DNA of 64,000 nucleotides, taken from positions 62,001 through 126,000 of the forward strand of contig NZ_JACJOO010000075.1 of the NCBI RefSeq assembly GCF_014695575.1, written 5' to 3'. The position numbers and the translations under genes are program-made. Positions within the stretch are counted from its first letter, which is position 1. Every line of letters starts with the position of its first letter. The DNA comes from Leptolyngbya sp. FACHB-8. GTDB taxonomy: Bacteria > Cyanobacteriota > Cyanobacteriia > Elainellales > Elainellaceae. The notes under the pieces were generated by a model. The model did not search any database and was not told where the DNA came from. It was given only the letters and a program-made list of their open reading frames with translations. Positions 1 through 64,000 of the stretch are shown here, piece after piece.

Positions 1-1
1 T

Positions 2-1156
2 GTTCGGACTACCTTGCGATCGCAAGGTCTGTTCGTGCAGGAAATTAACCAGGATCGAAGCTTGATGGAAACCATCAATAACTTCGATATGAAGGAAGTT
101 AGTACGGCCTTCGCGTCCGTGAGCGTGAAGGACAAAGCGATTTTCTCGCGGCAATTTGCCTCCCTGGTAAATGCAGGCGTTGCCATGGTAAGAGGTTTGG
201 GAGTACTAGCCGATCAATGCCCCAACCCTAAGCTGAAGAAAGCACTTCAAGAAATTAGCTCAGATGTGCAGCAGGGGACTGACCTATCGGATGCCATGCG
301 CAAGCACCCCCAGTGCTTCGATGGTCTCTATGTCAGCATGATCCAGGCTGGAGAAGTGGGCGGGGTACTCGATGAAGTATTAAACCGTCTCTCTAAGCTT
401 CTGGAAGATATCGCCCGATTGCAGAACCAAATTAAGTCTGCGATGGCATACCCCATCACCGTAGGCGTGATTGCGGTCTCCGTTTTCATCGGGATGTGCG
501 TTTTTCTGCTGCCCACCTTCGCTAATGTGTTTGAGGAATTGGGTGCAGAGCTGCCTATGTTTACCCAAATCATGCTAAACATCAGCGCAATTTTGCGAAC
601 TCCCATCTATTCCATCACGCTAATTGCGGTTGTAGCCCTTCTGGTCTTTGCTTACCGCCAATACTACAAAACTCGGGTCGGCCGGGAAACCATGGATCGG
701 TTCTTCCTCAAGATGCCGTTGTTTGGTGACCTGATTCAAAAAACAGCAACGGCTCGCTTCTGCCGTACTTTTGGTGCTTTATCGCGCTCTGGGGTACCCA
801 TCCTGACATCGCTGGAAATTGTGCGAGATACCTCGGGAAACCAGGTGGTTGCCAATGCGATTGATTCTGCCCGCAGAGAAGTGCAAACCGGTGGCATGAT
901 TACCATGGCTCTTCAGCGAGAGCAGGTATTTCCTATCATGGCGATCCAGATGATCAGCATTGGGGAGGAAACCGGGGAACTGGACTCCATGTTGTTCAAA
1001 GTGGCCGACTTCTATGAGGATGAGGTAGAACAGTCGGTAAAAGCCCTAACCTCCGTTATGGAGCCCATCATGATTGTGTTCCTGGGGGGCATGGTTGGTT
1101 CGATTCTGGTTGCGATGTATCTACCGATGTTTAAGGTCATGGACGCAATCGGTTAA
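2..1156 (+). CDS. pilC: Type IV pilus inner-membrane platform protein PilC (5' truncated by window)
   Basis: Type II secretion F / PilC family protein, which forms the inner-membrane platform on which PilB and PilT act to extend and retract type IV pili (motility and DNA uptake in cyanobacteria). Two T2SSF domains are visible, at about residues 45-170 and 250-375 of the visible part, and three hydrophobic segments (about 145-170, 200-218 and 350-375). The frame is open to the first base, and the codons before the first possible start (TTG at 14) still read like the family, so the true start lies upstream of the window. pilB and pilT normally lie just upstream in cyanobacteria but are outside this sequence. 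Family assignment is firm; the missing N-terminus is inferred. Confidence 0.93.
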   Translation, partial: VRTTLRSQGLFVQEINQDRSLMETINNFDMKEVSTAFASVSVKDKAIFSRQFASLVNAGVAMVRGLGVLADQCPNPKLKKALQEISSDVQQGTDLSDAMRKHPQCFDGLYVSMIQAGEVGGVLDEVLNRLSKLLEDIARLQNQIKSAMAYPITVGVIAVSVFIGMCVFLLPTFANVFEELGAELPMFTQIMLNISAILRTPIYSITLIAVVALLVFAYRQYYKTRVGRETMDRFFLKMPLFGDLIQKTATARFCRTFGALSRSGVPILTSLEIVRDTSGNQVVANAIDSARREVQTGGMITMALQREQVFPIMAIQMISIGEETGELDSMLFKVADFYEDEVEQSVKALTSVMEPIMIVFLGGMVGSILVAMYLPMFKVMDAIG

Positions 1157-1263
1157 AATCTTAGCCCATTAAATCTCCTCAACATGAGGGATGAACAGCG
1201 GCGGAATCGGGTTTTAGGATCTGTTCCAAGCTCATAACCGGCACTTTTAGGGAGCCCTACAAC

Positions 1264-1896
1264 ATGACGGTTAAACAATCCCAATATGAAGAGTTGCTGG
1301 CGGAGTACTGCGACCATCAGGGGGCGATCGCGCTCCTCAAGCAGTACCGCTCCTACCTGGAAATGGTGCCGAGTATGCGCCGCCCCAGCGACAGTGTCAT
1401 TACCATCCCCCTGCCAGTGGTTCGAGTTCGCCACACGAATCTAGCGGGGGATGGGGGAGTGGCCACCGTCAAAACATCCGAGACGGTGCTGCTGCCCTGT
1501 GATGTGGGCATCCTCATGTGTGACCCGGAGTGGAAGATTAAAACGGGCTCTGAGATTTTCGTATTCATTCACCGCCCCCAAGAGGACTTCTCAGATTTAC
1601 TGAGTCGCTGGCGCCACACGCAAATGCTCTTGAATCGTGACTATGAGTGGGTGATGCCTCACCGCTACAAGCACATTCTGAATGAGGCGGCAGAAGATAC
1701 CTACCCATTGTTCGTGATTTTTCCCGACACCCCAGAACGTATTCGGCGGGGGTTGCGGGGAGCAGGGTTACCCTTTGTGATCCAGCAGGTTGATGTGGCT
1801 GATGCCGAAGAACCTGAACTGATTGAAGAGGCAGACGATCTTTCCTACCTACCATTATCCGATGACACGTGGGGTGAGATAGGGGAAGGGTTCTAG
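1264..1896 (+). CDS. Conserved hypothetical protein, 210 aa
   Basis: I do not recognise a named family. The protein has no signal peptide and no membrane segment. It is rich in acidic residues at the C-terminus (about residues 175-210) and has a mixed alpha/beta look in the middle. A purine-rich GGAG lies shortly upstream of the ATG. It follows pilC by about 107 bp in the same direction, so it may be cotranscribed with it or have its own promoter. It ends just before a strong hairpin (1903-1951) that also serves the convergent TPR gene. Calling it a gene rests on length, start context and coding-like composition; function is unknown. Confidence 0.7.
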   Translation: MTVKQSQYEELLAEYCDHQGAIALLKQYRSYLEMVPSMRRPSDSVITIPLPVVRVRHTNLAGDGGVATVKTSETVLLPCDVGILMCDPEWKIKTGSEIFVFIHRPQEDFSDLLSRWRHTQMLLNRDYEWVMPHRYKHILNEAAEDTYPLFVIFPDTPERIRRGLRGAGLPFVIQQVDVADAEEPELIEEADDLSYLPLSDDTWGEIGEGF

Positions 1897-1902
1897 CTGA
1901 AG

Positions 1903-1951
1903 CTGATAAAGAAGAAGCGGGGTGCTAAGCACCCCGCTTCTTCTTTATCAG
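1903..1951. terminator. Perfect 24-bp hairpin between convergent genes
   Basis: Two 24-base arms (1903-1926 and 1928-1951) are perfectly complementary with a one-base centre. The hairpin lies between the 3' ends of two convergent genes and each strand carries T-rich bases in its distal arm, so it can end transcription from both sides. It could also be one of the dispersed palindromic elements of this chromosome. Confidence 0.75.
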
Positions 1952-1958
1952 GCTATTG

Positions 1959-3116
1959 TTAATCCCAATCATCAAGATGTTCGTCAGCCTGGGCAACCCC
2001 TTCCGAGTTTCCTTGCGCTTCGTATAAGGAGCGGGCCTGCTCCATGGCGGCGATCGCCTCCTGCCGACGCTCACGCCCATCGAGTGCCAAGGCAAGGTTG
2101 TAGTGCGCGTCTGCGTTATTGGGCGATATTTCGGTCCAGCGGCGGAAGGTCAGGATTGCTTGCAGATAGTCTTCCCGTTCAAGCTGGATATTGCCAAGGG
2201 CAGCCTGAGCCTCTGTGAGATCGGGCTGCACCAAAACTGCACGGTTGTAGTAGGACTCCGCTTGCTCCAGATTGTTCTGAGCCCGGTAGACGTCACCGAC
2301 TTGCAGAAGAATGCGACCATTACGCGGCTCCAGCTCAGAAGCTCGCTTCAGAGCATCTAGACCCTCCCGCGTATTCCCTGCGTTTAGAAGGGCTACCCCT
2401 AGATTGACAAAAACGCTGTCATTACGAGGATTTTGATTCGCGGCCTGACGTAAGACCGTAACTGCCTCGTCATAACGCTCCTGCTGAATCAAAACAGCCC
2501 CAATGGCATCTTGAATTACAGCATTGTTGGGTTGTAGACTTCCAGCGCTCTGATAAGCCTCTAGAGCTTCCTCATATTTACCCTGGCGAGCCAGTACAAC
2601 ACCTAAACCAACCTGAGCATCAGCATTATTGGGGCGTAGCTGGGTAGCGCGGCGGTAAGCATCCGCAGCAGCGTCATAATTCTCCAGGTTGGCCTGGGCA
2701 AACCCGAGGGCCAAATAGAAATCAGAGTTATCATTCTCTAGAGCGATCGCCTGTTCATAGGCGGGTATCGCTTCCTCAAAGTCGTTCAGGCTGACATAGG
2801 CAAAGCCAATGGCTGAAAAAATACGAGCGTTGTCAGGCTCCAGTGTTGCCGCCTGTTGGTAAATCCGTACCGCCTCGGCATAATTGCGCCGTTGCATTAG
2901 GTCACGACCCTGACGTAACAATTCGTTGACCTGGCGGCCCGTCTGCTGGTTCCCTGAACCCTGCTGCTGAGCCAGCATCAACACATCGCCAGATGGGTCG
3001 GTGCTCGAAACAGCCTCATGGGCCGCAGCCAGGACAGGAGGCTGCAGGAGAAGCCATCCGCCCAGAGCTACTCCCATAGTAAGAAGCGTTTGCCGATTCA
3101 CTGAACTACTCTCCAA
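1959..3116 (-). CDS. Exported tetratricopeptide-repeat protein
   Basis: A 385-residue protein with a likely signal peptide (basic start, hydrophobic stretch at about residues 13-30 ending in an AAA region). About nine TPR units of 34 residues run from about residue 75 to the end, with the usual pattern (for example YAEAVRIYQQAATLEP and NLEQAESYYNRAVLVQP). TPR arrays act as protein-protein docking scaffolds; the partner cannot be told from sequence. The acidic C-terminal tail ends in DDWD. It is convergent with the preceding gene and shares the hairpin at 1903-1951. The family assignment as a TPR protein is secure; a periplasmic or lumenal location is inferred from the signal peptide. Confidence 0.88.
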   Translation of the reverse strand: MESSSVNRQTLLTMGVALGGWLLLQPPVLAAAHEAVSSTDPSGDVLMLAQQQGSGNQQTGRQVNELLRQGRDLMQRRNYAEAVRIYQQAATLEPDNARIFSAIGFAYVSLNDFEEAIPAYEQAIALENDNSDFYLALGFAQANLENYDAAADAYRRATQLRPNNADAQVGLGVVLARQGKYEEALEAYQSAGSLQPNNAVIQDAIGAVLIQQERYDEAVTVLRQAANQNPRNDSVFVNLGVALLNAGNTREGLDALKRASELEPRNGRILLQVGDVYRAQNNLEQAESYYNRAVLVQPDLTEAQAALGNIQLEREDYLQAILTFRRWTEISPNNADAHYNLALALDGRERRQEAIAAMEQARSLYEAQGNSEGVAQADEHLDDWD

Positions 3117-3225
3117 TCAGACACAACATCAAACCAGTGAACGTGAAATTATCCGATTCATTCTCTTCGGATGCAACCCGATCCGGTTCAATTAGAAAAA
3201 ACTGTCTCGTATAGAGATCCAGCCT

Positions 3226-3555
3226 ATGATCTTAACCACAACTGACGTACTTCAGGGATCCGTAATCGATGCTTATCTCGGTATCGTGACCGCTGAAGTA
3301 GTTTACGGAAGTAATGCTCTTCGCGATTTTTTTGCCGGCATTCGCGACATTATTGGAGGCCGAACCGCTAGCTATGAGCGGGTTTTCGAAAAGGGTCAAC
3401 AGGATGCTCTGGTTGAGCTAGAACGCCGAGCCGCTCAACTAGGAGCAAATGCTGTCATTGGAATTCGTGTTTCTACAGGCACAATTAAACTGGACGAAAC
3501 AGGGGTATTGCTATTAATTACGGCCACAGGAACTGCTGTACGGACTCAAGGCTAA
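3226..3555 (+). CDS. YbjQ/UPF0145 family protein
   Basis: A 109-residue protein matching the YbjQ (UPF0145, DUF74) family, a small beta-rich homopentamer-forming fold sometimes called a putative heavy-metal-binding domain. The typical N-terminal TTTDVLQG, the GGRTASYE motif (about residues 45-52) and the LGANAVIGIRVST core (about 73-85) are present. The length equals the family's usual length. It lies divergently from the TPR gene with about 110 bp between. The biochemical role of the family is not established. Confidence 0.88.
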   Translation: MILTTTDVLQGSVIDAYLGIVTAEVVYGSNALRDFFAGIRDIIGGRTASYERVFEKGQQDALVELERRAAQLGANAVIGIRVSTGTIKLDETGVLLLITATGTAVRTQG

Positions 3556-3686
3556 TCTGGCCACTGATAGGCCTTTTGTAGAAGGGAGTAGTGCCCTACA
3601 GCCGCCCTCTTCTATTAAGAGATAACCCTTCCGCTCTAGTAAGGTACGAGAGGATGTAGAACTTCGTCCTATCCTCTTGCACCTCA

Positions 3687-3787
3687 CTAGTACGCTGAGG
3701 CGGAAATCCATCACCTATGTTTTTGTGTAGGGTGCGAAGCACCCTACACAAAAACATAGGTTGCGAACTTAGGCCGCAGCCTACTAG
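3687..3787 (+). repeat. Palindromic element, family H, copy 1 (101 bp)
   Basis: The element runs from CTAG to CTAG with outer ends CTAGTACGCTGAGGCGG and CCGCAGCCTACTAG. A hairpin (3713-3761) has 23-base perfect arms and a GAA loop. A second copy of exactly the same length lies at 17442-17542. The two copies differ by a paired change in the stem and by inversion of the loop (GAA against TTC). Nearby bases 3820-3910 hold two weaker inverted repeats. Confidence 0.85.
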
Positions 3788-4057
3788 AGCGGAGAATGCT
3801 GTATTTCAGAGCAGATTGTCCCTGGAAACAATTGTTTTTGGGAAGGGGTGAAGCCGCTCTCTCAAAAACAATTACAGGTTATTTTATGGGTGACCCATAA
3901 GATAGACGACGCGGGGTAATGATGTTGGATACGCTATAAAGTAATCTTATAGCTTCTTTAGTTAGGCATATGGATTGTGTTAATGCATAAGGAATCTTAT
4001 GCTATCGCAAACCCCTATCCAAACCCCAAAAGTCCCCCTCACGTCACAACAAAGATT

Positions 4058-4363
4058 ATGGAACTCACCAATAGCTCCTATCCCGTTCGGGCATTCATTC
4101 GCCACAAGGCTGAAATGAAAATTCGGCAAGCTGAAGCGGCTGAAACGTTCTGCCCCCATGTCGACCGCATGCTTCTGAAAGATTTGGCAACGACGCTCTT
4201 CCGTTCACAACTTGGCACAGCGATTTACACAGCTTATCCCACCCGGGTAGAAGCCGAGGCCATCGAGGAACGTTTTGCCGAGGAGTTGGCCCAGACGTAT
4301 CAACACATCAAGCAGCAGCAAACTAATCCAGATATTCAGAAACTTAATCAGCTTCTCGAATAA
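4058..4363 (+). CDS. Hypothetical protein, about 101 aa
   Basis: A small soluble protein with basic N-terminal and acidic C-terminal halves, predicted to be mostly helical (from about residue 20 to the end). I do not recognise the family. The frame is open further upstream (GTG at 3977 and ATG at 3983), but the extra 27 residues are low-complexity and unlike the rest, so the ATG at 4058 is preferred. There is no clear ribosome binding site for either start. It lies between palindromic elements and upstream of ureE without an obvious operon link. Confidence 0.5.
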   Translation: MELTNSSYPVRAFIRHKAEMKIRQAEAAETFCPHVDRMLLKDLATTLFRSQLGTAIYTAYPTRVEAEAIEERFAEELAQTYQHIKQQQTNPDIQKLNQLLE

Positions 4364-4400
4364 GTAACCGTTCACAGAATCAGTACTTGCTGTGACTTAC

Positions 4401-4447
4401 GCATTCGTATTGTGAAGCAGGTTACACCTGGCCCGGAATACGAATGC
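4401..4447. repeat. Imperfect hairpin with GACTTACGCA-type end
   Basis: Outer arms GCATTCGTATT and AATACGAATGC pair around a looser centre. The sequence just before it (GTGACTTACGCA) resembles the ends of the 88-bp elements at 54340 and 57382, so it may be a decayed relative. Confidence 0.5.
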
Positions 4448-4480
4448 GCAAGGCTTGTTGCAAAGGATTATAGTCTGAGT

Positions 4481-4577
4481 CTTGGTCAGGCCGTAACATG
4501 AGGTGGCGCAGCGCTTTGCACTGTGCCACCTCATGTTACGGTTATTCAAACCAATGTCCTATAACCTGTAGACCAAG
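4481..4577. repeat. Palindromic element with CTTGGTC ends
   Basis: A hairpin with 17-base perfect arms (4491-4507 and 4525-4541), and further pairing towards the loop, is flanked by inverted ends CTTGGTCAGG (left) and CCTGTAGACCAAG (right). It fills the gap upstream of ureE. Only one copy is seen in the window. Confidence 0.65.
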
Positions 4578-4586
4578 AGCCTGGCC

Positions 4587-5039
4587 ATGCTAGTGCTAAC
4601 CCAACGGCATCCCGCCAACCGAACGACGCAAACCGCCCTGGTTCTAGCCCTGACTGCAGAGGAGCGAACGCGATCGCGCCATCACTTCACCACAGAAGAT
4701 GGGCACTCGTTTTATGTGCAGCTTCCCCGGGGCACCGTCCTACAGGACGGCGACCTATTACAGGCTGAGTCTGGAGAATGGGTGCGCGTCAGTGCTCGAC
4801 CTGAGCCTGTTATGACGGTGACAACAGAACATCCACTGGATTTGTTACGAGCCGCTTATCACCTGGGTAACCGCCATGTCTCCCTGGAAGTGACCCCACA
4901 TTATTTACGACTCTCCCCAGATTCAGTGCTGAAATCTATGCTGCAACAGATGGGATTAAGCGTGGTTGAGGAAACTCAGCCGTTCCATCCGGAAACAGGA
5001 GCTTACGGTCACAGCCATCGTCATGCCCATGCCCACTAA
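4587..5039 (+). CDS. ureE: Urease accessory protein UreE (nickel metallochaperone)
   Basis: UreE brings Ni2+ to the urease maturation complex. The protein is 150 residues long, as usual for the family. It has an N-terminal beta domain (about 1-70), a C-terminal metal-binding domain with the YHLGNRH motif (about residues 91-97), and a His-rich tail ending in repeated H-A-H residues that can bind extra nickel. Its last 17 bases overlap the start of ureF, which indicates translational coupling. Only ureE, ureF and ureG are in the window, so the structural genes ureABC and ureD are elsewhere. Confidence 0.95.
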   Translation: MLVLTQRHPANRTTQTALVLALTAEERTRSRHHFTTEDGHSFYVQLPRGTVLQDGDLLQAESGEWVRVSARPEPVMTVTTEHPLDLLRAAYHLGNRHVSLEVTPHYLRLSPDSVLKSMLQQMGLSVVEETQPFHPETGAYGHSHRHAHAH

Positions 5040-5724
5040 TTCGCTTGCCACTAACTCGCTCGCATTGTCGCGTTTGCTGCAGTTGGCCAGTCCTGCCTTA
5101 CCTGTGGGAGCTTACACCTATTCTGAAGGGTTAGAAACCCTGGTTCAGGATGGGGTGCTCTGCCAAGTAGAAGCTTTGGAAAACTGGATCATTGCAGAAT
5201 TGCAGCAGGGAGCTATACGGCTGGAAGCAGCCATCGTAGCTCAGGTTATGCGAGCCCTTCAGAATGAAGATATGACTGCTATAGAGCAGTGGAACAATTG
5301 GCTGTCAGCTCTGAGAGAAACAAGTGAACTACGGGAGCAGAGCTGGCAGATGGGGCGATCGCTCCAACGTCTTCTTCAAGAACTGGAACCCAGCCTTGCA
5401 CCAACCCTAAAGGCCATAGGTGAGCCTTGCAACTTTGCGATCGCGTATGGAGTTGCAGCCCAACACTGGCACATTGATTGTCATGCCGCAGTCGTAAGTT
5501 ACCTGCAAAGTTGGGCTACTAATCTCATTACCGGTGGCGTAAAGCTCATTCCGTTAGGACAAACGAAAGGGCAGCTTTTGCTGGCACGCCTCGCGGCTGT
5601 GCTTGAAGTCGTGGCGACTGAGGTGCAGGAACTTGCCCCGGAAGAATTTTATGCTTGTGGATGGGGTGTGGCGATCGCCAGCATGAATCACGAAACCCTT
5701 TACACCCGCCTCTATCGAAGTTAG
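5023..5724 (+). CDS. ureF: Urease accessory protein UreF
   Basis: UreF is the all-helical accessory protein that bridges UreD and UreG on apo-urease during nickel insertion. The conserved start region (LLQLASPALPVGAYTYSEGL, about residues 16-35) and the C-terminal region with IPLGQTKGQ are present. Of the possible starts, the ATG at 5023 (or the in-frame ATG two codons later) gives the usual length of about 233 residues. An earlier start at 4966 would read through the His-rich end of ureE in another frame and is unlikely. The overlap with ureE points to one operon. Confidence 0.93.
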   Translation: MPMPTNSLATNSLALSRLLQLASPALPVGAYTYSEGLETLVQDGVLCQVEALENWIIAELQQGAIRLEAAIVAQVMRALQNEDMTAIEQWNNWLSALRETSELREQSWQMGRSLQRLLQELEPSLAPTLKAIGEPCNFAIAYGVAAQHWHIDCHAAVVSYLQSWATNLITGGVKLIPLGQTKGQLLLARLAAVLEVVATEVQELAPEEFYACGWGVAIASMNHETLYTRLYRS

Positions 5725-5761
5725 AGCATTGGTTTGGTGGGCTAGCCATACAAAAAACTTA

Positions 5762-5959
5762 CTATGGCATCATCCAAAACACGGGGTTATTGGCCATTTC
5801 TGTAATGTCATCCTGGGATATTGATCGATTCTTCGGCTGTTCTGTGGCGGAATGTTGAGTATTAGGAGACGGCTGGGGCTTCTGATTAGAGGCGCGAGAA
5901 TTCACAGAGGGCTCAGTCGTCGCAGCAAAGGGAAGTTGAAAAAATCCGAACGCTTCCAT
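5762..5959 (-). CDS. Small hypothetical protein, 65 aa, antisense between ureF and ureG
   Basis: A GGAG sequence lies about 12 bases before the ATG at 5959. The product starts MEAFGFFQLPF, is rich in Ser, Asn, Gln and Pro in the middle, and ends in a short hydrophobic PVFWMMP. I do not recognise it. It is on the strand opposite the flanking urease genes and fills part of the 477-bp gap between them. It may be a real cyanobacterial small protein or chance; support is the Shine-Dalgarno sequence only. Confidence 0.4.
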   Translation of the reverse strand: MEAFGFFQLPFAATTEPSVNSRASNQKPQPSPNTQHSATEQPKNRSISQDDITEMANNPVFWMMP

Positions 5960-6201
5960 AGTGGGTAGAGACTCCTTAGGATGCAGCAACCTGGTGGTTG
6001 AATGGTTACGCAAATACTCCTCGACGGCTCCACAGCAAAATCCGTACAATTTCGGACACTTTATAAATCGGTGGTTTTTGGCCAGATAGTTTAACGGAAA
6101 TTCAAGGTTTTGAGGGGGGGCGATCGCAACCACTTCTCAAATTGGCTGCGGTAGAATGCAGGGTCATTGCCGACATCGTTATCAGCCTCTCAAAGAAATC
6201 T

Positions 6202-6810
6202 ATGCAACCATTTCGTGTTGGAGTCGCGGGGCCAGTGGGGTCAGGGAAAACCGCTCTGGTGGAGCGGTTATGTAAAACGTTGCGCGATCGCCTCAACCTG
6301 GCAGTCGTCACCAACGACATTTACACCCAGGAGGACGCTCAGTTTCTGGTGCGTAATCAGGCATTGGAAAGCGATCGCATCATTGGGGTCGAGACAGGAG
6401 GGTGCCCTCATACTGCTATCCGCGAAGATGCGTCGATTAACCTGGTAGCCCTCGAACAATTAGAGCAGCGGTTTCAAAATCTCGATCTGGTCTTTGTGGA
6501 AAGCGGGGGTGACAACCTGGCTTCGACCTTTAGCCCCGAACTGGTCGATCTCACCCTCTACGTCATCGACGTAGCGGCTGGCGACAAAATTCCCCGTAAA
6601 GGTGGCCCAGGAATTACCCGCTCTGACCTGCTCATTATCAACAAAATTGATCTGGCTCCGATGGTAGGAGCTGATTTGGGGGTCATGCAGCGGGATGCAG
6701 AGAAAATGCGTGGCGACAAGCCCTTCGTCTTCACCAACCTAAAAACGGAGGAAGGCTTACCCAGCATCGTGGAGTTTATCCAGTTACACATGGGTCAATT
6801 GGTGCGGTGA
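6202..6810 (+). CDS. ureG: Urease accessory GTPase UreG
   Basis: UreG is the SIMIBI-class GTPase that powers nickel delivery to urease. All hallmarks are visible: P-loop GPVGSGKT (about residues 8-15), the CPH metal-binding motif within [14 protein letters not shown] (about 69-82), the ESGGDNL segment and the NKID guanine motif. The ATG at 6202 gives 202 residues, the family norm; the frame is open upstream to 6142 but those residues do not look like UreG. It is separated from ureF by 477 bp holding a small antisense reading frame, so it may have its own promoter. Confidence 0.96.
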
Positions 6811-6860
6811 CATCCATTTTGCGTGTGTCAAGCACATTCAAAATGAATGCCAGTAACGTG

Positions 6861-6890
6861 AAGTGGGGGATGGTTATCCATCCCCCACTT
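6861..6890 (+). terminator. Hairpin after ureG
   Basis: Perfect arms AAGTGGGGGATGG and CCATCCCCCACTT around a four-base loop, followed by a T-rich stretch (ATCTTTTGG). It lies 50 bp after the ureG stop codon and fits a factor-independent terminator. Confidence 0.7.
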
Positions 6891-6949
6891 CAAATCTTTT
6901 GGTCATTCCATCAGCCCCAAAATTACGATGGCCGGATGCGTGCCCACAA

Positions 6950-7153
6950 TTACTGTTCACGAGCAATCTGACGCTTCAAGGGGCTTGTACCATCAGCAAT
7001 CAGTAATTGGCTGGAGAGTCCATGCAAATGCTCAGCAGCGAACCGGAAATAAGCAGCAGCCCGCTGATCAGCTCCTAACTCCAGAAAATAAACGCCATGT
7101 TCCAGAGCGGCTTGGGCTAGAGCAAATTCACGGACGGTCACAGATGAAGACAT
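6950..7153 (-). CDS. Small conserved-looking protein, 67 aa
   Basis: The start ATG is preceded by AGGGAGAAAACC, a strong ribosome binding site. The product is helical and Ala/Leu rich (two predicted helices, about residues 8-24 and 28-52) with no membrane segment. I do not recognise its family. It is downstream of, and in the same direction as, the 80-residue gene at 7205-7447, 51 bp apart, so both are likely one transcript. Confidence 0.6.
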   Translation of the reverse strand: MSSSVTVREFALAQAALEHGVYFLELGADQRAAAYFRFAAEHLHGLSSQLLIADGTSPLKRQIAREQ

Positions 7154-7204
7154 GGTTTTCTCCCTAAACAGTTGGTTTTCGTTGCAATGGGGTCGGCGTG
7201 GGTT

Positions 7205-7447
7205 TTAGGCCAGTGATGCAAGTAGGAGGTGCGATCGCCACAGCCCCGCCCGACAAATCAACGGGCAATAGTAATGAAGCAATTGCTTCTGGCGGTAGCT
7301 CGGTTTACGGTGAGCCGCGTCGTAGCGGGCGATCGCCCAGGCGATCGCATTAGCTGCATCGACGGGAATTCCGGCTTCAATTAGTCGACGCCAATAAGTT
7401 GGAGTAATTTCACGGAGCGGCTTACGGGGGGCTTTCTGCTGTGTCAC
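7205..7447 (-). CDS. Small hypothetical protein, 80 aa, GTG start
   Basis: The GTG start is preceded by GAGAGG at good spacing. The sequence contains a helical segment (YWRRLIEAGIPVDAANAIAW, about residues 18-37) followed by a basic Tyr-rich region and a hydrophobic C-terminus. The family is not known to me. It probably forms a two-gene unit with the following 67-residue gene. Confidence 0.55.
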   Translation of the reverse strand: MTQQKAPRKPLREITPTYWRRLIEAGIPVDAANAIAWAIARYDAAHRKPSYRQKQLLHYYCPLICRAGLWRSHLLLASLA

Positions 7448-7902
7448 GATACACCTCTCAGGACGTTTTGGAACTCTCGTTTCGTTATGTTTACTATCCC
7501 GTGAAACTTCGCCTGATCAGGTGATTGAACCCCCCTAAAGATGGTGATTTTACAGGGATTATCCCGTGACGCAGAAGCGTCCTCGCTGGTGACAGAACAA
7601 AGCATTTCCTGTGATGTGCGTCACAACCCACGAAATTCGAGCACAATTCTTACTTAGGGAGAATGCCCAGTGTGTTGAGCAAGGTGTAGAGTACCTCTCA
7701 CAGCGTGTTTATTAGTACTTCGAACAACTCGTTAAGTTCCAGACCTGTTGATATGGGGGTCTGAACGTCCTTGTATCGAGAGGTAGTACTACCTTGCGGC
7801 AGAAACCTTTATGGTTCTATGCCAAAATTTGCAACGAATTTGGATGAACTGAAAAACACACGCTAAAATAGAACACATGAACTAGTTCTAGGACGCGTCG
7901 TT
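7448..7902. other. 455-bp gap upstream of sepF
   Basis: This divergent intergenic region must hold promoters for the small gene pair on the left and sepF on the right. A short palindrome (GAGGTAGTACTACCTT, about 7781-7796) is visible. No reading frame or RNA gene is recognisable apart from the candidate sepF promoter listed separately. Confidence 0.5.
7840..7869 (+). promoter_or_regulatory. Candidate sepF promoter
   Basis: TTGGAT and TAAAAT are separated by 18 bases, with the -10 box 33 bases before the sepF ATG. The match to the sigma-70 type consensus is moderate; no experimental support is available. Confidence 0.35.
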
Positions 7903-8448
7903 ATGAGTATCTTCCAACGACTTCAAGACGCTCTGGGTATTGGCGAGTACGAAGACACTTATGACGAGGAGTACCGCTACGAAGGGGAGTCCTACCCAGA
8001 GGTCTACCCCCCGCAAGCCCCGGCTGGAGCTTCCCGTCGTCGCCACCCAACCACACCTAATAGCAACGTCGTGGGTATGCCCGGTCTCCCTTCAGGTAAT
8101 CCAGAGGTCCTCTTGATGGAACCCCGTTCCTTCGAAGAAATTCCTCAAGCGGTACGCGCCTTAAAAGAGCGAAAATCTGTTGTGCTCAATCTGGGGTTAA
8201 TGGAACCTGAGCAGGCTCAACGGGCAGCAGACTATGTTGCCGGTGGAGCTTTTGCCGTTGATGGCCATCAGGAACGTCTAGGAGAACATATTTTCCTGTT
8301 CACCCCGAACAACGTGCAAATCAGCAGCTATTCAGTTCCCCCACCACCACCCCCGCCTTCGGCTACGCCGGTTCTGGCCCAGCCAACACCACCGGGTGTT
8401 TCCCCCTGGGCAAGCACAAATTTTCCAATTCAGCCGCAAGGTTTTTAA
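7903..8448 (+). CDS. sepF: Cell division protein SepF (Cdv2)
   Basis: SepF (Cdv2 in cyanobacteria) is an FtsZ-binding ring protein that helps anchor and arrange the Z-ring. The N-terminal amphipathic start ([13 protein letters not shown]) fits membrane attachment, an acidic linker follows (about 15-60), and the SepF core domain is at about 65-145 ([20 protein letters not shown] and the [13 protein letters not shown] segment). The Pro-rich tail (about 146-181) is common in cyanobacterial versions. It starts with ATG after a candidate promoter at 7840-7869. In many cyanobacteria sepF lies near proC; that gene is not seen here. Confidence 0.95.
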
Positions 8449-8459
8449 CTCATTTTTTT

Positions 8460-8580
8460 AACCTGAGTTCGGGTTAAGTGTGTTTTCGAGTGCCGCGCGT
8501 TGCGCGGCACTCGAAAACACTCAATTTGGCGTGCGCTTTGCGCACGCCAAATTGAGCACTTCAGCTTATCCCGAACTGAG
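8460..8580 (+). repeat. Palindromic element, family A, copy 1 (121 bp, 8-bp target duplication)
   Basis: The element begins AACCTGAGTTCGGG and ends CCCGAACTGAG. It holds two perfect hairpins: one around GTGCCGCGCGTTGCGCGGCAC and one around GGCGTGCGCTTTGCGCACGCC. ATTTTTTT is present directly on both sides (8452-8459 and 8581-8588) and reads as a target duplication. Further copies lie at 16415 and 47745. Here it lies just after sepF and may help end its transcript. Confidence 0.88.
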
Positions 8581-8598
8581 ATTTTTTTAGGATATAAC

Positions 8599-8638
8599 GC
8601 CCTTGCGGGGACGTTACATGCAACGTCCCTGCAAGGGC
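8599..8638. terminator. Hairpin downstream of family A element
   Basis: Arms GCCCTTGCGGGGACGTT and AACGTCCCTGCAAGGGC pair with one mismatch. It sits between the convergent sepF and thioesterase genes and could act as a terminator from either side, although no T-run follows. Confidence 0.5.
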
Positions 8639-8671
8639 TTCACTATATTTGATTCACCAAGACTAACCAGC

Positions 8672-9148
8672 TTATAGCAACAAATCCGTTTCCATGGCGG
8701 CAATCTGATTGGCGTCACCCCATTTGACCAACCACTTCATGACTTCATCAGGAATGAATGTTCGTACTCGGGCTGCAGAGTCAATGCAGACATGCTTCGT
8801 AAAGGCCCGTGCCGCACAGGATTCCTGAACTTCTTTGACCCCGCGATCGACAACTTCAATAACATAGATTTCATAGGCCACCTCAAACTCACCATCCTTA
8901 ATTTGTTTGGGGGTGGTGTAGATCTTGATATCGTCGCCGCAGAAGAGCGGACGCATAAAATCGATGGTGCTATGGGTGATAGGAATCGCAATCCGGGGAT
9001 AGCAGAAGAACTGGTTGAGGTTGATGCCTGCTGCCCCTAATGATGCCTCGTAGGCCTCATGACACATGGAGAGGATGTTGGCAAAATAGGCCACCCCCGC
9101 AGCGTCGGTGTCTTGAAAGCGGACAGTGCGTTGATAGGTAAACGGCAT
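8672..9148 (-). CDS. 1,4-dihydroxy-2-naphthoyl-CoA hydrolase (hotdog thioesterase)
   Basis: A 4-hydroxybenzoyl-CoA-thioesterase-like hotdog protein of 158 residues. The catalytic motif FQDTDAAGVAYF (about residues 11-22) with the key Asp is intact. Cyanobacterial members of this exact type hydrolyse DHNA-CoA in phylloquinone (vitamin K1) synthesis for photosystem I. The assignment comes from overall similarity and length; the substrate is inferred from the organism group. It stands alone, upstream of sepF in convergent orientation. Confidence 0.85.
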   Translation of the reverse strand: MPFTYQRTVRFQDTDAAGVAYFANILSMCHEAYEASLGAAGINLNQFFCYPRIAIPITHSTIDFMRPLFCGDDIKIYTTPKQIKDGEFEVAYEIYVIEVVDRGVKEVQESCAARAFTKHVCIDSAARVRTFIPDEVMKWLVKWGDANQIAAMETDLLL

Positions 9149-9244
9149 GGCGATCGCTCAATCCAAAAAACCAGCATTCTCTATTGTGACTAGAATCGGG
9201 TCGTTATGACATAGATATTTGTTTAGGGACTTGCTATCGAATAA

Positions 9245-9285
9245 AATTCCATTTTGTCGCCACGTTGCAGCGACAAAATGGAATT
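9245..9285. terminator. Hairpin between two minus-strand genes
   Basis: Arms AATTCCATTTTGTCGC and GCGACAAAATGGAATT pair perfectly around nine bases. It lies downstream of the deaminase-like gene on the minus strand and is a likely transcript end. Confidence 0.55.
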
Positions 9286-9334
9286 TGGAAAAATTGAGAT
9301 TCATTATCGCGGCCTGCATCCACGATCAATGAAC

Positions 9335-10390
9335 CTACCTATCAGCTCCCACTGCAACATCCTCGTCACCTAAGGATTCCGGATGCAAAATACTGCTGAG
9401 AATCCGCTCAGGCCGACGCTCGTACTTCCAGGCAAAGGCATGGCGGAAGGCAGCATCCTGGCAGGCTTGCAACTGCTGGAAGCTGATAATGTCGTGGGTT
9501 AGCAGGGTTTCGTATTCAAATGGCAGGCGCACGTTGTGCAGCCCAGCGTTGTCGGTACAGATGGCGATGTCTACCCCAGCTTCAAAACAGCGATCGAACA
9601 CCAACTTCAGTTGATGCAAGTCCTGCAAGGTGCCCGTCTTTAAATAGGTGGTGGGGCATACCTCTAGGCACTGGCCTTGCTGGGCCAACTGAGGCAACAG
9701 TTCCGGATGGAGCAACGGAATTTGGATCCCATGACCAATCCGCATCAGGTAAGGCAGGAGTTCGGGGTAACAGCCTTCGGTCGTCTCGTACAGATGCCCT
9801 GTGGTGTTGAGACCGAGGGAGCGCGCGTAGTCGTAGAGTTGAATAAACTCGTCGAGGCGATCGCGATAATGAGCATCTCCACCCGCTAGATCCACTGCAC
9901 ACACATATTGTGGGTACTGCGCTGCCAAGTCCACAATGGCCTTGTTTACCTCGTAGGGCAAGCGCGAGTGCATACAGAGGATTTGGCTGGTAACAATGGG
10001 GTACTCCCCAATCTGGCTGGACTTGCCGACGATATCGACAATCTGGCCCATCAGCTCAATTCGTTCAGATTGCTCCAGATGTTCCGGTGTTCGAAGGAAG
10101 GGAGTATAGCGCAACTCCAGGTACGCCAGGTTCTCGAACACATAGGCACCCCGCATCAAACGGTAGATGAAATAGGGAAGGGTGTCTTCCGTCTGCACAC
10201 TCTCCACCATCGTATGGAGTTCCAGGTATTCGTCTAACGTGTTGCGGGGACGGGTATAGAATTCCTCAAAATCCGGATAAGCGGTAAACCGCTCGGTTAA
10301 ATCTTGTCGATTTCGCTGAAAATAACGCCATAGGACACGGGGAACCACGGAGCCCCCCAAGTGACGGTGCAATTCCGCATATAGAGCCAC
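9335..10390 (-). CDS. Adenosine deaminase-like metallohydrolase
   Basis: Amidohydrolase-superfamily protein of 351 residues resembling adenosine deaminase. Seen motifs are the metal-binding HRHLGGS near the N-terminus (about residues 8-14), the HLYE motif corresponding to the HAGE catalytic Glu motif, RIGHG with its conserved His, and CTDNAGLH where adenosine deaminases have an N-T-D-D-P stretch. The changes at HLDG (here HLGG), HAGE and TDDP suggest a divergent subgroup, so the substrate need not be adenosine. It is divergent from purA, with a 261-bp gap. A role in purine salvage is inferred from the family and the neighbour. Confidence 0.75.
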   Translation of the reverse strand: MALYAELHRHLGGSVVPRVLWRYFQRNRQDLTERFTAYPDFEEFYTRPRNTLDEYLELHTMVESVQTEDTLPYFIYRLMRGAYVFENLAYLELRYTPFLRTPEHLEQSERIELMGQIVDIVGKSSQIGEYPIVTSQILCMHSRLPYEVNKAIVDLAAQYPQYVCAVDLAGGDAHYRDRLDEFIQLYDYARSLGLNTTGHLYETTEGCYPELLPYLMRIGHGIQIPLLHPELLPQLAQQGQCLEVCPTTYLKTGTLQDLHQLKLVFDRCFEAGVDIAICTDNAGLHNVRLPFEYETLLTHDIISFQQLQACQDAAFRHAFAWKYERRPERILSSILHPESLGDEDVAVGADR

Positions 10391-10577
10391 AAAATACCTC
10401 TCAGAAAATTAGGGATTGAATAAACGGTTATCTCTGGAAGCTGACACAACGAAGCCGATCTTGAAACGTTGAGAACGTAGACAGAATGGGGCTTTGTGCT
10501 AAAAAAATGACCGTAACCAACCTGAGAGCCAAGCCAGGAAAAATAATCTGGCTTATGGGGCAATCAGCAACTCATCA

Positions 10578-11983
<1,406 letters not shown>

Positions 11984-12002
11984 TGGCTTGTTTTGCCTCT
12001 AT

Positions 12003-12038
12003 TAATTTTCGTGGGGTCGAAGCTCCCCGCGAAAATTA
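12003..12038 (+). terminator. Hairpin after purA
   Basis: Arms TAATTTTCGTGGGG and CCCCGCGAAAATTA pair with one G-T type mismatch around a six-base loop. It lies 20 bp after the purA stop codon. Confidence 0.6.
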
Positions 12039-12159
12039 GCCAGATCATAGGTCTGAATTTGGTTCCCCCAAATTGGAGTAGAGGCGAGATAATAAAGGTT
12101 TGTGCGTTTCGTGCAACGGCTTTGCGTGTCAATTTTTCGTAGTTAAGGTGAAATGAGTT

Positions 12160-12741
12160 ATGGAACTGACCCTTGAATGTAAAACCCGGCCTGAGAATGC
12201 CAAGCCGAACGCCATCCGTCGTGGTGGACAGATCCCGGCTGTGCTCTATGGCCATAATGGCACCGAGTCTGTAGCCCTGGTGGTTGAAGGCCGCGAAGCA
12301 GAGCGTCTGATGAAGAAAGCAGTGATCAACAACACGGTGATCACCGTCAACGTTCCCGAAATCTCTTGGAGCGGCAAGACCCTGCTGCGCGAAGTACAGA
12401 CCCACCCCTCTAAGGGTTCGTTGTACCACCTCAGCTTTTTCTCCTTTGCGGCTCACGGTAGCATTGATATTAAGCTACCAATCCACTTCGTTGGCATATC
12501 TGAAGGTGTGAAGAGCTACGGCGGTATGCTAGACACCGTGATCAACGAACTACCTGTACAAGGTCAGCCCGATCGCATGCCTGACTTCATTGAAGTAGAC
12601 GTAACCAACATGGCCGTAGGGGACGCGATTAATGTGGGTGCCCTGAACCTGCCGGAAGGGGTTCAAACCCAACTGGATCCCGAAACCATTATCGTTTCGG
12701 TACTGCAGGGCCGTCCGGATGCGGGTGCCGCTGCTGAATAA
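12160..12741 (+). CDS. rplY: 50S ribosomal protein L25 (CTC form)
   Basis: Long (CTC) form of ribosomal protein L25, which binds 5S rRNA. The N-terminal L25 domain (about residues 4-92, with IPAVLYGHN and HPSKGSLYHLSF) is followed by a TL5-like C-terminal domain (about 100-185) and an Ala-rich tail. The length of 193 residues is typical of the CTC form. It starts with ATG 33 bases after the end of a GC-poor leader and stands alone between purA and a kinase-like gene. Confidence 0.95.
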   Translation: MELTLECKTRPENAKPNAIRRGGQIPAVLYGHNGTESVALVVEGREAERLMKKAVINNTVITVNVPEISWSGKTLLREVQTHPSKGSLYHLSFFSFAAHGSIDIKLPIHFVGISEGVKSYGGMLDTVINELPVQGQPDRMPDFIEVDVTNMAVGDAINVGALNLPEGVQTQLDPETIIVSVLQGRPDAGAAAE

Positions 12742-12752
12742 GGCTTGAACGG

Positions 12753-12806
12753 GGACGTAGCACTTACGTCCTGATAAGCCAGGGGTTTCTATGGAACCCC
12801 CTTGAA
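12753..12806 (+). terminator. Two short hairpins after rplY
   Basis: GGACGTA/TACGTCC (12753-12771) is followed by AGGGGTTTC/GGAACCCCC (12781-12802) and a short TTGAAAAA tail. The second is the better terminator candidate for rplY. Confidence 0.5.
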
Positions 12807-12913
12807 AAACTTGACCATACTCAACTGTTTTTTAGCAACATTTGAGACACTGGGAGGGGGCGATCGCCCCCTCCTTAGTTTTATGTCCGCCTATCCTTCT
12901 ACAACCTATCCCT

Positions 12914-14464
12914 ATGACCGAAGCCAGCCTGCCCCCCTTGATTCAAGCCATGCAAAAACCGGAGTTTTACCCCCACCCGGTGACAGTTCCCGTCGAGCTA
13001 ATTCAAACACACGTTTCTTATGTTCTATTGACGGGCGATTATGTCTACAAGGTCAAAAAACCAGTCAACTTTGGCTTTTTGGACTTTTCTACCTTGGAGA
13101 AGCGGCAACACTTCTGCCAGGAAGAGCTGCGGCTCAACCAACGAGGAGCGGCAGCACTGTATCTGGAGGTACTGCCCATCAGCCAGGTAGATAGCGAGTA
13201 TCAGCTCGGGGATGAAGGGAACGCTGTCGAGTACACAGTCAAGATGCGGCAGTTCCCGCAGGATGCCTTGTTAAGCAGCCTATATGACCGGGGCGAATTG
13301 ACGGAAGCATTAATTCAACAGCTGGCCGTCAAAGTCGCGGCATTCCACAAAACGACGCCTACTAACGATTACATTCGAGGGTTCGGTGCCGTTGGGCAAA
13401 TCCGCCAAGCCTTTGATGAGAACTATGAGCAGACTGTGGGGTTCATCGGCGGACCTCAAACTCAGCAGCAGTTTGATGAAACCCAGGCCTATACCGATCG
13501 TTTTTTTGGCGATCGCACATCCCTCTTCGAACAGCGAGTACAGCAGGATAAAATCCGCGAGTGCCACGGGGATCTGCACCTGCGAAACATCGCGTCCTGG
13601 AATAACGAACTCTGGTTGTTTGACTGCATCGAGTTCAACGAGCCGTTCCGCTTCGTGGACGTCATGTACGACGTAGCCTACATTGTGATGGATCTGGATA
13701 TCCGTCAGCGCCCTGACCTACGAGCTCTGTTCCTTAATACTTACTTCGAGGAAACGGGGGATTGGGAAGGGTTACAAGTGCTGCCAATCTACGTCAATCG
13801 GCAAACCTACGTGCGTGCGAAGGTTATCTCTTTCCTGCTCAATGACGCAGGAGCATCCGCCGCTGAGAAGCAGGCCGCCAGTGATACAGCTGCTCAGTAC
13901 TACCGATTGGCGTGGGAATATACCCAACCGCGCAAAGGACAACTGGTTCTGATGTCGGGATTGTCGGGTTCTGGTAAAAGCACAACAGCTCGCGCTTTAG
14001 CAGCCCGCACCGGGGCCATTCACATTCGTTCGGATGCAGTTCGTAAGCACTTAGGTGGAGTTGCCTTGCAGGAACGAGGCGATGCCAGCCTGTACACCCC
14101 TGAAATGACCCAAAAGACTTATCAGCGGTTGCTAGATCTGGGTGTGGCTCTGGCTTCAGAGGGGTACACAGTGATTCTGGATGCCAAGTATGATCGACAA
14201 GAGGTGCGGCAGGAAGCAATCATTCAAGCAAAAAACCATCAGCTTCCCCTGACGCTGCTACATTGCACGGCTCCGTTAGAGGTGTTGAGCGATCGCCTGC
14301 AAAAACGCACGGATGATATTGCTGATGCCACCGTAGAAGTACTGGCTCAGCAATATTTCGAGTCATTTCTCGACAGCGAGCAATCCTACGTGACAACGCT
14401 GGAGAGCACCCAAGACATTACACCCCAACTAGACCCAATCGTGCAGCAAATTCAAAGCGCATGA
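12914..14464 (+). CDS. Fusion of aminoglycoside-phosphotransferase-like and P-loop kinase domains
   Basis: A two-domain protein of 516 residues. The N-terminal half (about 1-330) is a kinase-like APH fold with a Lys-rich nucleotide loop (DYVYKVKKPVNFGF), the Brenner motif HGDLHLRN and DCIEFN. The C-terminal half (about 345-505) is a P-loop kinase of the zeta-toxin/AAA_33 type with GLSGSGKSTTARAL. This fusion is common in cyanobacteria and proteobacteria but its substrate is unknown. The ATG at 12914 is preferred over a TTG at 12842, because the latter would add residues encoded by a palindrome (12853-12876) holding a HIP1 site. It overlaps no gene; the next gene starts 8 bp later. Confidence 0.85.
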   Translation: MTEASLPPLIQAMQKPEFYPHPVTVPVELIQTHVSYVLLTGDYVYKVKKPVNFGFLDFSTLEKRQHFCQEELRLNQRGAAALYLEVLPISQVDSEYQLGDEGNAVEYTVKMRQFPQDALLSSLYDRGELTEALIQQLAVKVAAFHKTTPTNDYIRGFGAVGQIRQAFDENYEQTVGFIGGPQTQQQFDETQAYTDRFFGDRTSLFEQRVQQDKIRECHGDLHLRNIASWNNELWLFDCIEFNEPFRFVDVMYDVAYIVMDLDIRQRPDLRALFLNTYFEETGDWEGLQVLPIYVNRQTYVRAKVISFLLNDAGASAAEKQAASDTAAQYYRLAWEYTQPRKGQLVLMSGLSGSGKSTTARALAARTGAIHIRSDAVRKHLGGVALQERGDASLYTPEMTQKTYQRLLDLGVALASEGYTVILDAKYDRQEVRQEAIIQAKNHQLPLTLLHCTAPLEVLSDRLQKRTDDIADATVEVLAQQYFESFLDSEQSYVTTLESTQDITPQLDPIVQQIQSA

Positions 14465-14471
14465 CCTCGCC

Positions 14472-14792
14472 ATGGTAGACAGAAACGGTATTGGCACTGG
14501 CCTTAAGCTCTGGCTCATTCTATTACTCACCTTTTTTTTCCTGGGCTATCCGGCAGTGCTGGCCATCCTCTGGGCTCTAATTGGCAGTTTTGCGGGGGGC
14601 GTGATTGCAGCGAACTTAAACCTCAAAACGCCCCCACCTATGGCAAAGCCTATAGACAAAACTGGAGAGGGTTCCTCCGAGCGGGGCCGATTTACGCTTC
14701 GCAGACGAGTTGAGGAGCGAAACCAGGTAGGAAATTCTATATTTGGGCGTTGGGGTCGGCGGATCGACCGTTCCTCTAAGCCTCGTCGATAG
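14472..14792 (+). CDS. Small membrane protein, 106 aa
   Basis: It starts 8 bp after the kinase-like gene, so both are likely one operon. Two adjacent hydrophobic segments (about residues 10-28 and 30-48) form a membrane hairpin, followed by a basic, Arg/Ser-rich cytoplasmic tail of about 55 residues. I do not recognise the family. Confidence 0.6.
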   Translation: MVDRNGIGTGLKLWLILLLTFFFLGYPAVLAILWALIGSFAGGVIAANLNLKTPPPMAKPIDKTGEGSSERGRFTLRRRVEERNQVGNSIFGRWGRRIDRSSKPRR

Positions 14793-14826
14793 TACTCCTG
14801 GTACTAATACTTCACGACACCAATTC

Positions 14827-14872
14827 TGAGAGATAGGATGGGGTGAGCTTGGCCCGCACATCCTACCTCTCA
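14827..14872 (+). terminator. Hairpin after the kinase/membrane-protein pair
   Basis: TGAGAGATAGGATG pairs with CATCCTACCTCTCA with one mismatch around an 18-base loop. It lies 35 bp after the stop codon and may end the transcript. Confidence 0.45.
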
Positions 14873-14904
14873 AAATTAATGACCTGTTAAAATCCTATGA
14901 TGGG

Positions 14905-15004
14905 ATACTATTAGGCATAGCGGAAACTGGCCTATGTTTGGTAGTGTAGAGCACTCTGCACTCCGTACGATCAAACATAGGCAAACTTAAACCGCTGAAT
15001 AGTA
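14905..15004. repeat. Decayed palindromic element, family H
   Basis: CCTATGTTT and AAACATAGG (14931-14939 and 14963-14971) form the outer stem, as in the copies at 3687 and 17442, but the inner stem is degenerate. The flanks (CATAGCGGAAA left, ACTTAAACCGCTG right) resemble worn family H ends. Confidence 0.55.
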
Positions 15005-15039
15005 AATGGCAAGATGAACTCACCAACCCGGTGATATAG

Positions 15040-15132
15040 CGTTACATCATCTAGTTAGGGCAGTTTATTTTTGAAAAGCTGGGCTCCGCCCAGCTTTTCA
15101 AAAATAAACTGCCTGGTTCTAAGCGTGTAACG
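15040..15132. repeat. Palindromic element, family F, copy 1
   Basis: A 55-bp hairpin (15059-15113) with about 25-base arms ends in GAAAAGCTGGG/CCCAGCTTTTC and is flanked by inverted ends beginning CGTTACA. Related hairpins with a GAAAAGC/GCTTTTC core lie at 16538 and 27314. Confidence 0.7.
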
Positions 15133-15459
15133 TAGTACAAAGAGACTGAGGCTTTGTTGCGGGGGTGCAGCAAACCATCACTCTCTTTATATTGCCGAAG
15201 TAATAAGTTTGAAGGTAGTGCAAAGCATCGCCACTAAACTTAGGTTCATTTCCACCTTGGTGTCATAGTAGGAATAACAAGCAACCTCCCCGCGAGATAT
15301 TTTCCGGAACCAGGATGAGAAGAATTTGTGAATCCTTCAAAATTCCTGGGGAAATCACGGATGTTCTTTGTAAAATATCGTTTTACAAGAATAAGTAAGT
15401 TTTCCTGTGATGGTTCGGTAGGTCGCCTATTCCTGAAACGTCTAGCTTGAGCATCTACC

Positions 15460-15771
15460 ATGTCGCCGATCGTTCTTAATGAGACCTCTGTAAAACCCTT
15501 CTGTTTCTATTTAGATGGCAATCTCTGTAAGGGAGTGAGCTATCAAAATCGGCTGTATCATTTGGTGGAAACCCTTAACGCTGGGAATTTAGAGCGGGTA
15601 AGGGAGATCTGCCTGGATCTACGACGACAGAAGCTAACATGCATCATTACAAGAACCGAGCATCACTATCGGATTTGGACAGATTTAAGAGCGATGCAGG
15701 TTGGCACGGAAGTTGCTAAGCCTGTGCTACCAGTATCTTTCTCAGCAGCTAGCGAGCTACAGGCTTTATAA
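15460..15771 (+). CDS. Hypothetical protein, 103 aa
   Basis: A soluble protein with a beta-rich N-terminus (KPFCFYLDGNLCKGVSY) and a helix-plus-strand middle that looks compact and real. The family is not known to me. It starts with ATG and lies 60 bp upstream of the acetyltransferase gene in the same direction, so they may be cotranscribed. Confidence 0.55.
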   Translation: MSPIVLNETSVKPFCFYLDGNLCKGVSYQNRLYHLVETLNAGNLERVREICLDLRRQKLTCIITRTEHHYRIWTDLRAMQVGTEVAKPVLPVSFSAASELQAL

Positions 15772-15831
15772 GAAACGCTGAACTCGCGGTAGCATCAGAG
15801 GCAGTGGAATAATCTCTGCGTTCTGGATGTC

Positions 15832-16347
15832 ATGGCCGATACCTCTTCAACTGGGCTAACGCTGCGCTCGGCGACGGCGGCTGATGCCGATTTAATTTTT
15901 GCCTTGATTGGCGAACTGGCCGACTATGAAAAACTGCGCCATCAGGTGACAGGCAGCGCTGCCGACTTAGCTCAACATTTGAGTGGAAATCCTTCAGTTG
16001 TCGAAGCGATTGTGGCGGAATGGAATCATCAACCCGCTGGATTTGCTTTATTTTTTACTAATTACTCAACCTTTCTCACAAAGCCTGGCTTGTACCTTGA
16101 GGATCTTTATGTAAAGTCCGAGTATCGGGGGTTGGGGATTGGAAAAGCTTTGCTCAGCCACTTAGCTGGCCTTGTTCAGGAGCGGGGTTACGGGCGTCTG
16201 GAATGGAGCGTATTGGACTGGAATGCGCCCGCGATCGCCTTCTATGAGCGGATGGGAGCTACCGTATTGCCCGACTGGCGCATTTGCCGGGTAACGGGAG
16301 ATGCGATCGCCACTCTGGCATCTCAGGCAGAATCTAGCCCGGCCTAG
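15832..16347 (+). CDS. GNAT-family N-acetyltransferase
   Basis: A 171-residue GNAT acetyltransferase, closest in look to the diamine/thialysine acetyltransferase (SSAT-like) subgroup. The acetyl-CoA motif A is YRGLGIGKALLSHLA (about residues 100-114), preceded by the LYLEDLYVKSEYR beta-4 strand and followed by WNAPAIAFYERMGA (about 137-150). The acceptor substrate (polyamine, thialysine or protein) cannot be set from sequence. The gene is followed directly by nested palindromic elements. Confidence 0.88.
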   Translation: MADTSSTGLTLRSATAADADLIFALIGELADYEKLRHQVTGSAADLAQHLSGNPSVVEAIVAEWNHQPAGFALFFTNYSTFLTKPGLYLEDLYVKSEYRGLGIGKALLSHLAGLVQERGYGRLEWSVLDWNAPAIAFYERMGATVLPDWRICRVTGDAIATLASQAESSPA

Positions 16348-16404
16348 GAGCTACAGGACTTACACAGTTTTGTGGAGTATATGTGCTTCTATCCGGAACC
16401 AGGA

Positions 16405-16582
16405 AGATTATTTTAACCTGAGTTCGGGTTAAGGGTGTTTTCGAGTACCGCGCGTTGCGCGGCACTCGAAAACACTCATTTTGGCGTGCGCTTTGCGCAC
16501 GCCAAAATGAGCACTTCAGCTTATCCCGAACTGAGGTTATTTTAGAGAAGCCACGCTCAGCGCAGCTTTTCTAAAATAATCT
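16405..16582. repeat. Family F hairpin split by a family A element
   Basis: The left arm of a hairpin (16405-16414 plus 16544-16551) pairs with the right arm (16565-16582) only if the family A copy at 16415-16536 and one TTATTTT are removed. The rebuilt arms are 18 bases long with one mismatch. This is a nested insertion. Confidence 0.82.
16415..16536 (+). repeat. Palindromic element, family A, copy 2 (7-bp target duplication)
   Basis: It has the same ends and two hairpins as the copy at 8460, with TTATTTT on both sides (16408-16414 and 16537-16543). Compared with copy 1, the second hairpin changes CAATTTGG/CCAAATTG to CATTTTGG/CCAAAATG, so both arms changed together. Confidence 0.9.
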
Positions 16583-16767
16583 GTCCGAACCAAAGTGCGT
16601 AAGGCGATATCAGGAGGGTTGTGATATTTAGCTCTTGCAGCAAATTCTAGAACCCTTATTTTTTCGTCACTTCGCAACGGGAAATACGGTTTCGGGGGTT
16701 GAGTTTCAGCAAAGATGCAAGATGTGCGTAACCAACTTCGTTAATGATAAAACAGTTGATTCTATCC

Positions 16768-16839
16768 GTTGCTGAATGGAGCGATGCGATGGGTGTAGAA
16801 CCGCAGTTTCCATTCCATCGCATCGCTCCATTCAGCAAC
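16768..16839. repeat. Palindromic element, family G, copy 1
   Basis: GTTGCTGAATGGAGCGATG and its complement form 24-base arms around an irregular centre. A related left end (GTTGCTAAATGGAGCGATG) lies at 37468. Confidence 0.65.
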
Positions 16840-17106
16840 ACCTGACTTCATGAAAGACTTGCAGAACGGACATCCCACAACATGAATCGCTCTTTTTAAA
16901 AGCAGCCTCAACATGCAACTAAAGGCATCCTTGAATCCATTACATCATGAGCCTTTCACCTTATAAAAAGCTTACGTTCTTGTAAGAAAGCGATCGCCCA
17001 CTCAAAAGCCGTCCTAAACTTTTAATAGAAGGCTCTGGTGAGTTGGGTCTTAGCCTCACCCCCTGGAGTTCCACATAGCGTACAACATCGGATTGGATTG
17101 TGACCT
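16840..17106. other. Gap before the 70-aa gene
   Basis: No gene or clear repeat is seen. The sequence is AT-rich around 16930-17030 and presumably carries the promoter of the following small gene. Confidence 0.4.
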
Positions 17107-17319
17107 ATGGCAAAAACCATTTGGGTAAATGAACAAATCGACCCATCCGGGTTGATTTACACCTGCATTGCCTGCTGCAACCAGGAACAGGCCGAAGCAT
17201 GTCACGACTCGTTTGAAACGAATCTGACGGACGAGCAGAAGGCAATGGGGTGGATCGCCCGCCTACGTACCGTTGAAGATTGGGATGATGTCCCCGTTAA
17301 CTCTCTCAAACTGGATTAA
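17107..17319 (+). CDS. Small conserved-looking protein, 70 aa
   Basis: A compact 70-residue soluble protein with three Cys residues (CIACC, about residues 19-23, and a further C) and an acidic C-terminal half. No family is known to me. An ATG start follows TGTGACCT without a good Shine-Dalgarno sequence, as is frequent in cyanobacteria. It stands alone between palindromic elements. Confidence 0.55.
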   Translation: MAKTIWVNEQIDPSGLIYTCIACCNQEQAEACHDSFETNLTDEQKAMGWIARLRTVEDWDDVPVNSLKLD

Positions 17320-17363
17320 TTATTCAAAGACTTACGCAGTTTTTTGATGGGTGGCAGACAACG

Positions 17364-17424
17364 AAGATGCGCCTAATATTCTATGTCCTGCCTAAGCGGA
17401 ACGTACAATATTAGGCGCATCTTC
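17364..17424. repeat. Palindromic element, family D, copy 1
   Basis: Outer arms GAAGATGCGCCTAATATT and AATATTAGGCGCATCTTC enclose a partly paired centre. A second copy with the same outer arms is at 50545-50606. Both are preceded by a sequence like ACTTACG. Confidence 0.75.
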
Positions 17425-17441
17425 ATATTGAATTGGTATTG

Positions 17442-17542
17442 CTAGTACGCTGAGGCGGAAATCCATCACCCATGTTTTTGTGTAGGGTGCTTCGCACCCT
17501 ACACAAAAACATGGGTTGCAAACTTAGGCCGCAGTCTACTAG
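17442..17542 (+). repeat. Palindromic element, family H, copy 2 (101 bp)
   Basis: It has the same length and ends as the copy at 3687-3787. The stem differs by a paired change (ACCTATG/CATAGGT there, ACCCATG/CATGGGT here), and the loop is TTC instead of GAA. Confidence 0.88.
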
Positions 17543-17545
17543 TAT

Positions 17546-17613
17546 CACGTGAGCTAGGACATCCAGAACTGAGATAACTGCTCCCACTCGATCTGGATGT
17601 TCTAGCTCACGTG
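17546..17613. repeat. Inverted repeat overlapping the recJ stop codon
   Basis: CACGTGAGCTAGGACATCCAG and CTGGATGTTCTAGCTCACGTG form 21-base arms with one mismatch. The right arm covers the last codons and the TGA stop of recJ. It probably ends the recJ transcript. Confidence 0.7.
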
Positions 17614-19952
17614 TCTAACTTCACCCTGGCTGCCATGGCCTGGAGAGTTTCAAGAGGGACGGTGTAGAAAAAGCGCCGGCGGAACTGTTCTTCTTGAACG
17701 GCTTCTAGAAATCGGCTGATACATTGAGTTGCCTCTGTATCTAGAGAGGGTTCAGGAGACATGCTCGGTGCCGTTTCAACAGGAGCCGCCTGCTGTATTC
17801 CCAACTGATTGTCATTGGCTGTCACCACAAATCCTAGCGGTTTCAGGGCATAAAAACCAAGTTGGAGAGGGCGATCGCCAATCCCCAACTTGTCAAGAAT
17901 TTGGCTGCGTCGAACGGTGTGTCCAGTACGGCTCAAGTATTTGGCAATGCCAACGAGATCTTGCCATACATCAATAGATGGCCGCTCTGTTGGATGAGGA
18001 TAGGCCAGAGCTAACTGGGTTCCCTCTTGAGTTGCTCTACGGAACCAGACATTCAGCTCATCCCAACGGCTAGGGCATTGGGTCATTTTCAAGACTGGCC
18101 CGTCATCGGAGAATGCTTCTGGCTTTTGCGTGCGCCAGTCTAGGATCCAATTGACCCGTGGGGTTACGGCTAGCGCTTCGGGAGAATCTGAACAGGAGCG
18201 CACAGCAATCAGGCGGATTTCAAACTGGTTCTTGCTGGCGTTGTAGTCGAGTTCGGCGATCGCATCACAACGCCCCGACGGAATTTCATCCTTATAATGG
18301 CCCCACCAAACTCCATCGAATCGGCTTCCCGTATCATCGCGAATTTCAAAAACCGTTCGAATGTAACGCACGGCTCGGTTACGGAAATCCTGAATGTTAC
18401 GATTCCATACCCGCTCGAACCAGCAATTACGCAGCAGCAGGCGAGGGGTTGGATTCCCCAAACCATAAGGTTCTAGAACACTCAGTTCCCGGAAGAGGGA
18501 TTTCCCTAAATCCGCAACCGTTACGTCTAAGTCGGCTTCTAGCGTAGCTCCTAGCGGGAACCCTATGGCAAACTGCTCCTGACGTAGTTGTCGGTTGATG
18601 GCCTCAGCGAACAGCGGCAGATTTTCGACGGGTAGGCTCATCCCGGCAGCAAAGGGATGGCCGCCAAAACTTTGAAGGAGATGCTCTTGCTGTTTGACCA
18701 GGCGATAGAGATCAATGTTGTTAACAGAACGGGCAGAGCCTCGGGCAGTCCCTGTCTCCGTATTGAGTAGAATTGTCGGTCGGCCATACTCCTGAGCAAT
18801 CTGGCTGGCGACAAGGCCAAGCACACCGGGTGACCACTGAGGGTCGGCCAGAACAATAGCTGCGGTAGTCGATAGATCCTGTTGAGCCAGTTGGGTTTTC
18901 ACCTGGGTCACCACATCTCGCTGCAAGGCTTTGCGACGGGTATTCGCCATCTCCGTTTCTTCTGCCAGGGTTTGGCAGCGGATGGGGTCGCGGCTGGTTA
19001 GCAGTTCTACTCCGAATCGAGCATCGCCATGAATGCGGCTGATAGCGTTGATGCGGGGGCCGATGCCAAATGAAATATCAGTGGGGCGATCGCCACTGGC
19101 CTGACACAGTTCTAATAGTTTCGCCACACCAGGACGGGGTGGAACGGCATCCCGGTTCTTCCGCAATTGTTGAATGCCCCGTTGGGCTAGATAGCGGCAA
19201 TCTCCCTTCAACTCCACCAGGTCAGCAATTAACCCGATCGCCACCAGATCTAATAGATCCTCTAAAGGCTGGGTAGGAACTTGAGGTAGCGTCTCATAAA
19301 GAGCCTCGACGAGCTTGTAGGCTACAGCTACCCCCGATAAGGTGGCGAAGGGATGGTCTGGAGGGAGCGATCGCGGATTAATCAGCGCCACGACCGGAGG
19401 CCGAGTTTCTGACAGCGTATGATGATCCGTCACAATGATGTCGATGCCCAGCTCACGGGCATGTTCAATTTCCCGAAGATTGGTGCTGCCCGTATCACAG
19501 GTGACAATCACGCGAAAACCTTGAGCAACCAGTCGCTCAATACCTGCTATCGACAACCCGTGGGATTCTGTAAAGCGATTGGGGATGGTATAGACAAGTT
19601 TTTCTTCCTGCGAGAAGAATTGCCCCAACCCTTCCCAAAGAACAGAAGTGGCGGTTACGCCGTCGGCATCAAAGTCGCCCCAGATGGCAATCGCCTCTCC
19701 CTGTTCACGAGCTTTTTGAAGGCGGGCGATCGCCCACTCCATCTCATCTCCAAACGCAAATGGCGACGCAGGAACGTAATGGGCTGGATTAATGAAGCGA
19801 CGGACAGTTTCAATATCTTGCAAGCCCCGCTGCCACAGCAACTGGGCGGCCCACATGCCAGATGAATCAGGCATATATTGTGCCACAGCTTTGATAAATG
19901 CTTCTGGCAATTCTGCCTTTGGCTGAAGCTGCCATGGTGCTACGTCAGGCAT
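17607..19952 (-). CDS. recJ: Single-stranded-DNA-specific exonuclease RecJ
   Basis: RecJ is the 5'-3' single-strand exonuclease of recombination and mismatch repair, a DHH-family phosphoesterase using Mn2+. The DHH domain (about residues 75-235) shows DFDADGVTAT, CDTG and TDHH; a DHHA1-like domain with SFGGHPFAAG (about 400-420) and a C-terminal OB-like region follow. The length of 781 residues fits the longer cyanobacterial form, which carries a C-terminal extension. The stop codon lies in an inverted repeat (17546-17613). Confidence 0.96.
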   Translation of the reverse strand: MPDVAPWQLQPKAELPEAFIKAVAQYMPDSSGMWAAQLLWQRGLQDIETVRRFINPAHYVPASPFAFGDEMEWAIARLQKAREQGEAIAIWGDFDADGVTATSVLWEGLGQFFSQEEKLVYTIPNRFTESHGLSIAGIERLVAQGFRVIVTCDTGSTNLREIEHARELGIDIIVTDHHTLSETRPPVVALINPRSLPPDHPFATLSGVAVAYKLVEALYETLPQVPTQPLEDLLDLVAIGLIADLVELKGDCRYLAQRGIQQLRKNRDAVPPRPGVAKLLELCQASGDRPTDISFGIGPRINAISRIHGDARFGVELLTSRDPIRCQTLAEETEMANTRRKALQRDVVTQVKTQLAQQDLSTTAAIVLADPQWSPGVLGLVASQIAQEYGRPTILLNTETGTARGSARSVNNIDLYRLVKQQEHLLQSFGGHPFAAGMSLPVENLPLFAEAINRQLRQEQFAIGFPLGATLEADLDVTVADLGKSLFRELSVLEPYGLGNPTPRLLLRNCWFERVWNRNIQDFRNRAVRYIRTVFEIRDDTGSRFDGVWWGHYKDEIPSGRCDAIAELDYNASKNQFEIRLIAVRSCSDSPEALAVTPRVNWILDWRTQKPEAFSDDGPVLKMTQCPSRWDELNVWFRRATQEGTQLALAYPHPTERPSIDVWQDLVGIAKYLSRTGHTVRRSQILDKLGIGDRPLQLGFYALKPLGFVVTANDNQLGIQQAAPVETAPSMSPEPSLDTEATQCISRFLEAVQEEQFRRRFFYTVPLETLQAMAARVKLDT

Positions 19953-21043
19953 TCAGACTCCACGTGACCGACTAGTTCTATCTTGCAATAAGTACCCCAT
20001 AGTTGAACATGCGTACTCCAGCCATCCATGTTATGTAGCGCTCCATCCTCAGAACTGGGAAGCACAAATATCTGAATGAGGTTCGCGATATTGATGTTTT
20101 GAGGAAGTAGCGTACAAAACATCAACATCTCGAATAGTTGCTAAGAATAGCAATGTATTCACAACAACAGATTGACATCAAATTTCCTGAAAAGGCTAAA
20201 ATTAGGCAACGAAATTCTATCAGCGTCAATACTCTTTCAGTTGATATTATTTAAAGATTGGTTTTTCGTAAAGAACAACCCGTAAAAGATTAACCATTCA
20301 AATACTTCAAAATTAGCCTCTTTTTATACCAGTTCGTAACGTGAACATACAAGAGGATAAAAGCACGGGCAGATTTGTATCGACTGCCTTGGGCTTGGTA
20401 AACCGGCATTTTTGATAAACCTAGTCAAGGCAAACACTTTCGGAATTCGAATTTACGTATCTTCTCAATATTTCGTGAGTCGTTTTGTAAAAAAATATTT
20501 AGCAACATGGTTTTCCTGATTGGGTACATTCTTTGATTCATCATGTAGCTTTTTTTATTGACTCTGATGGGGATCTCCGTAGTTATTCGGGATGAGTCTA
20601 AAAAAAATCGGTTCAAAAGAATAGTTTTTTGGTTAAAACATTCTTGTGTTCTTTAAGACGAAACCCATATTTGATGTGGGAGAAAGAGTTCTTTCGAAAG
20701 GGTGTTTGTCTATCTAAAGGGGGTTATTCTTCTGCTTTGTCTTTTGTTTTGATAAAGCCCATTTATGGTTCCCTTTACCAAGTGCTTTAAGGTTCTTTTT
20801 CAATCCTTGAGTTACTGCAAGCAATAGGCAAAACCGGGCCGGCGATCGCCTTCGGGATTTCTGTAACATATCCCGAGTATCCGCATGGCTTTTTTCAGGA
20901 AGAACAACAGCTAAACGTATCTGTTTCGTTGATTCATCCCGTTCCTGCGTCTTTTTTATTCTCACTCAGATCAGGTCAGAGTGGTCATTGCAACAGTTCC
21001 AAATCTAGCTTTTGCCAATCTTTTGTTCCTGTAGAGGTTTCCC
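19953..21043. other. AT-rich 1.1-kb gap upstream of the giant RTX gene
   Basis: This region is clearly richer in A and T than its surroundings and has long T-runs. Short reading frames on the minus strand (20425-20616 and 20714-20965) have no recognisable product and no good start context. A HIP1 site (GGCGATCGCC) with a short palindrome lies near 20841. It is likely the regulatory region of the giant gene, or a relic of acquired DNA. Confidence 0.5.
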
Positions 21044-24000
21044 ATGGCCAGTATTACAAGCGTCACCCTTCCTACCAATCAAACGTACGGGCTCCAACAA
21101 AATCTGGACTTCACCGTTACCTTTGACGAAGCTGTGACCATTACCCCAACCGGTAGTGATTCAGTTCGTATTCCCATCACGCTGGATACTGGGGGTACTG
21201 TTTATGCCGTTCTGCAAGGAACAGGCGCATCTTCCACAACTCATCAATTCCGCTACACCGTCGTAGACGGCAACCTCGACAGCAACGGCATTCAGTTAGG
21301 TACAGCCCTTGAGTTAGCGAGTGGAGCGACGATTGTTGACGCCAACAACGCGAGTGCAACCCTCAACCTCGTCGGGGTTGGTGATACGACGGGTCTTCTC
21401 GTTGATGCTGTTTCCCCTACCATTACAGGCGTCTCCGTACCCACCGATGACACGTATGGCAGTGGGGAAGCCTTGAATTTCATTGTGACCTTCAGTGAAA
21501 CCGTCACACTCGAACCGGGAACCGGGTCAATTCGCCTACCCCTCACCTTAGGTACCGGTGAGCCGGTCTATGCAGTCCTTCAGGGCGCCGCTTCCATTCC
21601 TAACAGCTACGAATTCCGCTACACCGTAGCCGAAGGAGACTTGGATACCGACGGTATTCAGTTAGGTACAGCCCTTGAGTTACAAGGCGATGCCAAAATT
21701 GTGGATGCGGCTAACAATACGGTGGCAACCCCTACTCTAACTGGCGTTGGCGATACCACGGGTATCCTGATTGACACCATTCGACCTACCATCACAACCG
21801 TAACCGGGCCTGCTGCGGGCACTTATGGTGCAGGCCAGAACCTCGATTTTGTCGTCACCTTTAGCGAACCCATCACTCTGACCCCCGAAACAGGTGCGCT
21901 TCGTCTACCCCTTACCCTGGGCACAGGTGAGCCTGTATTCGCCGAGCTTCAAGGCCCTGGCACGGAACCCAACACTTATGTGTTCCGTTACACCCTCGCT
22001 GATGGGGATGTCGATACCGATGGGATTCAGGTGGGCACTGAGTTGGCGTTGCAGAATAGTGCGATCGTTGCAGATGCCGCAAACAATAACGCAAATTTAA
22101 CCCTAGCTGGTGTCAGTGATACGACGGGAGTTCTAGTGGACACCATTGCTCCCACCATTACCACTGTAACTGGGCCTGCTGCGGGCACTTACGGTATCGG
22201 TGCAACCCTAGATTTTGTCGTCACCTTCAGTGAGGCAGTCACGTTGACTCCGGGCACAGGAGCCATCCGGCTTCCCCTGACGGTAGGAGAAGGTGAGCCT
22301 GTCTTTGCCGAGCTACAGGGTGCCGGCACAGAACCCAACACCTATGTCTTCCGCTACACCGTAGTTGCTGGGGACGTCGATACGGATGGTATTCAGGTAG
22401 GCACCGACCTTGTGGTGGAAGGGGATTCCACCATTGTGGATGCTGCGAATAATAGTGCACTCCTGGCCCTAGCTGGCGTTAGCGATACAGCCGGCGTCCT
22501 GATCGATACCGCAGCACCCACCATTACAGCAGTGACTGGCCCAACTGCCGGTACCTATGGTGTAGGTGAAACCCTCGACTTCGTTGTCACCTTCAGCGAA
22601 CCTGTTACCCTCACCCCTGGTTCTGGAACCATTCGTCTGCCCCTTACTGTAGGAGAAGGTGAGCCTGTCTTTGCCGAACTACAAGGTGCTGGCACAGAGC
22701 CCAACACCTATGTCTTCCGCTACACCGTAGCAGAAGGGGATGTCGACACCGATGGGATTCAAGTGGGCACTGACCTGGCACTTGAAGGGGATGCTACCGT
22801 TTCAGATGCTGCCAGTAACAACGCTATCCTTACATTGGCTGGAGTCAGCGATACCACAGGCGTCCTGATTGATACAACAGCACCTACCATTACCTCTGTC
22901 ACGGGGCCAACTGCCGGTACCTATGGCGTGGGCCAGAATCTCGACTTTATCGTCACCTTCAGTGAACCTGTTACCCTCACCCCTGGTTCTGGGACCATTC
23001 GTCTGCCCCTCACCGTAGGAGAAGGTGAATCTGTCTTTGCCGAGCTACAGGGCACTGGTACTGAACCCAACACCTATGTCTTCCGCTATGTTGTCGCGGA
23101 AGGAGATGTAGACACTGATGGCATTCAAGTGGGTACTGATCTGGAAGTACAGGGTGATGCCACCGTTGTAGATGCTGCAAATAATAGCGCTACCCCAACC
23201 CTCGCTGGTGTCAGTGACACGGCTGGGGTTTTAGTAGACACCATTGCACCTGCCATTACAGCAGTGACTGGCCCAACTGCCGGTACCTATGGTGTAGGTG
23301 AAACCCTCGACTTCGTTGTCACCTTTAGCGAACCTGTTACCCTCACCCCTGGTTCTGGAACCATTCGTCTGCCCCTTACTGTAGGAGAAGGTGAGCCTGT
23401 CTTTGCCGAGCTACAGGGCGCTGGCACAGAGCCCAACACCTATGTCTTCCGCTACACCGTAGCAGAAGGGGATGTCGACACCGATGGGATTCAAGTGGGC
23501 ACTGACCTGGTACTGGAAGGGGATGCTACCGTTTCAGATACTGCCAGTAACAACGCTATCCTTACATTGGCTGGAGTCAGCGATACCACAGGCGTCCTGA
23601 TTGATACAACAGCACCTACCATTACCTCTGTCACGGGGCCAACTGCCGGTACCTATGGCGTGGGCCAGAATCTCGACTTTATCGTCACCTTCAGTGAACC
23701 TGTTACCCTCACCCCTGGTTCTGGGACCATTCGTCTGCCCCTCACCGTAGGAGAAGGTGAGCCTGTCTTTGCCGAGCTACAGGGCGCTGGTACTGAACCC
23801 AACACCTATGTCTTCCGCTATGTTGTCGCGGAAGGAGACGTAGACACTGATGGCATTCAAGTGGGTACTGATCTGGAAGTACAGGGTGATGCCACCGTTG
23901 TAGATGCTGCAAACAATAGCGCTACCCCAACCCTCGCTGGCGTCAGTGACACGACTGGTGTCCTGATCGATACAACAGCCCCCACGATTACGGCTGTGTC

Positions 24001-27000
24001 TGGGCCTGAGGCTGGTACGTATGGTGTTGGTCAAACCCTCGACTTTGTCGTCACCTTCAGCGAGCCCGTTACCCTAGAACCGGGCACTGGGTCAATCCGT
24101 TTGCCCCTCACCGTAGGAGAAGGCGAGCCCGTTTTTGCCGAGCTGCAAGGTGCTGGTGCTGACCCTAACACCTATGTGTTCCGCTATACCGTAGCGGAAG
24201 GGGATGTGGATACCGATGGAATTCAAGTCGGTACTGATCTGGCATTGGAAGGGGACGCCACCGTTGTGGATGTGGCTAACAACAGTGCAGCACTGACATT
24301 GGCTGGCGTCAGCGATACTACAGGCGTCTTGATTGATACAACAGCACCTACAATTACGGCTGTGTCTGGGCCTGCTGCGGGCACCTACGGAGCAGGCCAG
24401 GAGCTTGACTTTGTTGTTACCTTCAGCGAGCCCGTCACTTTAACGGCCGGTGACGGTTCCATTCGTCTTCCCATTAACCTAGGGAGCGACACTCCTGTCT
24501 TTGCGGAGTACCAGAGCGCTGGTACTGAGCCTAATACCTATCTGTTCCGTTACACCGTAGCGGAAGGGGATGTGGATACCGATGGGATTCAAGTCGGTAC
24601 AGATTTGGCGTTGGAGGGGGGTGCCACTATTACCGATGTCGCCAACAACAGCGCAACGCTAACGCTGGCTGGGGTTAGTGATACAACTGGAGTGCTAATA
24701 GACACGGTTGCGCCCACGATTACATCCGTGAGTGGCCCAACCGCTGGTACTTATGGTGTGGGAGACAATCTCGACTTTGTCGTCACCTTTAGCGAACCCA
24801 TCACTCTAACGCTCGGGGACGGTTCAGTTCGCCTGCCTATTAATGTGGGAAGTGACACCCCTGTTTTTGCTGAGCTACAGGGCGCTGGTACTGAGCCTAA
24901 TACCTATCTGTTCCGCTACACGGTGGCGGAAGGCGATGTGGATAGTGATGGCATTGAAGTCGGCACCGATCTGGCATTGGAGGGAGGCGCCACCATTACG
25001 GATGCGGCCAACAATAGCGCAACACTGACACTGGCTGACGTAGGCGATACCACAGGTGTGCTGGTAGATACCGTTGCACCAACCATTACAGCGGTTTCCG
25101 TACCCGCTGCGGGTAATTATGGCGTCGGTCAGACCCTCGACTTTACTGTGACTTTTAGCGAACCTATCTCGTTGAATGCTGGAACGGGCTCAATTGGTCT
25201 ACCGATTACGATAGGTACTGGGGAACCCGTGGTTGCCGAGCTACAAGGGCCTGGCACTGAGCCCAATACCTATACCTTCCGTTACACCGTAGCAGAAGGG
25301 GATGTGGATACCGATGGGATTGAAGTAGGCACCGACCTCCAGTTAGAAGGGGATGCCACCATTACGGATGCGGCTAACAATACTGCAACGCTAACGCTAG
25401 CTGGCATTGGGGAGACGACAGGTGTGCTGGTGGATACGGTGGCACCAGAGATTACAGCGATCGCCCCTCCCCAAAACGGCACCTACGGCATTGGACAAAA
25501 CCTCCAGTTCGGTCTCACCTTCTCCGAACCCGTAACCATTGACACGACCGGAGGAGTTCCCAACTTGCCTTTGACCGTTGGTAGCAACACCGTTGATGCC
25601 ACCTATGTTTCTGGCAGTGGCACCAACACATTACTCTTCGAGTACACCGTTGCGGATGGAAATGAAGATGCGGATGGGATTGAAATTAGTTCGGCCCTGA
25701 ACCTCAACGGTGCAACTATTCGTGATGCTGTTGGAAATGACACAACCCTCACGTTGGATACACTGCCTGACACCAGCGGTGTTTTGGTGGATGGAACCCC
25801 TCCAGGTGTGACGGCGGTACAGGTTCCCAACGCCGATACCTATGGTGTTGGAGAGGTTTTGGAATTCTCGGTAACCTTTAGCGAACCTGTTACGGTTACA
25901 GGTGGCACACCCGCCATACCGATCACCCTGGGTAATGGCGCGAGTGTAAACGCGGCCTATGCAGAGGGTAGCGGCACTAACACTTTGATCTTCCGCTACA
26001 CCGTCGCGGAGGGTGATACCGACACCGATGGAATTACGCTAGGCTCTGGCATTAGCCTTGGAGGCGCAACCATTCAAAATTCTGCGAGCAGTGATGCAGT
26101 TCTGACACTGGTTGGAGTTGGATCAACGACCGGAGTGCTGGTAGATGGAATAGAAACATCTGTTGCATTTACAGCCATTACTCCTGCAGTACAAGATAGC
26201 CGTCAGACCCCAGCCACAGCTTCAGTCACTCTCACGTTTGGGGAAGCAGTTAGCGGCTTTGATGTAGAGGACCTCCAGCTGACTCGCGATAATCAACCTG
26301 TGGAGTTAACAGGAGTTACCATTACCCCTAACGCCGAGCAGACAAGCTACACCATCACGGGTCTAGCAGACTTGACGGCTCCCGCTGGCGACTATCAGTT
26401 GCGGCTGGTCGCTGCCAACTCTGGCATTACAGACACCTCCGGTAGCCCTCTGGCCGCAGATGCCTCTGTTTCCTGGATACGGGGCACGACTGCTCGGGCA
26501 CCCCGACCCATCGATTTCTCGGGTGGTGACCCTGGAGTAAGTCGGAGCGGTAACAATGGCAACAACACACTCCGAGGCACAAGACGCAATGACACGATTG
26601 CTGGCAACGGTGGCAACGACAACATTTCTGGATTGAATGGCAACGACATTCTTGATGGAGATGCAGGCACCGATGTTGTTACAGGAGGCGGTGGCAACGA
26701 TCGCCTTCTGGGGGGTGGTGCCAATGACTCCCTGGATGGTGGAGTCGGTGATGATCGGATTTTCGGGGAAGCCGGTAACGACTTGATTAATGGTGGCAAT
26801 GGTGACGACGCACTTGTAGGCGGTCTGGGCCGTGACACTCTGACCGGCGGTGGCGGCGAGGATGTGTACACCTATAGCTCGTTAGCTGAAGGGGGCGATA
26901 CCATCCGTAACTTCCAGGCCAATCAGGATGTGATTAATCTGGCAGGGATCTTCCGGGGAGACGAGTATAACGGCGACACATCTTTTGCCAAATTTAATCA

Positions 27001-27148
27001 GTTTGTACGACTGATTGGAGTCGGCAATTCAACCCAGGTGCGAGTTGATTCCAATGGGTCGGGCGCAGGTAACACGTTTACCATTCTGGCCACGTTGGAA
27101 AACGTTCGAGTCGGGCAGATTAGCAGTGAAAACTTTGTGATTGGCTAA
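21044..27148 (+). CDS. Giant secreted RTX protein with 14 tandem beta-domains
   Basis: A 2034-residue acidic, Thr/Gly-rich protein. Residues 1 to about 1700 are 14 tandem units of about 122 residues (pattern TYGVGQNLDFVVTFSEPVTL then NTYVFRYTVAEGDVDTDGI and a closing GVSDTTGVLID), resembling bacterial Ig-like or cadherin-like adhesin domains. A different Ig-like domain (about 1705-1815) follows, then about ten Ca-binding RTX nonapeptides (GGNDxLxGG, about 1845-1945) and a C-terminal type I secretion target domain. There is no N-terminal signal peptide, as expected for type I export. It is likely a surface or biofilm adhesin. The export ABC genes are not in the window. Units 5+6 and 7+8 are nearly identical, showing a recent 732-bp duplication. 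Confidence 0.9.
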   Translation: MASITSVTLPTNQTYGLQQNLDFTVTFDEAVTITPTGSDSVRIPITLDTGGTVYAVLQGTGASSTTHQFRYTVVDGNLDSNGIQLGTALELASGATIVDANNASATLNLVGVGDTTGLLVDAVSPTITGVSVPTDDTYGSGEALNFIVTFSETVTLEPGTGSIRLPLTLGTGEPVYAVLQGAASIPNSYEFRYTVAEGDLDTDGIQLGTALELQGDAKIVDAANNTVATPTLTGVGDTTGILIDTIRPTITTVTGPAAGTYGAGQNLDFVVTFSEPITLTPETGALRLPLTLGTGEPVFAELQGPGTEPNTYVFRYTLADGDVDTDGIQVGTELALQNSAIVADAANNNANLTLAGVSDTTGVLVDTIAPTITTVTGPAAGTYGIGATLDFVVTFSEAVTLTPGTGAIRLPLTVGEGEPVFAELQGAGTEPNTYVFRYTVVAGDVDTDGIQVGTDLVVEGDSTIVDAANNSALLALAGVSDTAGVLIDTAAPTITAVTGPTAGTYGVGETLDFVVTFSEPVTLTPGSGTIRLPLTVGEGEPVFAELQGAGTEPNTYVFRYTVAEGDVDTDGIQVGTDLALEGDATVSDAASNNAILTLAGVSDTTGVLIDTTAPTITSVTGPTAGTYGVGQNLDFIVTFSEPVTLTPGSGTIRLPLTVGEGESVFAELQGTGTEPNTYVFRYVVAEGDVDTDGIQVGTDLEVQGDATVVDAANNSATPTLAGVSDTAGVLVDTIAPAITAVTGPTAGTYGVGETLDFVVTFSEPVTLTPGSGTIRLPLTVGEGEPVFAELQGAGTEPNTYVFRYTVAEGDVDTDGIQVGTDLVLEGDATVSDTASNNAILTLAGVSDTTGVLIDTTAPTITSVTGPTAGTYGVGQNLDFIVTFSEPVTLTPGSGTIRLPLTVGEGEPVFAELQGAGTEPNTYVFRYVVAEGDVDTDGIQVGTDLEVQGDATVVDAANNSATPTLAGVSDTTGVLIDTTAPTITAVSGPEAGTYGVGQTLDFVVTFSEPVTLEPGTGSIRLPLTVGEGEPVFAELQGAGADPNTYVFRYTVAEGDVDTDGIQVGTDLALEGDATVVDVANNSAALTLAGVSDTTGVLIDTTAPTITAVSGPAAGTYGAGQELDFVVTFSEPVTLTAGDGSIRLPINLGSDTPVFAEYQSAGTEPNTYLFRYTVAEGDVDTDGIQVGTDLALEGGATITDVANNSATLTLAGVSDTTGVLIDTVAPTITSVSGPTAGTYGVGDNLDFVVTFSEPITLTLGDGSVRLPINVGSDTPVFAELQGAGTEPNTYLFRYTVAEGDVDSDGIEVGTDLALEGGATITDAANNSATLTLADVGDTTGVLVDTVAPTITAVSVPAAGNYGVGQTLDFTVTFSEPISLNAGTGSIGLPITIGTGEPVVAELQGPGTEPNTYTFRYTVAEGDVDTDGIEVGTDLQLEGDATITDAANNTATLTLAGIGETTGVLVDTVAPEITAIAPPQNGTYGIGQNLQFGLTFSEPVTIDTTGGVPNLPLTVGSNTVDATYVSGSGTNTLLFEYTVADGNEDADGIEISSALNLNGATIRDAVGNDTTLTLDTLPDTSGVLVDGTPPGVTAVQVPNADTYGVGEVLEFSVTFSEPVTVTGGTPAIPITLGNGASVNAAYAEGSGTNTLIFRYTVAEGDTDTDGITLGSGISLGGATIQNSASSDAVLTLVGVGSTTGVLVDGIETSVAFTAITPAVQDSRQTPATASVTLTFGEAVSGFDVEDLQLTRDNQPVELTGVTITPNAEQTSYTITGLADLTAPAGDYQLRLVAANSGITDTSGSPLAADASVSWIRGTTARAPRPIDFSGGDPGVSRSGNNGNNTLRGTRRNDTIAGNGGNDNISGLNGNDILDGDAGTDVVTGGGGNDRLLGGGANDSLDGGVGDDRIFGEAGNDLINGGNGDDALVGGLGRDTLTGGGGEDVYTYSSLAEGGDTIRNFQANQDVINLAGIFRGDEYNGDTSFAKFNQFVRLIGVGNSTQVRVDSNGSGAGNTFTILATLENVRVGQISSENFVIG
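22519..23982 (+). repeat. Recent tandem duplication of a 732-bp two-domain block
   Basis: Bases about 22519-23250 and 23251-23982 match with only a few differences, while other units in the same gene have diverged strongly. Each block encodes two 122-residue domains, so the reading frame is kept. Confidence 0.8.
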
Positions 27149-27173
27149 TCGTTCTCGTTACACCGTTTTGGGG

Positions 27174-27233
27174 AGTGGAAGTTTTGCTTCCACTCTCTGT
27201 CACACTTTAGAGAGTGGAAGCAAAACTTCCACT
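27174..27233 (+). terminator. Long hairpin after the RTX gene
   Basis: AGTGGAAGTTTTGCTTCCAC and its complement form 25-base arms (27174-27198 and 27209-27233) starting 26 bp after the stop codon. Each arm is itself partly self-complementary (GGAAG and CTTCC), so alternative folds are possible. Confidence 0.6.
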
Positions 27234-27260
27234 CTCTGTATTTTTAGTATTTTCAAATCT

Positions 27261-27372
27261 GAGGACGTTTCCGAGTGCAACACACCATGGGACACTCGAA
27301 AACGCCCTGAATCAGACAGGTTATTGTTTGAAAAGCCTCGCTCCGTCAAGCTTTTCAAACAATAACCTGTCT
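27261..27372. repeat. Worn family A hairpin followed by family F copy
   Basis: CGTTTCCGAGTG/CACTCGAAAACG (27266-27307) resembles the first hairpin of family A. It is followed at 27314-27372 by a hairpin with 23-base arms AGACAGGTTATTGTTTG.../...CAAACAATAACCTGTCT and the family F core GAAAAGC/GCTTTTC. Confidence 0.6.
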
Positions 27373-27402
27373 AACAGAGTGCTTAAGGTTTGTACCTGGT
27401 GC

Positions 27403-27453
27403 ATATCTCTTGTATGGAGTGTGTACGGCGCACACACTCCATACAAGAGATAT
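27403..27453. repeat. Single long hairpin
   Basis: ATATCTCTTGTATGGAGTGT and its complement pair almost perfectly around a short GTACGGCGC centre. It is part of a run of palindromes between 27174 and 27647. Confidence 0.65.
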
Positions 27454-27515
27454 TTGGATAGAAGCGCGATCGCCTCCAAACTCTTACCATGAGGTCGGTT
27501 CGAGCATGACTATCA

Positions 27516-27647
27516 CAGCAGTTATCATTATGAGCTTCAAAGCCAAGATTGCGCGCCCGACGGGCGCGCAATCTTGGCTTTGAAACCCGAAAACCGCTTG
27601 CCTTCGGCAAGCGGTTTTCGGGCCTAATTCCATACTGAGAATTGCTG
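27516..27647 (-). repeat. MITE-like element, family E, copy 1 (132 bp, 9-bp target duplication)
   Basis: The ends CAGCAGTTATCA and TGAGAATTGCTG are inverted repeats. TGACTATCA is repeated directly at 27507-27515 and 27648-27656. Two perfect hairpins lie inside (27536-27584 and 27586-27622). It has the same length and layout as the copy at 33021-33152, in the opposite orientation, but the stem sequences differ. It is inserted in the relic of a polysaccharide deacetylase gene. Confidence 0.92.
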
Positions 27648-27856
27648 TGACTATCAATAAAGTCTTGCAGCAAGCTCGCTCAGGAGAGATCATTTTGTTG
27701 CATGATGAGGGGCGGCGACCAGATGACTCCCGTTGAGACATTGCCGCAAATTCTGTCGGCTTTTCCCGATAGAGCTCGGTTTGTGACTGCACTGGAACTC
27801 CTACACCTGGGTGCGCCGGATTCTACTCATGTCCCCCCTGAAACCTCTACTAAATA
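27648..27856 (+). pseudogene. C-terminal relic of a polysaccharide deacetylase (NodB family)
   Basis: Reading from 27650 gives T-I-N-K then VLQQARSGEIILLHDEG, the typical C-terminal block of NodB-type polysaccharide deacetylases. At about 27712 the frame must shift by one base, in a G-rich run, to continue as QMTPVETLPQILSAFPDR and FVTALELL, also family-typical. The 5' part is replaced by the family E element and a run of palindromes, so the gene is truncated as well as frameshifted. Its 3' end overlaps the start of the next gene by about 28 bases. Confidence 0.75.
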
Positions 27857-29025
27857 AACGTTCTACCGCGATCGCCCTGTTCACCCTGGGCTGGGCCGTT
27901 GCGCTTCTACTGCGTTTCCCACTCATGGCGATCGCTGCCGATCCAATGCCCGCCGAGCTGCGCGGTATTTGGCTAACCAATATCGATAGTGAAGTCTTGT
28001 TTTCCAGCCGCAACCTCGTGGAGGGATTGCAACGATTGCATCGCCTCAACTTCAATACCCTTTATCCCACCGTCTGGAATGGCGGTTACACGCTCTACCC
28101 CAGTCCGCTTGCGAAAGCAACGTTTGGGGTTGAGCAAGATCCCTACCCCGGTTTTGAGGGGCGGGATATGCTGGGTGAAATGATTGTCGAGGGCCACCGC
28201 CATGGAATGGCCGTGATTCCCTGGTACGAATTTGGGTTGATGGCTCCAGCCGAATCAGAGCTAGCAAAGCAGCATCCTGATTGGTTGAGTACCAAGCAAG
28301 ATGGCGATCGCATCTGGCTGGAAGGAGGCCGCATTCCTCGGGTATGGCTCAATCCGCTGCATCCTGAAGTGCAGAATTTTATGGTGGGGCTGTTAACAGA
28401 AGCAGTCGAACGCTACGACATCGACGGCATTCAACTGGATGACCATTTTGGCTTACCGGTCGAGTTTGGTTACGATGAGTTGACCGTAGCCCGTTACCGA
28501 ACCGAAACAGGAACGGAGCCACCAGAAGATCCGACAGATCCAGAGTGGGTGCGCTGGCGAGCCAATCAAATTACTCGTTTGATGCGTCGGGTGGTTAACG
28601 AAGTGCGGGCCATCAAACCCAATTGCATTATCTCTCTATCCCCTAATCCCCGAGAATTTGCATTTGAACAGTATTTACAAGATTGGGGCACCTGGGAGCG
28701 CCGGGGCCTGGTGGATGAGTTGATTGTGCAAATTTATCGGCGCGATATGGAGCGGTTCATTTTTGAAATTGAGCGCGCAGATGTGCAGGTAGCCCGAGAA
28801 TTTTTGCCGGTTAGCGTTGGAATTCTCACAGGGCTGCGCGGCGACATTACCGATATGGAGTTGATTAGCGAACAGGTAGAAGCCGTACGCGATCATCGCT
28901 ATGCCGGGGTTGCATTCTTCTTTTATGAAACGTTGGGCAATCGCGATAGCTTGTTTCTCGGCCTATTCCCAACTCCGGCCCGTCGTCCTGAGCCTCCCGA
29001 TCTGGGTTGGGATGATTCAGTTTGA
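27829..29025 (+). CDS. GH10-like glycoside hydrolase (GHL10/DUF187), exported
   Basis: A 398-residue protein with an N-terminal signal peptide or anchor (basic start, hydrophobic stretch at about residues 12-34 ending AIAAD). The GHL10 domain starts AELRGIWLTN and includes GIQLDDHFG (about residues 201-209) with acidic residues suitable for catalysis. Family members are envelope proteins thought to act on peptidoglycan or other glycans; the substrate is not known. The ATG about six codons inside the longest frame is preferred because it begins the signal peptide. The relic deacetylase just upstream suggests a former glycan-modifying pair. Confidence 0.88.
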   Translation: MSPLKPLLNKRSTAIALFTLGWAVALLLRFPLMAIAADPMPAELRGIWLTNIDSEVLFSSRNLVEGLQRLHRLNFNTLYPTVWNGGYTLYPSPLAKATFGVEQDPYPGFEGRDMLGEMIVEGHRHGMAVIPWYEFGLMAPAESELAKQHPDWLSTKQDGDRIWLEGGRIPRVWLNPLHPEVQNFMVGLLTEAVERYDIDGIQLDDHFGLPVEFGYDELTVARYRTETGTEPPEDPTDPEWVRWRANQITRLMRRVVNEVRAIKPNCIISLSPNPREFAFEQYLQDWGTWERRGLVDELIVQIYRRDMERFIFEIERADVQVAREFLPVSVGILTGLRGDITDMELISEQVEAVRDHRYAGVAFFFYETLGNRDSLFLGLFPTPARRPEPPDLGWDDSV

Positions 29026-29188
29026 TTATTTCTTGAGCCTCTTAATTTACCTGCGCGAAGTACAGGGTGCATCCCACTTTTGTTCAGTGAGGCGAACTTC
29101 GCCCGCTTCACTTACAAAAATGGCTTTCCACATTTGCAAAAGTTAGGATGTACCCTGAGGCACATGAAAAGTGGAGAGGCTCAAAATA
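29026..29188. repeat. Imperfect 163-bp inverted repeat beginning at the GH10 stop codon
   Basis: TTATTTCTTGAGCCTC (29026-29041) pairs with GAGGCTCAAAATAA (29175-29188), and CAGGGTGCATCC with GGATGTACCCTG further in. The rest is degenerate. It looks like an older palindromic element. Confidence 0.6.
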
Positions 29189-29717
29189 ACTTCCCCCCAA
29201 CGATTGAAACTTGCAAAGAAATTTGACAATCGGTACCGAAATAGGAAAGTATAAATACGGTGGGCGTAGTTTGGGAATACGTTGTGATTTCTGAATGGCT
29301 ACGTTCTTGCCAGTTCGTTTCGTTTCAAGGCTACCGACCTGAGCCGATCGCACCCTCGTAAGATGTGTGGTTTGTTCAATAAAATGGAAGGTTGGGTTCT
29401 CTGAGACGGTCGTTGCGGAAACTGGGATCATCGGCGGGTTCTTGCGATCGCCCAAATTAGCTGGATGTGACGAAAGCTAATTCCTGGTGGTTTTGAGGAT
29501 GGAGTGTCGGTGGCACCGGGTGACTCAAATCGGAGTTGGAGTCAACTTGCGATCGCGATGACACTCGTTGAGCCAGTTTGAAATCGTTGATGTCGGGTCT
29601 GAAGCATTTTGGTTGACCCGATTTCTTTGGTTTCGTTCAGCGTTCCGCAGACTGCGTAGAGTTTTGGTCTGCTGATTTGGGTCGGACTATATTCTGTGAC
29701 AAGAGGTTCACCGCTAC
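29189..29717. other. Long leader region upstream of rnr
   Basis: No gene is seen. A TTGACA at 29223 and a TATAAA about 21 bases later are too far apart for a standard promoter but may be part of one. Two HIP1-like sites lie at 29443 and 29549. A long untranslated leader for the nuclease gene is possible. Confidence 0.35.
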
Positions 29718-32102
29718 ATGAATTTTTCCATTGCGTCACTGCTTGCTAACTTTCAGGACGATAAGCTCGTTGCTCCCAAAGCTCTCGAAAAAAAGCTCGA
29801 ATGTGAAGACGAAGACAGTCTGCGTCAGCTACACATTGCGCTGGATGCTCTGGAACGCATTGGCATTCTGGCCAAAGAGCGGGGCAAATATCGCCGGGTT
29901 ACCGAAGATGATGTCGTCGAAGGGAAACTGCGCTGCTCCAGCAAGGGTTTTTGCTTCGCCATTCAGGATGTAGAAGGTTCTGAGGATATTTATATCCGCG
30001 AAAGCCAGTTGAACACAGCCTGGAATGGCGATCGCGTTCTCGTACGGGTTACCAAAGAAGGCAGCCGTCGCCGCAGCCCTGAAGGAGAAGTGCGGCTGAT
30101 TCTGGAGCGGAACAATAGTTCTGTTCTGGCCCGCGTTAAGAAGGTCGATGAGAAGAGCTATCGGGCTATGCCGTTAGACGATCGCCTCTTGTTTGAACTG
30201 GACCTCCTACCCAGCGATGATCCGCCTCTGGATGAAGCCGTGGATCAACTGGTGCATGTTGAGATCCTGCGCTATCCCCTGGGCCAAAACCTGCCCGTTG
30301 GCCGGGTCGCTCAAATCCTCGGTCTGGATGCCCAGGAAGCCTCTGACATTGACATCGTCTGCTGCAAACATGACTTGCCACGCCACTTTAGCGAAGCGGT
30401 CACGGAAGCAGCGAAGGATATGCCGACCAAGCTCCGCAAGACCGACATGAAGAAGCGGCTGGATTTGCGGGCACTTCCAGTTATCACCATCGATGGGCCA
30501 GATCACCCCCACAGCCCGGCCATCGACGATGCCCTCAGCCTGGAGCAGGTCGATGATGACATGTGGCGTCTGGGCGTACACATTGCGGATGTGTCGTATT
30601 ATGTAGCGCCGCGATCGCCCATCGATGTAGAAGCCCAGAAACGTGGGACGTCCGTCTTCCTGGGCGAGGTGGTTGTGCCCATGCTGCCCGAGCAGGTGCA
30701 CCGTATCTGTTCCCTGCTGCCCGGTGAAGATCGGCTGGCCCTGTCCCTGCTGATTCTGTTGAATAGCGAGGGCGAGGTACAGGAATACGAGATTCACCCG
30801 AGCATTATCCAGGTCAACCACCACCTGGACTACCAGCAGGCCCAGGCCATTCTGCAACGCAACCAGAAAGACGTCGCGGAATCTCCCTATCCCCTGCCCT
30901 CCCTGAAAGAGCTGAAGCCACTAGAGCCTGTGTTTGAGTTGATGGATCAACTCAACCTCATCAGCCAGGCTTTAGCGAAGCAGCGTCTCAAGCGAGGAGC
31001 CTTCAACCTCAGCCTCTCAGAGAGCATCTTCCCGGAAGAGCACAACCCCGAGCTCGGCAAATTCCTTTCTACCCGCTTCCAATACGACGACGAAGGGGAG
31101 TTGGGAGCCATGGTGGTGTCGTCTGTGCTGCCCGCGCGGAACATTGTCACGGAGCTGATGCTGCTGGCAAACCAGCTTGTGGCCGAGCACCTGGCCGCTC
31201 TGCAGGTGCCTGCGGTTTACCGCGTTCACCGCACCCCCGACCCCGCGGATGTGCAGGAGTTGGTGAAACTGGTGGCTAACATGGGCATCGAATACGAGCC
31301 CGAGAAGGAAGAGGAGGTTCACCCCCGTGACTACCAGCACCTCACCCAGTTCTTTGCGGAATCCCAAGCAGAGCGAGTGCTGACCTACCTCCTGCTAGAA
31401 ACCCTCAAGCCTGCGGTCTACAGCACCACCTCCGGAGCCCACTTTGGGTTGGCCCTGGAAACGGCTTACACCCACTTCACCTCACCTCTACGGCGCTATC
31501 CTGATCTGCTGGTGCATCGGGTGCTGCATGCCATCTTTGAGCATGGGCGCGATCGCAAGACCACCCGCTCCAAAGATAAAGTCGAGCTATACAGCAGCAC
31601 CGCCCACGGTGCCATTAGCTGGACGGTATTACCCACCGACATGCACGACGAGCTGGCAGAATACTTCAACAGCGTTGTCACGCACCTGACGGAGCAGGAG
31701 AAGCTGGCCCAGGAAGCCGAAGACGACCTGGAAGGCTTGAAGAAGGCCGAATATATGCAGGCTCGCACCGGGGAAGTGTTCCACGGCATCATCACGGGCG
31801 TACAGTCCTACGGGTTCTTCGTAGAAATTGAAGAACTGCTGGTGGAAGGCCTGGTTCACGTCAGCTCCCTCAAGGACGACTGGTACGAGTTCCGCTCTCG
31901 CCAGCAAAAGCTGGTGGGTCGCAAGAACCGCAAACAGTTCCGATTGGGCGATCGCGTCGAAGTTCAGGTTAAGAGCGTCGACTACTACCGTCAGCAAATT
32001 GACCTGCTGGCTGTAGGCGGCGGCAGCGAAGCCAGCGACGATGACGAGGATCTGAACATTACCGAGCCAGAACACCACGAAGAGTTTGAGTCAGAAGATT
32101 AA
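29718..32102 (+). CDS. rnr: RNase R/RNase II family 3'-5' exoribonuclease
   Basis: A 794-residue exoribonuclease that degrades mRNA and structured RNA processively. Domain order: winged-helix-like N-terminus (about 1-65), cold-shock/OB domains (about 70-230), RNB catalytic domain (about 250-600) and an S1 domain near the C-terminus (about 685-770, EVFHGIITGVQSYGFFVEIE), with an acidic tail. The catalytic loop reads TIDGPDHPHSPAIDDALSLE, which keeps the IDDA core but has three more residues than the usual spacing, and one expected Asp is Ala. Cyanobacterial RNB proteins vary here, so activity is likely but not certain. A terminator follows at 32131. Confidence 0.9.
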   Translation: MNFSIASLLANFQDDKLVAPKALEKKLECEDEDSLRQLHIALDALERIGILAKERGKYRRVTEDDVVEGKLRCSSKGFCFAIQDVEGSEDIYIRESQLNTAWNGDRVLVRVTKEGSRRRSPEGEVRLILERNNSSVLARVKKVDEKSYRAMPLDDRLLFELDLLPSDDPPLDEAVDQLVHVEILRYPLGQNLPVGRVAQILGLDAQEASDIDIVCCKHDLPRHFSEAVTEAAKDMPTKLRKTDMKKRLDLRALPVITIDGPDHPHSPAIDDALSLEQVDDDMWRLGVHIADVSYYVAPRSPIDVEAQKRGTSVFLGEVVVPMLPEQVHRICSLLPGEDRLALSLLILLNSEGEVQEYEIHPSIIQVNHHLDYQQAQAILQRNQKDVAESPYPLPSLKELKPLEPVFELMDQLNLISQALAKQRLKRGAFNLSLSESIFPEEHNPELGKFLSTRFQYDDEGELGAMVVSSVLPARNIVTELMLLANQLVAEHLAALQVPAVYRVHRTPDPADVQELVKLVANMGIEYEPEKEEEVHPRDYQHLTQFFAESQAERVLTYLLLETLKPAVYSTTSGAHFGLALETAYTHFTSPLRRYPDLLVHRVLHAIFEHGRDRKTTRSKDKVELYSSTAHGAISWTVLPTDMHDELAEYFNSVVTHLTEQEKLAQEAEDDLEGLKKAEYMQARTGEVFHGIITGVQSYGFFVEIEELLVEGLVHVSSLKDDWYEFRSRQQKLVGRKNRKQFRLGDRVEVQVKSVDYYRQQIDLLAVGGGSEASDDDEDLNITEPEHHEEFESED

Positions 32103-32130
32103 TCTCCTCCAAACTCAACGCAAACTAAAG

Positions 32131-32163
32131 AAAGAGCGTGGCACTCCGTGTCACGCTCTTTTC
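32131..32163 (+). terminator. Terminator after rnr
   Basis: AAAGAGCGTGGCAC and GTGTCACGCTCTTT pair with one wobble around TCC, followed by T residues. It lies 29 bp after the stop codon. Confidence 0.85.
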
Positions 32164-32184
32164 TGATGGTTAAAGAACCTGCGG

Positions 32185-32240
32185 CTCTCACAAAAAAACC
32201 GTGACTGATTCAAGCGCAAAGCGCTGTATGTGGTGAATCA
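32185..32240. repeat. Half copy of the element seen at 40030-40135
   Basis: CTCACAAAAAAACCGTGACTG followed by ATTCAAGCGCAAAGCGCTGTA resembles the complement of pieces of the element near 40040-40080. No full palindrome is left. Confidence 0.4.
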
Positions 32241-32306
32241 ACCGGAGTTGATATAAGGTCAAGGTTGGGGCGTTGTGTCCACTTGACCTTAACTCTTAAT
32301 TAGCCT

Positions 32307-32948
32307 GTGCCTTCCTCTTCTCATCCCATCATTCTCGGTATTACTGGCGCCTCTGGTCAGATTTATGCGGTGCGATCGCTCAAGTTCCTCTTAGAAGCTG
32401 GCTACACGGTCGATCTGGTGGCCTCCAAATCCACCTATATGGTGTGGCAGGCAGAGCACAGTCAGCGAATTCCTGTAGAACCGGAGCGGCAGGAACAATT
32501 CTGGCGACAGCAGGCGGGAGTGGAAAGTGCAGGGAAGCTGCGCTGCCACCCCTGGGGAGACGTAGGAGCGACGATCGCCAGCGGTTCGTTTCGCACCCAG
32601 GGAATGATCGTGATTCCCTGTAGTATGAGCACCGTGGGCAAGTTGGCGGCAGGGCTCAGTTCGGATTTGCTAGAGCGGGCGGCAGATGTGCAGTTGAAAG
32701 AGGGGCGATCGCTCATCCTGGTGCCCCGCGAAACGCCGTTTAGTCTCATTCACCTTCGCAACCTCACCACTCTGGCTGAAGCGGGAGCCCGCATTGTCCC
32801 GGCTATCCCCGCCTGGTATCACCACCCCCAATCCATCGAAGATCTGGTGGATTTTGTTGTGGCCCGGACTCTCGATCAGGTGGGCATTGATTGCGTTCCT
32901 CTACAGCGTTGGGAAGGACGAAATCCTGAGTCATCCGAGCCTGAATAA
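32307..32948 (+). CDS. ubiX: Flavin prenyltransferase UbiX
   Basis: UbiX prenylates FMN to make the cofactor of UbiD-type decarboxylases, needed here for plastoquinone-type quinone synthesis. The N-terminal FMN-binding GITGASGQIYAVRSL (about residues 11-25) and the IPCSMSTVGKLAAG and VPRETPFSLIHLRN blocks are intact. The length (213) is normal for cyanobacteria. The start codon is GTG. It is followed by a palindromic element and is probably transcribed alone. Confidence 0.95.
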   Translation: MPSSSHPIILGITGASGQIYAVRSLKFLLEAGYTVDLVASKSTYMVWQAEHSQRIPVEPERQEQFWRQQAGVESAGKLRCHPWGDVGATIASGSFRTQGMIVIPCSMSTVGKLAAGLSSDLLERAADVQLKEGRSLILVPRETPFSLIHLRNLTTLAEAGARIVPAIPAWYHHPQSIEDLVDFVVARTLDQVGIDCVPLQRWEGRNPESSEPE

Positions 32949-33020
32949 CAAATACACCAGACCCCAGCGTGTTGTCGCCGCGAACCATAGCATAACTCTG
33001 GGGTCTGGTGTGAGATGTGG

Positions 33021-33152
33021 CAGCAATTCTCATTTTGAAATCCAACCCGAAAATAGCCCGCCGAAGGCGGACTATTTTCGGGTTTCAAAGCTGAGAGTTC
33101 GTGCCCTTCGAGCACGAACTCTCAGCTTTGAAACCCATACTGAGAATTGCTG
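33021..33152 (+). repeat. MITE-like element, family E, copy 2 (132 bp, 9-bp target duplication)
   Basis: It runs from CAGCAATTCTCA to TGAGAATTGCTG. GAGATGTGG is repeated exactly at 33012-33020 and 33153-33161. Two hairpins (33046-33082 and 33083-33133) match the layout of copy 1 at 27516, but most stem bases differ while pairing is kept (one mismatch). Confidence 0.93.
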
Positions 33153-33275
33153 GAGATGTGGCTTCACGCAATAGCAACGCCCGGAGAAGTAGTATAAGGG
33201 TGAGGTATTGCCTTCCACTTCACTGGGCTGATGTCTTCAACCTTAAAGCGAAGGTAACAGAGACGGAACACGCGA

Positions 33276-34412
33276 ATGGTAAGAGTTGTACTGCTGTTAG
33301 CCGTTGTGGGTGTATTGGTGCTGTTTTTCTTGCAAAACAGCAGCGTTGTATTGCCCCTGACGATTTTGGGAATGAAGACCGTAGAGTTGCCTGTGGCCGT
33401 GTGGGTGCTGGGGGCGATCGCGGCTGGAGCCATCACAGCCCTTCTCACCGGCGCAGTGGTGCAGTTGGGAGGCAATCGCCGTTCCCGTCGTCGTTCTTCT
33501 GGTCGTAATAACCGTTCAGGGGCCTCTGGTACCCCCTGGACGCCACCTCCCTGGACAGGGCAAGGGGCAGAACCTCAAGACACTCCGCGCAATGGTAGCC
33601 GCCGTTCTCGATCCGAGGACGATGACTGGGGCGCCTCCTCCAGCGGTGACGATTGGGATGACTGGGCCCGAGGCGAAGACTCGCCGCGCACAACCGTACG
33701 GCCTCCCACAACACCTCCCATCCGGGATGCGGAATTTCGCCCGCTGAATGTGGAAACCGTCTATCCGGAACCCGACTACGAGCCTTCCTACAGCAATTCC
33801 TACGACAACACCTACACCAGTTCCTATTCGGACTATAGGGCCAGTGCTCCAGACTACTATGAGGAACCGGAAGAGGGAGAAGTTTGGGATGATTGGGAGG
33901 AAGAACCTGTACGACCAGTCCCACCGCCACCACCGCCACCGCCCGAAGACGTTCCACCAGCCCGCGATATTGTCGAAATCCGTCGAGATCCCCAGAGCAC
34001 CGAGCGCACTGGCACCATTTACTCCTTCAGCTACCGTACTGAAGAAGAGCCGGAGGTTGTAACTCCTAAACCGCCCAATGATGGAACCACAGTTATCCAA
34101 GAACCTGTGATAGACGTTACTGAGGAGAAAACACCCGCCCCTCCCCCAGAGGAGCCTCGTATCCGTGTGATCATTCCGCCGTATCGCTCTACCCCTGAAC
34201 CGCCTCCTGCCCCCCCCGCAACCGATGATTGGGATGACAATGAAGAAGACTTTGACGCGGATAGCACTTACGACGCGGATGTAACGGATTCCGATGTGAC
34301 GGGTGATCGCGAAGTCTGGGATGATTGGGATGAGGACCCCGACGAACCGGATTCTCCCAATGGAGGCCCATCCCCGCGATCGCCCAACGGCAACCCACCT
34401 CTCAAGTTTTAA
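33276..34412 (+). CDS. LapA-domain membrane protein with long acidic tail
   Basis: The N-terminus (about residues 1-70) has two membrane segments separated by a short loop and matches the LapA (lipopolysaccharide assembly protein A, DUF1049) domain. A basic linker (NRRSRRRSSG) is followed by about 300 residues of low-complexity cytoplasmic tail, rich in Pro, Tyr, Asp and Trp, with repeated DDWD-type motifs (for example DDWDDW and DDWDED). Such tails are found in cyanobacterial LapA-like proteins; the motif may be a binding site for a partner. It ends 13 bp before aroK, so both may be one operon. Confidence 0.85.
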   Translation: MVRVVLLLAVVGVLVLFFLQNSSVVLPLTILGMKTVELPVAVWVLGAIAAGAITALLTGAVVQLGGNRRSRRRSSGRNNRSGASGTPWTPPPWTGQGAEPQDTPRNGSRRSRSEDDDWGASSSGDDWDDWARGEDSPRTTVRPPTTPPIRDAEFRPLNVETVYPEPDYEPSYSNSYDNTYTSSYSDYRASAPDYYEEPEEGEVWDDWEEEPVRPVPPPPPPPPEDVPPARDIVEIRRDPQSTERTGTIYSFSYRTEEEPEVVTPKPPNDGTTVIQEPVIDVTEEKTPAPPPEEPRIRVIIPPYRSTPEPPPAPPATDDWDDNEEDFDADSTYDADVTDSDVTGDREVWDDWDEDPDEPDSPNGGPSPRSPNGNPPLKF

Positions 34413-34425
34413 GGGAACACACACC

Positions 34426-35010
34426 ATGACAGACATTTACGGGTATCCGCCCGATCTGGCTGCTCGCCTCAAGGGCACCAATATTTTTTTGGTTGGCATG
34501 ATGGGCAGTGGCAAAACCACCGTAGGTCAGTTTTTGGCTAAGAACCTGAACTATCGCTTTATCGATACCGACAGTCTGGTGGAGCAGGTTGCCCAAAAAC
34601 CCATCAACGAAATTTTTGCAGAATCGGGAGAGGATGCGTTTCGCCAGCTCGAAACCCAGGTGCTCTCAGAAGTTGCCAGCTATTCCCGCATGGTAGTGGC
34701 AACGGGTGGTGGCATTGTACTGGCCCGCCAGAACTGGAGCTTTTTGCACCACGGTCTAGTGGTTTGGTTGGACGTGCCGGTAGAGCATCTGTGTCGCCGT
34801 CTCCAGGCCGATACCAGTCGTCCTTTGTTAAAGGATGTTGACCTCAAAAACAAACTAGAAAAGTTGCTGGAGGAGCGGCGATCGCTCTACTCTCAGGCGG
34901 ATGTACGAGTTGTATTGCAGGGAGATGAGCCCCCAGAGTGGGTAAGCGAGCGTGTTCAAACGGACATGAGCAAAGTCCTCAACCCTGAAGATTCCGCGAT
35001 TAACAACTGA
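34426..35010 (+). CDS. aroK: Shikimate kinase
   Basis: Shikimate kinase phosphorylates shikimate with ATP in the chorismate pathway for aromatic amino acids, quinones and folate. The P-loop MMGSGKTTVG (about residues 26-35), the shikimate-binding DTDSLVE (about 48-54) and the GGGIVL motif (about 96-101) are present. The ATG at 34426 gives 194 residues, the family norm; the frame is open further upstream, but that part overlaps the LapA-like gene in another frame. AAGGGA lies about 10 bases before the ATG. Confidence 0.95.
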   Translation: MTDIYGYPPDLAARLKGTNIFLVGMMGSGKTTVGQFLAKNLNYRFIDTDSLVEQVAQKPINEIFAESGEDAFRQLETQVLSEVASYSRMVVATGGGIVLARQNWSFLHHGLVVWLDVPVEHLCRRLQADTSRPLLKDVDLKNKLEKLLEERRSLYSQADVRVVLQGDEPPEWVSERVQTDMSKVLNPEDSAINN

Positions 35011-35105
35011 TATAGCAATATGCAAGTGCGTTAAGTACAGCAACGGTGGTGTGGGGCACCACGTGCCCCACACCACCGTACTTAATCAACGTGCACAGCG
35101 CTATA
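35011..35105 (-). repeat. Palindromic element, family B, copy 1 (95 bp)
   Basis: The ends are TATAGCAATATGCAAGTGCG and ACGTGCACAGCGCTATA, with a perfect 16-base-arm hairpin around CGGTGGTGTGGGGCAC. The copy at 62146-62240 has the same length and lies in the opposite orientation. TA at the ends would fit a TA target duplication. Confidence 0.85.
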
Positions 35106-35116
35106 AATCGACAGCC

Positions 35117-35161
35117 ATTAAAAGAGAGGACGAGTGCAAAGCACTCGTCCTCTCTTTTAAT
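35117..35161. terminator. Hairpin between convergent aroK and the SnoaL-like gene
   Basis: ATTAAAAGAGAGGACGAGTGC and its complement pair perfectly around AAA. The position between two convergent genes and T-rich arms on both strands fit a bidirectional terminator. Confidence 0.75.
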
Positions 35162-35170
35162 GCTTTGGCT

Positions 35171-35554
35171 TCATGATGCTAGTGGGCTGCCGTGGTGATG
35201 GACTAGATACCAGCGATCGCCCATACGTTCGAAAATATTCGTTGCCATAGATTTCGCTTGCATGCGGCGGTTGCCAATCACCTGCATCACAGTCTCGACC
35301 AACACGACGTAAGCTAAATCCCCAGAAATCTCCGTCGTTTTAACATCGATGTCAATTTCTAAATAACGAGTGTTTTTGAAAATTTGCTCCCAGGAGGGAC
35401 GAATCTCATCCCATCCTTTGAGGGCCATCCGGCCAGGATGGATGCAAAGCGTGGCCGTTCCCTTGGACCAAACCGCATCCATCGCATCCAGATCGCGCTT
35501 TTCAAAAGCCCGGTAGAACTCTGTGTTGGCCGATAACACGGCTGGCGCACTCAT
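35171..35554 (-). CDS. SnoaL-like/NTF2-fold protein
   Basis: A 127-residue protein with the NTF2-like cone fold typical of SnoaL/DUF4440 families (EFYRAFEKRDLDAMDAVW at the N-terminus, and a closing DRWYLVHHHGSP). The usual role is a small-molecule-binding or cyclase/isomerase-type pocket; no substrate can be given. Its start codon overlaps the stop codon of the nucleoside transporter gene by four bases (ATGA), so the two are one operon and translationally coupled. Confidence 0.8.
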   Translation of the reverse strand: MSAPAVLSANTEFYRAFEKRDLDAMDAVWSKGTATLCIHPGRMALKGWDEIRPSWEQIFKNTRYLEIDIDVKTTEISGDLAYVVLVETVMQVIGNRRMQAKSMATNIFERMGDRWYLVHHHGSPLAS

Positions 35555-37287
35555 CGCAAAGAAGGGGCAAAGGCTACCGGAGCCAGATTGAGCATCCCAA
35601 CCGAACCATCTTCAGGGCTAGCAGATGGCGATGCTCCAGGGGTACGGGTACGGTTAGGCGAAGCGGGAGACACAGGAGATGGCGAAGACGTTGATCCCGC
35701 CGGAGCCGTACGGTTGGGAGTTACTGTAGCCTCGGGTGTGGGGCTAGCAGACGGCACAGGAACCGCACTGGGAGAGGGGGCTACCTGGGGTGCGACCGGT
35801 TCACCCAGAATGCTGGCATTGTTACCGGGCAAATAGAAAACACCCGCAACACAGGCGATCATCAGCGTCGCCAGGGTACCGATGAATAGTGCTTTCCAAC
35901 CCAACTCAGAGATGTCCCGACGGCGGGAAGGAATCAGGGCGCTTGTACCACCCACAAAGATACCAACAGAGGCCAAATGGGCAAAACCTGAGAGGGCGTA
36001 GCTGATAATAAGGACAGCGCGATCGCTCAAGGGATTATCAGGACGAGCCGCCGCAAGCGCTAACGATTGGTAGGGCGGAATCGCCGTTTCAAACAACCGC
36101 CGACCAATAATGACTGATGATTCCCACAGTTCATTCCACTCCAGGGAAACCCCCGTCAGAACGGTGAGGGGCAAGAACAGAGCACCTAGAATATTTTGCA
36201 GGGTGACGACTGTGAAAAAGTCGCCGACGCCATAGGGCAACGTGGCTAACCAACCAAACAATTGGTTGATCAGATAGACGATACCCAAAATCAGAATCAG
36301 AACGGCAGCAATTGACACAGCCATCTTGACCCCATCCAATGCACCAACAATGGCCGCATCCATCGGGCTCACTCGCTGAATGGGTTCGCCTGCAACGGTT
36401 TCTCGGGGAATATCATCCTCGTAATCAGCTTCCCGAGCAGCTTTGTTTGCTGGGTCTCCTGAATCTACCAACACTGAATCATCAGGAATGCCCCCTGCAG
36501 TTACAGGAATTGTCGTTTCTGGCACCAGAATTTTTGACAACAGGAAGCAAGCCGGAATTGCCATGATGGAAGCAGAAACCAGATGCCCCAGAATATTTGG
36601 GAATTCAGGTTTGAGGAAGCTAACGTAAATTGCCAACGTCGAGGATGCTGCTGTGCCAAAACAGCAGGACAGAATGGCGCACAGTTCACTGCGAGTCATG
36701 GAAGCAAGGAACGGTTTGACAGCGATCGCTGCTTCAATACCGACAAAGATATTGGCTGCACCACTGAGAGACTCAGCTCCACTTAATCGCATCGTGCTGT
36801 AGAACACTTTGGCGAAGAAGTTCGTGATGGCCTGCATAATGCCCAGGTTATAGAGCAGGGAAATGAGGCCCGAAAAGAAAATCACGGCCGGCAATGCCCG
36901 GAAGGCAAAAACATATCCCAGCTGAATACCACAAAAACCAGGAACCACCAGGCCCGATGGTGGAGTGCAGGCCGCTGCCCCTGGCGCTAGTGGCGATAGA
37001 AGCAACGGCTCCTGCCCCGGCACAGGCACGAGATTACGGCCAAAGACAAAACGCGCACCCGCATCGGCGGCATCAAACACAACATTTAACAAACCGCTGA
37101 ACACTTGCAGAATGTCGCGGGTCAGGGGAAACCAAAAAACCAGGGCACCCAGAATAAGCTGCAAGAGAATTCCAGCGAGCACCACTCGCCAGGGAAAATA
37201 CTTGGGGCGGCGATTTTCAGAAAATAGCCAGGCGATCGCACACAGCCCCACCATGCCCAGCAATGAAATCAGGTTGAGAAGCCCCAT
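35551..37287 (-). CDS. CNT-family (NupC) nucleoside transporter
   Basis: A concentrative nucleoside transporter of 578 residues with about ten hydrophobic segments. The nucleoside-recognition gate domain (about residues 135-240, with GIEAAIAVKPFLASMTRSE) and the CNT C-terminal domain (about 315-480, with SYALSGFAHLASVGIFVGG) are recognised. It should drive uptake of nucleosides with Na+ or H+. A Pro/Ser/Thr-rich tail of about 80 residues after the last membrane segment is unusual for the family. It is the first gene of an operon with the SnoaL-like gene and relates to the deaminase-like and purA genes elsewhere in the window. Confidence 0.92.
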   Translation of the reverse strand: MGLLNLISLLGMVGLCAIAWLFSENRRPKYFPWRVVLAGILLQLILGALVFWFPLTRDILQVFSGLLNVVFDAADAGARFVFGRNLVPVPGQEPLLLSPLAPGAAACTPPSGLVVPGFCGIQLGYVFAFRALPAVIFFSGLISLLYNLGIMQAITNFFAKVFYSTMRLSGAESLSGAANIFVGIEAAIAVKPFLASMTRSELCAILSCCFGTAASSTLAIYVSFLKPEFPNILGHLVSASIMAIPACFLLSKILVPETTIPVTAGGIPDDSVLVDSGDPANKAAREADYEDDIPRETVAGEPIQRVSPMDAAIVGALDGVKMAVSIAAVLILILGIVYLINQLFGWLATLPYGVGDFFTVVTLQNILGALFLPLTVLTGVSLEWNELWESSVIIGRRLFETAIPPYQSLALAAARPDNPLSDRAVLIISYALSGFAHLASVGIFVGGTSALIPSRRRDISELGWKALFIGTLATLMIACVAGVFYLPGNNASILGEPVAPQVAPSPSAVPVPSASPTPEATVTPNRTAPAGSTSSPSPVSPASPNRTRTPGASPSASPEDGSVGMLNLAPVAFAPSLR

Positions 37288-37406
37288 AGACCCTTCCTTA
37301 ACGCAAGCCTCAATGACGGCATTTACCTTATTTACCTTTAGAACAGTAGCCTAAAACCTTCAGTCCGGAACATTGAATATTGTTGCTAAGCAAACCCTCT
37401 CAACTA

Positions 37407-37522
37407 AAGTACCCAAGATTAAGCTCACACTACGCGTGAGCTTAATCTTGGGTACTTGATTTCGACTGTTGCTAAATGGAGCGATGAAATGGGATGTGGA
37501 GTCGCACCCCATCCCATTTCAT
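37407..37522. repeat. Two hairpins, family G copy 2 region
   Basis: A perfect hairpin with 22-base arms (AAGTACCCAAGATTAAGCTC..., 37407-37457) is followed by GTTGCTAAATGGAGCGATG (37468-37486) and a second hairpin GAAATGGGATG/CATCCCATTTC ending at 37521. The left end of the second is shared with the element at 16768. They lie upstream of the transporter operon. Confidence 0.6.
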
Positions 37523-37623
37523 AATTTTGGGCACGGTCGCACACCGCCCACTACTCCAATTCACGGAGGGCAACTCCAGCAGAACTGTTTAGGATAAGTG
37601 AGTAACAGGTTCTAAGGTTTCCC

Positions 37624-37908
37624 ATGGATGCATTTGCACCGGTTCCTCCGGATTGGGCAGAAGCGGCGGTCCATGCCTGGGAGTTTAGCTGTCCCACCTG
37701 TCGGGCAACGGCTGGCGAAGCGACTGAGGTATGGTTGAATCGGCGATCGCCCGTTTTTACAGAAGACTATCGTCGCAAGTGGCAGATGTTTTACTTATGT
37801 CATTGCGGTGCAGCCTGGTGGGGCTGGAGCAATGAGCAACCACCCAGTGAATTAAATAAACCTGACACGTCTGCGACATTTCAGAATGATCCGTTGGACG
37901 ATCTATAA
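37624..37908 (+). CDS. Small zinc-ribbon-like protein, 94 aa
   Basis: An ATG start follows GGTTTCCC. The sequence has CPTC (about residues 23-26) and CHC (about 59-61), a pattern that could bind one zinc ion, with several Trp residues. The C-terminus is acidic. I do not recognise a named family. It stands alone. Confidence 0.6.
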   Translation: MDAFAPVPPDWAEAAVHAWEFSCPTCRATAGEATEVWLNRRSPVFTEDYRRKWQMFYLCHCGAAWWGWSNEQPPSELNKPDTSATFQNDPLDDL

Positions 37909-37998
37909 AGCCAGGTCTTCGTTCTACTTGAGAGAATTTGTTTGCGCGCATTCAGCGTGCACAAACAGACTCTCTAACATTGAGTAGTGGAAATCAAT

Positions 37999-38047
37999 CC
38001 ATATTTGAAGATGGGGGGTGCGAAGCACCCCCTATCTTCAAATATGG
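37999..38047. repeat. Palindromic element, family H-like
   Basis: CCATATTTGAAGATGGGGGG and its complement pair with one mismatch around GCGAAGC. The flank GTGGAAATCAATCC resembles the left side of family H. Confidence 0.6.
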
Positions 38048-38061
38048 TCAAAAAACTCGGT

Positions 38062-38144
38062 TTAGGGCCAAAAGTGTTTTCGAGATTAACGCACTGTACA
38101 TAATCTTCGAAAACGCCAAAATGAGCTTATCCCGAACTCAGGTT
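38062..38144. repeat. Worn family A copy
   Basis: GTGTTTTCGAGATTA/TAATCTTCGAAAACGCC forms a degenerate first hairpin and GAGCTTATCCCGAACTCAGGTT is a family A end. The second hairpin is missing. Confidence 0.55.
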
Positions 38145-38166
38145 ACATAGGATTCAGCGTCAGCAT

Positions 38167-38261
38167 TTAGCAATTCGCATAGTTTTTCTGGAACGCTTGA
38201 TTTTTTACGCGTGCTTCATGCACAAAAAATCAAGCGTTTCCAGAAAAACTATCCAGAGCAT
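38167..38261. repeat. Palindromic element, family C, diverged copy
   Basis: ATAGTTTTTCTGGAACGCTTG and its complement form 20-plus-base arms; the right flank CCAGAGCATTGTAG matches the family C copies at 45913 and 58667. Confidence 0.7.
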
Positions 38262-38618
38262 TGTAGAGGTGAGTATCGAAGATTGCTTGGAGCACTGAGC
38301 ATTAGAAAAATGTAGATTTACAAATATCTTGCTCAAGTTAGAGACAGAGGATGACAATCAGAGATATCCTGATGCTCAATTTATAGTCACGCCTATAATA
38401 AGCATCACGGTGTGCAGTGATGCCAGGATATTGTGCAACCGTAATATTGTGGCACCGTAAGCTAGTAGCATAAAGCATTGAGCCCGGTTGCTCATGAATA
38501 CCACATTCTGTTTGCTATAGCTGACTGCAAGTATTCCACGGACCTGATGTTTTATGACATCTGATTATTGGTTCGATTATTCTATTCTTCTGTGAACCCT
38601 TCTCACTTTTTCCAATTA
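38262..38618. other. Gap before the first HTH paralogue
   Basis: No gene is seen. The region is AT-rich and has small inverted repeats (for example around 38405-38460 with GCACGG/GTGC). It probably holds the promoter of the following gene. Confidence 0.35.
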
Positions 38619-39059
38619 ATGAAATCCTCATCAACTCAGCGTCAAACACGAGCTCAAAGTTTATCGCTTGCGACAATTGAAGAGGCCCGTGCGGCCTTAG
38701 AAGCGTTGTCTGAAAAAAAGCGCGATCGCTTTACGGTGGGAGAAGCGATCGTCAAGTTAGAACAGCCCATTCAGGCTGCTCTGGATAAAGGCTATTCTCG
38801 CCAGGATGTAGTAGCCGTCCTGAATCGGTCTGGGGTCCCAATTTCTCTTTCTTCATTGCGCTACTACCTGGGGGGAGCAACCACTCCATCCACTCCCTCA
38901 GACGTTTCGGAGCCCGATAAACCGTCCTTACATGCATCGCGATCGCTCTCTAAAGCCGAGTCAAAGGCTTTACCACCCCTGGTGGCAGCACTTCAGGCCC
39001 CCCGTTCGCCAGCCAATCGTCAACACGTTGAGGATGTCATTGCTTACTTGATTGAATAA
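38619..39059 (+). CDS. HTH-type protein, paralogue of the next gene
   Basis: A 146-residue protein with a conserved region (about residues 30-85: VGEAIVKLEQPIQAALDKGY then VVAVLNRSGVPISLSSLRYYL) that looks like a helix-turn-helix DNA-binding domain. The same region occurs in the next gene. The C-terminal half is Pro/Ser rich with a final short helix. The ATG at 38619 is one of two possible starts; a GTG at 38592 would add nine residues. It is probably a transcription-related or chromosome-associated protein; the function is not known. Confidence 0.6.
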   Translation: MKSSSTQRQTRAQSLSLATIEEARAALEALSEKKRDRFTVGEAIVKLEQPIQAALDKGYSRQDVVAVLNRSGVPISLSSLRYYLGGATTPSTPSDVSEPDKPSLHASRSLSKAESKALPPLVAALQAPRSPANRQHVEDVIAYLIE

Positions 39060-39291
39060 CAGTGTCACCTTTTCCATGGCTTCTACCCTCAGTCATTTTG
39101 TCAGAGCGTTGGAGCATAACTAGAACAGCAAAGACCCACACTCAACAACCAGATTTACATCATTCTGATTCATGAGGTGCACAGGAAAAATGATTCAACC
39201 GGATTCATTTTAGATACACTGAATTATTCCCTATGGGTAACATCGGGAATCTGTTTTTACCACTGTTCACAACTACTTCAAAACATTTCCT

Positions 39292-39849
39292 ATGACAGTT
39301 TCTAAAGCAAGAAAGCGTCCACCGGGTTCGATTCTGGTTCAACAAGCTGCCATTCAGCAGGCCGGTGATTTACTCCAAAAACTTCCCGAGAAGCCCAAGG
39401 AGAACTGGTCATTACGCGAGGCCATTGAATCCCTTGAAGGCTCCATTGTGCAGGCTCTTGACCGGGGCTACTCCCACGAGGAGGTTGCCGAATTGCTTGA
39501 AGAGAAAGGGATTTCTATCAGCGTTTCATCACTCAAGCGATATCTGGCAGCTTCGCGTAAGGACAAAGGTGGGCAGCCTCGCCGTACTCGCAAGCCTCGG
39601 GGACGTGCCGCAACGAAAGAAACGGAAACGGAGCCTACGAGTGTGGAATCGGTGGCACCTGAAGCTCCTGCTCCTTCCGAGAGTGAAGCCAGTGAAGCGG
39701 CTGAACCTGCAACAACTGGCCGTCGCAAGCGCTCCGCCAGCAATGCGCCTAAGGCCAGCTCAACGGCTACCAAAACTAAGACCCGCTCGGCTTCGACCCG
39801 CAGCAAAACCACACCGTCGAACGGGCGCCGGAAAAAGAAGGAAGATTGA
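39292..39849 (+). CDS. HTH-type protein with histone-H1-like tail
   Basis: The first 95 residues match the preceding gene (LREAIESLEGSIVQALDRGY and VAELLEEKGISISVSSLKRYL), a predicted helix-turn-helix. The rest (about 95-185) is low-complexity, rich in Lys, Arg, Ala, Ser and Thr, like histone H1 tails. This suggests DNA binding with loose sequence demand. It starts with ATG after a 232-bp gap and is followed by a terminator-like hairpin. Confidence 0.65.
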   Translation: MTVSKARKRPPGSILVQQAAIQQAGDLLQKLPEKPKENWSLREAIESLEGSIVQALDRGYSHEEVAELLEEKGISISVSSLKRYLAASRKDKGGQPRRTRKPRGRAATKETETEPTSVESVAPEAPAPSESEASEAAEPATTGRRKRSASNAPKASSTATKTKTRSASTRSKTTPSNGRRKKKED

Positions 39850-39883
39850 ATCCTCCAGTTCTTTATTCCGGATGGTAAACATC

Positions 39884-39952
39884 ATAAAGCCCCAGATTTT
39901 TTGGGGAAAGTGCCGGTTTGGACTGCTTTCCCCAAAAAACCTGGGGCTTTAT
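39884..39952 (+). terminator. Long hairpin after the HTH pair
   Basis: ATAAAGCCCCAG...TTTTTTGGGGAAAG pairs with CTTTCCCCAAAAAACCTGGGGCTTTAT around an 18-base centre. It starts 35 bp after the stop codon. Confidence 0.65.
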
Positions 39953-39959
39953 ACTGCAC

Positions 39960-40014
39960 TATGCTTTTTCGGAAAGCGCTCCTCGAAAAAGCCCTTAACC
40001 CGAACTCAGGTTAC
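39960..40014. repeat. Worn family A end
   Basis: A hairpin GCTTTTTCGGAA/CTCGAAAAAGC is followed by CTTAACCCGAACTCAGGTT, an inverted family A end. The other half is absent. Confidence 0.5.
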
Positions 40015-40164
40015 ATAACGCTGCACGCGTTGATTACAGCGCTTTGCGCTTGAATCAGCCCCGATTGTTTTTGTGAGAGCCGCGCGGAGCGCGACTCTCA
40101 CAAAAACAACCAGATTTTAAGCGTTTGAAAAGCGCTGTACTTCACGCACTTGCACAGTGCTATA
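40015..40164. repeat. Family B copy with an inner second element
   Basis: CATAACGCTGCACGCGTTGATTA (left) and CACTTGCACAGTGCTATA (right) are family B ends. Between them lies a different hairpin (TTGTTTTTGTGAGAG... and its complement, about 40065-40108) with AGCGCTTTGCGCTTG and AAAAGCGCTGTAC on its sides, suggesting one element inserted in another. Confidence 0.55.
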
Positions 40165-40224
40165 TAAATCTACGAGGCATGAATGTGTACGTCCTTTCCC
40201 CAATTGAGGCATGGTTAGAATTGC

Positions 40225-40277
40225 CTTAAAGGATTGTTTTTTCGTACACGAGACACATGAAAAAACAATCCTTTAAG
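40225..40277. terminator. Hairpin after the sensor kinase gene
   Basis: CTTAAAGGATTGTTTTTTC and GAAAAAACAATCCTTTAAG pair perfectly around a 15-base loop, just beyond the 3' end of the minus-strand kinase gene. A similar hairpin lies at 53099. Confidence 0.6.
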
Positions 40278-40283
40278 CCAACT

Positions 40284-43200
40284 CTAGATTTCGATAATGA
40301 AACTGGTAGCATTGGCATGACTTTCAGCGTAAATTTTACCGCCAATATGTTCTGTGAGTTTCTGTACCAGGGCTAATCCCAACCCTGTACCCCCTTGCTT
40401 CCAGCGATCAATATCAGGAATGCGATAGAACTTCTCAAAAATACGGGGCAACTCCTGGGCAGGGATTTCAACCCCCGTATTGCGAACAGTAATTTTGAGA
40501 TGTGCAGTCACAACGGGAATACGACCACCTAAGGTGTTCTTAATTTCACCCGTCGCCTTCAGGCTGAGTGGTTTGATGGACAAGTCAATGCTTTCACCCG
40601 GTGGGGTGTACTTACAGGCATTGTTGAGTAGCTCAGCCAAGATTCGCGTTAGGCAGGAGCGATCGGTCGTCCAGGTGGAGAGGTTGGGAGCCAGGGTAAC
40701 CTGAAGGGTTTGCTGACGATTACGACAACGCTCCCGAAAGGGTTCCACCAATTCTTCCAGCCATTCCTGAAGGGGAATGCTTTCTGGCTCCAGGATACGG
40801 GTGCCTGAGGCAAGCCGCTGAAGGTCGAGCAGGTCGTTAATCAAATCTACTTCGCGGGCACATTCTGTCTGAAGAATTTCCATGTAGCGCGTGCGACGTT
40901 CTTCAGAGGGAATCATCCTGAGCATATGAATAGCCATTTTCATATTAGAGATAGGCGTTCGCAGCTCATGGGAAACCGTGCTCAGAAAATCATCTTTGAG
41001 TTGATTCAGTTCCTCCAAAGCCTTCACTTCTACCTGAGCCGCCTGGTAGAGACGAGCCTGACGAATGGCGATCGCACACTGACTCGCCACCTGTGACACT
41101 ACCCGAATTTCTGACTCACTAAAAACTGCTTCAGAATCACGAAACAGCCGCAGTTTACCCAACACTTCTTGATCGTCCATAATAGGACATGCAAAAACGG
41201 TGCGAGGGTGCCGATTTGCCTCTACGGTAGGGCACTCACAAAACTGAATACTTTGTCTCTTCAGAAGTTGAGGGGAGATGTCTGAGAACTTTCTCGCTGA
41301 CATGACCTTTGGATAGGGAGTAGAGGCGTCATGACCATAGGCATGGGAAATGGTCATCGTCCCCTGGGCCAGATCGAACAGGGCTGTGTCGCAGCTATTA
41401 ACCTCTAGACCTCGCCCCAACTCCTCAACAGCTGTCTGTAAAATCTGATCTTCATCAAGGCTGTCACGCACTTTGTCTGTCATGCGCGTAATCATGGCTT
41501 CATAGCGCAGCGCCTGTTGCAGTTGGACGGTGCGCTCCTCCACCTGATGTTCCAAAATCAGATTCAGCCGTTGCTCGTGCTGATAAAGTTCAGATTGGTG
41601 GATGGCGATCGCCGCTTGAATTGCGAGTTGTCGCAGGAAGTCAATCTCAGACATCTGCCAAACCCGTGGGGCACGGCAGTGCTGGGCCACCAATAAACCC
41701 CACAGCACATCCCCCTGAAGAACAGGCACTACCAGGGTTGCTCTAACTTGCAACTGGATCAAGAGTTCCCGGTGACAATCAGCCAGGTTATCAGTCTCAG
41801 TATCAGTTGTGGCAAAGATGCGCCCCTGTTTATACGCAACACCCCGAGTTTCAGCAAAATAGGCATCTGTGATGCGTCGGCCTAAAATAGATTGCCAGCC
41901 TTCCGCCACCGACTCCACCGCTACAACTCCACTCCAGTCTGGCTGGAACTGATAAACGATGACTCGGTCTGTTTGCAAAAACTGGCGAACTTCGGCGACG
42001 GTGGTGTTGAGGATGTTGTCTAGTTGTAACGATTGCCGCATTTGCAGGGCGATCGCCCCCAGCAACCGCTCACGCTCAGCCTGTTGCCGCATTATCATTT
42101 CGGCTTGTTTGCGCTCCGTAATATCTTGCGCCACACCAACAATGCGATAAATTTCTCCAACGTCATTGCGAACTGTAAAACCCCGATCCCAAATCCACCG
42201 GATGGAACCATCAGGATGAACAATACGGTATTCAAGACCCAGGATTTCCTCCTGAATATCCATGAAGATGTTAGCAACTCGTTCTCGATCTTCAGGATGG
42301 ACAGCACCCAGGAAGGAGTGAGGTTCTGCATACAAGCTCTCACAGGTGCGTCCCCAAATTAGCTCATAGGCTGGGCTGATATACAGGAGCTGAGTGCGAT
42401 GGGCGGATCGCATCCAGAATACTTCCCGGATATTTTCGGCCATCTGGCGAAATCGAGTTTCGCTCTCGCTTAGGGCTGCATTGCTTTCTTGCAGGGCCTG
42501 AGTCCGTTCTTGAACCCGTTGTTCTAACGTTGCGTTGACCTGTTGAATTTCACTAAATTTCTGCTGCAGGCTAAAAGCCATCGTACGGAAATTTTGAACC
42601 AGCAGGGAAAACTCCGTAATCTGGCTTTGTACCCAATCGATGGGTTCATGTTCCACCAACTTATAAGGCAAGTTGGTCGTGACATCTGCTAATTGGGCAA
42701 TGGGTTTCACAATCTGTCGGCTCACCACCATGGATACAAAGGGAGCACAGCTAGATACCAGCAGCAAGATGGCCATATTTCGCGTATGCACCCGTTCGAT
42801 GTGGTGTACGTGTTGTGTAGCTCCCATCTGCACAATCAGCGTCCACGGGAGACCATGCCCCATTGACACTTCCTGAACAAACTGAGAGTTAATCCAACGC
42901 ACCATGACCAGCGGTGAACCCGTATTGGGAAACCATTGGTAGGTTTGCTCCCGAATCGGATCAATATCACCACCCTTGCGCCAGTCAAAAGCCTGGTGTG
43001 GGTCCCATTTCAGCAGGGTACTGGCTGCAACCTTCTGGTTCTGATCAATGAGCGTAAAGTTAAGCGCCTGATTATCGACATTTGCTTTCAAAAGCGATGT
43101 CAGCCCCACCAGGTCAATTTCACCAACCACAGCCCCTTTCAGCGTACCGTCCTGAACAATGGGTAAACCGATCAGGACGGTACGCTGATCATGGGCACCC

Positions 43201-44162
43201 GGCCTCAGGCGTACCGGGGAGATATAGGGTTGGGGCGATCGCCGTGATATCTCCCAATAAGCCTGCTCGTCAAAGTCGTTCTCCCCCTGGCCCGTAGCAC
43301 TTTCCACATCAAACACTCGCCGTCCCGTTACATCCAAAACGTGAATGTGACGTAAGTCTGGAAAAACCTGGTGGATAAAGTTTCCATGCTGCCGCAGAAT
43401 ATCACTGTCGAGGGAGGAGGTTTGAGCCAAGTTTGACAGGGCCTGCACTACTCTCAACCGGCGCTGGTACCAGGTATTAATCTCTACAGTTAGATAACGA
43501 GAGGCATCCTGAAGATCTAACCAGGCTGCCGTTTTGATATCATCCACAACCTGGCGGCTGGTCAATATAATCAACGCCAGCGTTGGCACCATCACAAAAA
43601 GCGTTAGCAAGTTGAACAACATTTGCCGTAGGGAGAGGGTACGAAGTGCTGGAGGGCGAGCAACCCACTGATGAATCGGCAAATGAGTTAACAGCAGGCT
43701 GGCAATTAGGGCATTGAAGATACCGTTAACGGGTTGCTTCAACAAAATAATGAGCGCCTGAGTTGAATCAACCTGCAAGATAACGGCGTAAAACAGCCAC
43801 ACCAGAGGCATCCCAATTACCAACCAGAAGGCCGCATCCAGCAACACAATATTATTTCTGTGCCGATGGTGAAACAACCAACCGACAATCAGCGCTTCCA
43901 GGGTAAAGGTTAACGTTGTATAGGGGTGATGCCAAATAATATAAGTGCAAGAGCCAGCGATAAAACCCGCGAGGGTTCCCCACCGTACGCCATACAAGCA
44001 CATGACGATCCAAACGGCGATTGAGCCAAAAATAAAATCAATGTTGAAGAATAATGTCAGCCGAAAATAATTTCCTAGAAATCCTGAGCTGATTAGAAGA
44101 AGCAAACCCCAGATGGATCTTCTGTGAAACAAGTTTGATATCCAAGGATTTTTTAAGTTCAT
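40284..44162 (-). CDS. Membrane sensor histidine kinase with Cache, PAS and two GAF domains
   Basis: A 1292-residue sensor kinase. Order: six to seven membrane segments (about 10-205), a Cache-type extracellular domain (about 215-455), a membrane segment and HAMP-like linker (about 465-520), a coiled coil (about 535-565), PAS with PAC (about 570-690), GAF 1 (about 705-865), GAF 2 (about 895-1045), HisKA with phospho-acceptor His1065 in VSHELRTP, and HATPase with GTGLGL. GAF 1 carries Cys796-His797 ahead of VRATLVVPV, the place where cyanobacteriochromes bind bilin, so light sensing is possible. There is no receiver domain, so a separate response regulator is needed. It is flanked by palindromic elements and has no operon partner. 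Confidence 0.92.
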   Translation of the reverse strand: MNLKNPWISNLFHRRSIWGLLLLISSGFLGNYFRLTLFFNIDFIFGSIAVWIVMCLYGVRWGTLAGFIAGSCTYIIWHHPYTTLTFTLEALIVGWLFHHRHRNNIVLLDAAFWLVIGMPLVWLFYAVILQVDSTQALIILLKQPVNGIFNALIASLLLTHLPIHQWVARPPALRTLSLRQMLFNLLTLFVMVPTLALIILTSRQVVDDIKTAAWLDLQDASRYLTVEINTWYQRRLRVVQALSNLAQTSSLDSDILRQHGNFIHQVFPDLRHIHVLDVTGRRVFDVESATGQGENDFDEQAYWEISRRSPQPYISPVRLRPGAHDQRTVLIGLPIVQDGTLKGAVVGEIDLVGLTSLLKANVDNQALNFTLIDQNQKVAASTLLKWDPHQAFDWRKGGDIDPIREQTYQWFPNTGSPLVMVRWINSQFVQEVSMGHGLPWTLIVQMGATQHVHHIERVHTRNMAILLLVSSCAPFVSMVVSRQIVKPIAQLADVTTNLPYKLVEHEPIDWVQSQITEFSLLVQNFRTMAFSLQQKFSEIQQVNATLEQRVQERTQALQESNAALSESETRFRQMAENIREVFWMRSAHRTQLLYISPAYELIWGRTCESLYAEPHSFLGAVHPEDRERVANIFMDIQEEILGLEYRIVHPDGSIRWIWDRGFTVRNDVGEIYRIVGVAQDITERKQAEMIMRQQAERERLLGAIALQMRQSLQLDNILNTTVAEVRQFLQTDRVIVYQFQPDWSGVVAVESVAEGWQSILGRRITDAYFAETRGVAYKQGRIFATTDTETDNLADCHRELLIQLQVRATLVVPVLQGDVLWGLLVAQHCRAPRVWQMSEIDFLRQLAIQAAIAIHQSELYQHEQRLNLILEHQVEERTVQLQQALRYEAMITRMTDKVRDSLDEDQILQTAVEELGRGLEVNSCDTALFDLAQGTMTISHAYGHDASTPYPKVMSARKFSDISPQLLKRQSIQFCECPTVEANRHPRTVFACPIMDDQEVLGKLRLFRDSEAVFSESEIRVVSQVASQCAIAIRQARLYQAAQVEVKALEELNQLKDDFLSTVSHELRTPISNMKMAIHMLRMIPSEERRTRYMEILQTECAREVDLINDLLDLQRLASGTRILEPESIPLQEWLEELVEPFRERCRNRQQTLQVTLAPNLSTWTTDRSCLTRILAELLNNACKYTPPGESIDLSIKPLSLKATGEIKNTLGGRIPVVTAHLKITVRNTGVEIPAQELPRIFEKFYRIPDIDRWKQGGTGLGLALVQKLTEHIGGKIYAESHANATSFIIEI

Positions 44163-44360
44163 CCTACCCGTCCCCTTACGATCCTTGCTACAGCAGCCTC
44201 TTATTAGGAGAGACAGTCCAATACTTGAAGCTGCTGTATAAAAGCACTGTTACCATTTCCTAGACATAGAGTGACCAGTCTCTAAATCAATCTATTCAGT
44301 CGTTAGCGAATCGTAAGACTTGAGGGTACTTTTTATTTTTGAACCCTGTATCTACGCTTT

Positions 44361-44465
44361 AAGGAGATTTCCAGATAAGAACTTCCCCATTATTTGGAAA
44401 AAAGGCGCGGCGAAGCCGCGCCTTTTTTCCAAATAATGGGGATATTGTTTCTCAGAAATCTCCTA
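44361..44465. repeat. Palindromic element with AGGAGATTTC ends
   Basis: A perfect hairpin with 28-base arms (44384-44442, core GGCGCGGCGAAGCCGCGCC) is flanked by AGGAGATTTC (left) and GAAATCTCCT (right). Confidence 0.7.
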
Positions 44466-44994
44466 AGTTCTACTGACAGCTATTAATGAGACAGGAATGG
44501 CACCTGTCTAGCAGCAAAACCAGGCATTACTGTGATCAAATATGGAAGCTCAAAGTTTAGCTTTCGCCCATGGCGATCGCCAACGTTGTTGCAACAACAG
44601 GGCTACCGTTTGCCATTACAACCTCAGAAACACCTCCAATAAAATTCCTACATCAATTAGTAGAATGTCAGAGCTTTTCCAAAGCTTTAGAAGTTCTCAA
44701 ACTTAAAAGTTTATTTTTCCATCACAAAACATATGAAAGTAAATTTTTGAATTTCAAATAGCGTTTAAAGAAAGCTTTGAGAAATGCAATTTTGCTACTT
44801 AAGAAACCCCTTTGTAAGTAGCTCAGCCCCAGTAGATTGCCAGTTTTTCCCTTTCATGAGGGAGATCAGGTGGAGCTAAAATCTCACCTCTGACGGACGT
44901 CTGTCGTCATCAGGGTTCCTTAGAGTGTGGCGGTATGACTATGCTATTCAACTATTCAGCATTGAGCAGTCGCCCACTCCATCTCCACCACACC
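44466..44994. other. Gap upstream of the SDR gene
   Basis: No convincing gene. A 63-codon frame at 44570-44761 has no good start context and a low-complexity product. The region is moderately AT-rich and is probably regulatory for the SDR gene; the bases at 44886-44920 hold a small GACGGACGTC repeat. Confidence 0.35.
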
Positions 44995-45804
44995 ATGAAA
45001 GGACTGACGGGAAAAACCGCATTGATTACGGGCGCAAGCTCAGGTATTGGTCAGGCGATCGCCATTCGTTTGGCTGAGGAAGGTTGCAACATTGCCATCA
45101 ACTACCGCAGCAATGCGGAGGAAGCGGAGGATACGGAAGCGATCGCCATGCAGCAAGCCTGCGGCCAGGTAGAACAATGCGGCATGCAATCTTTGTTGAT
45201 CAAAGGAGATGTCTCCAAAGAGCAAGACATTCTGAACATGATGAACACGGTTGTGGATAAATTTGGGAGCCTGGATATTCTCGTTAATAATGCGGGAATT
45301 CAGATTGAAAAGCCATCCCACGAAGTTCCAACAGACGACTTTGATCGGGTGATTGGCACCAATTTGCGGGGTGCATACCTGTGCGCTCGGGAAGCAATCA
45401 AATGCTGGGTTGAGCACCAACACCCTGGGGTCATTATCAATATCTCCAGTGTTCATGAAATCATTCCGCGCCCTTCCTACATCAGTTACTCCATTAGCAA
45501 AGGAGGCATGGGAAACCTGACCCGTACTCTAGCTCTAGAGTATGCAAAGCAGGGGATTCGGGTGAATGCGATCGCCCCCGGAGCCACCATCACCCCGATC
45601 AATCAAGCGTGGACCGATGATCCAGAGCAAAAGGCGATCGTCGAAAGCCATATCCCTATGGGCCGCGCCGGCAACTCCGAGGAAATGGCGGCAGCAGTCG
45701 CATTTCTTGTCTCTGATGAAGCCACTTATATCACTGGACAAACTCTGTACATTGATGGGGGACTGACGCTCTACGCTGATTTTCAAGAACCCTGGTCAGC
45801 CTGA
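44995..45804 (+). CDS. Short-chain dehydrogenase/reductase (glucose 1-dehydrogenase-like)
   Basis: Classical SDR of 269 residues. The NAD(P)-binding TGASSGIG (about residues 12-19), NNAG (about 98-101), catalytic Ser in NISSVHE, and Tyr/Lys in YSISK (about 165-169) are intact. The look is closest to glucose 1-dehydrogenase-type SDRs of cyanobacteria, but the substrate is uncertain. The ATG at 44995 (MKGLTGKTALITG) fits the family; a start at 44935 would add 20 residues of no known type. A hairpin follows directly. Confidence 0.88.
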   Translation: MKGLTGKTALITGASSGIGQAIAIRLAEEGCNIAINYRSNAEEAEDTEAIAMQQACGQVEQCGMQSLLIKGDVSKEQDILNMMNTVVDKFGSLDILVNNAGIQIEKPSHEVPTDDFDRVIGTNLRGAYLCAREAIKCWVEHQHPGVIINISSVHEIIPRPSYISYSISKGGMGNLTRTLALEYAKQGIRVNAIAPGATITPINQAWTDDPEQKAIVESHIPMGRAGNSEEMAAAVAFLVSDEATYITGQTLYIDGGLTLYADFQEPWSA

Positions 45805-45815
45805 CACTCCAGCTC

Positions 45816-45862
45816 CAATCCACCAGTTGTGTGGCATTTCGTGCCACACAACTGGTGGATTG
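45816..45862 (+). terminator. Hairpin after the SDR gene
   Basis: CAATCCACCAGTTGTGTGGCA and its complement pair perfectly around TTTCG, 12 bp after the stop codon. No T-run follows. Confidence 0.55.
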
Positions 45863-45912
45863 CAGGCTCGATAACCAATACACGGCATGGATTTTTGGCA
45901 GTTCTTTAGTGC

Positions 45913-46002
45913 ATTAGTTCGGACAGTTTTTCTGAAACCATTGATTTTGCGTGCGCTTCGCGCACGCAAAATCAATGGTTTCAGAAAAACTGTCCAGAGT
46001 AT
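45913..46002 (+). repeat. Palindromic element, family C, copy 1 (90 bp)
   Basis: ATTAGTTCGGACAG (left) and CTGTCCAGAGTAT (right) bound a near-perfect hairpin of about 70 bp. It equals the copy at 58667-58756 in length; a stem pair differs (CCATTG/CAATGG here, CCCTTG/CAAGGG there). Flanking duplication is not clear in this copy. Confidence 0.85.
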
Positions 46003-46100
46003 TGTAGTGGGTGAGCATCCTACCACCAAAGTTGGACCGGGCACTGCCATCGGCAACACTTCTACAATGAGGTTGTTATCCTGTAATGATCTAAGCCCCT

Positions 46101-47660
46101 ATGACATTACTAAGTACTGCAGTTGAGCCCGTTGCCATCGAAGAAAATCTGAAGCAGTTTTTATTGGTAATTTCTGCGGCCCTGGTAGTTGCAACCCTAT
46201 CCCAAATCGTGCCCTGGCTGCAGAAGGTACCTTACACACTAATGCTGGTCTTAACAGGAATGGGATTAGCCCTGTTGGATGTGCGCTTCTTCACTCCATC
46301 ACCTGAATTAATTCTGTGGATTTTTCTACCTCCCCTCTTGTTCGAAGCAGCGTGGAATCTTAACTGGGATGACTTAAAGCGCCATCTCTTGCCGATTACC
46401 CTTTTTGTTACCATCGGCGTTGCGCTTACTATCCTGGGTATTGCCCTTCCTCTAGCCCAATGGAGCGGCATCAGCCTGCCTGTTGCCCTGTTAATTGGTG
46501 CTTGTCTGGCGGCTACTGATCCCGTCTCCGTCAGTGCCCTACTCCGGGAACTCGGTGCCCCTCCACGATTAAAAGCTCTGGTGGAAGGCGAAAGTATGTT
46601 CAACGATGGTACTGCCGTGGTCGCCTTCGGGTTGATTATTGGCATCGCCTTGGGAACCGACAGCTTTGATCCTCAACGGTTAACGGTCGATGTTCTGACA
46701 GTAGTGGGAGTGGGCCTACTGGTGGGGTTGTTGTTAGGCTTTGGTATTTCCTATTTAACGCAACGGTTCGACCTACCTCTGGTGGAACAATCCCTGACGC
46801 TCGTTTCAGCTTACTCGGCTTATCTGATTGCCGAAAGTCTAGGAGGCTCTGGGGTGATTGGTACAGTTACCACCGGGTTGATCCTCGGCAATTTTGGCTC
46901 TCGCATTGGGATGAACCCCCGCACCCGCATCGCTGTCAGCGAATTCTGGGAATTTGTGGCGTTTTTCACGAACTCCATTTTATTTTTGCTAATTGGTGAC
47001 CAGTTTCATCCGGTCAATAATCGCAGTGAGCTTGCCTTAATTGGTCTGGCCTTTGTAGCTGTTCTAATCACTCGGGCCATTGGCATCTTTGGCTTAACTT
47101 TCTTGAGCAATCGGCTCACCCAGTTAGACATCGACCTCAGCACGCAAACGATGCTCTGGTGGAGTGGCCTGCGCGGCGGTGTATCCCTTGCCCTCGCCCT
47201 GAGCGTTCCTGCTGATCTACCAGAACGCCAAGCTATTTTGACAGCAGTTTTTGGGGTTGTGTTTTTCACAACACTGCTGCAGGGCTCCACAGCTAAGTTT
47301 TTACTGGAAGCGTTGCACTTGGCAGAATCTAGCCCATTACGCGATCGTTATTTAGAAATCCTTTCCCGCCAAGCTGCCCTGTATCGCATTCTCAACTATT
47401 TACAGCAACCTGAATCCAAAGTTGGTGTTGAGCTGGTCATTCATCAAGCCAAGGAAGCTGAAATCAGACAACAACTCGAAACTCTACAAGTAGAAGGCAG
47501 CAAGCTTTGTCAGGAAGACCCAGAGCTCCTGGAAGTTGGGGCAAAACAGCTTCAGCAGGAGCTGTTTGCGATAGAGACCGCAACTTATACAGAATTCGTG
47601 CGATCGGGCCGCATTAACCAGGAGTTACCTGGATTACTGGACCCAATCCATCATCATTAG
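46101..47660 (+). CDS. CPA1-family Na+/H+ antiporter (NhaP type)
   Basis: A 519-residue cation/proton antiporter with about twelve membrane segments (about residues 20-410) and a cytoplasmic C-terminal domain of about 100 residues. The ion-binding motif ATDPVSVSAL (about residues 141-150) and GESMFNDGTAVVAF (about 163-176) are intact, including the key Asp residues. It should exchange Na+ (or K+) for H+ and help pH or salt balance. It stands alone between palindromic elements. Confidence 0.93.
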   Translation: MTLLSTAVEPVAIEENLKQFLLVISAALVVATLSQIVPWLQKVPYTLMLVLTGMGLALLDVRFFTPSPELILWIFLPPLLFEAAWNLNWDDLKRHLLPITLFVTIGVALTILGIALPLAQWSGISLPVALLIGACLAATDPVSVSALLRELGAPPRLKALVEGESMFNDGTAVVAFGLIIGIALGTDSFDPQRLTVDVLTVVGVGLLVGLLLGFGISYLTQRFDLPLVEQSLTLVSAYSAYLIAESLGGSGVIGTVTTGLILGNFGSRIGMNPRTRIAVSEFWEFVAFFTNSILFLLIGDQFHPVNNRSELALIGLAFVAVLITRAIGIFGLTFLSNRLTQLDIDLSTQTMLWWSGLRGGVSLALALSVPADLPERQAILTAVFGVVFFTTLLQGSTAKFLLEALHLAESSPLRDRYLEILSRQAALYRILNYLQQPESKVGVELVIHQAKEAEIRQQLETLQVEGSKLCQEDPELLEVGAKQLQQELFAIETATYTEFVRSGRINQELPGLLDPIHHH

Positions 47661-47677
47661 TACGGTACAGCGCTGTT

Positions 47678-47901
47678 CTAGTATTGCATGGGGGAAATCA
47701 ACCTATGTTTAGTGGAGTAGGGTGTTTCACACTCCACTAAACATAACCTCAGTTCGGGATAAGCTGAAGTGCTCATTTTGGCGTGCGCAAAGCGCACGCC
47801 AAAATGAGCGTTTTCGAGTGCCGCGCAACGCGCGGCACTCGAAAACGCCCTTAACCCGAACTCAGGTTAAACATAGGCAACCTTAAGACCCTAAGCACTA
47901 G
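47678..47901. repeat. Family H element split by a family A element
   Basis: CTAG (47678) to CTAG (47898) with worn family H flanks. The hairpin ACCTATGTTTAGTGGAGT/ACTCCACTAAACATAGG is interrupted in its right arm after AAACAT by the family A copy at 47745-47867. Removing the insert and one TAAACAT restores the pairing fully. Confidence 0.88.
47745..47867 (-). repeat. Palindromic element, family A, copy 3 (7-bp target duplication)
   Basis: It is in reverse orientation (AACCTCAGTTCGGG to CCCGAACTCAGG) with TAAACAT at 47738-47744 and 47868-47874. Its first hairpin reads GCGTTTTCGAG/CTCGAAAACGC where copy 1 has GTGTTTTCGAG/CTCGAAAACAC, a paired change. Confidence 0.9.
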
Positions 47902-48313
47902 AGTGCGATTGAATGTTATGAGAAGAGCCTTTAGCACTTCTTTATTGCGCTTTAAAGCGCAATAAAAGGGTTATTTTTCGTGCGCAAGTGCACAAAAAAC
48001 AAGTCTTAAAACAGCTCCTAGAACACAACCTCAAACTGTCAGAAGTCCAAAAACAATGTTTTGACAAATACGTTTTTTGAGCTTTTTGTAGCCTGTTAAT
48101 TAAACGTGGCATGTTCTCAATTAGTGTAGTGAGAACACGATGAGCCACTCCAAACAATAGAGATCCAACATAAGAGGGATGTGAAATCTTTCCAAACAGG
48201 GTTGAATGAAACAGTATTTCCCTTACTATTTCTGCTTTAAAGAAGACTGCTCTCTCTTTCGATAGATTTCTATTTTCATCAAAGCTAATAGCTACATTGA
48301 TTGAATCTACATT
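47902..48313. other. AT-rich gap upstream of the DUF1206 gene
   Basis: A perfect palindrome (ATTGCGCTTTAAAGCGCAAT) lies near 47944. A worn hairpin-like stretch with TTTTTCGTGCGCAAG/TGCACAAAAAACAAG follows. No gene is recognisable. Confidence 0.4.
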
Positions 48314-49141
48314 ATGAAATTAAATCACGTGCCTGAATCGGCCTTACAACAAGAGCCTGCAAAGTGGATTGAGCGGTTCGCCCGCTTTGGTTATGCTGCT
48401 AAAGGAATCGTTTACATACTTGTAGGTATCCTGGCTTTTCAGGCGGCTTTTCATTGGGGAGGAAAAGTTACCAACTCTCAGGGAGCCCTGCAAACGGTAG
48501 CGACTCAGCCCTTCGGTCGTATATTACTGTTCTTAGTTGCCCTTGGGTTAATTGGGTACGTTGTCTGGCAAGTAGTTCAAACTATTTGGGACCCAGAACA
48601 TAATGACAGGGGAGCAGGGGCGATCGCAAGACGCTTTTCTTACGTCATCAGTGGCTTGATTTATGCAAGCTTAACCTGGTTTGCTCTTCGAGTTTCTTTG
48701 GGCAATCCAGCGAGTAGTGGAGGAGGCTCCAGCCAACAAGCTGCAACACTTTTATCCAAACCCTTTGGACAGTGGCTACTAGGATTAATTGGTGTTGCTA
48801 TTATCAGCTATGGATTTTATTGCTTTTACCGGGCTTTCACGCGGCAATTTCAGCGGCGGCTTAAGCTCGACCAAATGAGCCAGACAACGCAGAAGTGGGT
48901 TACACGCATTTCTCGCTTCGGTTTATTTGCGAAAGGAATTGTGGCCCTTGTCATTGGCTATTTTGTGATTCTGGCAGCCCGAGCAGCAGATCCCAATCAA
49001 ATCCGTGACACAGAAGGGGCATTACAAGCTATTCAACAACAACCTCTGGGTGCCTATCTCATGGGCATTACAGCTCTGGGCCTAATCGCTTATGGTGTGT
49101 TTATGGAAACCCAGGCTCGATATCGCAAAATCTCACCCTGA
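48314..49141 (+). CDS. DUF1206 membrane protein
   Basis: A 275-residue protein made of three DUF1206 units, each a two-segment membrane hairpin with the start pattern ARFGYAAKGIVYILVG (about residues 21-36), then a second near 107 and a third near 200 (SRFGLFAKGIVALVIG). The function of the family is not known. The start ATG follows an AT-rich leader. It is alone in its direction, with a 730-bp gap after it. Confidence 0.88.
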   Translation: MKLNHVPESALQQEPAKWIERFARFGYAAKGIVYILVGILAFQAAFHWGGKVTNSQGALQTVATQPFGRILLFLVALGLIGYVVWQVVQTIWDPEHNDRGAGAIARRFSYVISGLIYASLTWFALRVSLGNPASSGGGSSQQAATLLSKPFGQWLLGLIGVAIISYGFYCFYRAFTRQFQRRLKLDQMSQTTQKWVTRISRFGLFAKGIVALVIGYFVILAARAADPNQIRDTEGALQAIQQQPLGAYLMGITALGLIAYGVFMETQARYRKISP

Positions 49142-49870
49142 TGGAGTCTTAGTATTAGGCGCAACTGGTTAAACCCGCATGTTCGATACCAGATATGGGC
49201 CTTGTTAAAAAATCCAAAACTTTTCTTCCCTCTGGTAAAGCATCAGGAGAATAAGGTCCATACACACGTATTACAAGAGGGGATGTATCCAGGTCAGAAA
49301 GAGCTCCTTACTTATTAGTAATAACAGTTGTTTAGATTCGATACATTACTCTCATTTTTCATACTAAGCTTCTCATTTTTCCAGGAAGTTTTCGTTATAT
49401 ATAAGAATCTTAAATGACTTTGAAAAGGAGGCTGAATAGGGCTCGTTTCGTTTCCTAAAAGGCATTTCACACATTACCCAGAAATACCACACGCACGATT
49501 GATCTAGTTGGGACAAAAGAAGAAAACCCTGGACAGGGTACTATATATGCCCTTACGTTCTAAACAAAATAGCTATAAATTTGGAGCTCATTAATAAGAA
49601 TAAATCATGCAATGAAGCAAGAACTTGAGTACTGCTTCCATTCCATGATTTGAAAGTTACTAACGTATGGCCAAGCTGATATGAGCCGTCAAACTCTAGG
49701 CTGAGAAATGTTCTTTTTTTATTCCATCTCTGGAACGAGGATTTTCATAGGGTACACGGTTAATCTCAGTAGTGAGTTATTTGAAACACGAGTTCCGAAC
49801 ACTTAATCCTCCTCGCGCAGAACTACTCGCATAGTTGCGGTTGAGTTACCTAAATAATTGAGGGAAAACC
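49142..49870. other. 729-bp gap without a recognised gene
   Basis: The sequence is AT-rich with no long reading frame, no tRNA-like fold and no long palindrome. It likely carries a long promoter region and leader of the CTERM gene that follows. GAGTTACCTAAATAATTGAGGG precedes that gene and includes a weak GAGGG ribosome binding site. Confidence 0.35.
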
Positions 49871-50374
49871 ATGAAAATCAACAAGATTCAACAACTTACC
49901 GGAGCTTCGTTCCTGGCTTTGGGCCTGGCAGTACTGCCCGCTACTCACTCCGTTATGGCGCAGGATGCAACAGGCACAACGGGTACCACCAGCACCTCTG
50001 CCCCCGCGACAGATACTATGGGCACTACTGGTACTGATACAACCGGCACCAGCGACACCGGTGTGACGGGTGGCACCACCGGTACCACCGATCCTGGTAT
50101 TTCGGGTGGCACCACCGGCACCACTGACCCCGGCGCCACGGGCACTACCACTGCTCCCGGCACCACGGGCGGCGCAGACACCTTTGACACCACCAATTCC
50201 CCCTCTTCTCAGCAGTTCGACAACACGGACGCTGCTGATACAGATAACGACTCTGACTGGGGTTGGCTGGGCCTGCTGGGCTTACTGGGTCTGCTGGGCC
50301 TGGGTGGTCGTAAGCGTCACGATGATGATGTGCGCTACCGCGAACCCGAAACCACCACTCGCACCTACCGCTAA
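49871..50374 (+). CDS. Exported Thr/Gly-rich protein with WGxxGxxG-CTERM tail
   Basis: A 167-residue protein with a signal peptide (about residues 1-30, cleavage after VMAQ or nearby), a repetitive linker rich in Thr, Gly, Asp and Pro (GGTTGTTDPG-type units, about 45-105) and a C-terminal sorting-like signal: Trp-Gly start, hydrophobic WLGLLGLLGLLGLGG, then a basic cluster GRKRH. This matches the WGxxGxxG-CTERM type of bacterial surface proteins. Unlike typical CTERM tails, about 22 polar residues follow the basic cluster. The sorting enzyme is not in the window. A hairpin and a strong terminator follow. Confidence 0.82.
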   Translation: MKINKIQQLTGASFLALGLAVLPATHSVMAQDATGTTGTTSTSAPATDTMGTTGTDTTGTSDTGVTGGTTGTTDPGISGGTTGTTDPGATGTTTAPGTTGGADTFDTTNSPSSQQFDNTDAADTDNDSDWGWLGLLGLLGLLGLGGRKRHDDDVRYREPETTTRTYR

Positions 50375-50382
50375 TTAAGCTC

Positions 50383-50412
50383 CTGTTTCGTGTGCCTAGG
50401 CACACGAAACAG
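50383..50412 (+). terminator. Perfect hairpin after the CTERM gene
   Basis: CTGTTTCGTGTGCCT and AGGCACACGAAACAG form a 15-bp perfect palindrome 8 bp after the stop codon, with no T-run. Confidence 0.5.
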
Positions 50413-50467
50413 CAACCCTTCTGGATCCCTTTCTGATTAGTTGAGTAAGTCAAACATCTGGATCACA

Positions 50468-50508
50468 GCATAGGCCGCTGCTTTGCGCCTATGCTTTTTT
50501 CTTTTTTA
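50468..50508 (+). terminator. Factor-independent terminator
   Basis: GCATAGGC and GCCTATGC stem (50468-50494) with a following run of 12 T with one C. It ends the transcript of the CTERM gene. Confidence 0.85.
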
Positions 50509-50544
50509 GGGCTTACGAACGGCACTTTAATGTCTTCTCAATAT

Positions 50545-50606
50545 AAAGATGCGCCTAACGTTCTATATCCTGCTTAAGCAGAACTTAGAATATTAGGCGC
50601 ATCTTT
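50545..50606. repeat. Palindromic element, family D, copy 2
   Basis: Arms AAAGATGCGCCTAA and TTAGGCGCATCTTT, with a centre like that of the copy at 17364. It ends 14 bp before the tRNA-Ser gene. Confidence 0.72.
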
Positions 50607-50619
50607 ACGAACCAAAGAA

Positions 50620-50708
50620 CGGAGAGGGAGGGATTCGAACCCTCGGTACGCCCTAAAACGTACAACAGATTAGCAATCTGCCGCTTTCGACCACTCAGCC
50701 ACCTCTCC
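50620..50708 (-). tRNA. tRNA-Ser (GCT)
   Basis: Reverse complement folds as a class II tRNA of 89 bases: acceptor GGAGAGG/CCTCTCC, D arm with GAGTGGTCGAAAGC, anticodon loop holding GCT (GATTGCTAATC), a long variable arm, and T loop GGTTCGAATCC. CCA is not encoded. Confidence 0.95.
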
Positions 50709-51203
50709 AGGCGTCCGGAAATTAATAATAGCAGAGGTTTTGTCTAAGTCAAAGGGTTTTGACGATTTTTCTTGAAAAATTGGGCGATCGCTTCTCATCA
50801 AAAGCTTTAGATATTGCCTCTACTCCTTTTATAGCAAGGGATTCAGAGTTCTCTGACAAGAAGTATCTCCTCACTTTTTTTCAAAAAATTGGGCTGATAC
50901 CAGCTCCCCAGATTTTTTCAGGTAGCCGGACACGCTTCAGCCTTCTGGAGCAACTCAGTAAGGCCGTTATATTAACTTTTTTAGGAATCCCAGAAGTAAA
51001 ACCAACTGAAGCGGTTCAGGTACACTATCCTCTACACACGGGGCATTCGGATCTCTTCAGATACTAGATGCGGGGTTTTGCTTACGATTAAATGAACTCT
51101 AGCTGACGGTGTGAGTCCTGAAACCAGGCTAGACACACGGGCATTAAAATACGTACCTCAAAAATTAACCGAATAGTGGCTTTGAATGGGGGAATAGCAA
51201 GCA
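50709..51203. other. Gap between tRNA-Ser and the AMIN gene
   Basis: It holds only a 102-codon frame (50759-51067) that would need a TTG start and has no family-like features. No long palindrome is seen. The upstream promoter of the tRNA (minus strand) must lie at its left end. Confidence 0.4.
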
Positions 51204-52781
51204 ATGGGACATCGGCGACGAGCAGCAGCATGGATACGGTGGGCAGTCCTATTGGGAGTATGTAGTGCAGGCTTTGGGGTTGTTTTACCCGGCAGATTTC
51301 TGGAAGGGGAACGGGCGATCGCCGTTACTCCCGCTGAGATCACCAGTTGGCGCTTTAACACAGATAGCCAACAACTCGAAGTCGTGTTACCGGGTGGTGC
51401 TACCCCCCGTTATTTTTTGTTGGCCCAGCCTGCTCGCATTGTTGTGGACATCCCTGCGGTCGATGCTGGAGCCTCTGCTGGGGAACAAACCTTTAGTGGG
51501 GTAGTCAGCCGGGTGCGTGTAGCTCAATTTGAGCCGGGGCTAACCCGTATCGTTCTGGAGCTCAGCCCCGATGTGGAACTGGCCCCAGGTCAGGTGGAAT
51601 TGAACCGAGCTGAAACCCTTGCGACTGGAGAAGCCCGATGGACGCTACGCCCTTTACTTGTGGGTATGGCTCCGGCTCAGGACACTCAAAATGATGTGGC
51701 CATCAATTCTCCCGGCCCCATAACACCTTCTCCTGCCGACGTGGCCCCGGCAATCGCCCCTGCTGTTCCAGTTGAACCAACGTTGAGTGCTGTCCCCGCC
51801 ATAGTTCAACCAGATCCGGCGATGGCAATACCTGAGGGCAGTGGGGCTACGATTGCCGTGCCTCCACCCGAACCTGACCCGACCATGGGAATGGCATTCT
51901 CTGAAGACTCTAGGTCTACGCTTGATGCGCCGCCACTGGAGGAGCCTGCGCCGAGCCCGACCCAGGCGAACATTGAAGCGGCGGAAGCACCCATGGATAT
52001 GGTGACGCCTGAAGACCCTGCGATCGCCATTACAGAGTCCCCACCGGATACCAATCCTGCATCAGCACCATTAGCCGTACCTTCCAATCAAACGGTAATC
52101 ACAGAACCCCCACGGTTATCAGATGAGTCTCCCACCCTGAATAGCCAGGGAGCCGAATTTCTCAGCCCTGAAGCGGCCTTAATACCCGAAACGTCTACGG
52201 CAACTCAGGGGGATGATGAGGCCCTGAACTCGGCAAACCTTCCGGATGCCGTTGAGATTCCTATCGATTTCCCAGCCCCAACACTTTCAGACAACGAAGC
52301 CAGTTCTTCAGCAATGCCATCCCGTGTCTCGGCCTTGCCTCCCACAGATCCTGCAACCGATGCGCCAGCCATTGCCGTGCCTCCACTAGATTCTATCGTT
52401 CCGGTGACGGAGCCTGAGTCTGTAGCTGCGGCTCCAACCCAACCCAACGTGCTAATTCCAGCCGGACAGACACTGCAGCTCCGATATCCTCGCCCTTCAT
52501 CTCTGGAGCTGTCCGATCGCCCCTGGCAGGAAGTGCTGGTGTTAGCAAACCCTGTAGAGGATAGCCAGGGAACGGTGCTCGTACCCGCAGGGACCCAAGT
52601 CATTGGCCGTTTTGAGCGGGATGGTCGAGGCTATCGGTTTATTGCTCAGGCGATCGCTCTCAATGACACGGTTCTCATGATCCAGGGAGCTTCTGCCATC
52701 TTTAGAGACGAATCCATTGAACCCAACACGGTGATTGAGCTAGATGTTGACCGAGATCTGATGCGATCGCCAACACCATAA
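51204..52781 (+). CDS. AMIN-domain exported protein
   Basis: A 525-residue protein with an N-terminal signal peptide (about residues 1-40), an AMIN domain (about 45-150, with SWRFNTDSQQLEVVLPGG and RIVVDIP), a long Pro/Ala/Glu-rich linker (about 155-410) and a C-terminal beta domain (about 415-520, with VLIPAGQTLQLRYP and GTVLVPAGTQVIGRF). AMIN domains target proteins to the cell wall or outer membrane secretin and division sites. The C-terminal part looks like VirB10/TrbI-type beta structure. The role is likely in the cell envelope; the partner is not known. Confidence 0.85.
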   Translation: MGHRRRAAAWIRWAVLLGVCSAGFGVVLPGRFLEGERAIAVTPAEITSWRFNTDSQQLEVVLPGGATPRYFLLAQPARIVVDIPAVDAGASAGEQTFSGVVSRVRVAQFEPGLTRIVLELSPDVELAPGQVELNRAETLATGEARWTLRPLLVGMAPAQDTQNDVAINSPGPITPSPADVAPAIAPAVPVEPTLSAVPAIVQPDPAMAIPEGSGATIAVPPPEPDPTMGMAFSEDSRSTLDAPPLEEPAPSPTQANIEAAEAPMDMVTPEDPAIAITESPPDTNPASAPLAVPSNQTVITEPPRLSDESPTLNSQGAEFLSPEAALIPETSTATQGDDEALNSANLPDAVEIPIDFPAPTLSDNEASSSAMPSRVSALPPTDPATDAPAIAVPPLDSIVPVTEPESVAAAPTQPNVLIPAGQTLQLRYPRPSSLELSDRPWQEVLVLANPVEDSQGTVLVPAGTQVIGRFERDGRGYRFIAQAIALNDTVLMIQGASAIFRDESIEPNTVIELDVDRDLMRSPTP

Positions 52782-52789
52782 AATCGACA

Positions 52790-52820
52790 AAGAAGGACGG
52801 CACAGCATGCCGCCCTTCTT
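52790..52820 (+). terminator. Terminator after the AMIN gene
   Basis: AAGAAGGACGGCA and TGCCGCCCTTCTT pair with one mismatch around CAGCA, 9 bp after the stop codon. Confidence 0.6.
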
Positions 52821-52828
52821 GATGTAAT

Positions 52829-52857
52829 AAAAAAGCGCGGCTGAACCGCGCTTTTTC
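52829..52857 (-). terminator. Terminator for tRNA-Arg (and possibly the AMIN gene)
   Basis: AAAAAAGCGCGG and CCGCGCTTTTT pair around CTGAA. The A-run on the left becomes a T-run on the minus strand, downstream of the tRNA. Confidence 0.8.
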
Positions 52858-52861
52858 TTAA

Positions 52862-52934
52862 CGAGCATGGAGGGATTCGAACCCCCGACCCTCAGAACCG
52901 GAATCTGATGCTCTATCCACTGAGCTACATGCCC
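52862..52934 (-). tRNA. tRNA-Arg (CCG)
   Basis: The reverse complement folds as a 73-base class I tRNA: acceptor GGGCATG/CATGCTC with one G-T pair, D arm with AGCTCAGTGGATAGAGC, anticodon CCG in loop TTCCGGT, and T loop GGTTCGAATCC. CCA is not encoded. Confidence 0.95.
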
Positions 52935-53098
52935 TTGCGTACTTTGCGAGTATAGCATCTCTGGGGGACAGCGATCGCTATCTTCTGCTATTTTCCACAC
53001 CATGAAGTCAAGTTTTAGCTAGAAGCTTACTATGGCACCCCTTTGTGGCGGCATAAGAGGGCTTCTAGCTGAATTAGGGCGTGTTTTAGAACTCGCTG

Positions 53099-53146
53099 AA
53101 AGGATTGTATTTTCGTACGTTTACCGCACGAAAATACAACCTTTAA
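53099..53146. terminator. Hairpin beyond the Nudix gene
   Basis: AGGATTGTATTTTCGT and ACGAAAATACAACCTT pair with one mismatch around an 11-base centre, close to the 3' end of the minus-strand Nudix gene. It resembles the hairpin at 40225. Confidence 0.5.
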
Positions 53147-53154
53147 AGCAGGCC

Positions 53155-53610
53155 TTAGGCAACCGTTGTTCCTCCGGAGAAGTAATCCTTCAGCTGTTGC
53201 CCATGGTCGTGGGATAAATTGTTCAGGGGAATAGCCGTAGGCTCAAAAGCTTGAACTTCAAGCACCTCCAGCTTATCCAGAGTTTTCAGAGCACCGCTGG
53301 CTCTAACCTCAACAACCAGACAAATAGAGTGGAAGCGGGGATCCCGTTCAGGAGAAGAATAAACCCCAACCAGACGACCCAGATTGAGGAGATCTAGGCC
53401 GGTTTCCTCTTTAAGCTCCCGTTTCAAGGACGTCGGCAGGTCTTCGCCCCAGTTCACCATGCCTCCGGGTAAACTGAGCATGCCATTATCTCGGCGGCGG
53501 ATCAGGGCAATCTTCCCATCGGGGAGGACAGGGATAATGCTAGTGCCCGTCAATGGATGACGGAAAATAATTCCAAGAGCGGTTTGCAGATATCGCCAGG
53601 CTTGACGCAT
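53155..53610 (-). CDS. Nudix hydrolase
   Basis: A 151-residue Nudix protein. The Nudix box is complete: GGMVNWGEDLPTSLKRELKE then ETGLDL (G-x5-E-x7-REUxEExGU, about residues 50-75). Nudix enzymes hydrolyse nucleoside-diphosphate-linked compounds; the exact substrate is not known. An ATG at 53610 is preferred over a TTG seven codons earlier. Confidence 0.88.
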   Translation of the reverse strand: MRQAWRYLQTALGIIFRHPLTGTSIIPVLPDGKIALIRRRDNGMLSLPGGMVNWGEDLPTSLKRELKEETGLDLLNLGRLVGVYSSPERDPRFHSICLVVEVRASGALKTLDKLEVLEVQAFEPTAIPLNNLSHDHGQQLKDYFSGGTTVA

Positions 53611-53752
53611 AGGAAGGACAATCGCTTGCAATATTTAGAGAGTTTAGTGTTCTACTCCTGTGAACCATGAGGACGAGGAAAGCATTGACAATACCTTTCG
53701 CCCTGTATATCAGCAGGGTTGAACCAGAGCCAAAACGTGAGACCAGGGCTGG

Positions 53753-54226
53753 CTAGGCTGCCATTAACACTTCCAGGTCTTGTAGAACCTGTTCTGCGTG
53801 GTTTTCGGGCTTCACTTTTAGATAGACTTTGGCGATCGCACCCTCAGGGTCAATGATAAAAGTATTACGGCTGATACCCATATACTCCTTACCCATAAAC
53901 TTTTTCAGGCCGTAGCTCTCGTAGGTCGTCGCCATCTGTCCCTCAGCATCGGTCAGGAGAGGAAATGGCAAATTGAATTTGTTGGAGAACTTGGTATGGG
54001 CTTTGGCATCGTCGGTGCTAACTCCCAGAATCACCACGTCTTTAGATTGGTAGGTCGGGTAAGCATCCCGGAAGCTACAGGCTTCTTTTGTGCAACCGGG
54101 AGTGTTGTCTCGGGGATAAAAGTACAGGACGACCCACTTTCCTCTTAAAGAAGAGAGGCTAACCGTGTTGCCGTTTCCATCGGGCAAGCTGAAGTCAGGG
54201 GCGGAATCACCAGGGTTAAGAGCCAT
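53753..54226 (-). CDS. prxQ: Peroxiredoxin Q (BCP family)
   Basis: PrxQ/BCP-type thiol peroxidase of 157 residues that reduces H2O2 and organic peroxides with thioredoxin. The peroxidatic Cys and resolving Cys, five residues apart, are in NTPGCTKEACSFRD (about residues 40-53), typical of the PrxQ intrahelix pair. The longer frame (start at 54262) would add a hydrophobic 12-residue stretch, so an exported form cannot be ruled out, but MALNPGDSAPDFSLP is the usual start. Confidence 0.92.
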   Translation of the reverse strand: MALNPGDSAPDFSLPDGNGNTVSLSSLRGKWVVLYFYPRDNTPGCTKEACSFRDAYPTYQSKDVVILGVSTDDAKAHTKFSNKFNLPFPLLTDAEGQMATTYESYGLKKFMGKEYMGISRNTFIIDPEGAIAKVYLKVKPENHAEQVLQDLEVLMAA

Positions 54227-54339
54227 AGCAACAGGTCGAAACAGCAAAAGGGTAAACAACAAAAGCCTTCAAGGCTGCAAAATTACCTAAGATTGTACTC
54301 AGTTCAGTCCCCAAAACTACAGCTAATCTCAGTTCGGCA

Positions 54340-54427
54340 AGACTTGCGCACTTGTGTTGTGGATGGAGTACGAAGCACCCCACCCACAACACAAGTACAC
54401 TACAGATAGCGGACTTGCGTAAGTCCT
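54340..54427 (-). repeat. Palindromic element, family L, copy 1 (88 bp)
   Basis: Ends AGACTTGCGCACTTG and GCGGACTTGCGTAAGTCCT. The hairpin arms are based on ACTTGTGTTGTGG. The copy at 57382-57469 has the same length and end layout in the opposite orientation but different stem bases. Confidence 0.78.
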
Positions 54428-54429
54428 AT

Positions 54430-54480
54430 TTGGAATAAGCTGAAGTGCCTATTTTTGCGTGTGCTTTGCGCACAACACGA
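54430..54480. repeat. Worn family A fragment
   Basis: GGAATAAGCTGAAGTGC and TGCGTGTGCTTTGCGCA resemble the right half of family A. No full hairpin is left. Confidence 0.4.
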
Positions 54481-54582
54481 CCTCTAGCCCTAACTAGCCC
54501 AAGAGTTCCTGTTAGGTGTAGCAGGCCCAGTAGGCACCTAATAGTAAACCCCCGTAGTTATGGGGTTTGACATCCCCAAAAT

Positions 54583-55404
54583 ATGTCTGAATCATCAACG
54601 TCTGTGCCAGCCTTCGATGCTCCGCCACCGTTCCAGGAAAGGGCTACATGGATAAGCTGTCCCGCTGTCACCCACCTATTCCGTAAATCTGCGCCTGGCG
54701 CTTTAGTTGAACCCTGCGACAGCCTGACCCTTCAACGGGGTTATGGCATTGCTGGCGATGCCAGTGCTCGAGTTGGTAATCCGCGGCAGGTTTTACTGGC
54801 CGGACAGCCAACACTGCATCAGTTCGGGCTTCAACCTGGAGATTTGCAGGAAAACATATTAGTGGATGCCGCCGTCGAATCTTTTGAGTCAGGAACGGTA
54901 TTAGCGATCGGCAAAACAGCTCAGTTACGACTGATGTTTCTCTGCGAACCCTGTGCCTCTCTAGAACGGCTCAAGCCTGGCCTATCTCGTAAAATTGCAG
55001 GCAAACGAGGGTTCCTTGCAATGGTGGTACAGGATGGCACCATTCGCCCTGGCGATATCATCCGGGCCTATCCCCGATGCTTTTCCGTCATTCCCGAATC
55101 TACCCGAGGCAAATTTGAGGAATTTGTGGCCCGTATCCCACCCGGCTATGTAGTCGATACCCCTAACCTGCTGCTAGCCCTGGGCATGACGCCCAGCTAC
55201 GCCCGCGCCATCCCTACCTGGCTGAAAAAATCAGCTCATCTGCCCGTACACCGCATCGTAGCCGCCAATCACACCCTCCTCACTCGGCATATTCCCGACC
55301 AGGCTGATGCTCTAGTGGCGGAAGGAGTGACTGTTGAGGGCGATCGCATCTCTCCCCAATTTTTATGGCCCCCTGAATTCTTCCACGTCGTTGAAACCAA
55401 ATAA
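54583..55404 (+). CDS. MOSC domain fused to an alkyltransferase-like (MGMT fold) domain
   Basis: A 273-residue two-domain protein. Residues about 20-165 form a MOSC domain with the conserved Cys in LCEPCASLERL (about 127-137); MOSC domains carry sulfur for molybdenum enzymes or act in N-hydroxylated base reduction. Residues about 180-260 match the DNA-binding domain of O6-alkylguanine-DNA alkyltransferase: VARIPPGYVV, YARAIPTWL and LPVHRIVAAN. The catalytic PCHRV Cys is Val222, as in alkyltransferase-like proteins, which bind alkylated DNA without repair. The fusion seems unusual. It is alone, 54 bp before lgt. Confidence 0.85.
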   Translation: MSESSTSVPAFDAPPPFQERATWISCPAVTHLFRKSAPGALVEPCDSLTLQRGYGIAGDASARVGNPRQVLLAGQPTLHQFGLQPGDLQENILVDAAVESFESGTVLAIGKTAQLRLMFLCEPCASLERLKPGLSRKIAGKRGFLAMVVQDGTIRPGDIIRAYPRCFSVIPESTRGKFEEFVARIPPGYVVDTPNLLLALGMTPSYARAIPTWLKKSAHLPVHRIVAANHTLLTRHIPDQADALVAEGVTVEGDRISPQFLWPPEFFHVVETK

Positions 55405-55457
55405 CGTAGCTCCTGCTATACACTGACAGAGCAGGTTTTGTGCAGGAAACACGCCTT

Positions 55458-56336
55458 ATGCTGCCCTGGCTGCTGGCCTTTCGATTTACATCTCCCGGTC
55501 CAATTTTCTTTGAAGCAGGGCCAATTACCGTTCGCTATTACGGCTTGCTGATTGCCTGTGCCGTGTTAATTGGGATCACGCTGTCACAGTTTTTGGCGGG
55601 TAAGCGAAACATAAACCCTGAGCTAATTGGAGACTTTGCGTTGTGGTTAGTTTTGGGGGCGGTGCCCTGTGCGCGAATCTACTACGTGTTGTTTGAGTGG
55701 AAGAACTACGCGAACAACCCGGCAGAAGTTTTCGCGATCTGGCACGGGGGCATTGCGATCCATGGGGCCATTTTGGGCGGTATTGCGGCGATGCTCATCT
55801 TTGGGCGGCTCAATCGCATTTCTTTCTGGCAGTTGGCTGATACTGTGGCACCATCCGTCATTCTGGGGCAGGCCATTGGGCGCTGGGGCAACTTCTTTAA
55901 CTCCGAAGCATTTGGCCGTCCTACAGATTTGCCCTGGAAACTTTACATTCCCCCCGCCCAACGGCCTCCCGGCTATCAGGCATTTGAGTATTTCCATCCC
56001 ACTTTTCTGTACGAATCCCTATGGAATATTGGGGTATTTGTGCTGTTAATGGTGATTTTTTGGCGTGGAATTCGGGGGCATTGGCCCCTGAAGCTGGGGA
56101 CGGTGGCGCTGGTGTATGCGATCGCCTACAGTCTGGGCCGTGTCTGGATCGAAGGTCTACGGATGGACAGTCTGATGCTGGGGCCGTTACGGATTGCTCA
56201 GATTGTCAGCTTAGTCGGAGTGTTTATTGGGGTTGCTGGGTTGGTCTGGCTCTATGGGTTGAAGCGGAACTTGCCTGGTTCCAGAGTACGGTTTGGGGAA
56301 ATTCATTTGTCTCGCCCTCCCGCAGAATCCCGATAG
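55458..56336 (+). CDS. lgt: Prolipoprotein diacylglyceryl transferase
   Basis: Lgt moves a diacylglyceryl group from phosphatidylglycerol to the lipobox Cys of prolipoproteins in the inner membrane. Seven hydrophobic segments are seen. Key blocks: [13 protein letters not shown] (about residues 25-37), [13 protein letters not shown] with the essential His (about 96-108) and the Lgt signature [13 protein letters not shown] (about 138-150). The ATG at 55458 gives 292 residues, the family norm; a GTG six codons earlier is also possible. It follows the MOSC fusion gene by 53 bp. Confidence 0.95.
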
Positions 56337-56365
56337 TCGCGAGTATCTTGCACAACCAAAGAAAT

Positions 56366-56389
56366 AGCCCCGAAGTTTCCTTCGGGGCT
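56366..56389 (+). terminator. Hairpin after lgt
   Basis: AGCCCCGAAG and CTTCGGGGCT pair around TTTC, 29 bp after the lgt stop codon; no T-run follows. Confidence 0.6.
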
Positions 56390-56522
56390 GAATCAGGGTG
56401 CATCTACCATTCGCTTCTACCGGGGTTTTACAGAGCTATCCGGACACTCCCCCCTCCTTTGTCGGGATTTAACACAGAGCATTGATTTGTAAAGCTTTTT
56501 ACAGGAAAAGGTCAGGTACGGT

Positions 56523-57374
56523 ATGGAATTACGGAGCACGGGGAATGGGTTGGCGGAACGGTTGGCGGTGTCGCTTCAAGGGAAGTCGCCTGTCCCCGGT
56601 ACAGTTTACATTGTGGGAGCCGGCCCAGGAGATCCGGAATTGCTGACGCTACGGGCCTACCATTTGCTAGCCGAGGCCGATGTAATTCTATTTGCCGACT
56701 CCCTGGTACCCCGGCAAGTGTTGAGTGTGGCTAAACCTGGGGCAGAACTCATTCGCACAGCGGATAAGACCCTGGAAGAGATTTTGCCCTTGATGGAGGA
56801 ACGGGTGCGATCGCACAAAACCGTCGTTCGGCTCCACTCAGGTGACCCTTGCTTATATGGGGCGGTGCATGAACAAATGCAAGCCTTAGCGAGGGCAGAC
56901 ATCCCGTTTGAAGTTGTTCCCGGTATCAGCGCTTTTCAACTGGCCGCGGCTCGTCTCAAGGTGGAATTTACCGTTCCAGGTCTGGTGCAATCCATCATCT
57001 TGACCCGTATCAGTGGGCGCACTCAGGTTCCTGAAGCCGAGGAACTGGCATCGCTAGCAGCTCACAAGGCAAGCCTGTGCCTTTACCTCAGCGCTCGCCA
57101 CGCTCAGGACTCTCAAGACAAATTGCTGCAACACTATCCTGCCGATATGCCGGTCGCCATCTGCTATCGCCTGGGTTGGCCCGACGAGCGGATTGTGATG
57201 GCTCGCCTTGATGAAATGGCAGCCGTGACAGAACGGGAGAAGTTAATTCGCACAACCATGTATGTCATTAGCCCAGCTCTGGTGGCTATGGAGCAAGCAG
57301 ATGGGGCGCGATCGCAACTCTACAACCCCACTCACTCGCACCTGTTCCGTCGCGAATCGACTGAAGCCGTATAA
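56523..57374 (+). CDS. cobM: Precorrin-4 C11-methyltransferase
   Basis: CobM (CbiF in the anaerobic route) adds the C11 methyl group to precorrin-4 in cobalamin synthesis, using S-adenosylmethionine. The uroporphyrin-III methylase fold is clear: YIVGAGPGDPELLTL (about residues 29-43), LADSLV-like strand FADSLVP, and LHSGDPCLYGAVHEQ (about 100-114). The length of 283 is usual for cyanobacteria, which have an N-terminal extension of about 25 residues. No cobalamin riboswitch is visible in the 130 bp upstream. Confidence 0.93.
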   Translation: MELRSTGNGLAERLAVSLQGKSPVPGTVYIVGAGPGDPELLTLRAYHLLAEADVILFADSLVPRQVLSVAKPGAELIRTADKTLEEILPLMEERVRSHKTVVRLHSGDPCLYGAVHEQMQALARADIPFEVVPGISAFQLAAARLKVEFTVPGLVQSIILTRISGRTQVPEAEELASLAAHKASLCLYLSARHAQDSQDKLLQHYPADMPVAICYRLGWPDERIVMARLDEMAAVTEREKLIRTTMYVISPALVAMEQADGARSQLYNPTHSHLFRRESTEAV

Positions 57375-57381
57375 CAGTAAC

Positions 57382-57469
57382 AGGACTCACGCAAGTCCGC
57401 TATATCTAGAGCATTTAAGTTGTAGGTAGGGTGCTTTGCACCTACCTACAACTTAAATGCGTAAGTCCT
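57382..57469 (+). repeat. Palindromic element, family L, copy 2 (88 bp)
   Basis: AGGACTCACGCAAGTCCGC (left) and GCGTAAGTCCT (right) enclose a hairpin with arms based on ATTTAAGTTGTAGGTAGG. It lies 8 bp after the cobM stop codon and shares length and ends with copy 1 at 54340. Confidence 0.8.
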
Positions 57470-57478
57470 GAGTAAGCA

Positions 57479-57526
57479 AACCTTAGTTTGGGATAAGCTG
57501 AAACACCCTTTACCTGAACTGAGGTT
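57479..57526. repeat. Minimal family A derivative (48 bp)
   Basis: AACCTTAGTTTGGGATAAGC and CCTGAACTGAGGTT are both family A ends, joined with both inner hairpins lost. It looks like an internal deletion product. Confidence 0.7.
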
Positions 57527-57556
57527 AAGTTACAGCCACTTTAATCAGAACTTGTG

Positions 57557-57595
57557 GATCAAAGGGGTGAGTGCGTCGCACTCACCCCTTTGATC
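57557..57595. terminator. Hairpin after the SGNH gene
   Basis: GATCAAAGGGGTGAGTGCG and its complement pair perfectly around T. It lies 22 bp beyond the 3' end of the minus-strand SGNH hydrolase gene. Confidence 0.6.
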
Positions 57596-57616
57596 AAACC
57601 GGCTATGGGTGTCAAC

Positions 57617-58558
57617 TTAACCCCGTGCATCCATGGCGTAGTAAAAATACATCTGCAAGCCCGATCGCCATACCCAATATCCATCGGTATTGAGGTGCAA
57701 CCCATCCGTGCTGAGGTTCATCTGGAGATTTCCCTGGCTATCGGCAAACAGAGGATAGAGATCCAAATATTCAATTTCTTCCTCCTGGGCAATCTCTGCC
57801 AATTGCTCGTTTAGCAATTGAATTCGGTGATTCGGAATGGCGAGTAGGCGATCGCGCCCTTCCCAGGTAGCCTCCTCACCAGCATGGGGCAGAATGGATT
57901 GCATCACAATTTCCGCATCGGGATGGGCTGATTTGAGGTACTGAACAATTTGTCGCTGGTTGTGGAGAATCGTCTCGTCGTCAACCCCCTGCAACAGGTC
58001 ATTAATCCCGATCATGAGCAGGATAGTATCCGGTTCCGTCTGATCCAACAGATCTAACCGTTGCAGCAGACCAGTAGAGTTCTCGCCAGAAATCCCCTGA
58101 TTGAGCCACACACGCCCTGGCAACAGCAAATCGGGCGGAAACCACAGGCTGATGGAATCTCCCAGCAAAACACTGAGATGCTTAGGTTTTTGAACAGCCA
58201 CCGCCTGAGCTTCCTGAGCCAGAAGATCGACCCACTGAGGATAGTTCAACTGATGCCGCGTTCCTAAGGACGGGACACTGACCGTAAACGATTGAGAGGC
58301 AGCGGATGAGGGTTGCATAAGAACCACGGCTCGATGCAGCCAATACTGCCGAATTCCCATCTGTAGCAGGATGAGTAGCAGCACGACATTGGCGGCCAGG
58401 GAGAGATAAATCCATCGGGGCAGCGATCGCCGCCCATAAGTGGGCTGGGTAATACGATCCCAATGCCAGCGCACCTGTTGTCCCCATCGGGAGCGACGTA
58501 TTTCAAACAGGATACGGCTGAGGTGGCGATCGCCCCAATGCCGAAGCCAATACTTCAT
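57617..58558 (-). CDS. Membrane-anchored SGNH/GDSL hydrolase
   Basis: A 313-residue protein with one membrane segment (about residues 46-66) followed by an SGNH hydrolase domain (about 110-310). The catalytic blocks are LGDSISLWF (Ser), QGISGENS (Gly), GINDLLQG (Asn) and DGLHLNTDGY (Asp and His). The first about 45 residues are basic and cytoplasmic; the catalytic domain faces the periplasm or lumen. Substrates of this class include acylated cell-wall glycans and lipids; none can be chosen here. An ATG seven codons downstream of the longest start is used. Confidence 0.88.
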   Translation of the reverse strand: MKYWLRHWGDRHLSRILFEIRRSRWGQQVRWHWDRITQPTYGRRSLPRWIYLSLAANVVLLLILLQMGIRQYWLHRAVVLMQPSSAASQSFTVSVPSLGTRHQLNYPQWVDLLAQEAQAVAVQKPKHLSVLLGDSISLWFPPDLLLPGRVWLNQGISGENSTGLLQRLDLLDQTEPDTILLMIGINDLLQGVDDETILHNQRQIVQYLKSAHPDAEIVMQSILPHAGEEATWEGRDRLLAIPNHRIQLLNEQLAEIAQEEEIEYLDLYPLFADSQGNLQMNLSTDGLHLNTDGYWVWRSGLQMYFYYAMDARG

Positions 58559-58666
58559 GGGAGTGCTCGTTTTACTCACCGCTCAGTACTCTTACAAAAC
58601 ATCTCTTTAATACCTCAAAAAATATCCAATAGTTCAGGGAGCAATCTTAAAAAGTCTGTTATATCA

Positions 58667-58756
58667 ATACTCTGGACAGTTTTTCTGAAACCCTTGATTT
58701 TGCGTGCGCGAAGCGCACGCAAAATCAAGGGTTTCAGAAAAACTGTCCGAACTAAT
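58667..58756 (-). repeat. Palindromic element, family C, copy 2 (90 bp, 9-bp target duplication)
   Basis: ATACTCTGGACAG to CTGTCCGAACTAAT. GTTATATCA is repeated exactly at 58658-58666 and 58757-58765. The hairpin arms are TCTGAAACCCTTGATTTTGC and complement. The sequence equals the copy at 45913 in reverse orientation except for a paired stem change. Confidence 0.92.
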
Positions 58757-58973
58757 GTTATATCAAAATATTTATATTGAATTTGGCCAGATTTCAGAAA
58801 ATGATGGCGATTGATAGGTCATAAAATCAAAGGTTTTGAAAGACGAGAAGCTTACCCATAGCCTTTCTGCATTACTTGTCAATGTTTTTGGCCCAGTAGA
58901 GTGGGTGCGGCCTACTGAGTAAAAACATGCAAGATTTTTGATCACATTGCTAGTGTCACGCTAGTGAGGACAT

Positions 58974-59004
58974 CAAAAAAGCCAAGGGGAGAAAACCCCT
59001 TGGC
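58974..59004 (-). terminator. Terminator of amt
   Basis: GCCAAGGGG and CCCCTTGGC pair around AGAAAA (58981-59004). On the minus strand it is followed by a run of T (58975-58980). It lies 22 bp after the amt stop codon. Confidence 0.9.
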
Positions 59005-59026
59005 TCCAAAGAGAGTTACCCAAAAC

Positions 59027-60604
59027 TTAGTGAGGCACGCTTGTTGTGGAGACGCCAGGAACGCCAGCAGGAGAGCCCGTTGCATCCTTCACGAAACCAG
59101 CGTAGGCTTCCATGCCATGCTCGCCAATGTCGAGACCCATGAGTTCCTCTTCAGGAGACACGCGGATACCCAGAGTAGCCTTCAGCGCGATCCAGAAGAT
59201 GGTAGACACCAGCACCGTCATACCACCTACAGCCAGAGTACCTACCAGCTGAATGATGAACTGGCCCAAACCACCACCAAAGAACAAACCTGTAGCAGGT
59301 CCTAAACCTTCAGCGTACAGATCGCCAGGGCCAGCTGCAAAGAGACCAACAGCCAGGGTTCCCCAAACACCATTGGCCAGGTGAACAGCGGTAGCACCTA
59401 CGGGGTCATCAATCTTAAGGCGATCGAAGAACCCAACAGCAAATACGACCAGCACTCCACCAACAATACCGATGATGGCAGCGGAACCTGCATTCACAAA
59501 AGCACAGGACGCTGTAACAGCTACCAGACCAGCCAAAACCCCGTTGATGATCATAGACAGGTCAGGCTTGCCCAGCAGTAACCAGGCAGTAATAGTAGCC
59601 GCCAGACCACCAAAAGCACCTGCGGTGTTCGTGGTGATAGCAATGTGGGCGATCGCCGAACCATCACCCACGCTCATGGTGGAACCGGGGTTAAACCCAA
59701 ACCAACCCAACCACAGGATCAAGCAGCCCAGAGTCGCGATGGACATGTTATGACCAGGCAGGGCGTTGGGAGAACCATCTTCGTTGTACTTGCCAATCCG
59801 GGGGCCAAGAAAAGCCGCACCCATGAGAGCAGCCCAACCACCAACCGCGTGTACCACGGTAGAGCCAGCAAAATCCCAGAAGCCATACTTGGCAAGCCAG
59901 CCACCACCCCAGATCCAGTGACCCGTAATGGGGTAGGCAACGCCAACCAGCAACAAGCTGAAGATCAGGAAGTCAACGAACTTAATCCGCTCAGCCACAG
60001 CCCCAGACACGATGGTGGCAGCGGTACCTGCGAACACCAACTGGAAGAAGAACTTAGCACCCAGAGGTACGCCAGTCCAGCTCAGAGCACTGTAAGCACC
60101 TTCATAGGCGTCACCAATGGCCGGGCTGTTATCAGCGCCACTCAGGAAGGTTAAGCCTTCCCAACCAATAAAGCCATTACCATTACCAAACATCAGGCCA
60201 AAGCCGATGAACCAGAAGGCAATGGTGGAGAGGGCGAACACAATCAGGTTCTTGGAAAGTACGTTGACGGCGTTCTTTTGACGGCAGAAGCCGGTTTCCA
60301 ACATACAGAAACCCGCGTTCATGAAGAACACCAGCATCGCGGCAACCATGACCCAAACGGTATCCAGGCCCACCTGCAGGGTAGCGACCGTCTCCTCGAC
60401 AGACGGGGTATCCTGGGCAAACACGGCTGTGCTGCTGACCAGAACGATCAGTGCCGTCAGGGGAATACAAGCTTGCCAGGTAGGGGAGAGAGAGTTAATG
60501 ACAGCGCCCGGCCGTTTAAAGAAACGCTGCATCAGACTGGAAAAACGACGCCCTTCAATCAAGGGCTGGCGCTTATTCCGTTTTTTCATGACCAGTCTTG
60601 ACAT
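59027..60604 (-). CDS. amt: Ammonium transporter (Amt family)
   Basis: A 525-residue Amt protein that moves ammonium across the cytoplasmic membrane. After a 70-residue N-terminal extension with a hydrophobic segment ending in VFAQ (signal peptide-like) come eleven membrane segments. The conserved [20 protein letters not shown] (about residues 243-262) and the pore His region [14 protein letters not shown] are present. A GGAAGG ribosome binding site lies before the ATG at 60604. An NtcA-type site lies at 60900-60913, so nitrogen control is likely. A strong terminator ends it. Confidence 0.95.
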
Positions 60605-60953
60605 TGATTGACCTTCCTCGACTTAGACAGAAACCGACTCACGTTGAAACCGATTTACAAAGGCAAATGGCGACCCGACAGACAATCACCCATTAGCAGG
60701 GCTAGAGATTGAATAGATACAGCAATGTATCAATCAAGTAGCCCATCCCACGCCACGTAGGATAGGCCTGCCCCCAACCGATTCACCAACAGCCGGTAGA
60801 GAAAAACCACCCAGAGGATCACCCAGAAGCTGGATGTGTAACTGTTTGTGAATTGCAATCGAATATCACAGATTTCATCAATCTAAGGCGAGTAAATCTG
60901 TATCCAGAGATACCATTTCTCCGTAGTTCCCCTTAGAAAATTAGCTGAAACGC
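60605..60953. other. amt upstream region
   Basis: The 349-bp gap between amt and the FN3K-like gene holds an NtcA-like site (listed separately), a short AT-rich stretch (60840-60900) and no reading frame. A leader of about 260 bases is implied if the site is used. Confidence 0.45.
60900..60913 (-). promoter_or_regulatory. Candidate NtcA-binding site upstream of amt
   Basis: GTATCCAGAGATAC has the form GTA-N8-TAC, the consensus of the nitrogen regulator NtcA. On the minus strand a TGAAAT box, close to the usual -10 TAN3T, lies 22 bases downstream, the usual spacing for class II NtcA activation. It is about 296 bp before the amt start codon. Confidence 0.5.
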
Positions 60954-61829
60954 TCAAAGGCCCAGGATTTGGTCGATCATTCGATTGGCCTGAGTTTCAT
61001 ATCCTCCTCCAAATAAATTGAAATGGTTGAGGATGTGATACAGGTTGTAAAGTACTTTACGTTGGGTATACCCCTCAGATAGGGGATAGGCGGCATTGTA
61101 GGCTCGGTAAAATTCGTTGGGGAAGCTGCCAAATAGCTCAGTCATGGCCAGGTCAACTTCGCGATCGCCAAAGTAAACCGCTGGATCCAAAATTATGGGT
61201 TCCTCTAGTTTGGTAATGGCTGCATTGCCTGACCAGAGATCACCATGAACCAGGGAGGGTTTGGGAATACGCTCAGCCAACAGCAGGGGAACCGCATCGA
61301 GGAGGCGATCGCCGTTGGGGAAATGCCCACCCTTACGCCGAGCCAGACGCAGTTGATACCCTAACCGACGCTCACAGAAGAATTCGATCCAGTTGTCAGT
61401 CCAGGAATTTTGTTGCGGGGTCGAGCCAATGGTGTTGTCCTGGTACCAACCAAACCCGTGGGTGCTGGTAGTCTGGTGCATGGCGGCCAACTGATGCCCC
61501 ATGGCTTCCCAGGCCCGATGTGTTCCATATCCTAAATCCAGCCACTCCAACGCCAGGAAAGAAAAGGTGTTTGCGACTCCCCAACAGATGGGCTGCGGAA
61601 CCCGAATTGTGGCTGTCTTGGAGATCTCTTCAAGGCCACGAGCTTCGGCCTCAAACATGGGTAAGGTTTCGGCCTGGTTAAGTTTGACGAAATAGGCCCG
61701 GTCTTTCCCCGAAAGGGCATAGGCCTGGTTAATGCTGCCTCCGCCGACCGATCGCTGGTGGGTCACCTCAAACGGTTTGCCCGTAGCTTGCTGAATTTGG
61801 TCGGCAATATTAAGCCACAAAGTATTCAT
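60954..61829 (-). CDS. Fructosamine-3-kinase family protein
   Basis: A 291-residue protein of the fructosamine/ketosamine-3-kinase family with a kinase-like fold. The N-terminal GGGSINQAYAL (about residues 29-39), the Lys in YFVKLNQ and the catalytic HGDLWSGN (about residues 194-201) with DPAVYFGDREVDLAM are intact. Family members phosphorylate ketosamines so that glycated proteins are repaired. It lies upstream of amt in the same direction with its own gap. Confidence 0.92.
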   Translation of the reverse strand: MNTLWLNIADQIQQATGKPFEVTHQRSVGGGSINQAYALSGKDRAYFVKLNQAETLPMFEAEARGLEEISKTATIRVPQPICWGVANTFSFLALEWLDLGYGTHRAWEAMGHQLAAMHQTTSTHGFGWYQDNTIGSTPQQNSWTDNWIEFFCERRLGYQLRLARRKGGHFPNGDRLLDAVPLLLAERIPKPSLVHGDLWSGNAAITKLEEPIILDPAVYFGDREVDLAMTELFGSFPNEFYRAYNAAYPLSEGYTQRKVLYNLYHILNHFNLFGGGYETQANRMIDQILGL

Positions 61830-61979
61830 GGGAGCGTTTCAGAACCACCACAGGATTAGACATTCAAACAGTTCCGACTTATTGTAGTCGGGGAAACTTG
61901 GGAAAATATTTGAAGAGATATTTTCTCTGAGCCGTAACTTACTCCATCCATCGCTCGTACGAAGGATCACAAATAAAAC

Positions 61980-62043
61980 AACCTGTCATTGCTTTTTGTG
62001 GAAGCGGCGACTTCGCCACTTCCACAAAAAGCAATGACAGGTT
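61980..62043. repeat. Palindromic element, family F-like
   Basis: AACCTGTCATTGCTTTTTGTG and its complement form about 28-base arms around GGCGACTTCGCC. The ends AACCTGTC are shared with the hairpin at 27314. Confidence 0.65.
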
Positions 62044-62088
62044 AATCAATGCACGATCCTAAGCGACGTCAATCAACTAACGATTGGA

Positions 62089-62139
62089 GTTGAGAGGGTT
62101 CGTCTTCGTGCCTCATGCACAAAAAATAACCCTCTCAAC
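62089..62139. repeat. Single hairpin
   Basis: GTTGAGAGGGTT and AACCCTCTCAAC form the outer stem; the inner part is degenerate (CGTGCCTCATGCAC). Confidence 0.5.
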
Positions 62140-62145
62140 AGCTTT

Positions 62146-62240
62146 TATAGCGCTGTGCACGTTGATTAAGTACGGTGGTGTGGGGCACTTCGTGCCCCAC
62201 ACCACCGTTGTTGTACTTAACGCACTTGCACATCGCTATA
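62146..62240 (+). repeat. Palindromic element, family B, copy 2 (95 bp)
   Basis: TATAGCGCTGTGCACGTTG to CACTTGCACATCGCTATA. It equals the copy at 35011-35105 in reverse orientation except for a few end bases and the loop. Confidence 0.85.
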
Positions 62241-62503
62241 GAACTAGAGCAGAGACGGGAGAAGAGCTGCCTGGAATGAAAGCCTGTTGCAAGATATTCC
62301 GAAACACAAAGGTGCAACAGAGCAATGGTGCTCTGTTGCATTGCGAATTTTCTACTTTAAGCAATCGAACTAAATCGAGGGCTACAGTCGCGCCTCGTCC
62401 TACAGGAAAATAGCTTCCTTACGAACCAAGCCAACTGCTGCCATTCTTAAAGGAATTCTCAGGAAAGTAAATGTATCGATTGAGGGGCCAAAGGCTCTCA
62501 ATC

Positions 62504-62635
62504 TTAATCTTCGTGATCTTCGAAGGGGTCAGCCAATTCCTTGGATGGGGGTCCAAAGGACGTATACAGGGCGATTCCGGTGACAATCAGAAGGACAGCA
62601 CCGATGGAAATACTAAGAACTGTTGCGGACTCCAT
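62504..62635 (-). CDS. psbN: Photosystem II biogenesis protein PsbN
   Basis: A 43-residue protein, read from the reverse complement: start [20 protein letters not shown], one membrane segment (about residues 5-24), then [12 protein letters not shown] and an acidic end. This is the full length and sequence type of PsbN, needed for assembly and repair of photosystem II. It is divergent from psbH with 78 bp between the start codons, the usual cyanobacterial arrangement. Confidence 0.95.
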
Positions 62636-62666
62636 GTAGGGTATCAACCAAAGGTAACCTCATTAG

Positions 62667-62672
62667 TATAAT
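62667..62672 (+). promoter_or_regulatory. -10 box of the psbH promoter
   Basis: A perfect TATAAT lies 42 bases before the psbH ATG. No good -35 box is seen 17-18 bases upstream. On the opposite strand the overlapping TATACT could serve psbN. Confidence 0.5.
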
Positions 62673-62713
62673 ATTTCAAAACGTTAACTATTCAGGCTTT
62701 CTTACAGGTACAC

Positions 62714-62917
62714 ATGGCACAACGAACCCGATTGGGCGATATCCTGCGGCCCCTCAATGCGGAATACGGTAAAGTTGCTCCGGGTTGGGGCACTACCCCC
62801 GTAATGGGTGTTTTCATGGGTCTGTTCTTGGTCTTTCTGTTGATCATCCTGCAAATTTACAACTCGTCACTGATTCTGGAAAACCTGGATGTGGATTGGC
62901 TGAGCCTGGGCCGCTAA
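62714..62917 (+). CDS. psbH: Photosystem II protein PsbH
   Basis: PsbH is a 67-residue photosystem II subunit with one membrane segment (about residues 30-50: [20 protein letters not shown]), which stabilises the QB site and bicarbonate binding. The sequence starts [20 protein letters not shown], typical of cyanobacteria, which lack the plastid N-terminal phosphorylation extension. It is divergent from psbN and ends before a strong terminator. Confidence 0.97.
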
Positions 62918-62982
62918 GCCCCTCTGCCGATTCAACTAGATTTTTCAAGAAGCCTTTTCAAATTTCATAAGCTTGCATCATG

Positions 62983-63007
62983 ACCCCGGCCTGCCGGGGT
63001 TTTTTGT
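62983..63007 (+). terminator. Terminator after psbH
   Basis: ACCCCGG and CCGGGGT pair around CCTG, followed by TTTTTT. A textbook factor-independent terminator. Confidence 0.93.
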
Positions 63008-63159
63008 TTCACAGGCTGACTTTCCGTGTGCTGCTCACGAAAAATCAACCTCGTGAAACGGGTTCTTATACTAGGGTGAGGAAAGGCATACCCGGATACG
63101 GTATCCTGAAGTCTTGCCGGGCTGCTTCATTACCTAATGCGATCGCGGGAGGAAAGGTT

Positions 63160-63495
63160 ATGAATATTTTTGGCATTGGTTTACCCGAGATGGCGCTGAT
63201 TATGGTGCTGGCCCTCCTGATTTTTGGCCCCAAAAAGTTGCCAGAGATTGGGCGGAGCGTAGGAAAAGCGCTTAGAGGGTTTCAAGACGCATCCCGCGAG
63301 TTTCAGGATGAGTTTAAGAAAGAGGCCGAGCAGATTGAGAAGGCCATTAACCAGCCCATGGAAGCTAAGCTAGAGCCTCCAGCTCAAAAAGCTTTGGCGG
63401 CTAATGAGGTACCTGCCGCCACCTCAACCGAGACGACGGAAGCTGAAGTCATTACCCCCACCGAGGATGACGCTGTTAGCTCTTCCCCCAGTTAA
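63160..63495 (+). CDS. tatA: Twin-arginine translocase subunit TatA
   Basis: TatA/E-type subunit forming the pore of the twin-arginine export pathway in thylakoid and plasma membranes. N-terminal membrane segment MALIMVLALLIFGPKKLPEI (about residues 11-30) with the FGPKKLPE hinge, an amphipathic helix (about 33-65) and an acidic tail. The length of 111 is longer than typical TatA because of the tail. The ATG at 63160 follows GGAGGAAAGG, a strong ribosome binding site; the longer upstream frame is not used. Confidence 0.95.
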   Translation: MNIFGIGLPEMALIMVLALLIFGPKKLPEIGRSVGKALRGFQDASREFQDEFKKEAEQIEKAINQPMEAKLEPPAQKALAANEVPAATSTETTEAEVITPTEDDAVSSSPS

Positions 63496-63573
63496 GTTTG
63501 GGTGTGCACAGACAAGAAACTAACCGACGAACACCAGCTCCACGGATACGTAAGACAAATAATCACGAACGTA

Positions 63574-64000
63574 ATGACTAACGCAGGAGTTGCGAGCGAT
63601 CGCCTGATTCCACAACTCATCGTGGGTTTGGGAAATCCGGGAGCGAAGTATGAGCAGACGCGCCACAACATCGGCTTTATGGTGGTCGATCAGTTGGCGC
63701 GGCGCTGGTCTGTTTCCCTATCGGAGAACCGCAAGTTTCAAGGGTTTTATGGCGAGGGAGTAGCCCTGCGTCAAACCCGTGTGCGCTTGCTAAAGCCCAC
63801 CACCTTTATGAATCTGTCTGGGCAATCCATCCGGGCAGTTTTGGATTGGTACAAGTTGCCTCCAGAAGCAGTGCTGGTGATCTACGACGAAATGGATTTG
63901 CCCACAGGCAAGCTACGGATGCGGCTGTCTGGCTCAGCAGGCGGCCATAATGGCATGAAGTCAGCGATCGCCCATCTGGGCACCCAAAACTTTCCCCGGC
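63574..64000 (+). CDS. pth: Peptidyl-tRNA hydrolase (3' end outside window)
   Basis: Pth recycles peptidyl-tRNA released from stalled ribosomes. The visible 142 residues include the start LIVGLGNPGAKYEQTRHNIG with the catalytic His, KPTTFMNLSGQSI, IYDEMDLPTGKLRMR and SGSAGGHNGMKS, all hallmarks. The reading frame is open to the last base of the window, so about 60 residues are missing. It lies 78 bp after tatA. Confidence 0.95.
   Translation, partial: MTNAGVASDRLIPQLIVGLGNPGAKYEQTRHNIGFMVVDQLARRWSVSLSENRKFQGFYGEGVALRQTRVRLLKPTTFMNLSGQSIRAVLDWYKLPPEAVLVIYDEMDLPTGKLRMRLSGSAGGHNGMKSAIAHLGTQNFPR

Follow-up and report, generated by a model that had tools for sequence, protein, structure and literature searches.

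Two palindromic elements in the DNA analysed here are, judging by their sequence, copies of a 132-bp non-autonomous transposon (MITE) that would have reached its many sites by transposition. Across the family, the arms of its two hairpins are homogenised and the loops between the arms are inverted far beyond what independent mutation would yield, with loop orientation, as read from one draft assembly per genome, at equilibrium. We consider it likely that these hairpins are hot spots for arm-to-arm template switching during replication, which would keep their stems paired without selection on the fold.

The window, by which we mean the whole 64,000-nucleotide stretch of Leptolyngbya sp. FACHB-8 DNA that was analysed, contains 81 instances of the HIP1 octamer GCGATCGC and two copies of the MITE. 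Copy 1 (locus L031) occupies positions 27516-27647 on the minus strand, between 9-bp target duplications TGACTATCA at 27507-27515 and 27648-27656, while copy 2 (locus L001) occupies 33021-33152 on the plus strand, between duplications GAGATGTGG at 33012-33020 and 33153-33161 (the duplications themselves are unstranded). The coordinates, the length, the perfect 9-bp duplications and the CAGCAATTCTCA-type ends given in the original prediction can all be seen in both copies, the left end of copy 1 reading CAGCAGTTATCA, with two mismatches. Each copy has two hairpins with perfect stems or a single mismatch, and the 37-bp hairpin is common to both, again as predicted. In copy 1, hairpin H2 (24-bp arms, loop GAC on the plus strand) spans 27535-27585 and hairpin H1 (17-bp arms, loop TTC on the plus strand) spans 27586-27622, both being oriented on the minus strand; in copy 2, H1 (17-bp arms, loop GAA) spans 33046-33082 and H2 (24-bp arms, loop TTC) spans 33083-33133, both on the plus strand. 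The hairpins do not, as had been claimed, come in the same order: read along the plus strand, copy 1 presents the 51-bp hairpin before the 37-bp one and copy 2 the reverse, copy 1 being inverted relative to copy 2. When copy 1 is reverse-complemented, 99 of 132 positions are identical to copy 2, compared to 74 of 132 as written. In the correct register, 29 of the 41 stem pairs are the same, nine have changed on both arms and three on one arm only. The statement that most stem bases differ was hence an overstatement, of a kind that fits a comparison made in the wrong orientation, whereas the paired character of the differences is genuine. Close upstream of copy 1, at 27173-27453, lie three more perfect or near-perfect hairpins (27173-27234, 27314-27372 and 27403-27453), downstream of a 2034-aa protein with Big_5 and RTX repeats.

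The genome from which the window derives is a 6.93-Mb draft in 95 contigs, and the HIP1 octamers of the window and the closeness of its elements to cyanobacterial ones both agree with a cyanobacterial origin. The pattern CAGCAATTCTCA-N96..120-TGAGAATTGCTG occurs at 74 places in this genome, compared to none for the reversed control, and a covariance model finds at least 150 matches with E below 1e-22. We extracted at least 142 copies with recognisable ends, 106 of them exactly 132 bp long. Target duplications are perfect (9/9) in 84 of these 142 copies and match at 8/9 in another 28 (112 together); none reaches 10 bp. The duplicated 9-mers vary from copy to copy, as expected for insertion at many sites, and the ends are inverted repeats of about 17 bp, made up of CAGCAATTCTCA plus KTATGG or TTTTGR. 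The element is short and non-coding, carries terminal inverted repeats of 12-17 bp, is flanked by a duplication of fixed length and is present in many dispersed copies, as befits a MITE, and its ends match those of autonomous elements with a duplication of equal length (L199, L294, L285 and L291; see below). The original view of a mobile element moved in trans thus finds support in the copy number, in the perfect duplications and in intact insertion sequences with the same ends elsewhere. A genome devoid of additional copies, the outcome named as refuting that view, is not what we find.

Among the copies, we observed a tandem pair (L018:1360-1632) where the duplication ACACTACAA is present three times and where the second copy (L018:1501-1632) is a mosaic, made up of two subfamilies, whose H2 mismatches stand uncorrected. 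At L079:1257-1516 and L076:1501-1759, members of a second MITE family are nested within copies of the first, forming composites of 259-260 bp, with an apparent TACTGA duplication at the nested insertion in L079. At L078:1560-2270, three near-identical tRNA-like genes stand in a row, with a MITE copy between the first and the second. Beyond this genome, a comparison with the only genus-mate found synteny broken at both window loci, matching stretches being only 65-82% identical, so that it yielded no recognisable orthologous empty site. The exact family is absent from the relatives G011, G013, G015 and G018, and a search of plasmid sequences for the MITE returned no match. Matches in two other relatives were rejected as family members: those in G019 belong to an unrelated MITE, and the match in G033 is an element without such hairpins. 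At G033:C1:1529874-1530004 (L313) lies a 131-bp element that has the same ends and neither perfect hairpins nor a visible target duplication.

Do the arms of the hairpins change together? In 71 aligned copies, 98.3% of stem cells are paired. Testing the stem positions for covariation, we find 299 cells changed on both sides, as opposed to 87 in shuffled alignments and no more than 29 when partners are slid, and none of 500 shuffles reaches the observed signal. Along a minimum spanning tree there are 46 compensatory doubles and 87 single-arm changes, where independent mutation would lead us to expect about 0.2-0.6 doubles. Deletions may be paired as well: in L028, one arm lacks GAG and the other CTC, and L078:155-284 has lost one base off each arm. 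Single-arm deletions also occur (for example in L042, L045 and L068). In L007, H1 has a second arm extended by five bases, and the extension is complementary to the sequence adjoining the first arm.

So strong a covariation signal, together with the terminator-like appearance of some hairpins (33058-33070), could suggest that the element specifies a functional RNA or an RNA-level signal, with selection retaining the hairpins through ordinary compensatory mutation in two steps. However, non-Watson-Crick cells in the 106 in-register copies are G·T in 53 and A·C in 59 cases, revealing no wobble preference (binomial p=0.64), which argues against selection at the RNA level. The doubles lie far above the two-step expectation, and 70 of the 106 copies have at least one stem mismatch, so that pairing is evidently not strictly enforced. 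In addition, copies sit at random sites with target duplications, loop orientation is random at 50:50, and no Rfam family matches at its gathering score. We consider RNA-level selection extremely unlikely.

Alternatively, the paired changes might be only apparent, with whole hairpins swapped between subfamilies by recombination. The mosaic copy L018:1501-1632 points to such exchange, many doubles are common to several copies, and whole-hairpin exchange does account for some of the 46 doubles, which counts against our preferred explanation. Such exchange being possible, a strict count is restricted to doubles present in no more than two copies of the family. There are five of these, compared to 0.02-0.05 expected, and only these five are rare enough to exclude exchange. 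Swapping makes no new paired states, against which stand the five paired states found in at most two copies family-wide, and paired deletions and loop inversions require some other process. It is insufficient as the sole cause and, in that role, scarcely credible.

A further scenario, and one that the original prediction had put forward in the form of strong selection on the folded form, holds that the cruciform or hairpin DNA is itself selected, being needed by the transposase or by the host. Near-perfect stems in almost all copies are what such selection would leave. The frequent mismatches described above argue against it, as do elements elsewhere that share the ends and often lack such hairpins. 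We scanned a 257-billion-base genome collection for CAGCAATTCTCA-N100..115-TGAGAATTGCTG, where about 0.015 chance matches are expected (an estimate that assumes uniform base composition), and found at least 86 stretches; those listed come from Pseudanabaena, Phormidium, Laspinema, Nodosilinea, Verrucomicrobia, Kiritimatiellae, Chloroflexi, Lentisphaerae, Mariprofundaceae, Thiomargarita and others. Their interiors vary between lineages. Note that their length range of 124-139 bp is fixed by the search pattern and hence uninformative. Among the matches listed, 60 of 88 distinct same-ended elements carry 8/9 or 9/9 duplications, and about 64 of the 88 have no perfect core inverted repeat of at least 10 bp with a spacer of at most 15. 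Most still have 9-bp duplications, so hairpins seem unneeded for mobility. Moreover, selection on the fold alone yields no one-step doubles, paired deletions or loop inversions, and we judge it to be very unlikely. Whether one takes RNA selection, selection on the fold or plain recombination among copies, several facts go unexplained.

Conservation of the ends across cyanobacteria, Verrucomicrobia, Kiritimatiellae, Chloroflexi and Proteobacteria marks out a MITE superfamily of wide distribution. We found no name for a superfamily with these ends in the searchable literature, and none of the literature containing the tested end sequences is, judged by titles, about MITEs.

Turning to the loops as assembled, 22 copies of the main subfamily have AAA and another 22 have TTT as their H1 loop, while the H2 loop reads TAC in 24 and GTA in 24, the two loops flipping independently of each other (Fisher p=1). 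Pairs of copies that are identical at all 126 non-loop sites have the same loops in 18 cases, inverted loops in 15 and otherwise different loops in three. Inversion among copies that are otherwise identical means that loops flip faster than approximately one substitution per element.

Inverted loops or paired arm changes are also seen in four other repeat families. A second, unrelated MITE at 47746-47867 of the window (122 bp, two hairpins, ends ACCTCAGTTCGGG, flanked on both sides by TAAACATA) has 96 pattern matches in the genome. By hand count, the 41 mismatch-free matches have the loop AAA in 26 cases and TTT in 15, with no other loop, and nine of 20 two-mismatch copies represent paired arm changes, of five kinds. 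In the relative G019, an unrelated TA-flanked MITE has GAT and ATC loops in a ratio of 7:5 in one form and TTT and AAA loops in a ratio of 6:4 in another, and there is hardly any other difference between copies beside loop orientation. The two copies of a third palindromic repeat family, at 3682-3792 and 17442-17542 of the window, differ from each other by an inverted loop (GAA versus TTC) and by a paired T/C arm change (CTATG..CATAG versus CCATG..CATGG). Finally, an element from Pseudanabaena has an outer segment in triplicate, the three copies of which usually alter jointly (for example in L178, L184 and L202), while in L118 and L136 the triple segment is not yet homogenised. The triple segments of Pseudanabaena biceps (L120, L118, L136 and L171), most of them homogenised, are possibly intermediates of the same process.

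Might the loop inversions be an artefact of assembly or library preparation? Hairpins are hard templates, and the genome is a draft assembly of 95 contigs. However, arms of 17-24 bp are below usual read and k-mer lengths, paired stem changes could not come about in this way, the same pattern is present in the independent genome G019, and inversion of spacers is on record for yeast strains (PMC8604942). An artefact strikes us as highly improbable.

How, then, might arms be corrected and loops be flipped? Two perfect hairpins, with arms of 17 and 24 bp and loops of 3 nt, would be hot spots for copying between arms. As a replication fork copies a hairpin, the nascent strand would take the opposite arm as its template, either by folding back on itself or by switching to the sister strand. 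Where one arm had mutated, such copying would carry the matching change into its partner (arm homogenisation), and a switch to the sister template would additionally invert the loop. Stems would consequently remain paired while their sequence drifts, with no need for selection on the fold. In yeast, template-switch mutation at inverted repeats involves both arm homogenisation and spacer inversion, including a change from TTC to GAA (PMC8604942); template switching also maintains RNA hairpins (PMC8794818), and loop inversion with intact arms is a footprint of intermolecular template switching (PMC8604942, PMC8794818). Arm-to-arm template switching was the first mechanism to be proposed for these elements; in its support we see substitutions and deletions that come in pairs, the extension of an arm, inverted loops and the absence of G-U bias.

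On sequence patterns alone, template switching at forks is hard to tell from its main rival, in which cruciforms are extruded, cut and recombined, or some event accompanies each transposition, without any template switching by the polymerase. Exchange between inverted arms would give loop inversion, and flips that are saturated even among copies without other differences fit an event per transposition. Yet recombination would have little to work on in arms of 17-24 bp, and the extension of an arm into neighbouring sequence in L007 and the paired small deletions better match template copying. That the same flips are found in unrelated MITE families also argues against this rival. We infer that copying occurs at replication forks and not through cruciform recombination, and regard the rival as unlikely, although deserving of serious attention.

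What would have moved the MITE? The original prediction looked to a transposase gene with matching ends and 9-bp duplications; such genes are found in other cyanobacteria and on plasmids, but not in the MITE's own genome. A scan of other genomes for 12-bp ends with unusual bases after them led, in Pseudanabaena biceps, to a 1418-bp insertion sequence (L199:101-1518) with target duplication GAGATTTAT and ends CAGCAATTCTCATTATG that encodes a 435-aa transposase; transposases 78% identical are present in relatives from the same taxonomic family as the window's genome. A 1420-bp copy (L294, duplication CCTACTGTC) has ends CAGCAATTCTCAGTATGG and CAGCAATTCTCATTTTGG, which match the MITE's own two ends, different as these are from each other. 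Plasmids of Calothrix and Nostoc carry versions of 1865 and 1890 bp with the same ends and 9-bp repeats (L285 and L291 are plasmid-borne autonomous copies), and a variant with 9-bp repeats and ends CAGCAATTATTGGT is present on a plasmid of Saccharobesus. In an alignment of seven transposase homologues D127, D216 and E336 are invariant, which is consistent with a transposase of DDE type. Pfam DDE_Tnp_1 matches the transposase (P0001) weakly, below the cut-off, and one homologue, from Gloeothece verrucosa (WP_013335080.1), is annotated as 'ISNCY family transposase' in RefSeq. No NCBIfam model matched at its cut-off, a sequence search of solved structures found none resembling the transposase, and a search of viral contigs found no relative of it.

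A matching transposase was found neither in the MITE's own genome (G000) nor in the genus-mate G011, when the same query matched 16 of 40 relatives, so the mover would now be absent or unassembled. Note that a transposase in the same genome is a condition for present activity, not for status as a MITE. Transposases matching Pfam DDE_Tnp_1 at seven places in the own genome were rejected as candidate movers, none having CAGCAATTCTCA ends. No pair of the same ends 500-5000 bp apart with duplications was present among the loci collected by that point, and where the 12-bp end continues in a non-standard way in the own genome, it proved to belong to a degraded or nested MITE (as in L076 and L079) or, in a few cases, to stand alone, with no bracketed insertion sequence. 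We suggest that a DDE transposase, acting in trans, would have inserted the MITE with 9-bp target duplications and has since probably been lost from the genome or left unassembled.

Template switching at inverted repeats is known from phage, bacteria, yeast and rRNA genes. Zhou et al. (2008) reportedly described Nezha, a cyanobacterial MITE, and Elhai et al. (2008) are said to have found small dispersed repeats of 21-27 nt in Nostoc, with compensatory stem changes that were read as RNA structure. Like bacterial insertion-sequence MITEs (reviewed in PMC10969869) and Nezha, the present family is short, non-coding and high in copy number, with inverted ends, target duplications and ends in common with a full insertion sequence; it differs, with Nezha compared by description only, in its two perfect internal hairpins, covarying arms and freely inverted loops. 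ISNCY-annotated insertion sequences (as in Gloeothece verrucosa, WP_013335080.1) have the same 12-17-bp CAGCAATTCTCA ends and, in related cyanobacteria as well as on plasmids of Calothrix and Nostoc, 9-bp target duplications, but they encode a transposase, the MITE sharing only their ends. Paired arm changes, loop inversion, arm extension and one-step doubles are likewise features of previously reported template switches (PMC8604942, PMC8794818), although those concern scattered single loci or rRNA genes under selection, whereas here a single genome holds a mobile element in many copies, with no sign of RNA selection. The Nostoc repeats resemble this family in being small cyanobacterial repeats with compensatory stem changes, which here are explained by copying at the DNA level. 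We found no literature joining bacterial MITEs with template switching, in a search that covered mainly freely accessible papers. The novelty lies in the scale and in the lack of RNA-level selection; MITEs, template switching and compensatory changes in cyanobacterial repeats were already known.

It seems to us slightly more probable than the converse that hairpin-bearing bacterial MITEs are, in general, self-correcting palindromes, their arms rewritten and their loops flipped through template switching so frequently that loop orientation equilibrates before a single point mutation is fixed. If this is true, covariation in such repeats would be no evidence for RNA structure, and any genome with such a family would keep a natural, replicated record of the rates of template switching. 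Covariation between stem arms is usually treated as the best evidence for functional RNA. In the present family an apparent process at the DNA level yields that signal in a selfish element, and similar repeats would be false positives in RNA discovery. With upwards of 100 copies almost identical within a single genome, sequence suffices to measure how fast point mutation, arm correction and loop inversion proceed relative to one another, which bears on how perfect hairpins originate and persist.

Follow-up and report, generated by a model that had tools for sequence, protein, structure and literature searches.

Structure of the locus

The window analysed here, a stretch of 64,000 nucleotides from the genome of Leptolyngbya sp. 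FACHB-8, contains two nested palindromic repeats at positions 47678-47901. They are located between a sodium/proton exchanger (antiporter) gene upstream (46101-47660, Pfam PF00999) and a DUF1206 gene downstream (48314-49141), and all their features are given on the plus strand. The outer repeat, of family H, is split in two. Its left part (47678..47745), with a CTAG boundary, the left flank, the left arm (47702-47718), the loop and the right arm up to the insertion, was delimited by its inverted repeat, the alignment of H copies and the fold. The remainder (47876..47901) holds the final 2 bp of the right arm, the right flank and a CTAG boundary, and was identified by the homology with another H copy (L047:12111-12203), which crosses the junction. 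As now interrupted, the H arms (47704-47718 and 47731-47745, 15 nt each) pair perfectly. Folding of 47678-47901 as single-stranded DNA gave −75.5 kcal/mol versus −27.6 (sd 3.3) for shuffled sequences (z = −14.8), so that the hairpins are not a product of chance. A search of Rfam yielded no match above the gathering score.

The inner repeat is a family A element of 122 nt (47746..47867) with the ends ACCTCAGTTCGGGATAAG and CTTAACCCGAACTCAGGT, shared with IS982 elements. Its borders, ACCTCAG...CTCAGGT, were fixed by comparison of its many copies (112 in the sample described below). An earlier note on this DNA had rightly placed the copy within the right arm of H, at 47745-47867; the element starts one base later. 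The same note described TAAACAT on both sides of A. Comparison of the A copies confirmed a target-site duplication and extended it by one A to 8 bp, TAAACATA, with the left copy inside the right arm of H (47738..47745) and the right copy directly behind the element (47868..47875). Inside A, two perfect hairpins were delineated by inverted repeats and covariation, hairpin 1 at 47771..47809 (loop AAA at 47789-47791) and hairpin 2 at 47808..47848 (loop AAC at 47827-47829).

Removal of A together with one TAAACATA results in a perfectly paired 17-bp stem closed by a 12-nt loop (CCTATGTTTAGTGGAGT / ACTCCACTAAACATAGG), and excision thus restores the H arm as had been claimed. The insertion point lies towards the arm's outer end, with only GG beyond the duplication, so the restored pairing alone amounts to just 2 bp of extra evidence (from 15 to 17 bp).

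Family A across the genome

To describe the family, the window's genome was sampled in 80 stretches totalling 832,255 bases, picked mostly around A copies and with one duplicate stretch dropped. They contained 112 distinct full A copies, of which 105 are 122 nt long. An exact flanking duplication of at least 6 nt was present at 90 of the 112 copies and none at the remaining 22, compared with 1.7 duplications on average, and never more than 6, when the left and right flanks of the 112 copies were paired at random (200 shuffles). These duplications, with the one at the present locus, bear out the earlier suggestion that family A moves. Their length varies (6 nt in 62 copies, 7 nt in 22, 8 nt in four, 10 nt and 13 nt in one each), whereas the T...A borders are constant: T is the first base and A the last in 83 of the 89 duplications that are 6-10 nt long. 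A TA dinucleotide was found at the start in 72 of these 89, at the end in 64 and on both sides in 48.

Genome-wide searches with the A end patterns, which are nearly palindromic, gave 407 and 480 matches, and 0 with reversed control patterns. With two mismatches permitted, either end pattern may hit the opposite end as well, which does happen with four, so these figures are not copy counts, and the number of A copies is roughly 200-240. The copies diverge from their own consensus by 6.7% on average and several are identical to one another. No match to A was obtained in the plasmid collection searched. The A copies at L014:5358-5479 and L014:5513-5634 share their orientation and are only about 33 bp apart. 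Two further genera of the taxonomic family also carry A-like elements, with identities to A of 78-80% in G016 and 71-76% in G013 (L129, L130 and others).

Relationship with IS982

The end pattern ACSTSARTTCGGGWTAAG is present in 99 of 242 sampled genomes of the class. Full elements were traced through paired ends approximately 970 bp apart, and 11 IS982 loci were fetched. Nine of these carry both A-like ACSTSARTTCGGGWTAAG ends (three mismatches or fewer) at a distance of 962-992 bp. Exact duplications flank three of the nine full elements (TACTTA in L157, TAGCTA in L212 and again in L217) and six have none; the L212 element originates from the same genus as the window's genome. Four transposases were scanned. 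With NF033520 of the IS982 family (cut-off 130), three of them reached 250.8, 261.5 and 266.1 bits, and these three matched PF13612. The remaining one scored 148.8 bits on NF033520; it is a partial frame in L154 and belongs to a copy with in-frame stops. Among the 242 genomes, an IS982 transposase was detected (E value 1e-20) in 62 of the 99 that have A-type ends versus 16 of the 143 that lack them, an association with a Fisher p of 2e-17 that is inflated by the shared ancestry of the genomes.

In the window's own genome, G000, neither a protein search nor a family search detected an IS982 transposase; the sensitivity of the latter was a match at 1e-5 in 16 of 18 genomes, above the cut-off in 11 of 18. 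Of the 19 genomes with at least 20 end matches, six lack an IS982 transposase at 1e-20, which indicates that orphan MITE families are not rare in this group.

The short A-like elements of G026 and G056 were considered as the parent insertion sequence and rejected, as they have no transposase. Those of G026 (L131, L136, L139 and L142) measure about 100 bp and combine the ends of A with a different interior, and no long perfect hairpins were seen by eye in L131 and L136. At L217 (G154), nine IS982 copies were observed, all alike, with one TAG in the transposase frame; they possibly represent a frameshifted or dead lineage that nonetheless spread.

Family A has the short length of a MITE and no transposase gene, for which its 122 nt leave no room. 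Its terminal inverted repeats are held in common with an autonomous insertion sequence (ACSTSARTTCGGGWTAAG ends at 9 of the 11 IS982 loci), and its target duplications are of the parental type (90 of 112 copies, mostly TAnnTA-like; three of nine for IS982). The parent insertion sequence, which may be expected in the same genome, was not found among the proteins of G000 (0 IS982 transposases). MITEs with no matching insertion sequence are described in part of PMC3542288, so that a parent in the same genome is not a strict requirement for the class. Membership of the IS982 family proper requires a transposase of its own; the larger elements that bear these ends encode one, and A does not. The same ends on complete IS982 elements, combined with the TAnnTA duplications, lead to the conclusion that A is an IS982-derived MITE.

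It is improbable that this MITE with IS982 ends was amplified in trans by a different transposase, such as an IS5-type DDE enzyme. Such an enzyme would account for several A copies being identical while no IS982 transposase was found in this genome. However, the TAnnTA preference of A is the same as that of the IS982 elements bearing these ends, and a congener retains an intact IS982 (L212), which makes recent loss a simple explanation. For an IS982-derived A, the missing parent transposase may have been lost, may lie in an assembly gap or may have acted from elsewhere.

Insertion in hairpin arms

Twelve of the 112 A copies are situated within a hairpin arm, compared with 15 of 364 random TAnnTA sites in the same stretches (Fisher p = 0.017), a small excess that intergenic crowding can explain. 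The first cases had suggested a strict preference of A for the right arm; this was ruled out by the even use of left and right arms (six copies each). The window itself holds a second nested copy on the minus strand (16416-16537), also in a hairpin arm and flanked by the duplication TAAAATA.

REP and REPIN elements have a RAYT partner and are not known to make target duplications. It is very improbable that A belongs to this class and owes its spread to a hairpin-recognising RAYT transposase (HUH, single-strand). The short, palindromic and abundant nature of A and its higher frequency in hairpin arms than at random TAnnTA sites would suit such an origin, but A possesses terminal inverted repeats and target duplications of 6-10 bp, 90 of the 112 copies are flanked by duplications, A shares its ends with the DDE-type IS982, and the two hairpin arms are used evenly.

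Family H and uninterrupted sites

When A and one duplication copy were left out, the joined H site could be aligned through the junction with L047:12111-12203, with 74 of 95 columns identical (78%). This copy sits 28 kb off on the same contig and reads CACTAAACATAGGCAAACTTAAGA uninterrupted, which makes it a paralogous empty site. It is stronger support for nesting than the pairing of the arms. The order of events put forward in the earlier note, first H and later A, is upheld by this uninterrupted paralogue in the same genome, in which TAAACATAGG occurs once, and by the target duplication around A.

An orthologous empty site was not found among 78 related antiporter loci (L050-L127), in which the coding end of the antiporter was matched five times, the intergenic region 0 times and the DUF1206 neighbour 0 times; the empty site presented here is therefore a paralogue. 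In the nearest genomes (L069, L070, L071 and L050, antiporter 78-81% identical) the DNA past the gene is unrelated, and in the congener G001 the antiporter itself is merely 53% identical.

The comparison covered 49 A copies with recognisable ends, which were joined in the same way and compared with 39 stretches and the window. Apart from hits to A or to a copy's own locus, related uninterrupted sites were obtained for other copies, for example L047:12228-12311 for the copy in L017 and L048:1352-1398 for that in L045. The second nested copy of the window (16416-16537) has uninterrupted relatives at 15032-15119 of the window and at L015:708-790.

With the intact H paralogue as query, 30 matches were found in the genome, mostly 71-89% identical, and the aligned copies display a central hairpin, often with CTAGTA...TACTAG ends. 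The end motif CTAGTANNCTGNGGC occurs 189 times in G000 (control 0), frequently in pairs that face each other and extend over about 100 nt. H is thus a CTAG-bounded repeat family in its own right. H copies are more diverged than A copies, in agreement with H being the older of the two at this locus.

The notion that A and H are one composite element, moved or evolved jointly and with the nesting as its native structure, draws on their adjoining at this locus and is almost certainly wrong, being refuted already by A-free H copies in the same genome (L047:12111-12203 and others) and by H-free A copies, the 112 full copies of A lying in distinct flanks.

Stem covariation and loop orientation

Covariation was assessed in 54 distinct A copies, picked by eye for diversity from 95 distinct 122-nt sequences. 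The stems of A contain 19 pairs with two-sided changes, covering 125 cells, versus 6.2 pairs and 44.5 cells in shuffles. Pairing is maintained in 97.3% of the cells, and slid controls did not exceed 8 pairs and 9 cells.

Both loops occur in two orientations. In the 105 copies scored, loop 1 reads AAA in 43 and TTT in 21, GAC in 12 and GTC in four; loop 2 reads AAC in 52 and GTT in 19, GAA in 12 and TTC in nine. In 77 pairs of A copies the sequence outside the loops is identical; inversion affects loop 1 in 31 of these pairs, loop 2 in 24 and neither loop in 30. Two of the five multi-copy haplotypes hold both orientations, for each loop, which sets a lower bound on inversion and implies that the many inverted pairs are not independent events. 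Another perfect palindrome, with a 36-bp stem, is present twice in the window (45921-45995 and 58674-58748) with the inverted loops TTC and GAA.

Passages of PMC8604942 and PMC8794818 report that template switching between the arms of inverted repeats homogenises the arms and inverts the spacer. The loops in both orientations and the covariation of the stems fit such template switching, with gene conversion between copies and old founder lineages as alternatives. We lean slightly towards the view that the A hairpins are continually rewritten by template switching during replication, by which changes in one arm would be copied to the other, the stems would stay perfect and the 3-nt loops would flip.

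Discussion

We consider A to be an IS982-derived MITE, mobilised into the arm of an older H hairpin by an IS982-type transposase, with a probability of about 0.92. The duplication, the common ends, the common target preference and the intact H paralogue can be read directly at the sequence level, and an IS982 transposase would have been the agent of the insertion. In this reading, the non-autonomous A is composed of both ends of an insertion sequence of the IS982 family, set around two long perfect hairpins. An IS982-type DDE transposase would bind its ACCTCAG.../...CTCAGGT ends and place the element of 122 bp in a target of the form T(A)n(T)A, here within the right arm of the older, CTAG-bounded H. 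Filling of the gaps would then duplicate the target, which is usually TAnnTA and is TAAACATA at this locus. The nested insertion of A in H is an ordinary event, and the transposon that made it belongs to a known family.

The IS982 family is described in passages of PMC7335449 as having 5′-AC ends, a size of about 1 kb and direct repeats of variable length, with listed values from 0 to 10 bp. A has the same 5′-AC ends and likewise direct repeats of varying length, and its same-ended parents are about 1 kb long with a single DDE transposase. A itself counts 122 nt, has no transposase gene and contains two internal hairpins. The TA...TA anchoring seen in the duplications of A is absent from those IS982 passages.

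MITECca01, an IS982-derived MITE of Cardinium, is about 240 bp long and its parental IS982 is still in the genome, according to a section of PMC9769881. By that account it resembles A as a short, non-autonomous element with IS982 inverted repeats and many copies, some of them inside other mobile elements, and differs in its length and in the presence of the parent, no parent having been detected for the 122-nt A. The MITEs of Anabaena sp. 90 have three sets of inverted repeats and no matching insertion sequence in the genome, as described in part of PMC3542288. By this description they are like A in being cyanobacterial, in their three inverted-repeat sets and in lacking a matching insertion sequence; they are set apart by a parent that is not known, while the ends of A match IS982. 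The reference list of PMC10969869 includes work on Nezha and on the Microcystis MITEs.

Nezha and the Microcystis MITEs are cyanobacterial MITEs with many copies, and by description alone they are comparable to A in this respect. A literature search on IS982 MITEs, covering an open library, returned no description of family A.

The assignment traces an abundant hairpin repeat of this cyanobacterial lineage to its transposon family and explains the borders of the repeat and its choice of target. The nesting provides an internal clock, in which H is older than A. If the hairpins are indeed rewritten by template switching, A would be a natural replicate record, with at least 105 oriented copies, of how loops invert and arms are homogenised in a bacterium. 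As an orphan family with some 200 copies or more, no detected transposase and loops that flip, A is a usable model for how palindromic repeats outlast their parent and yet remain perfect.
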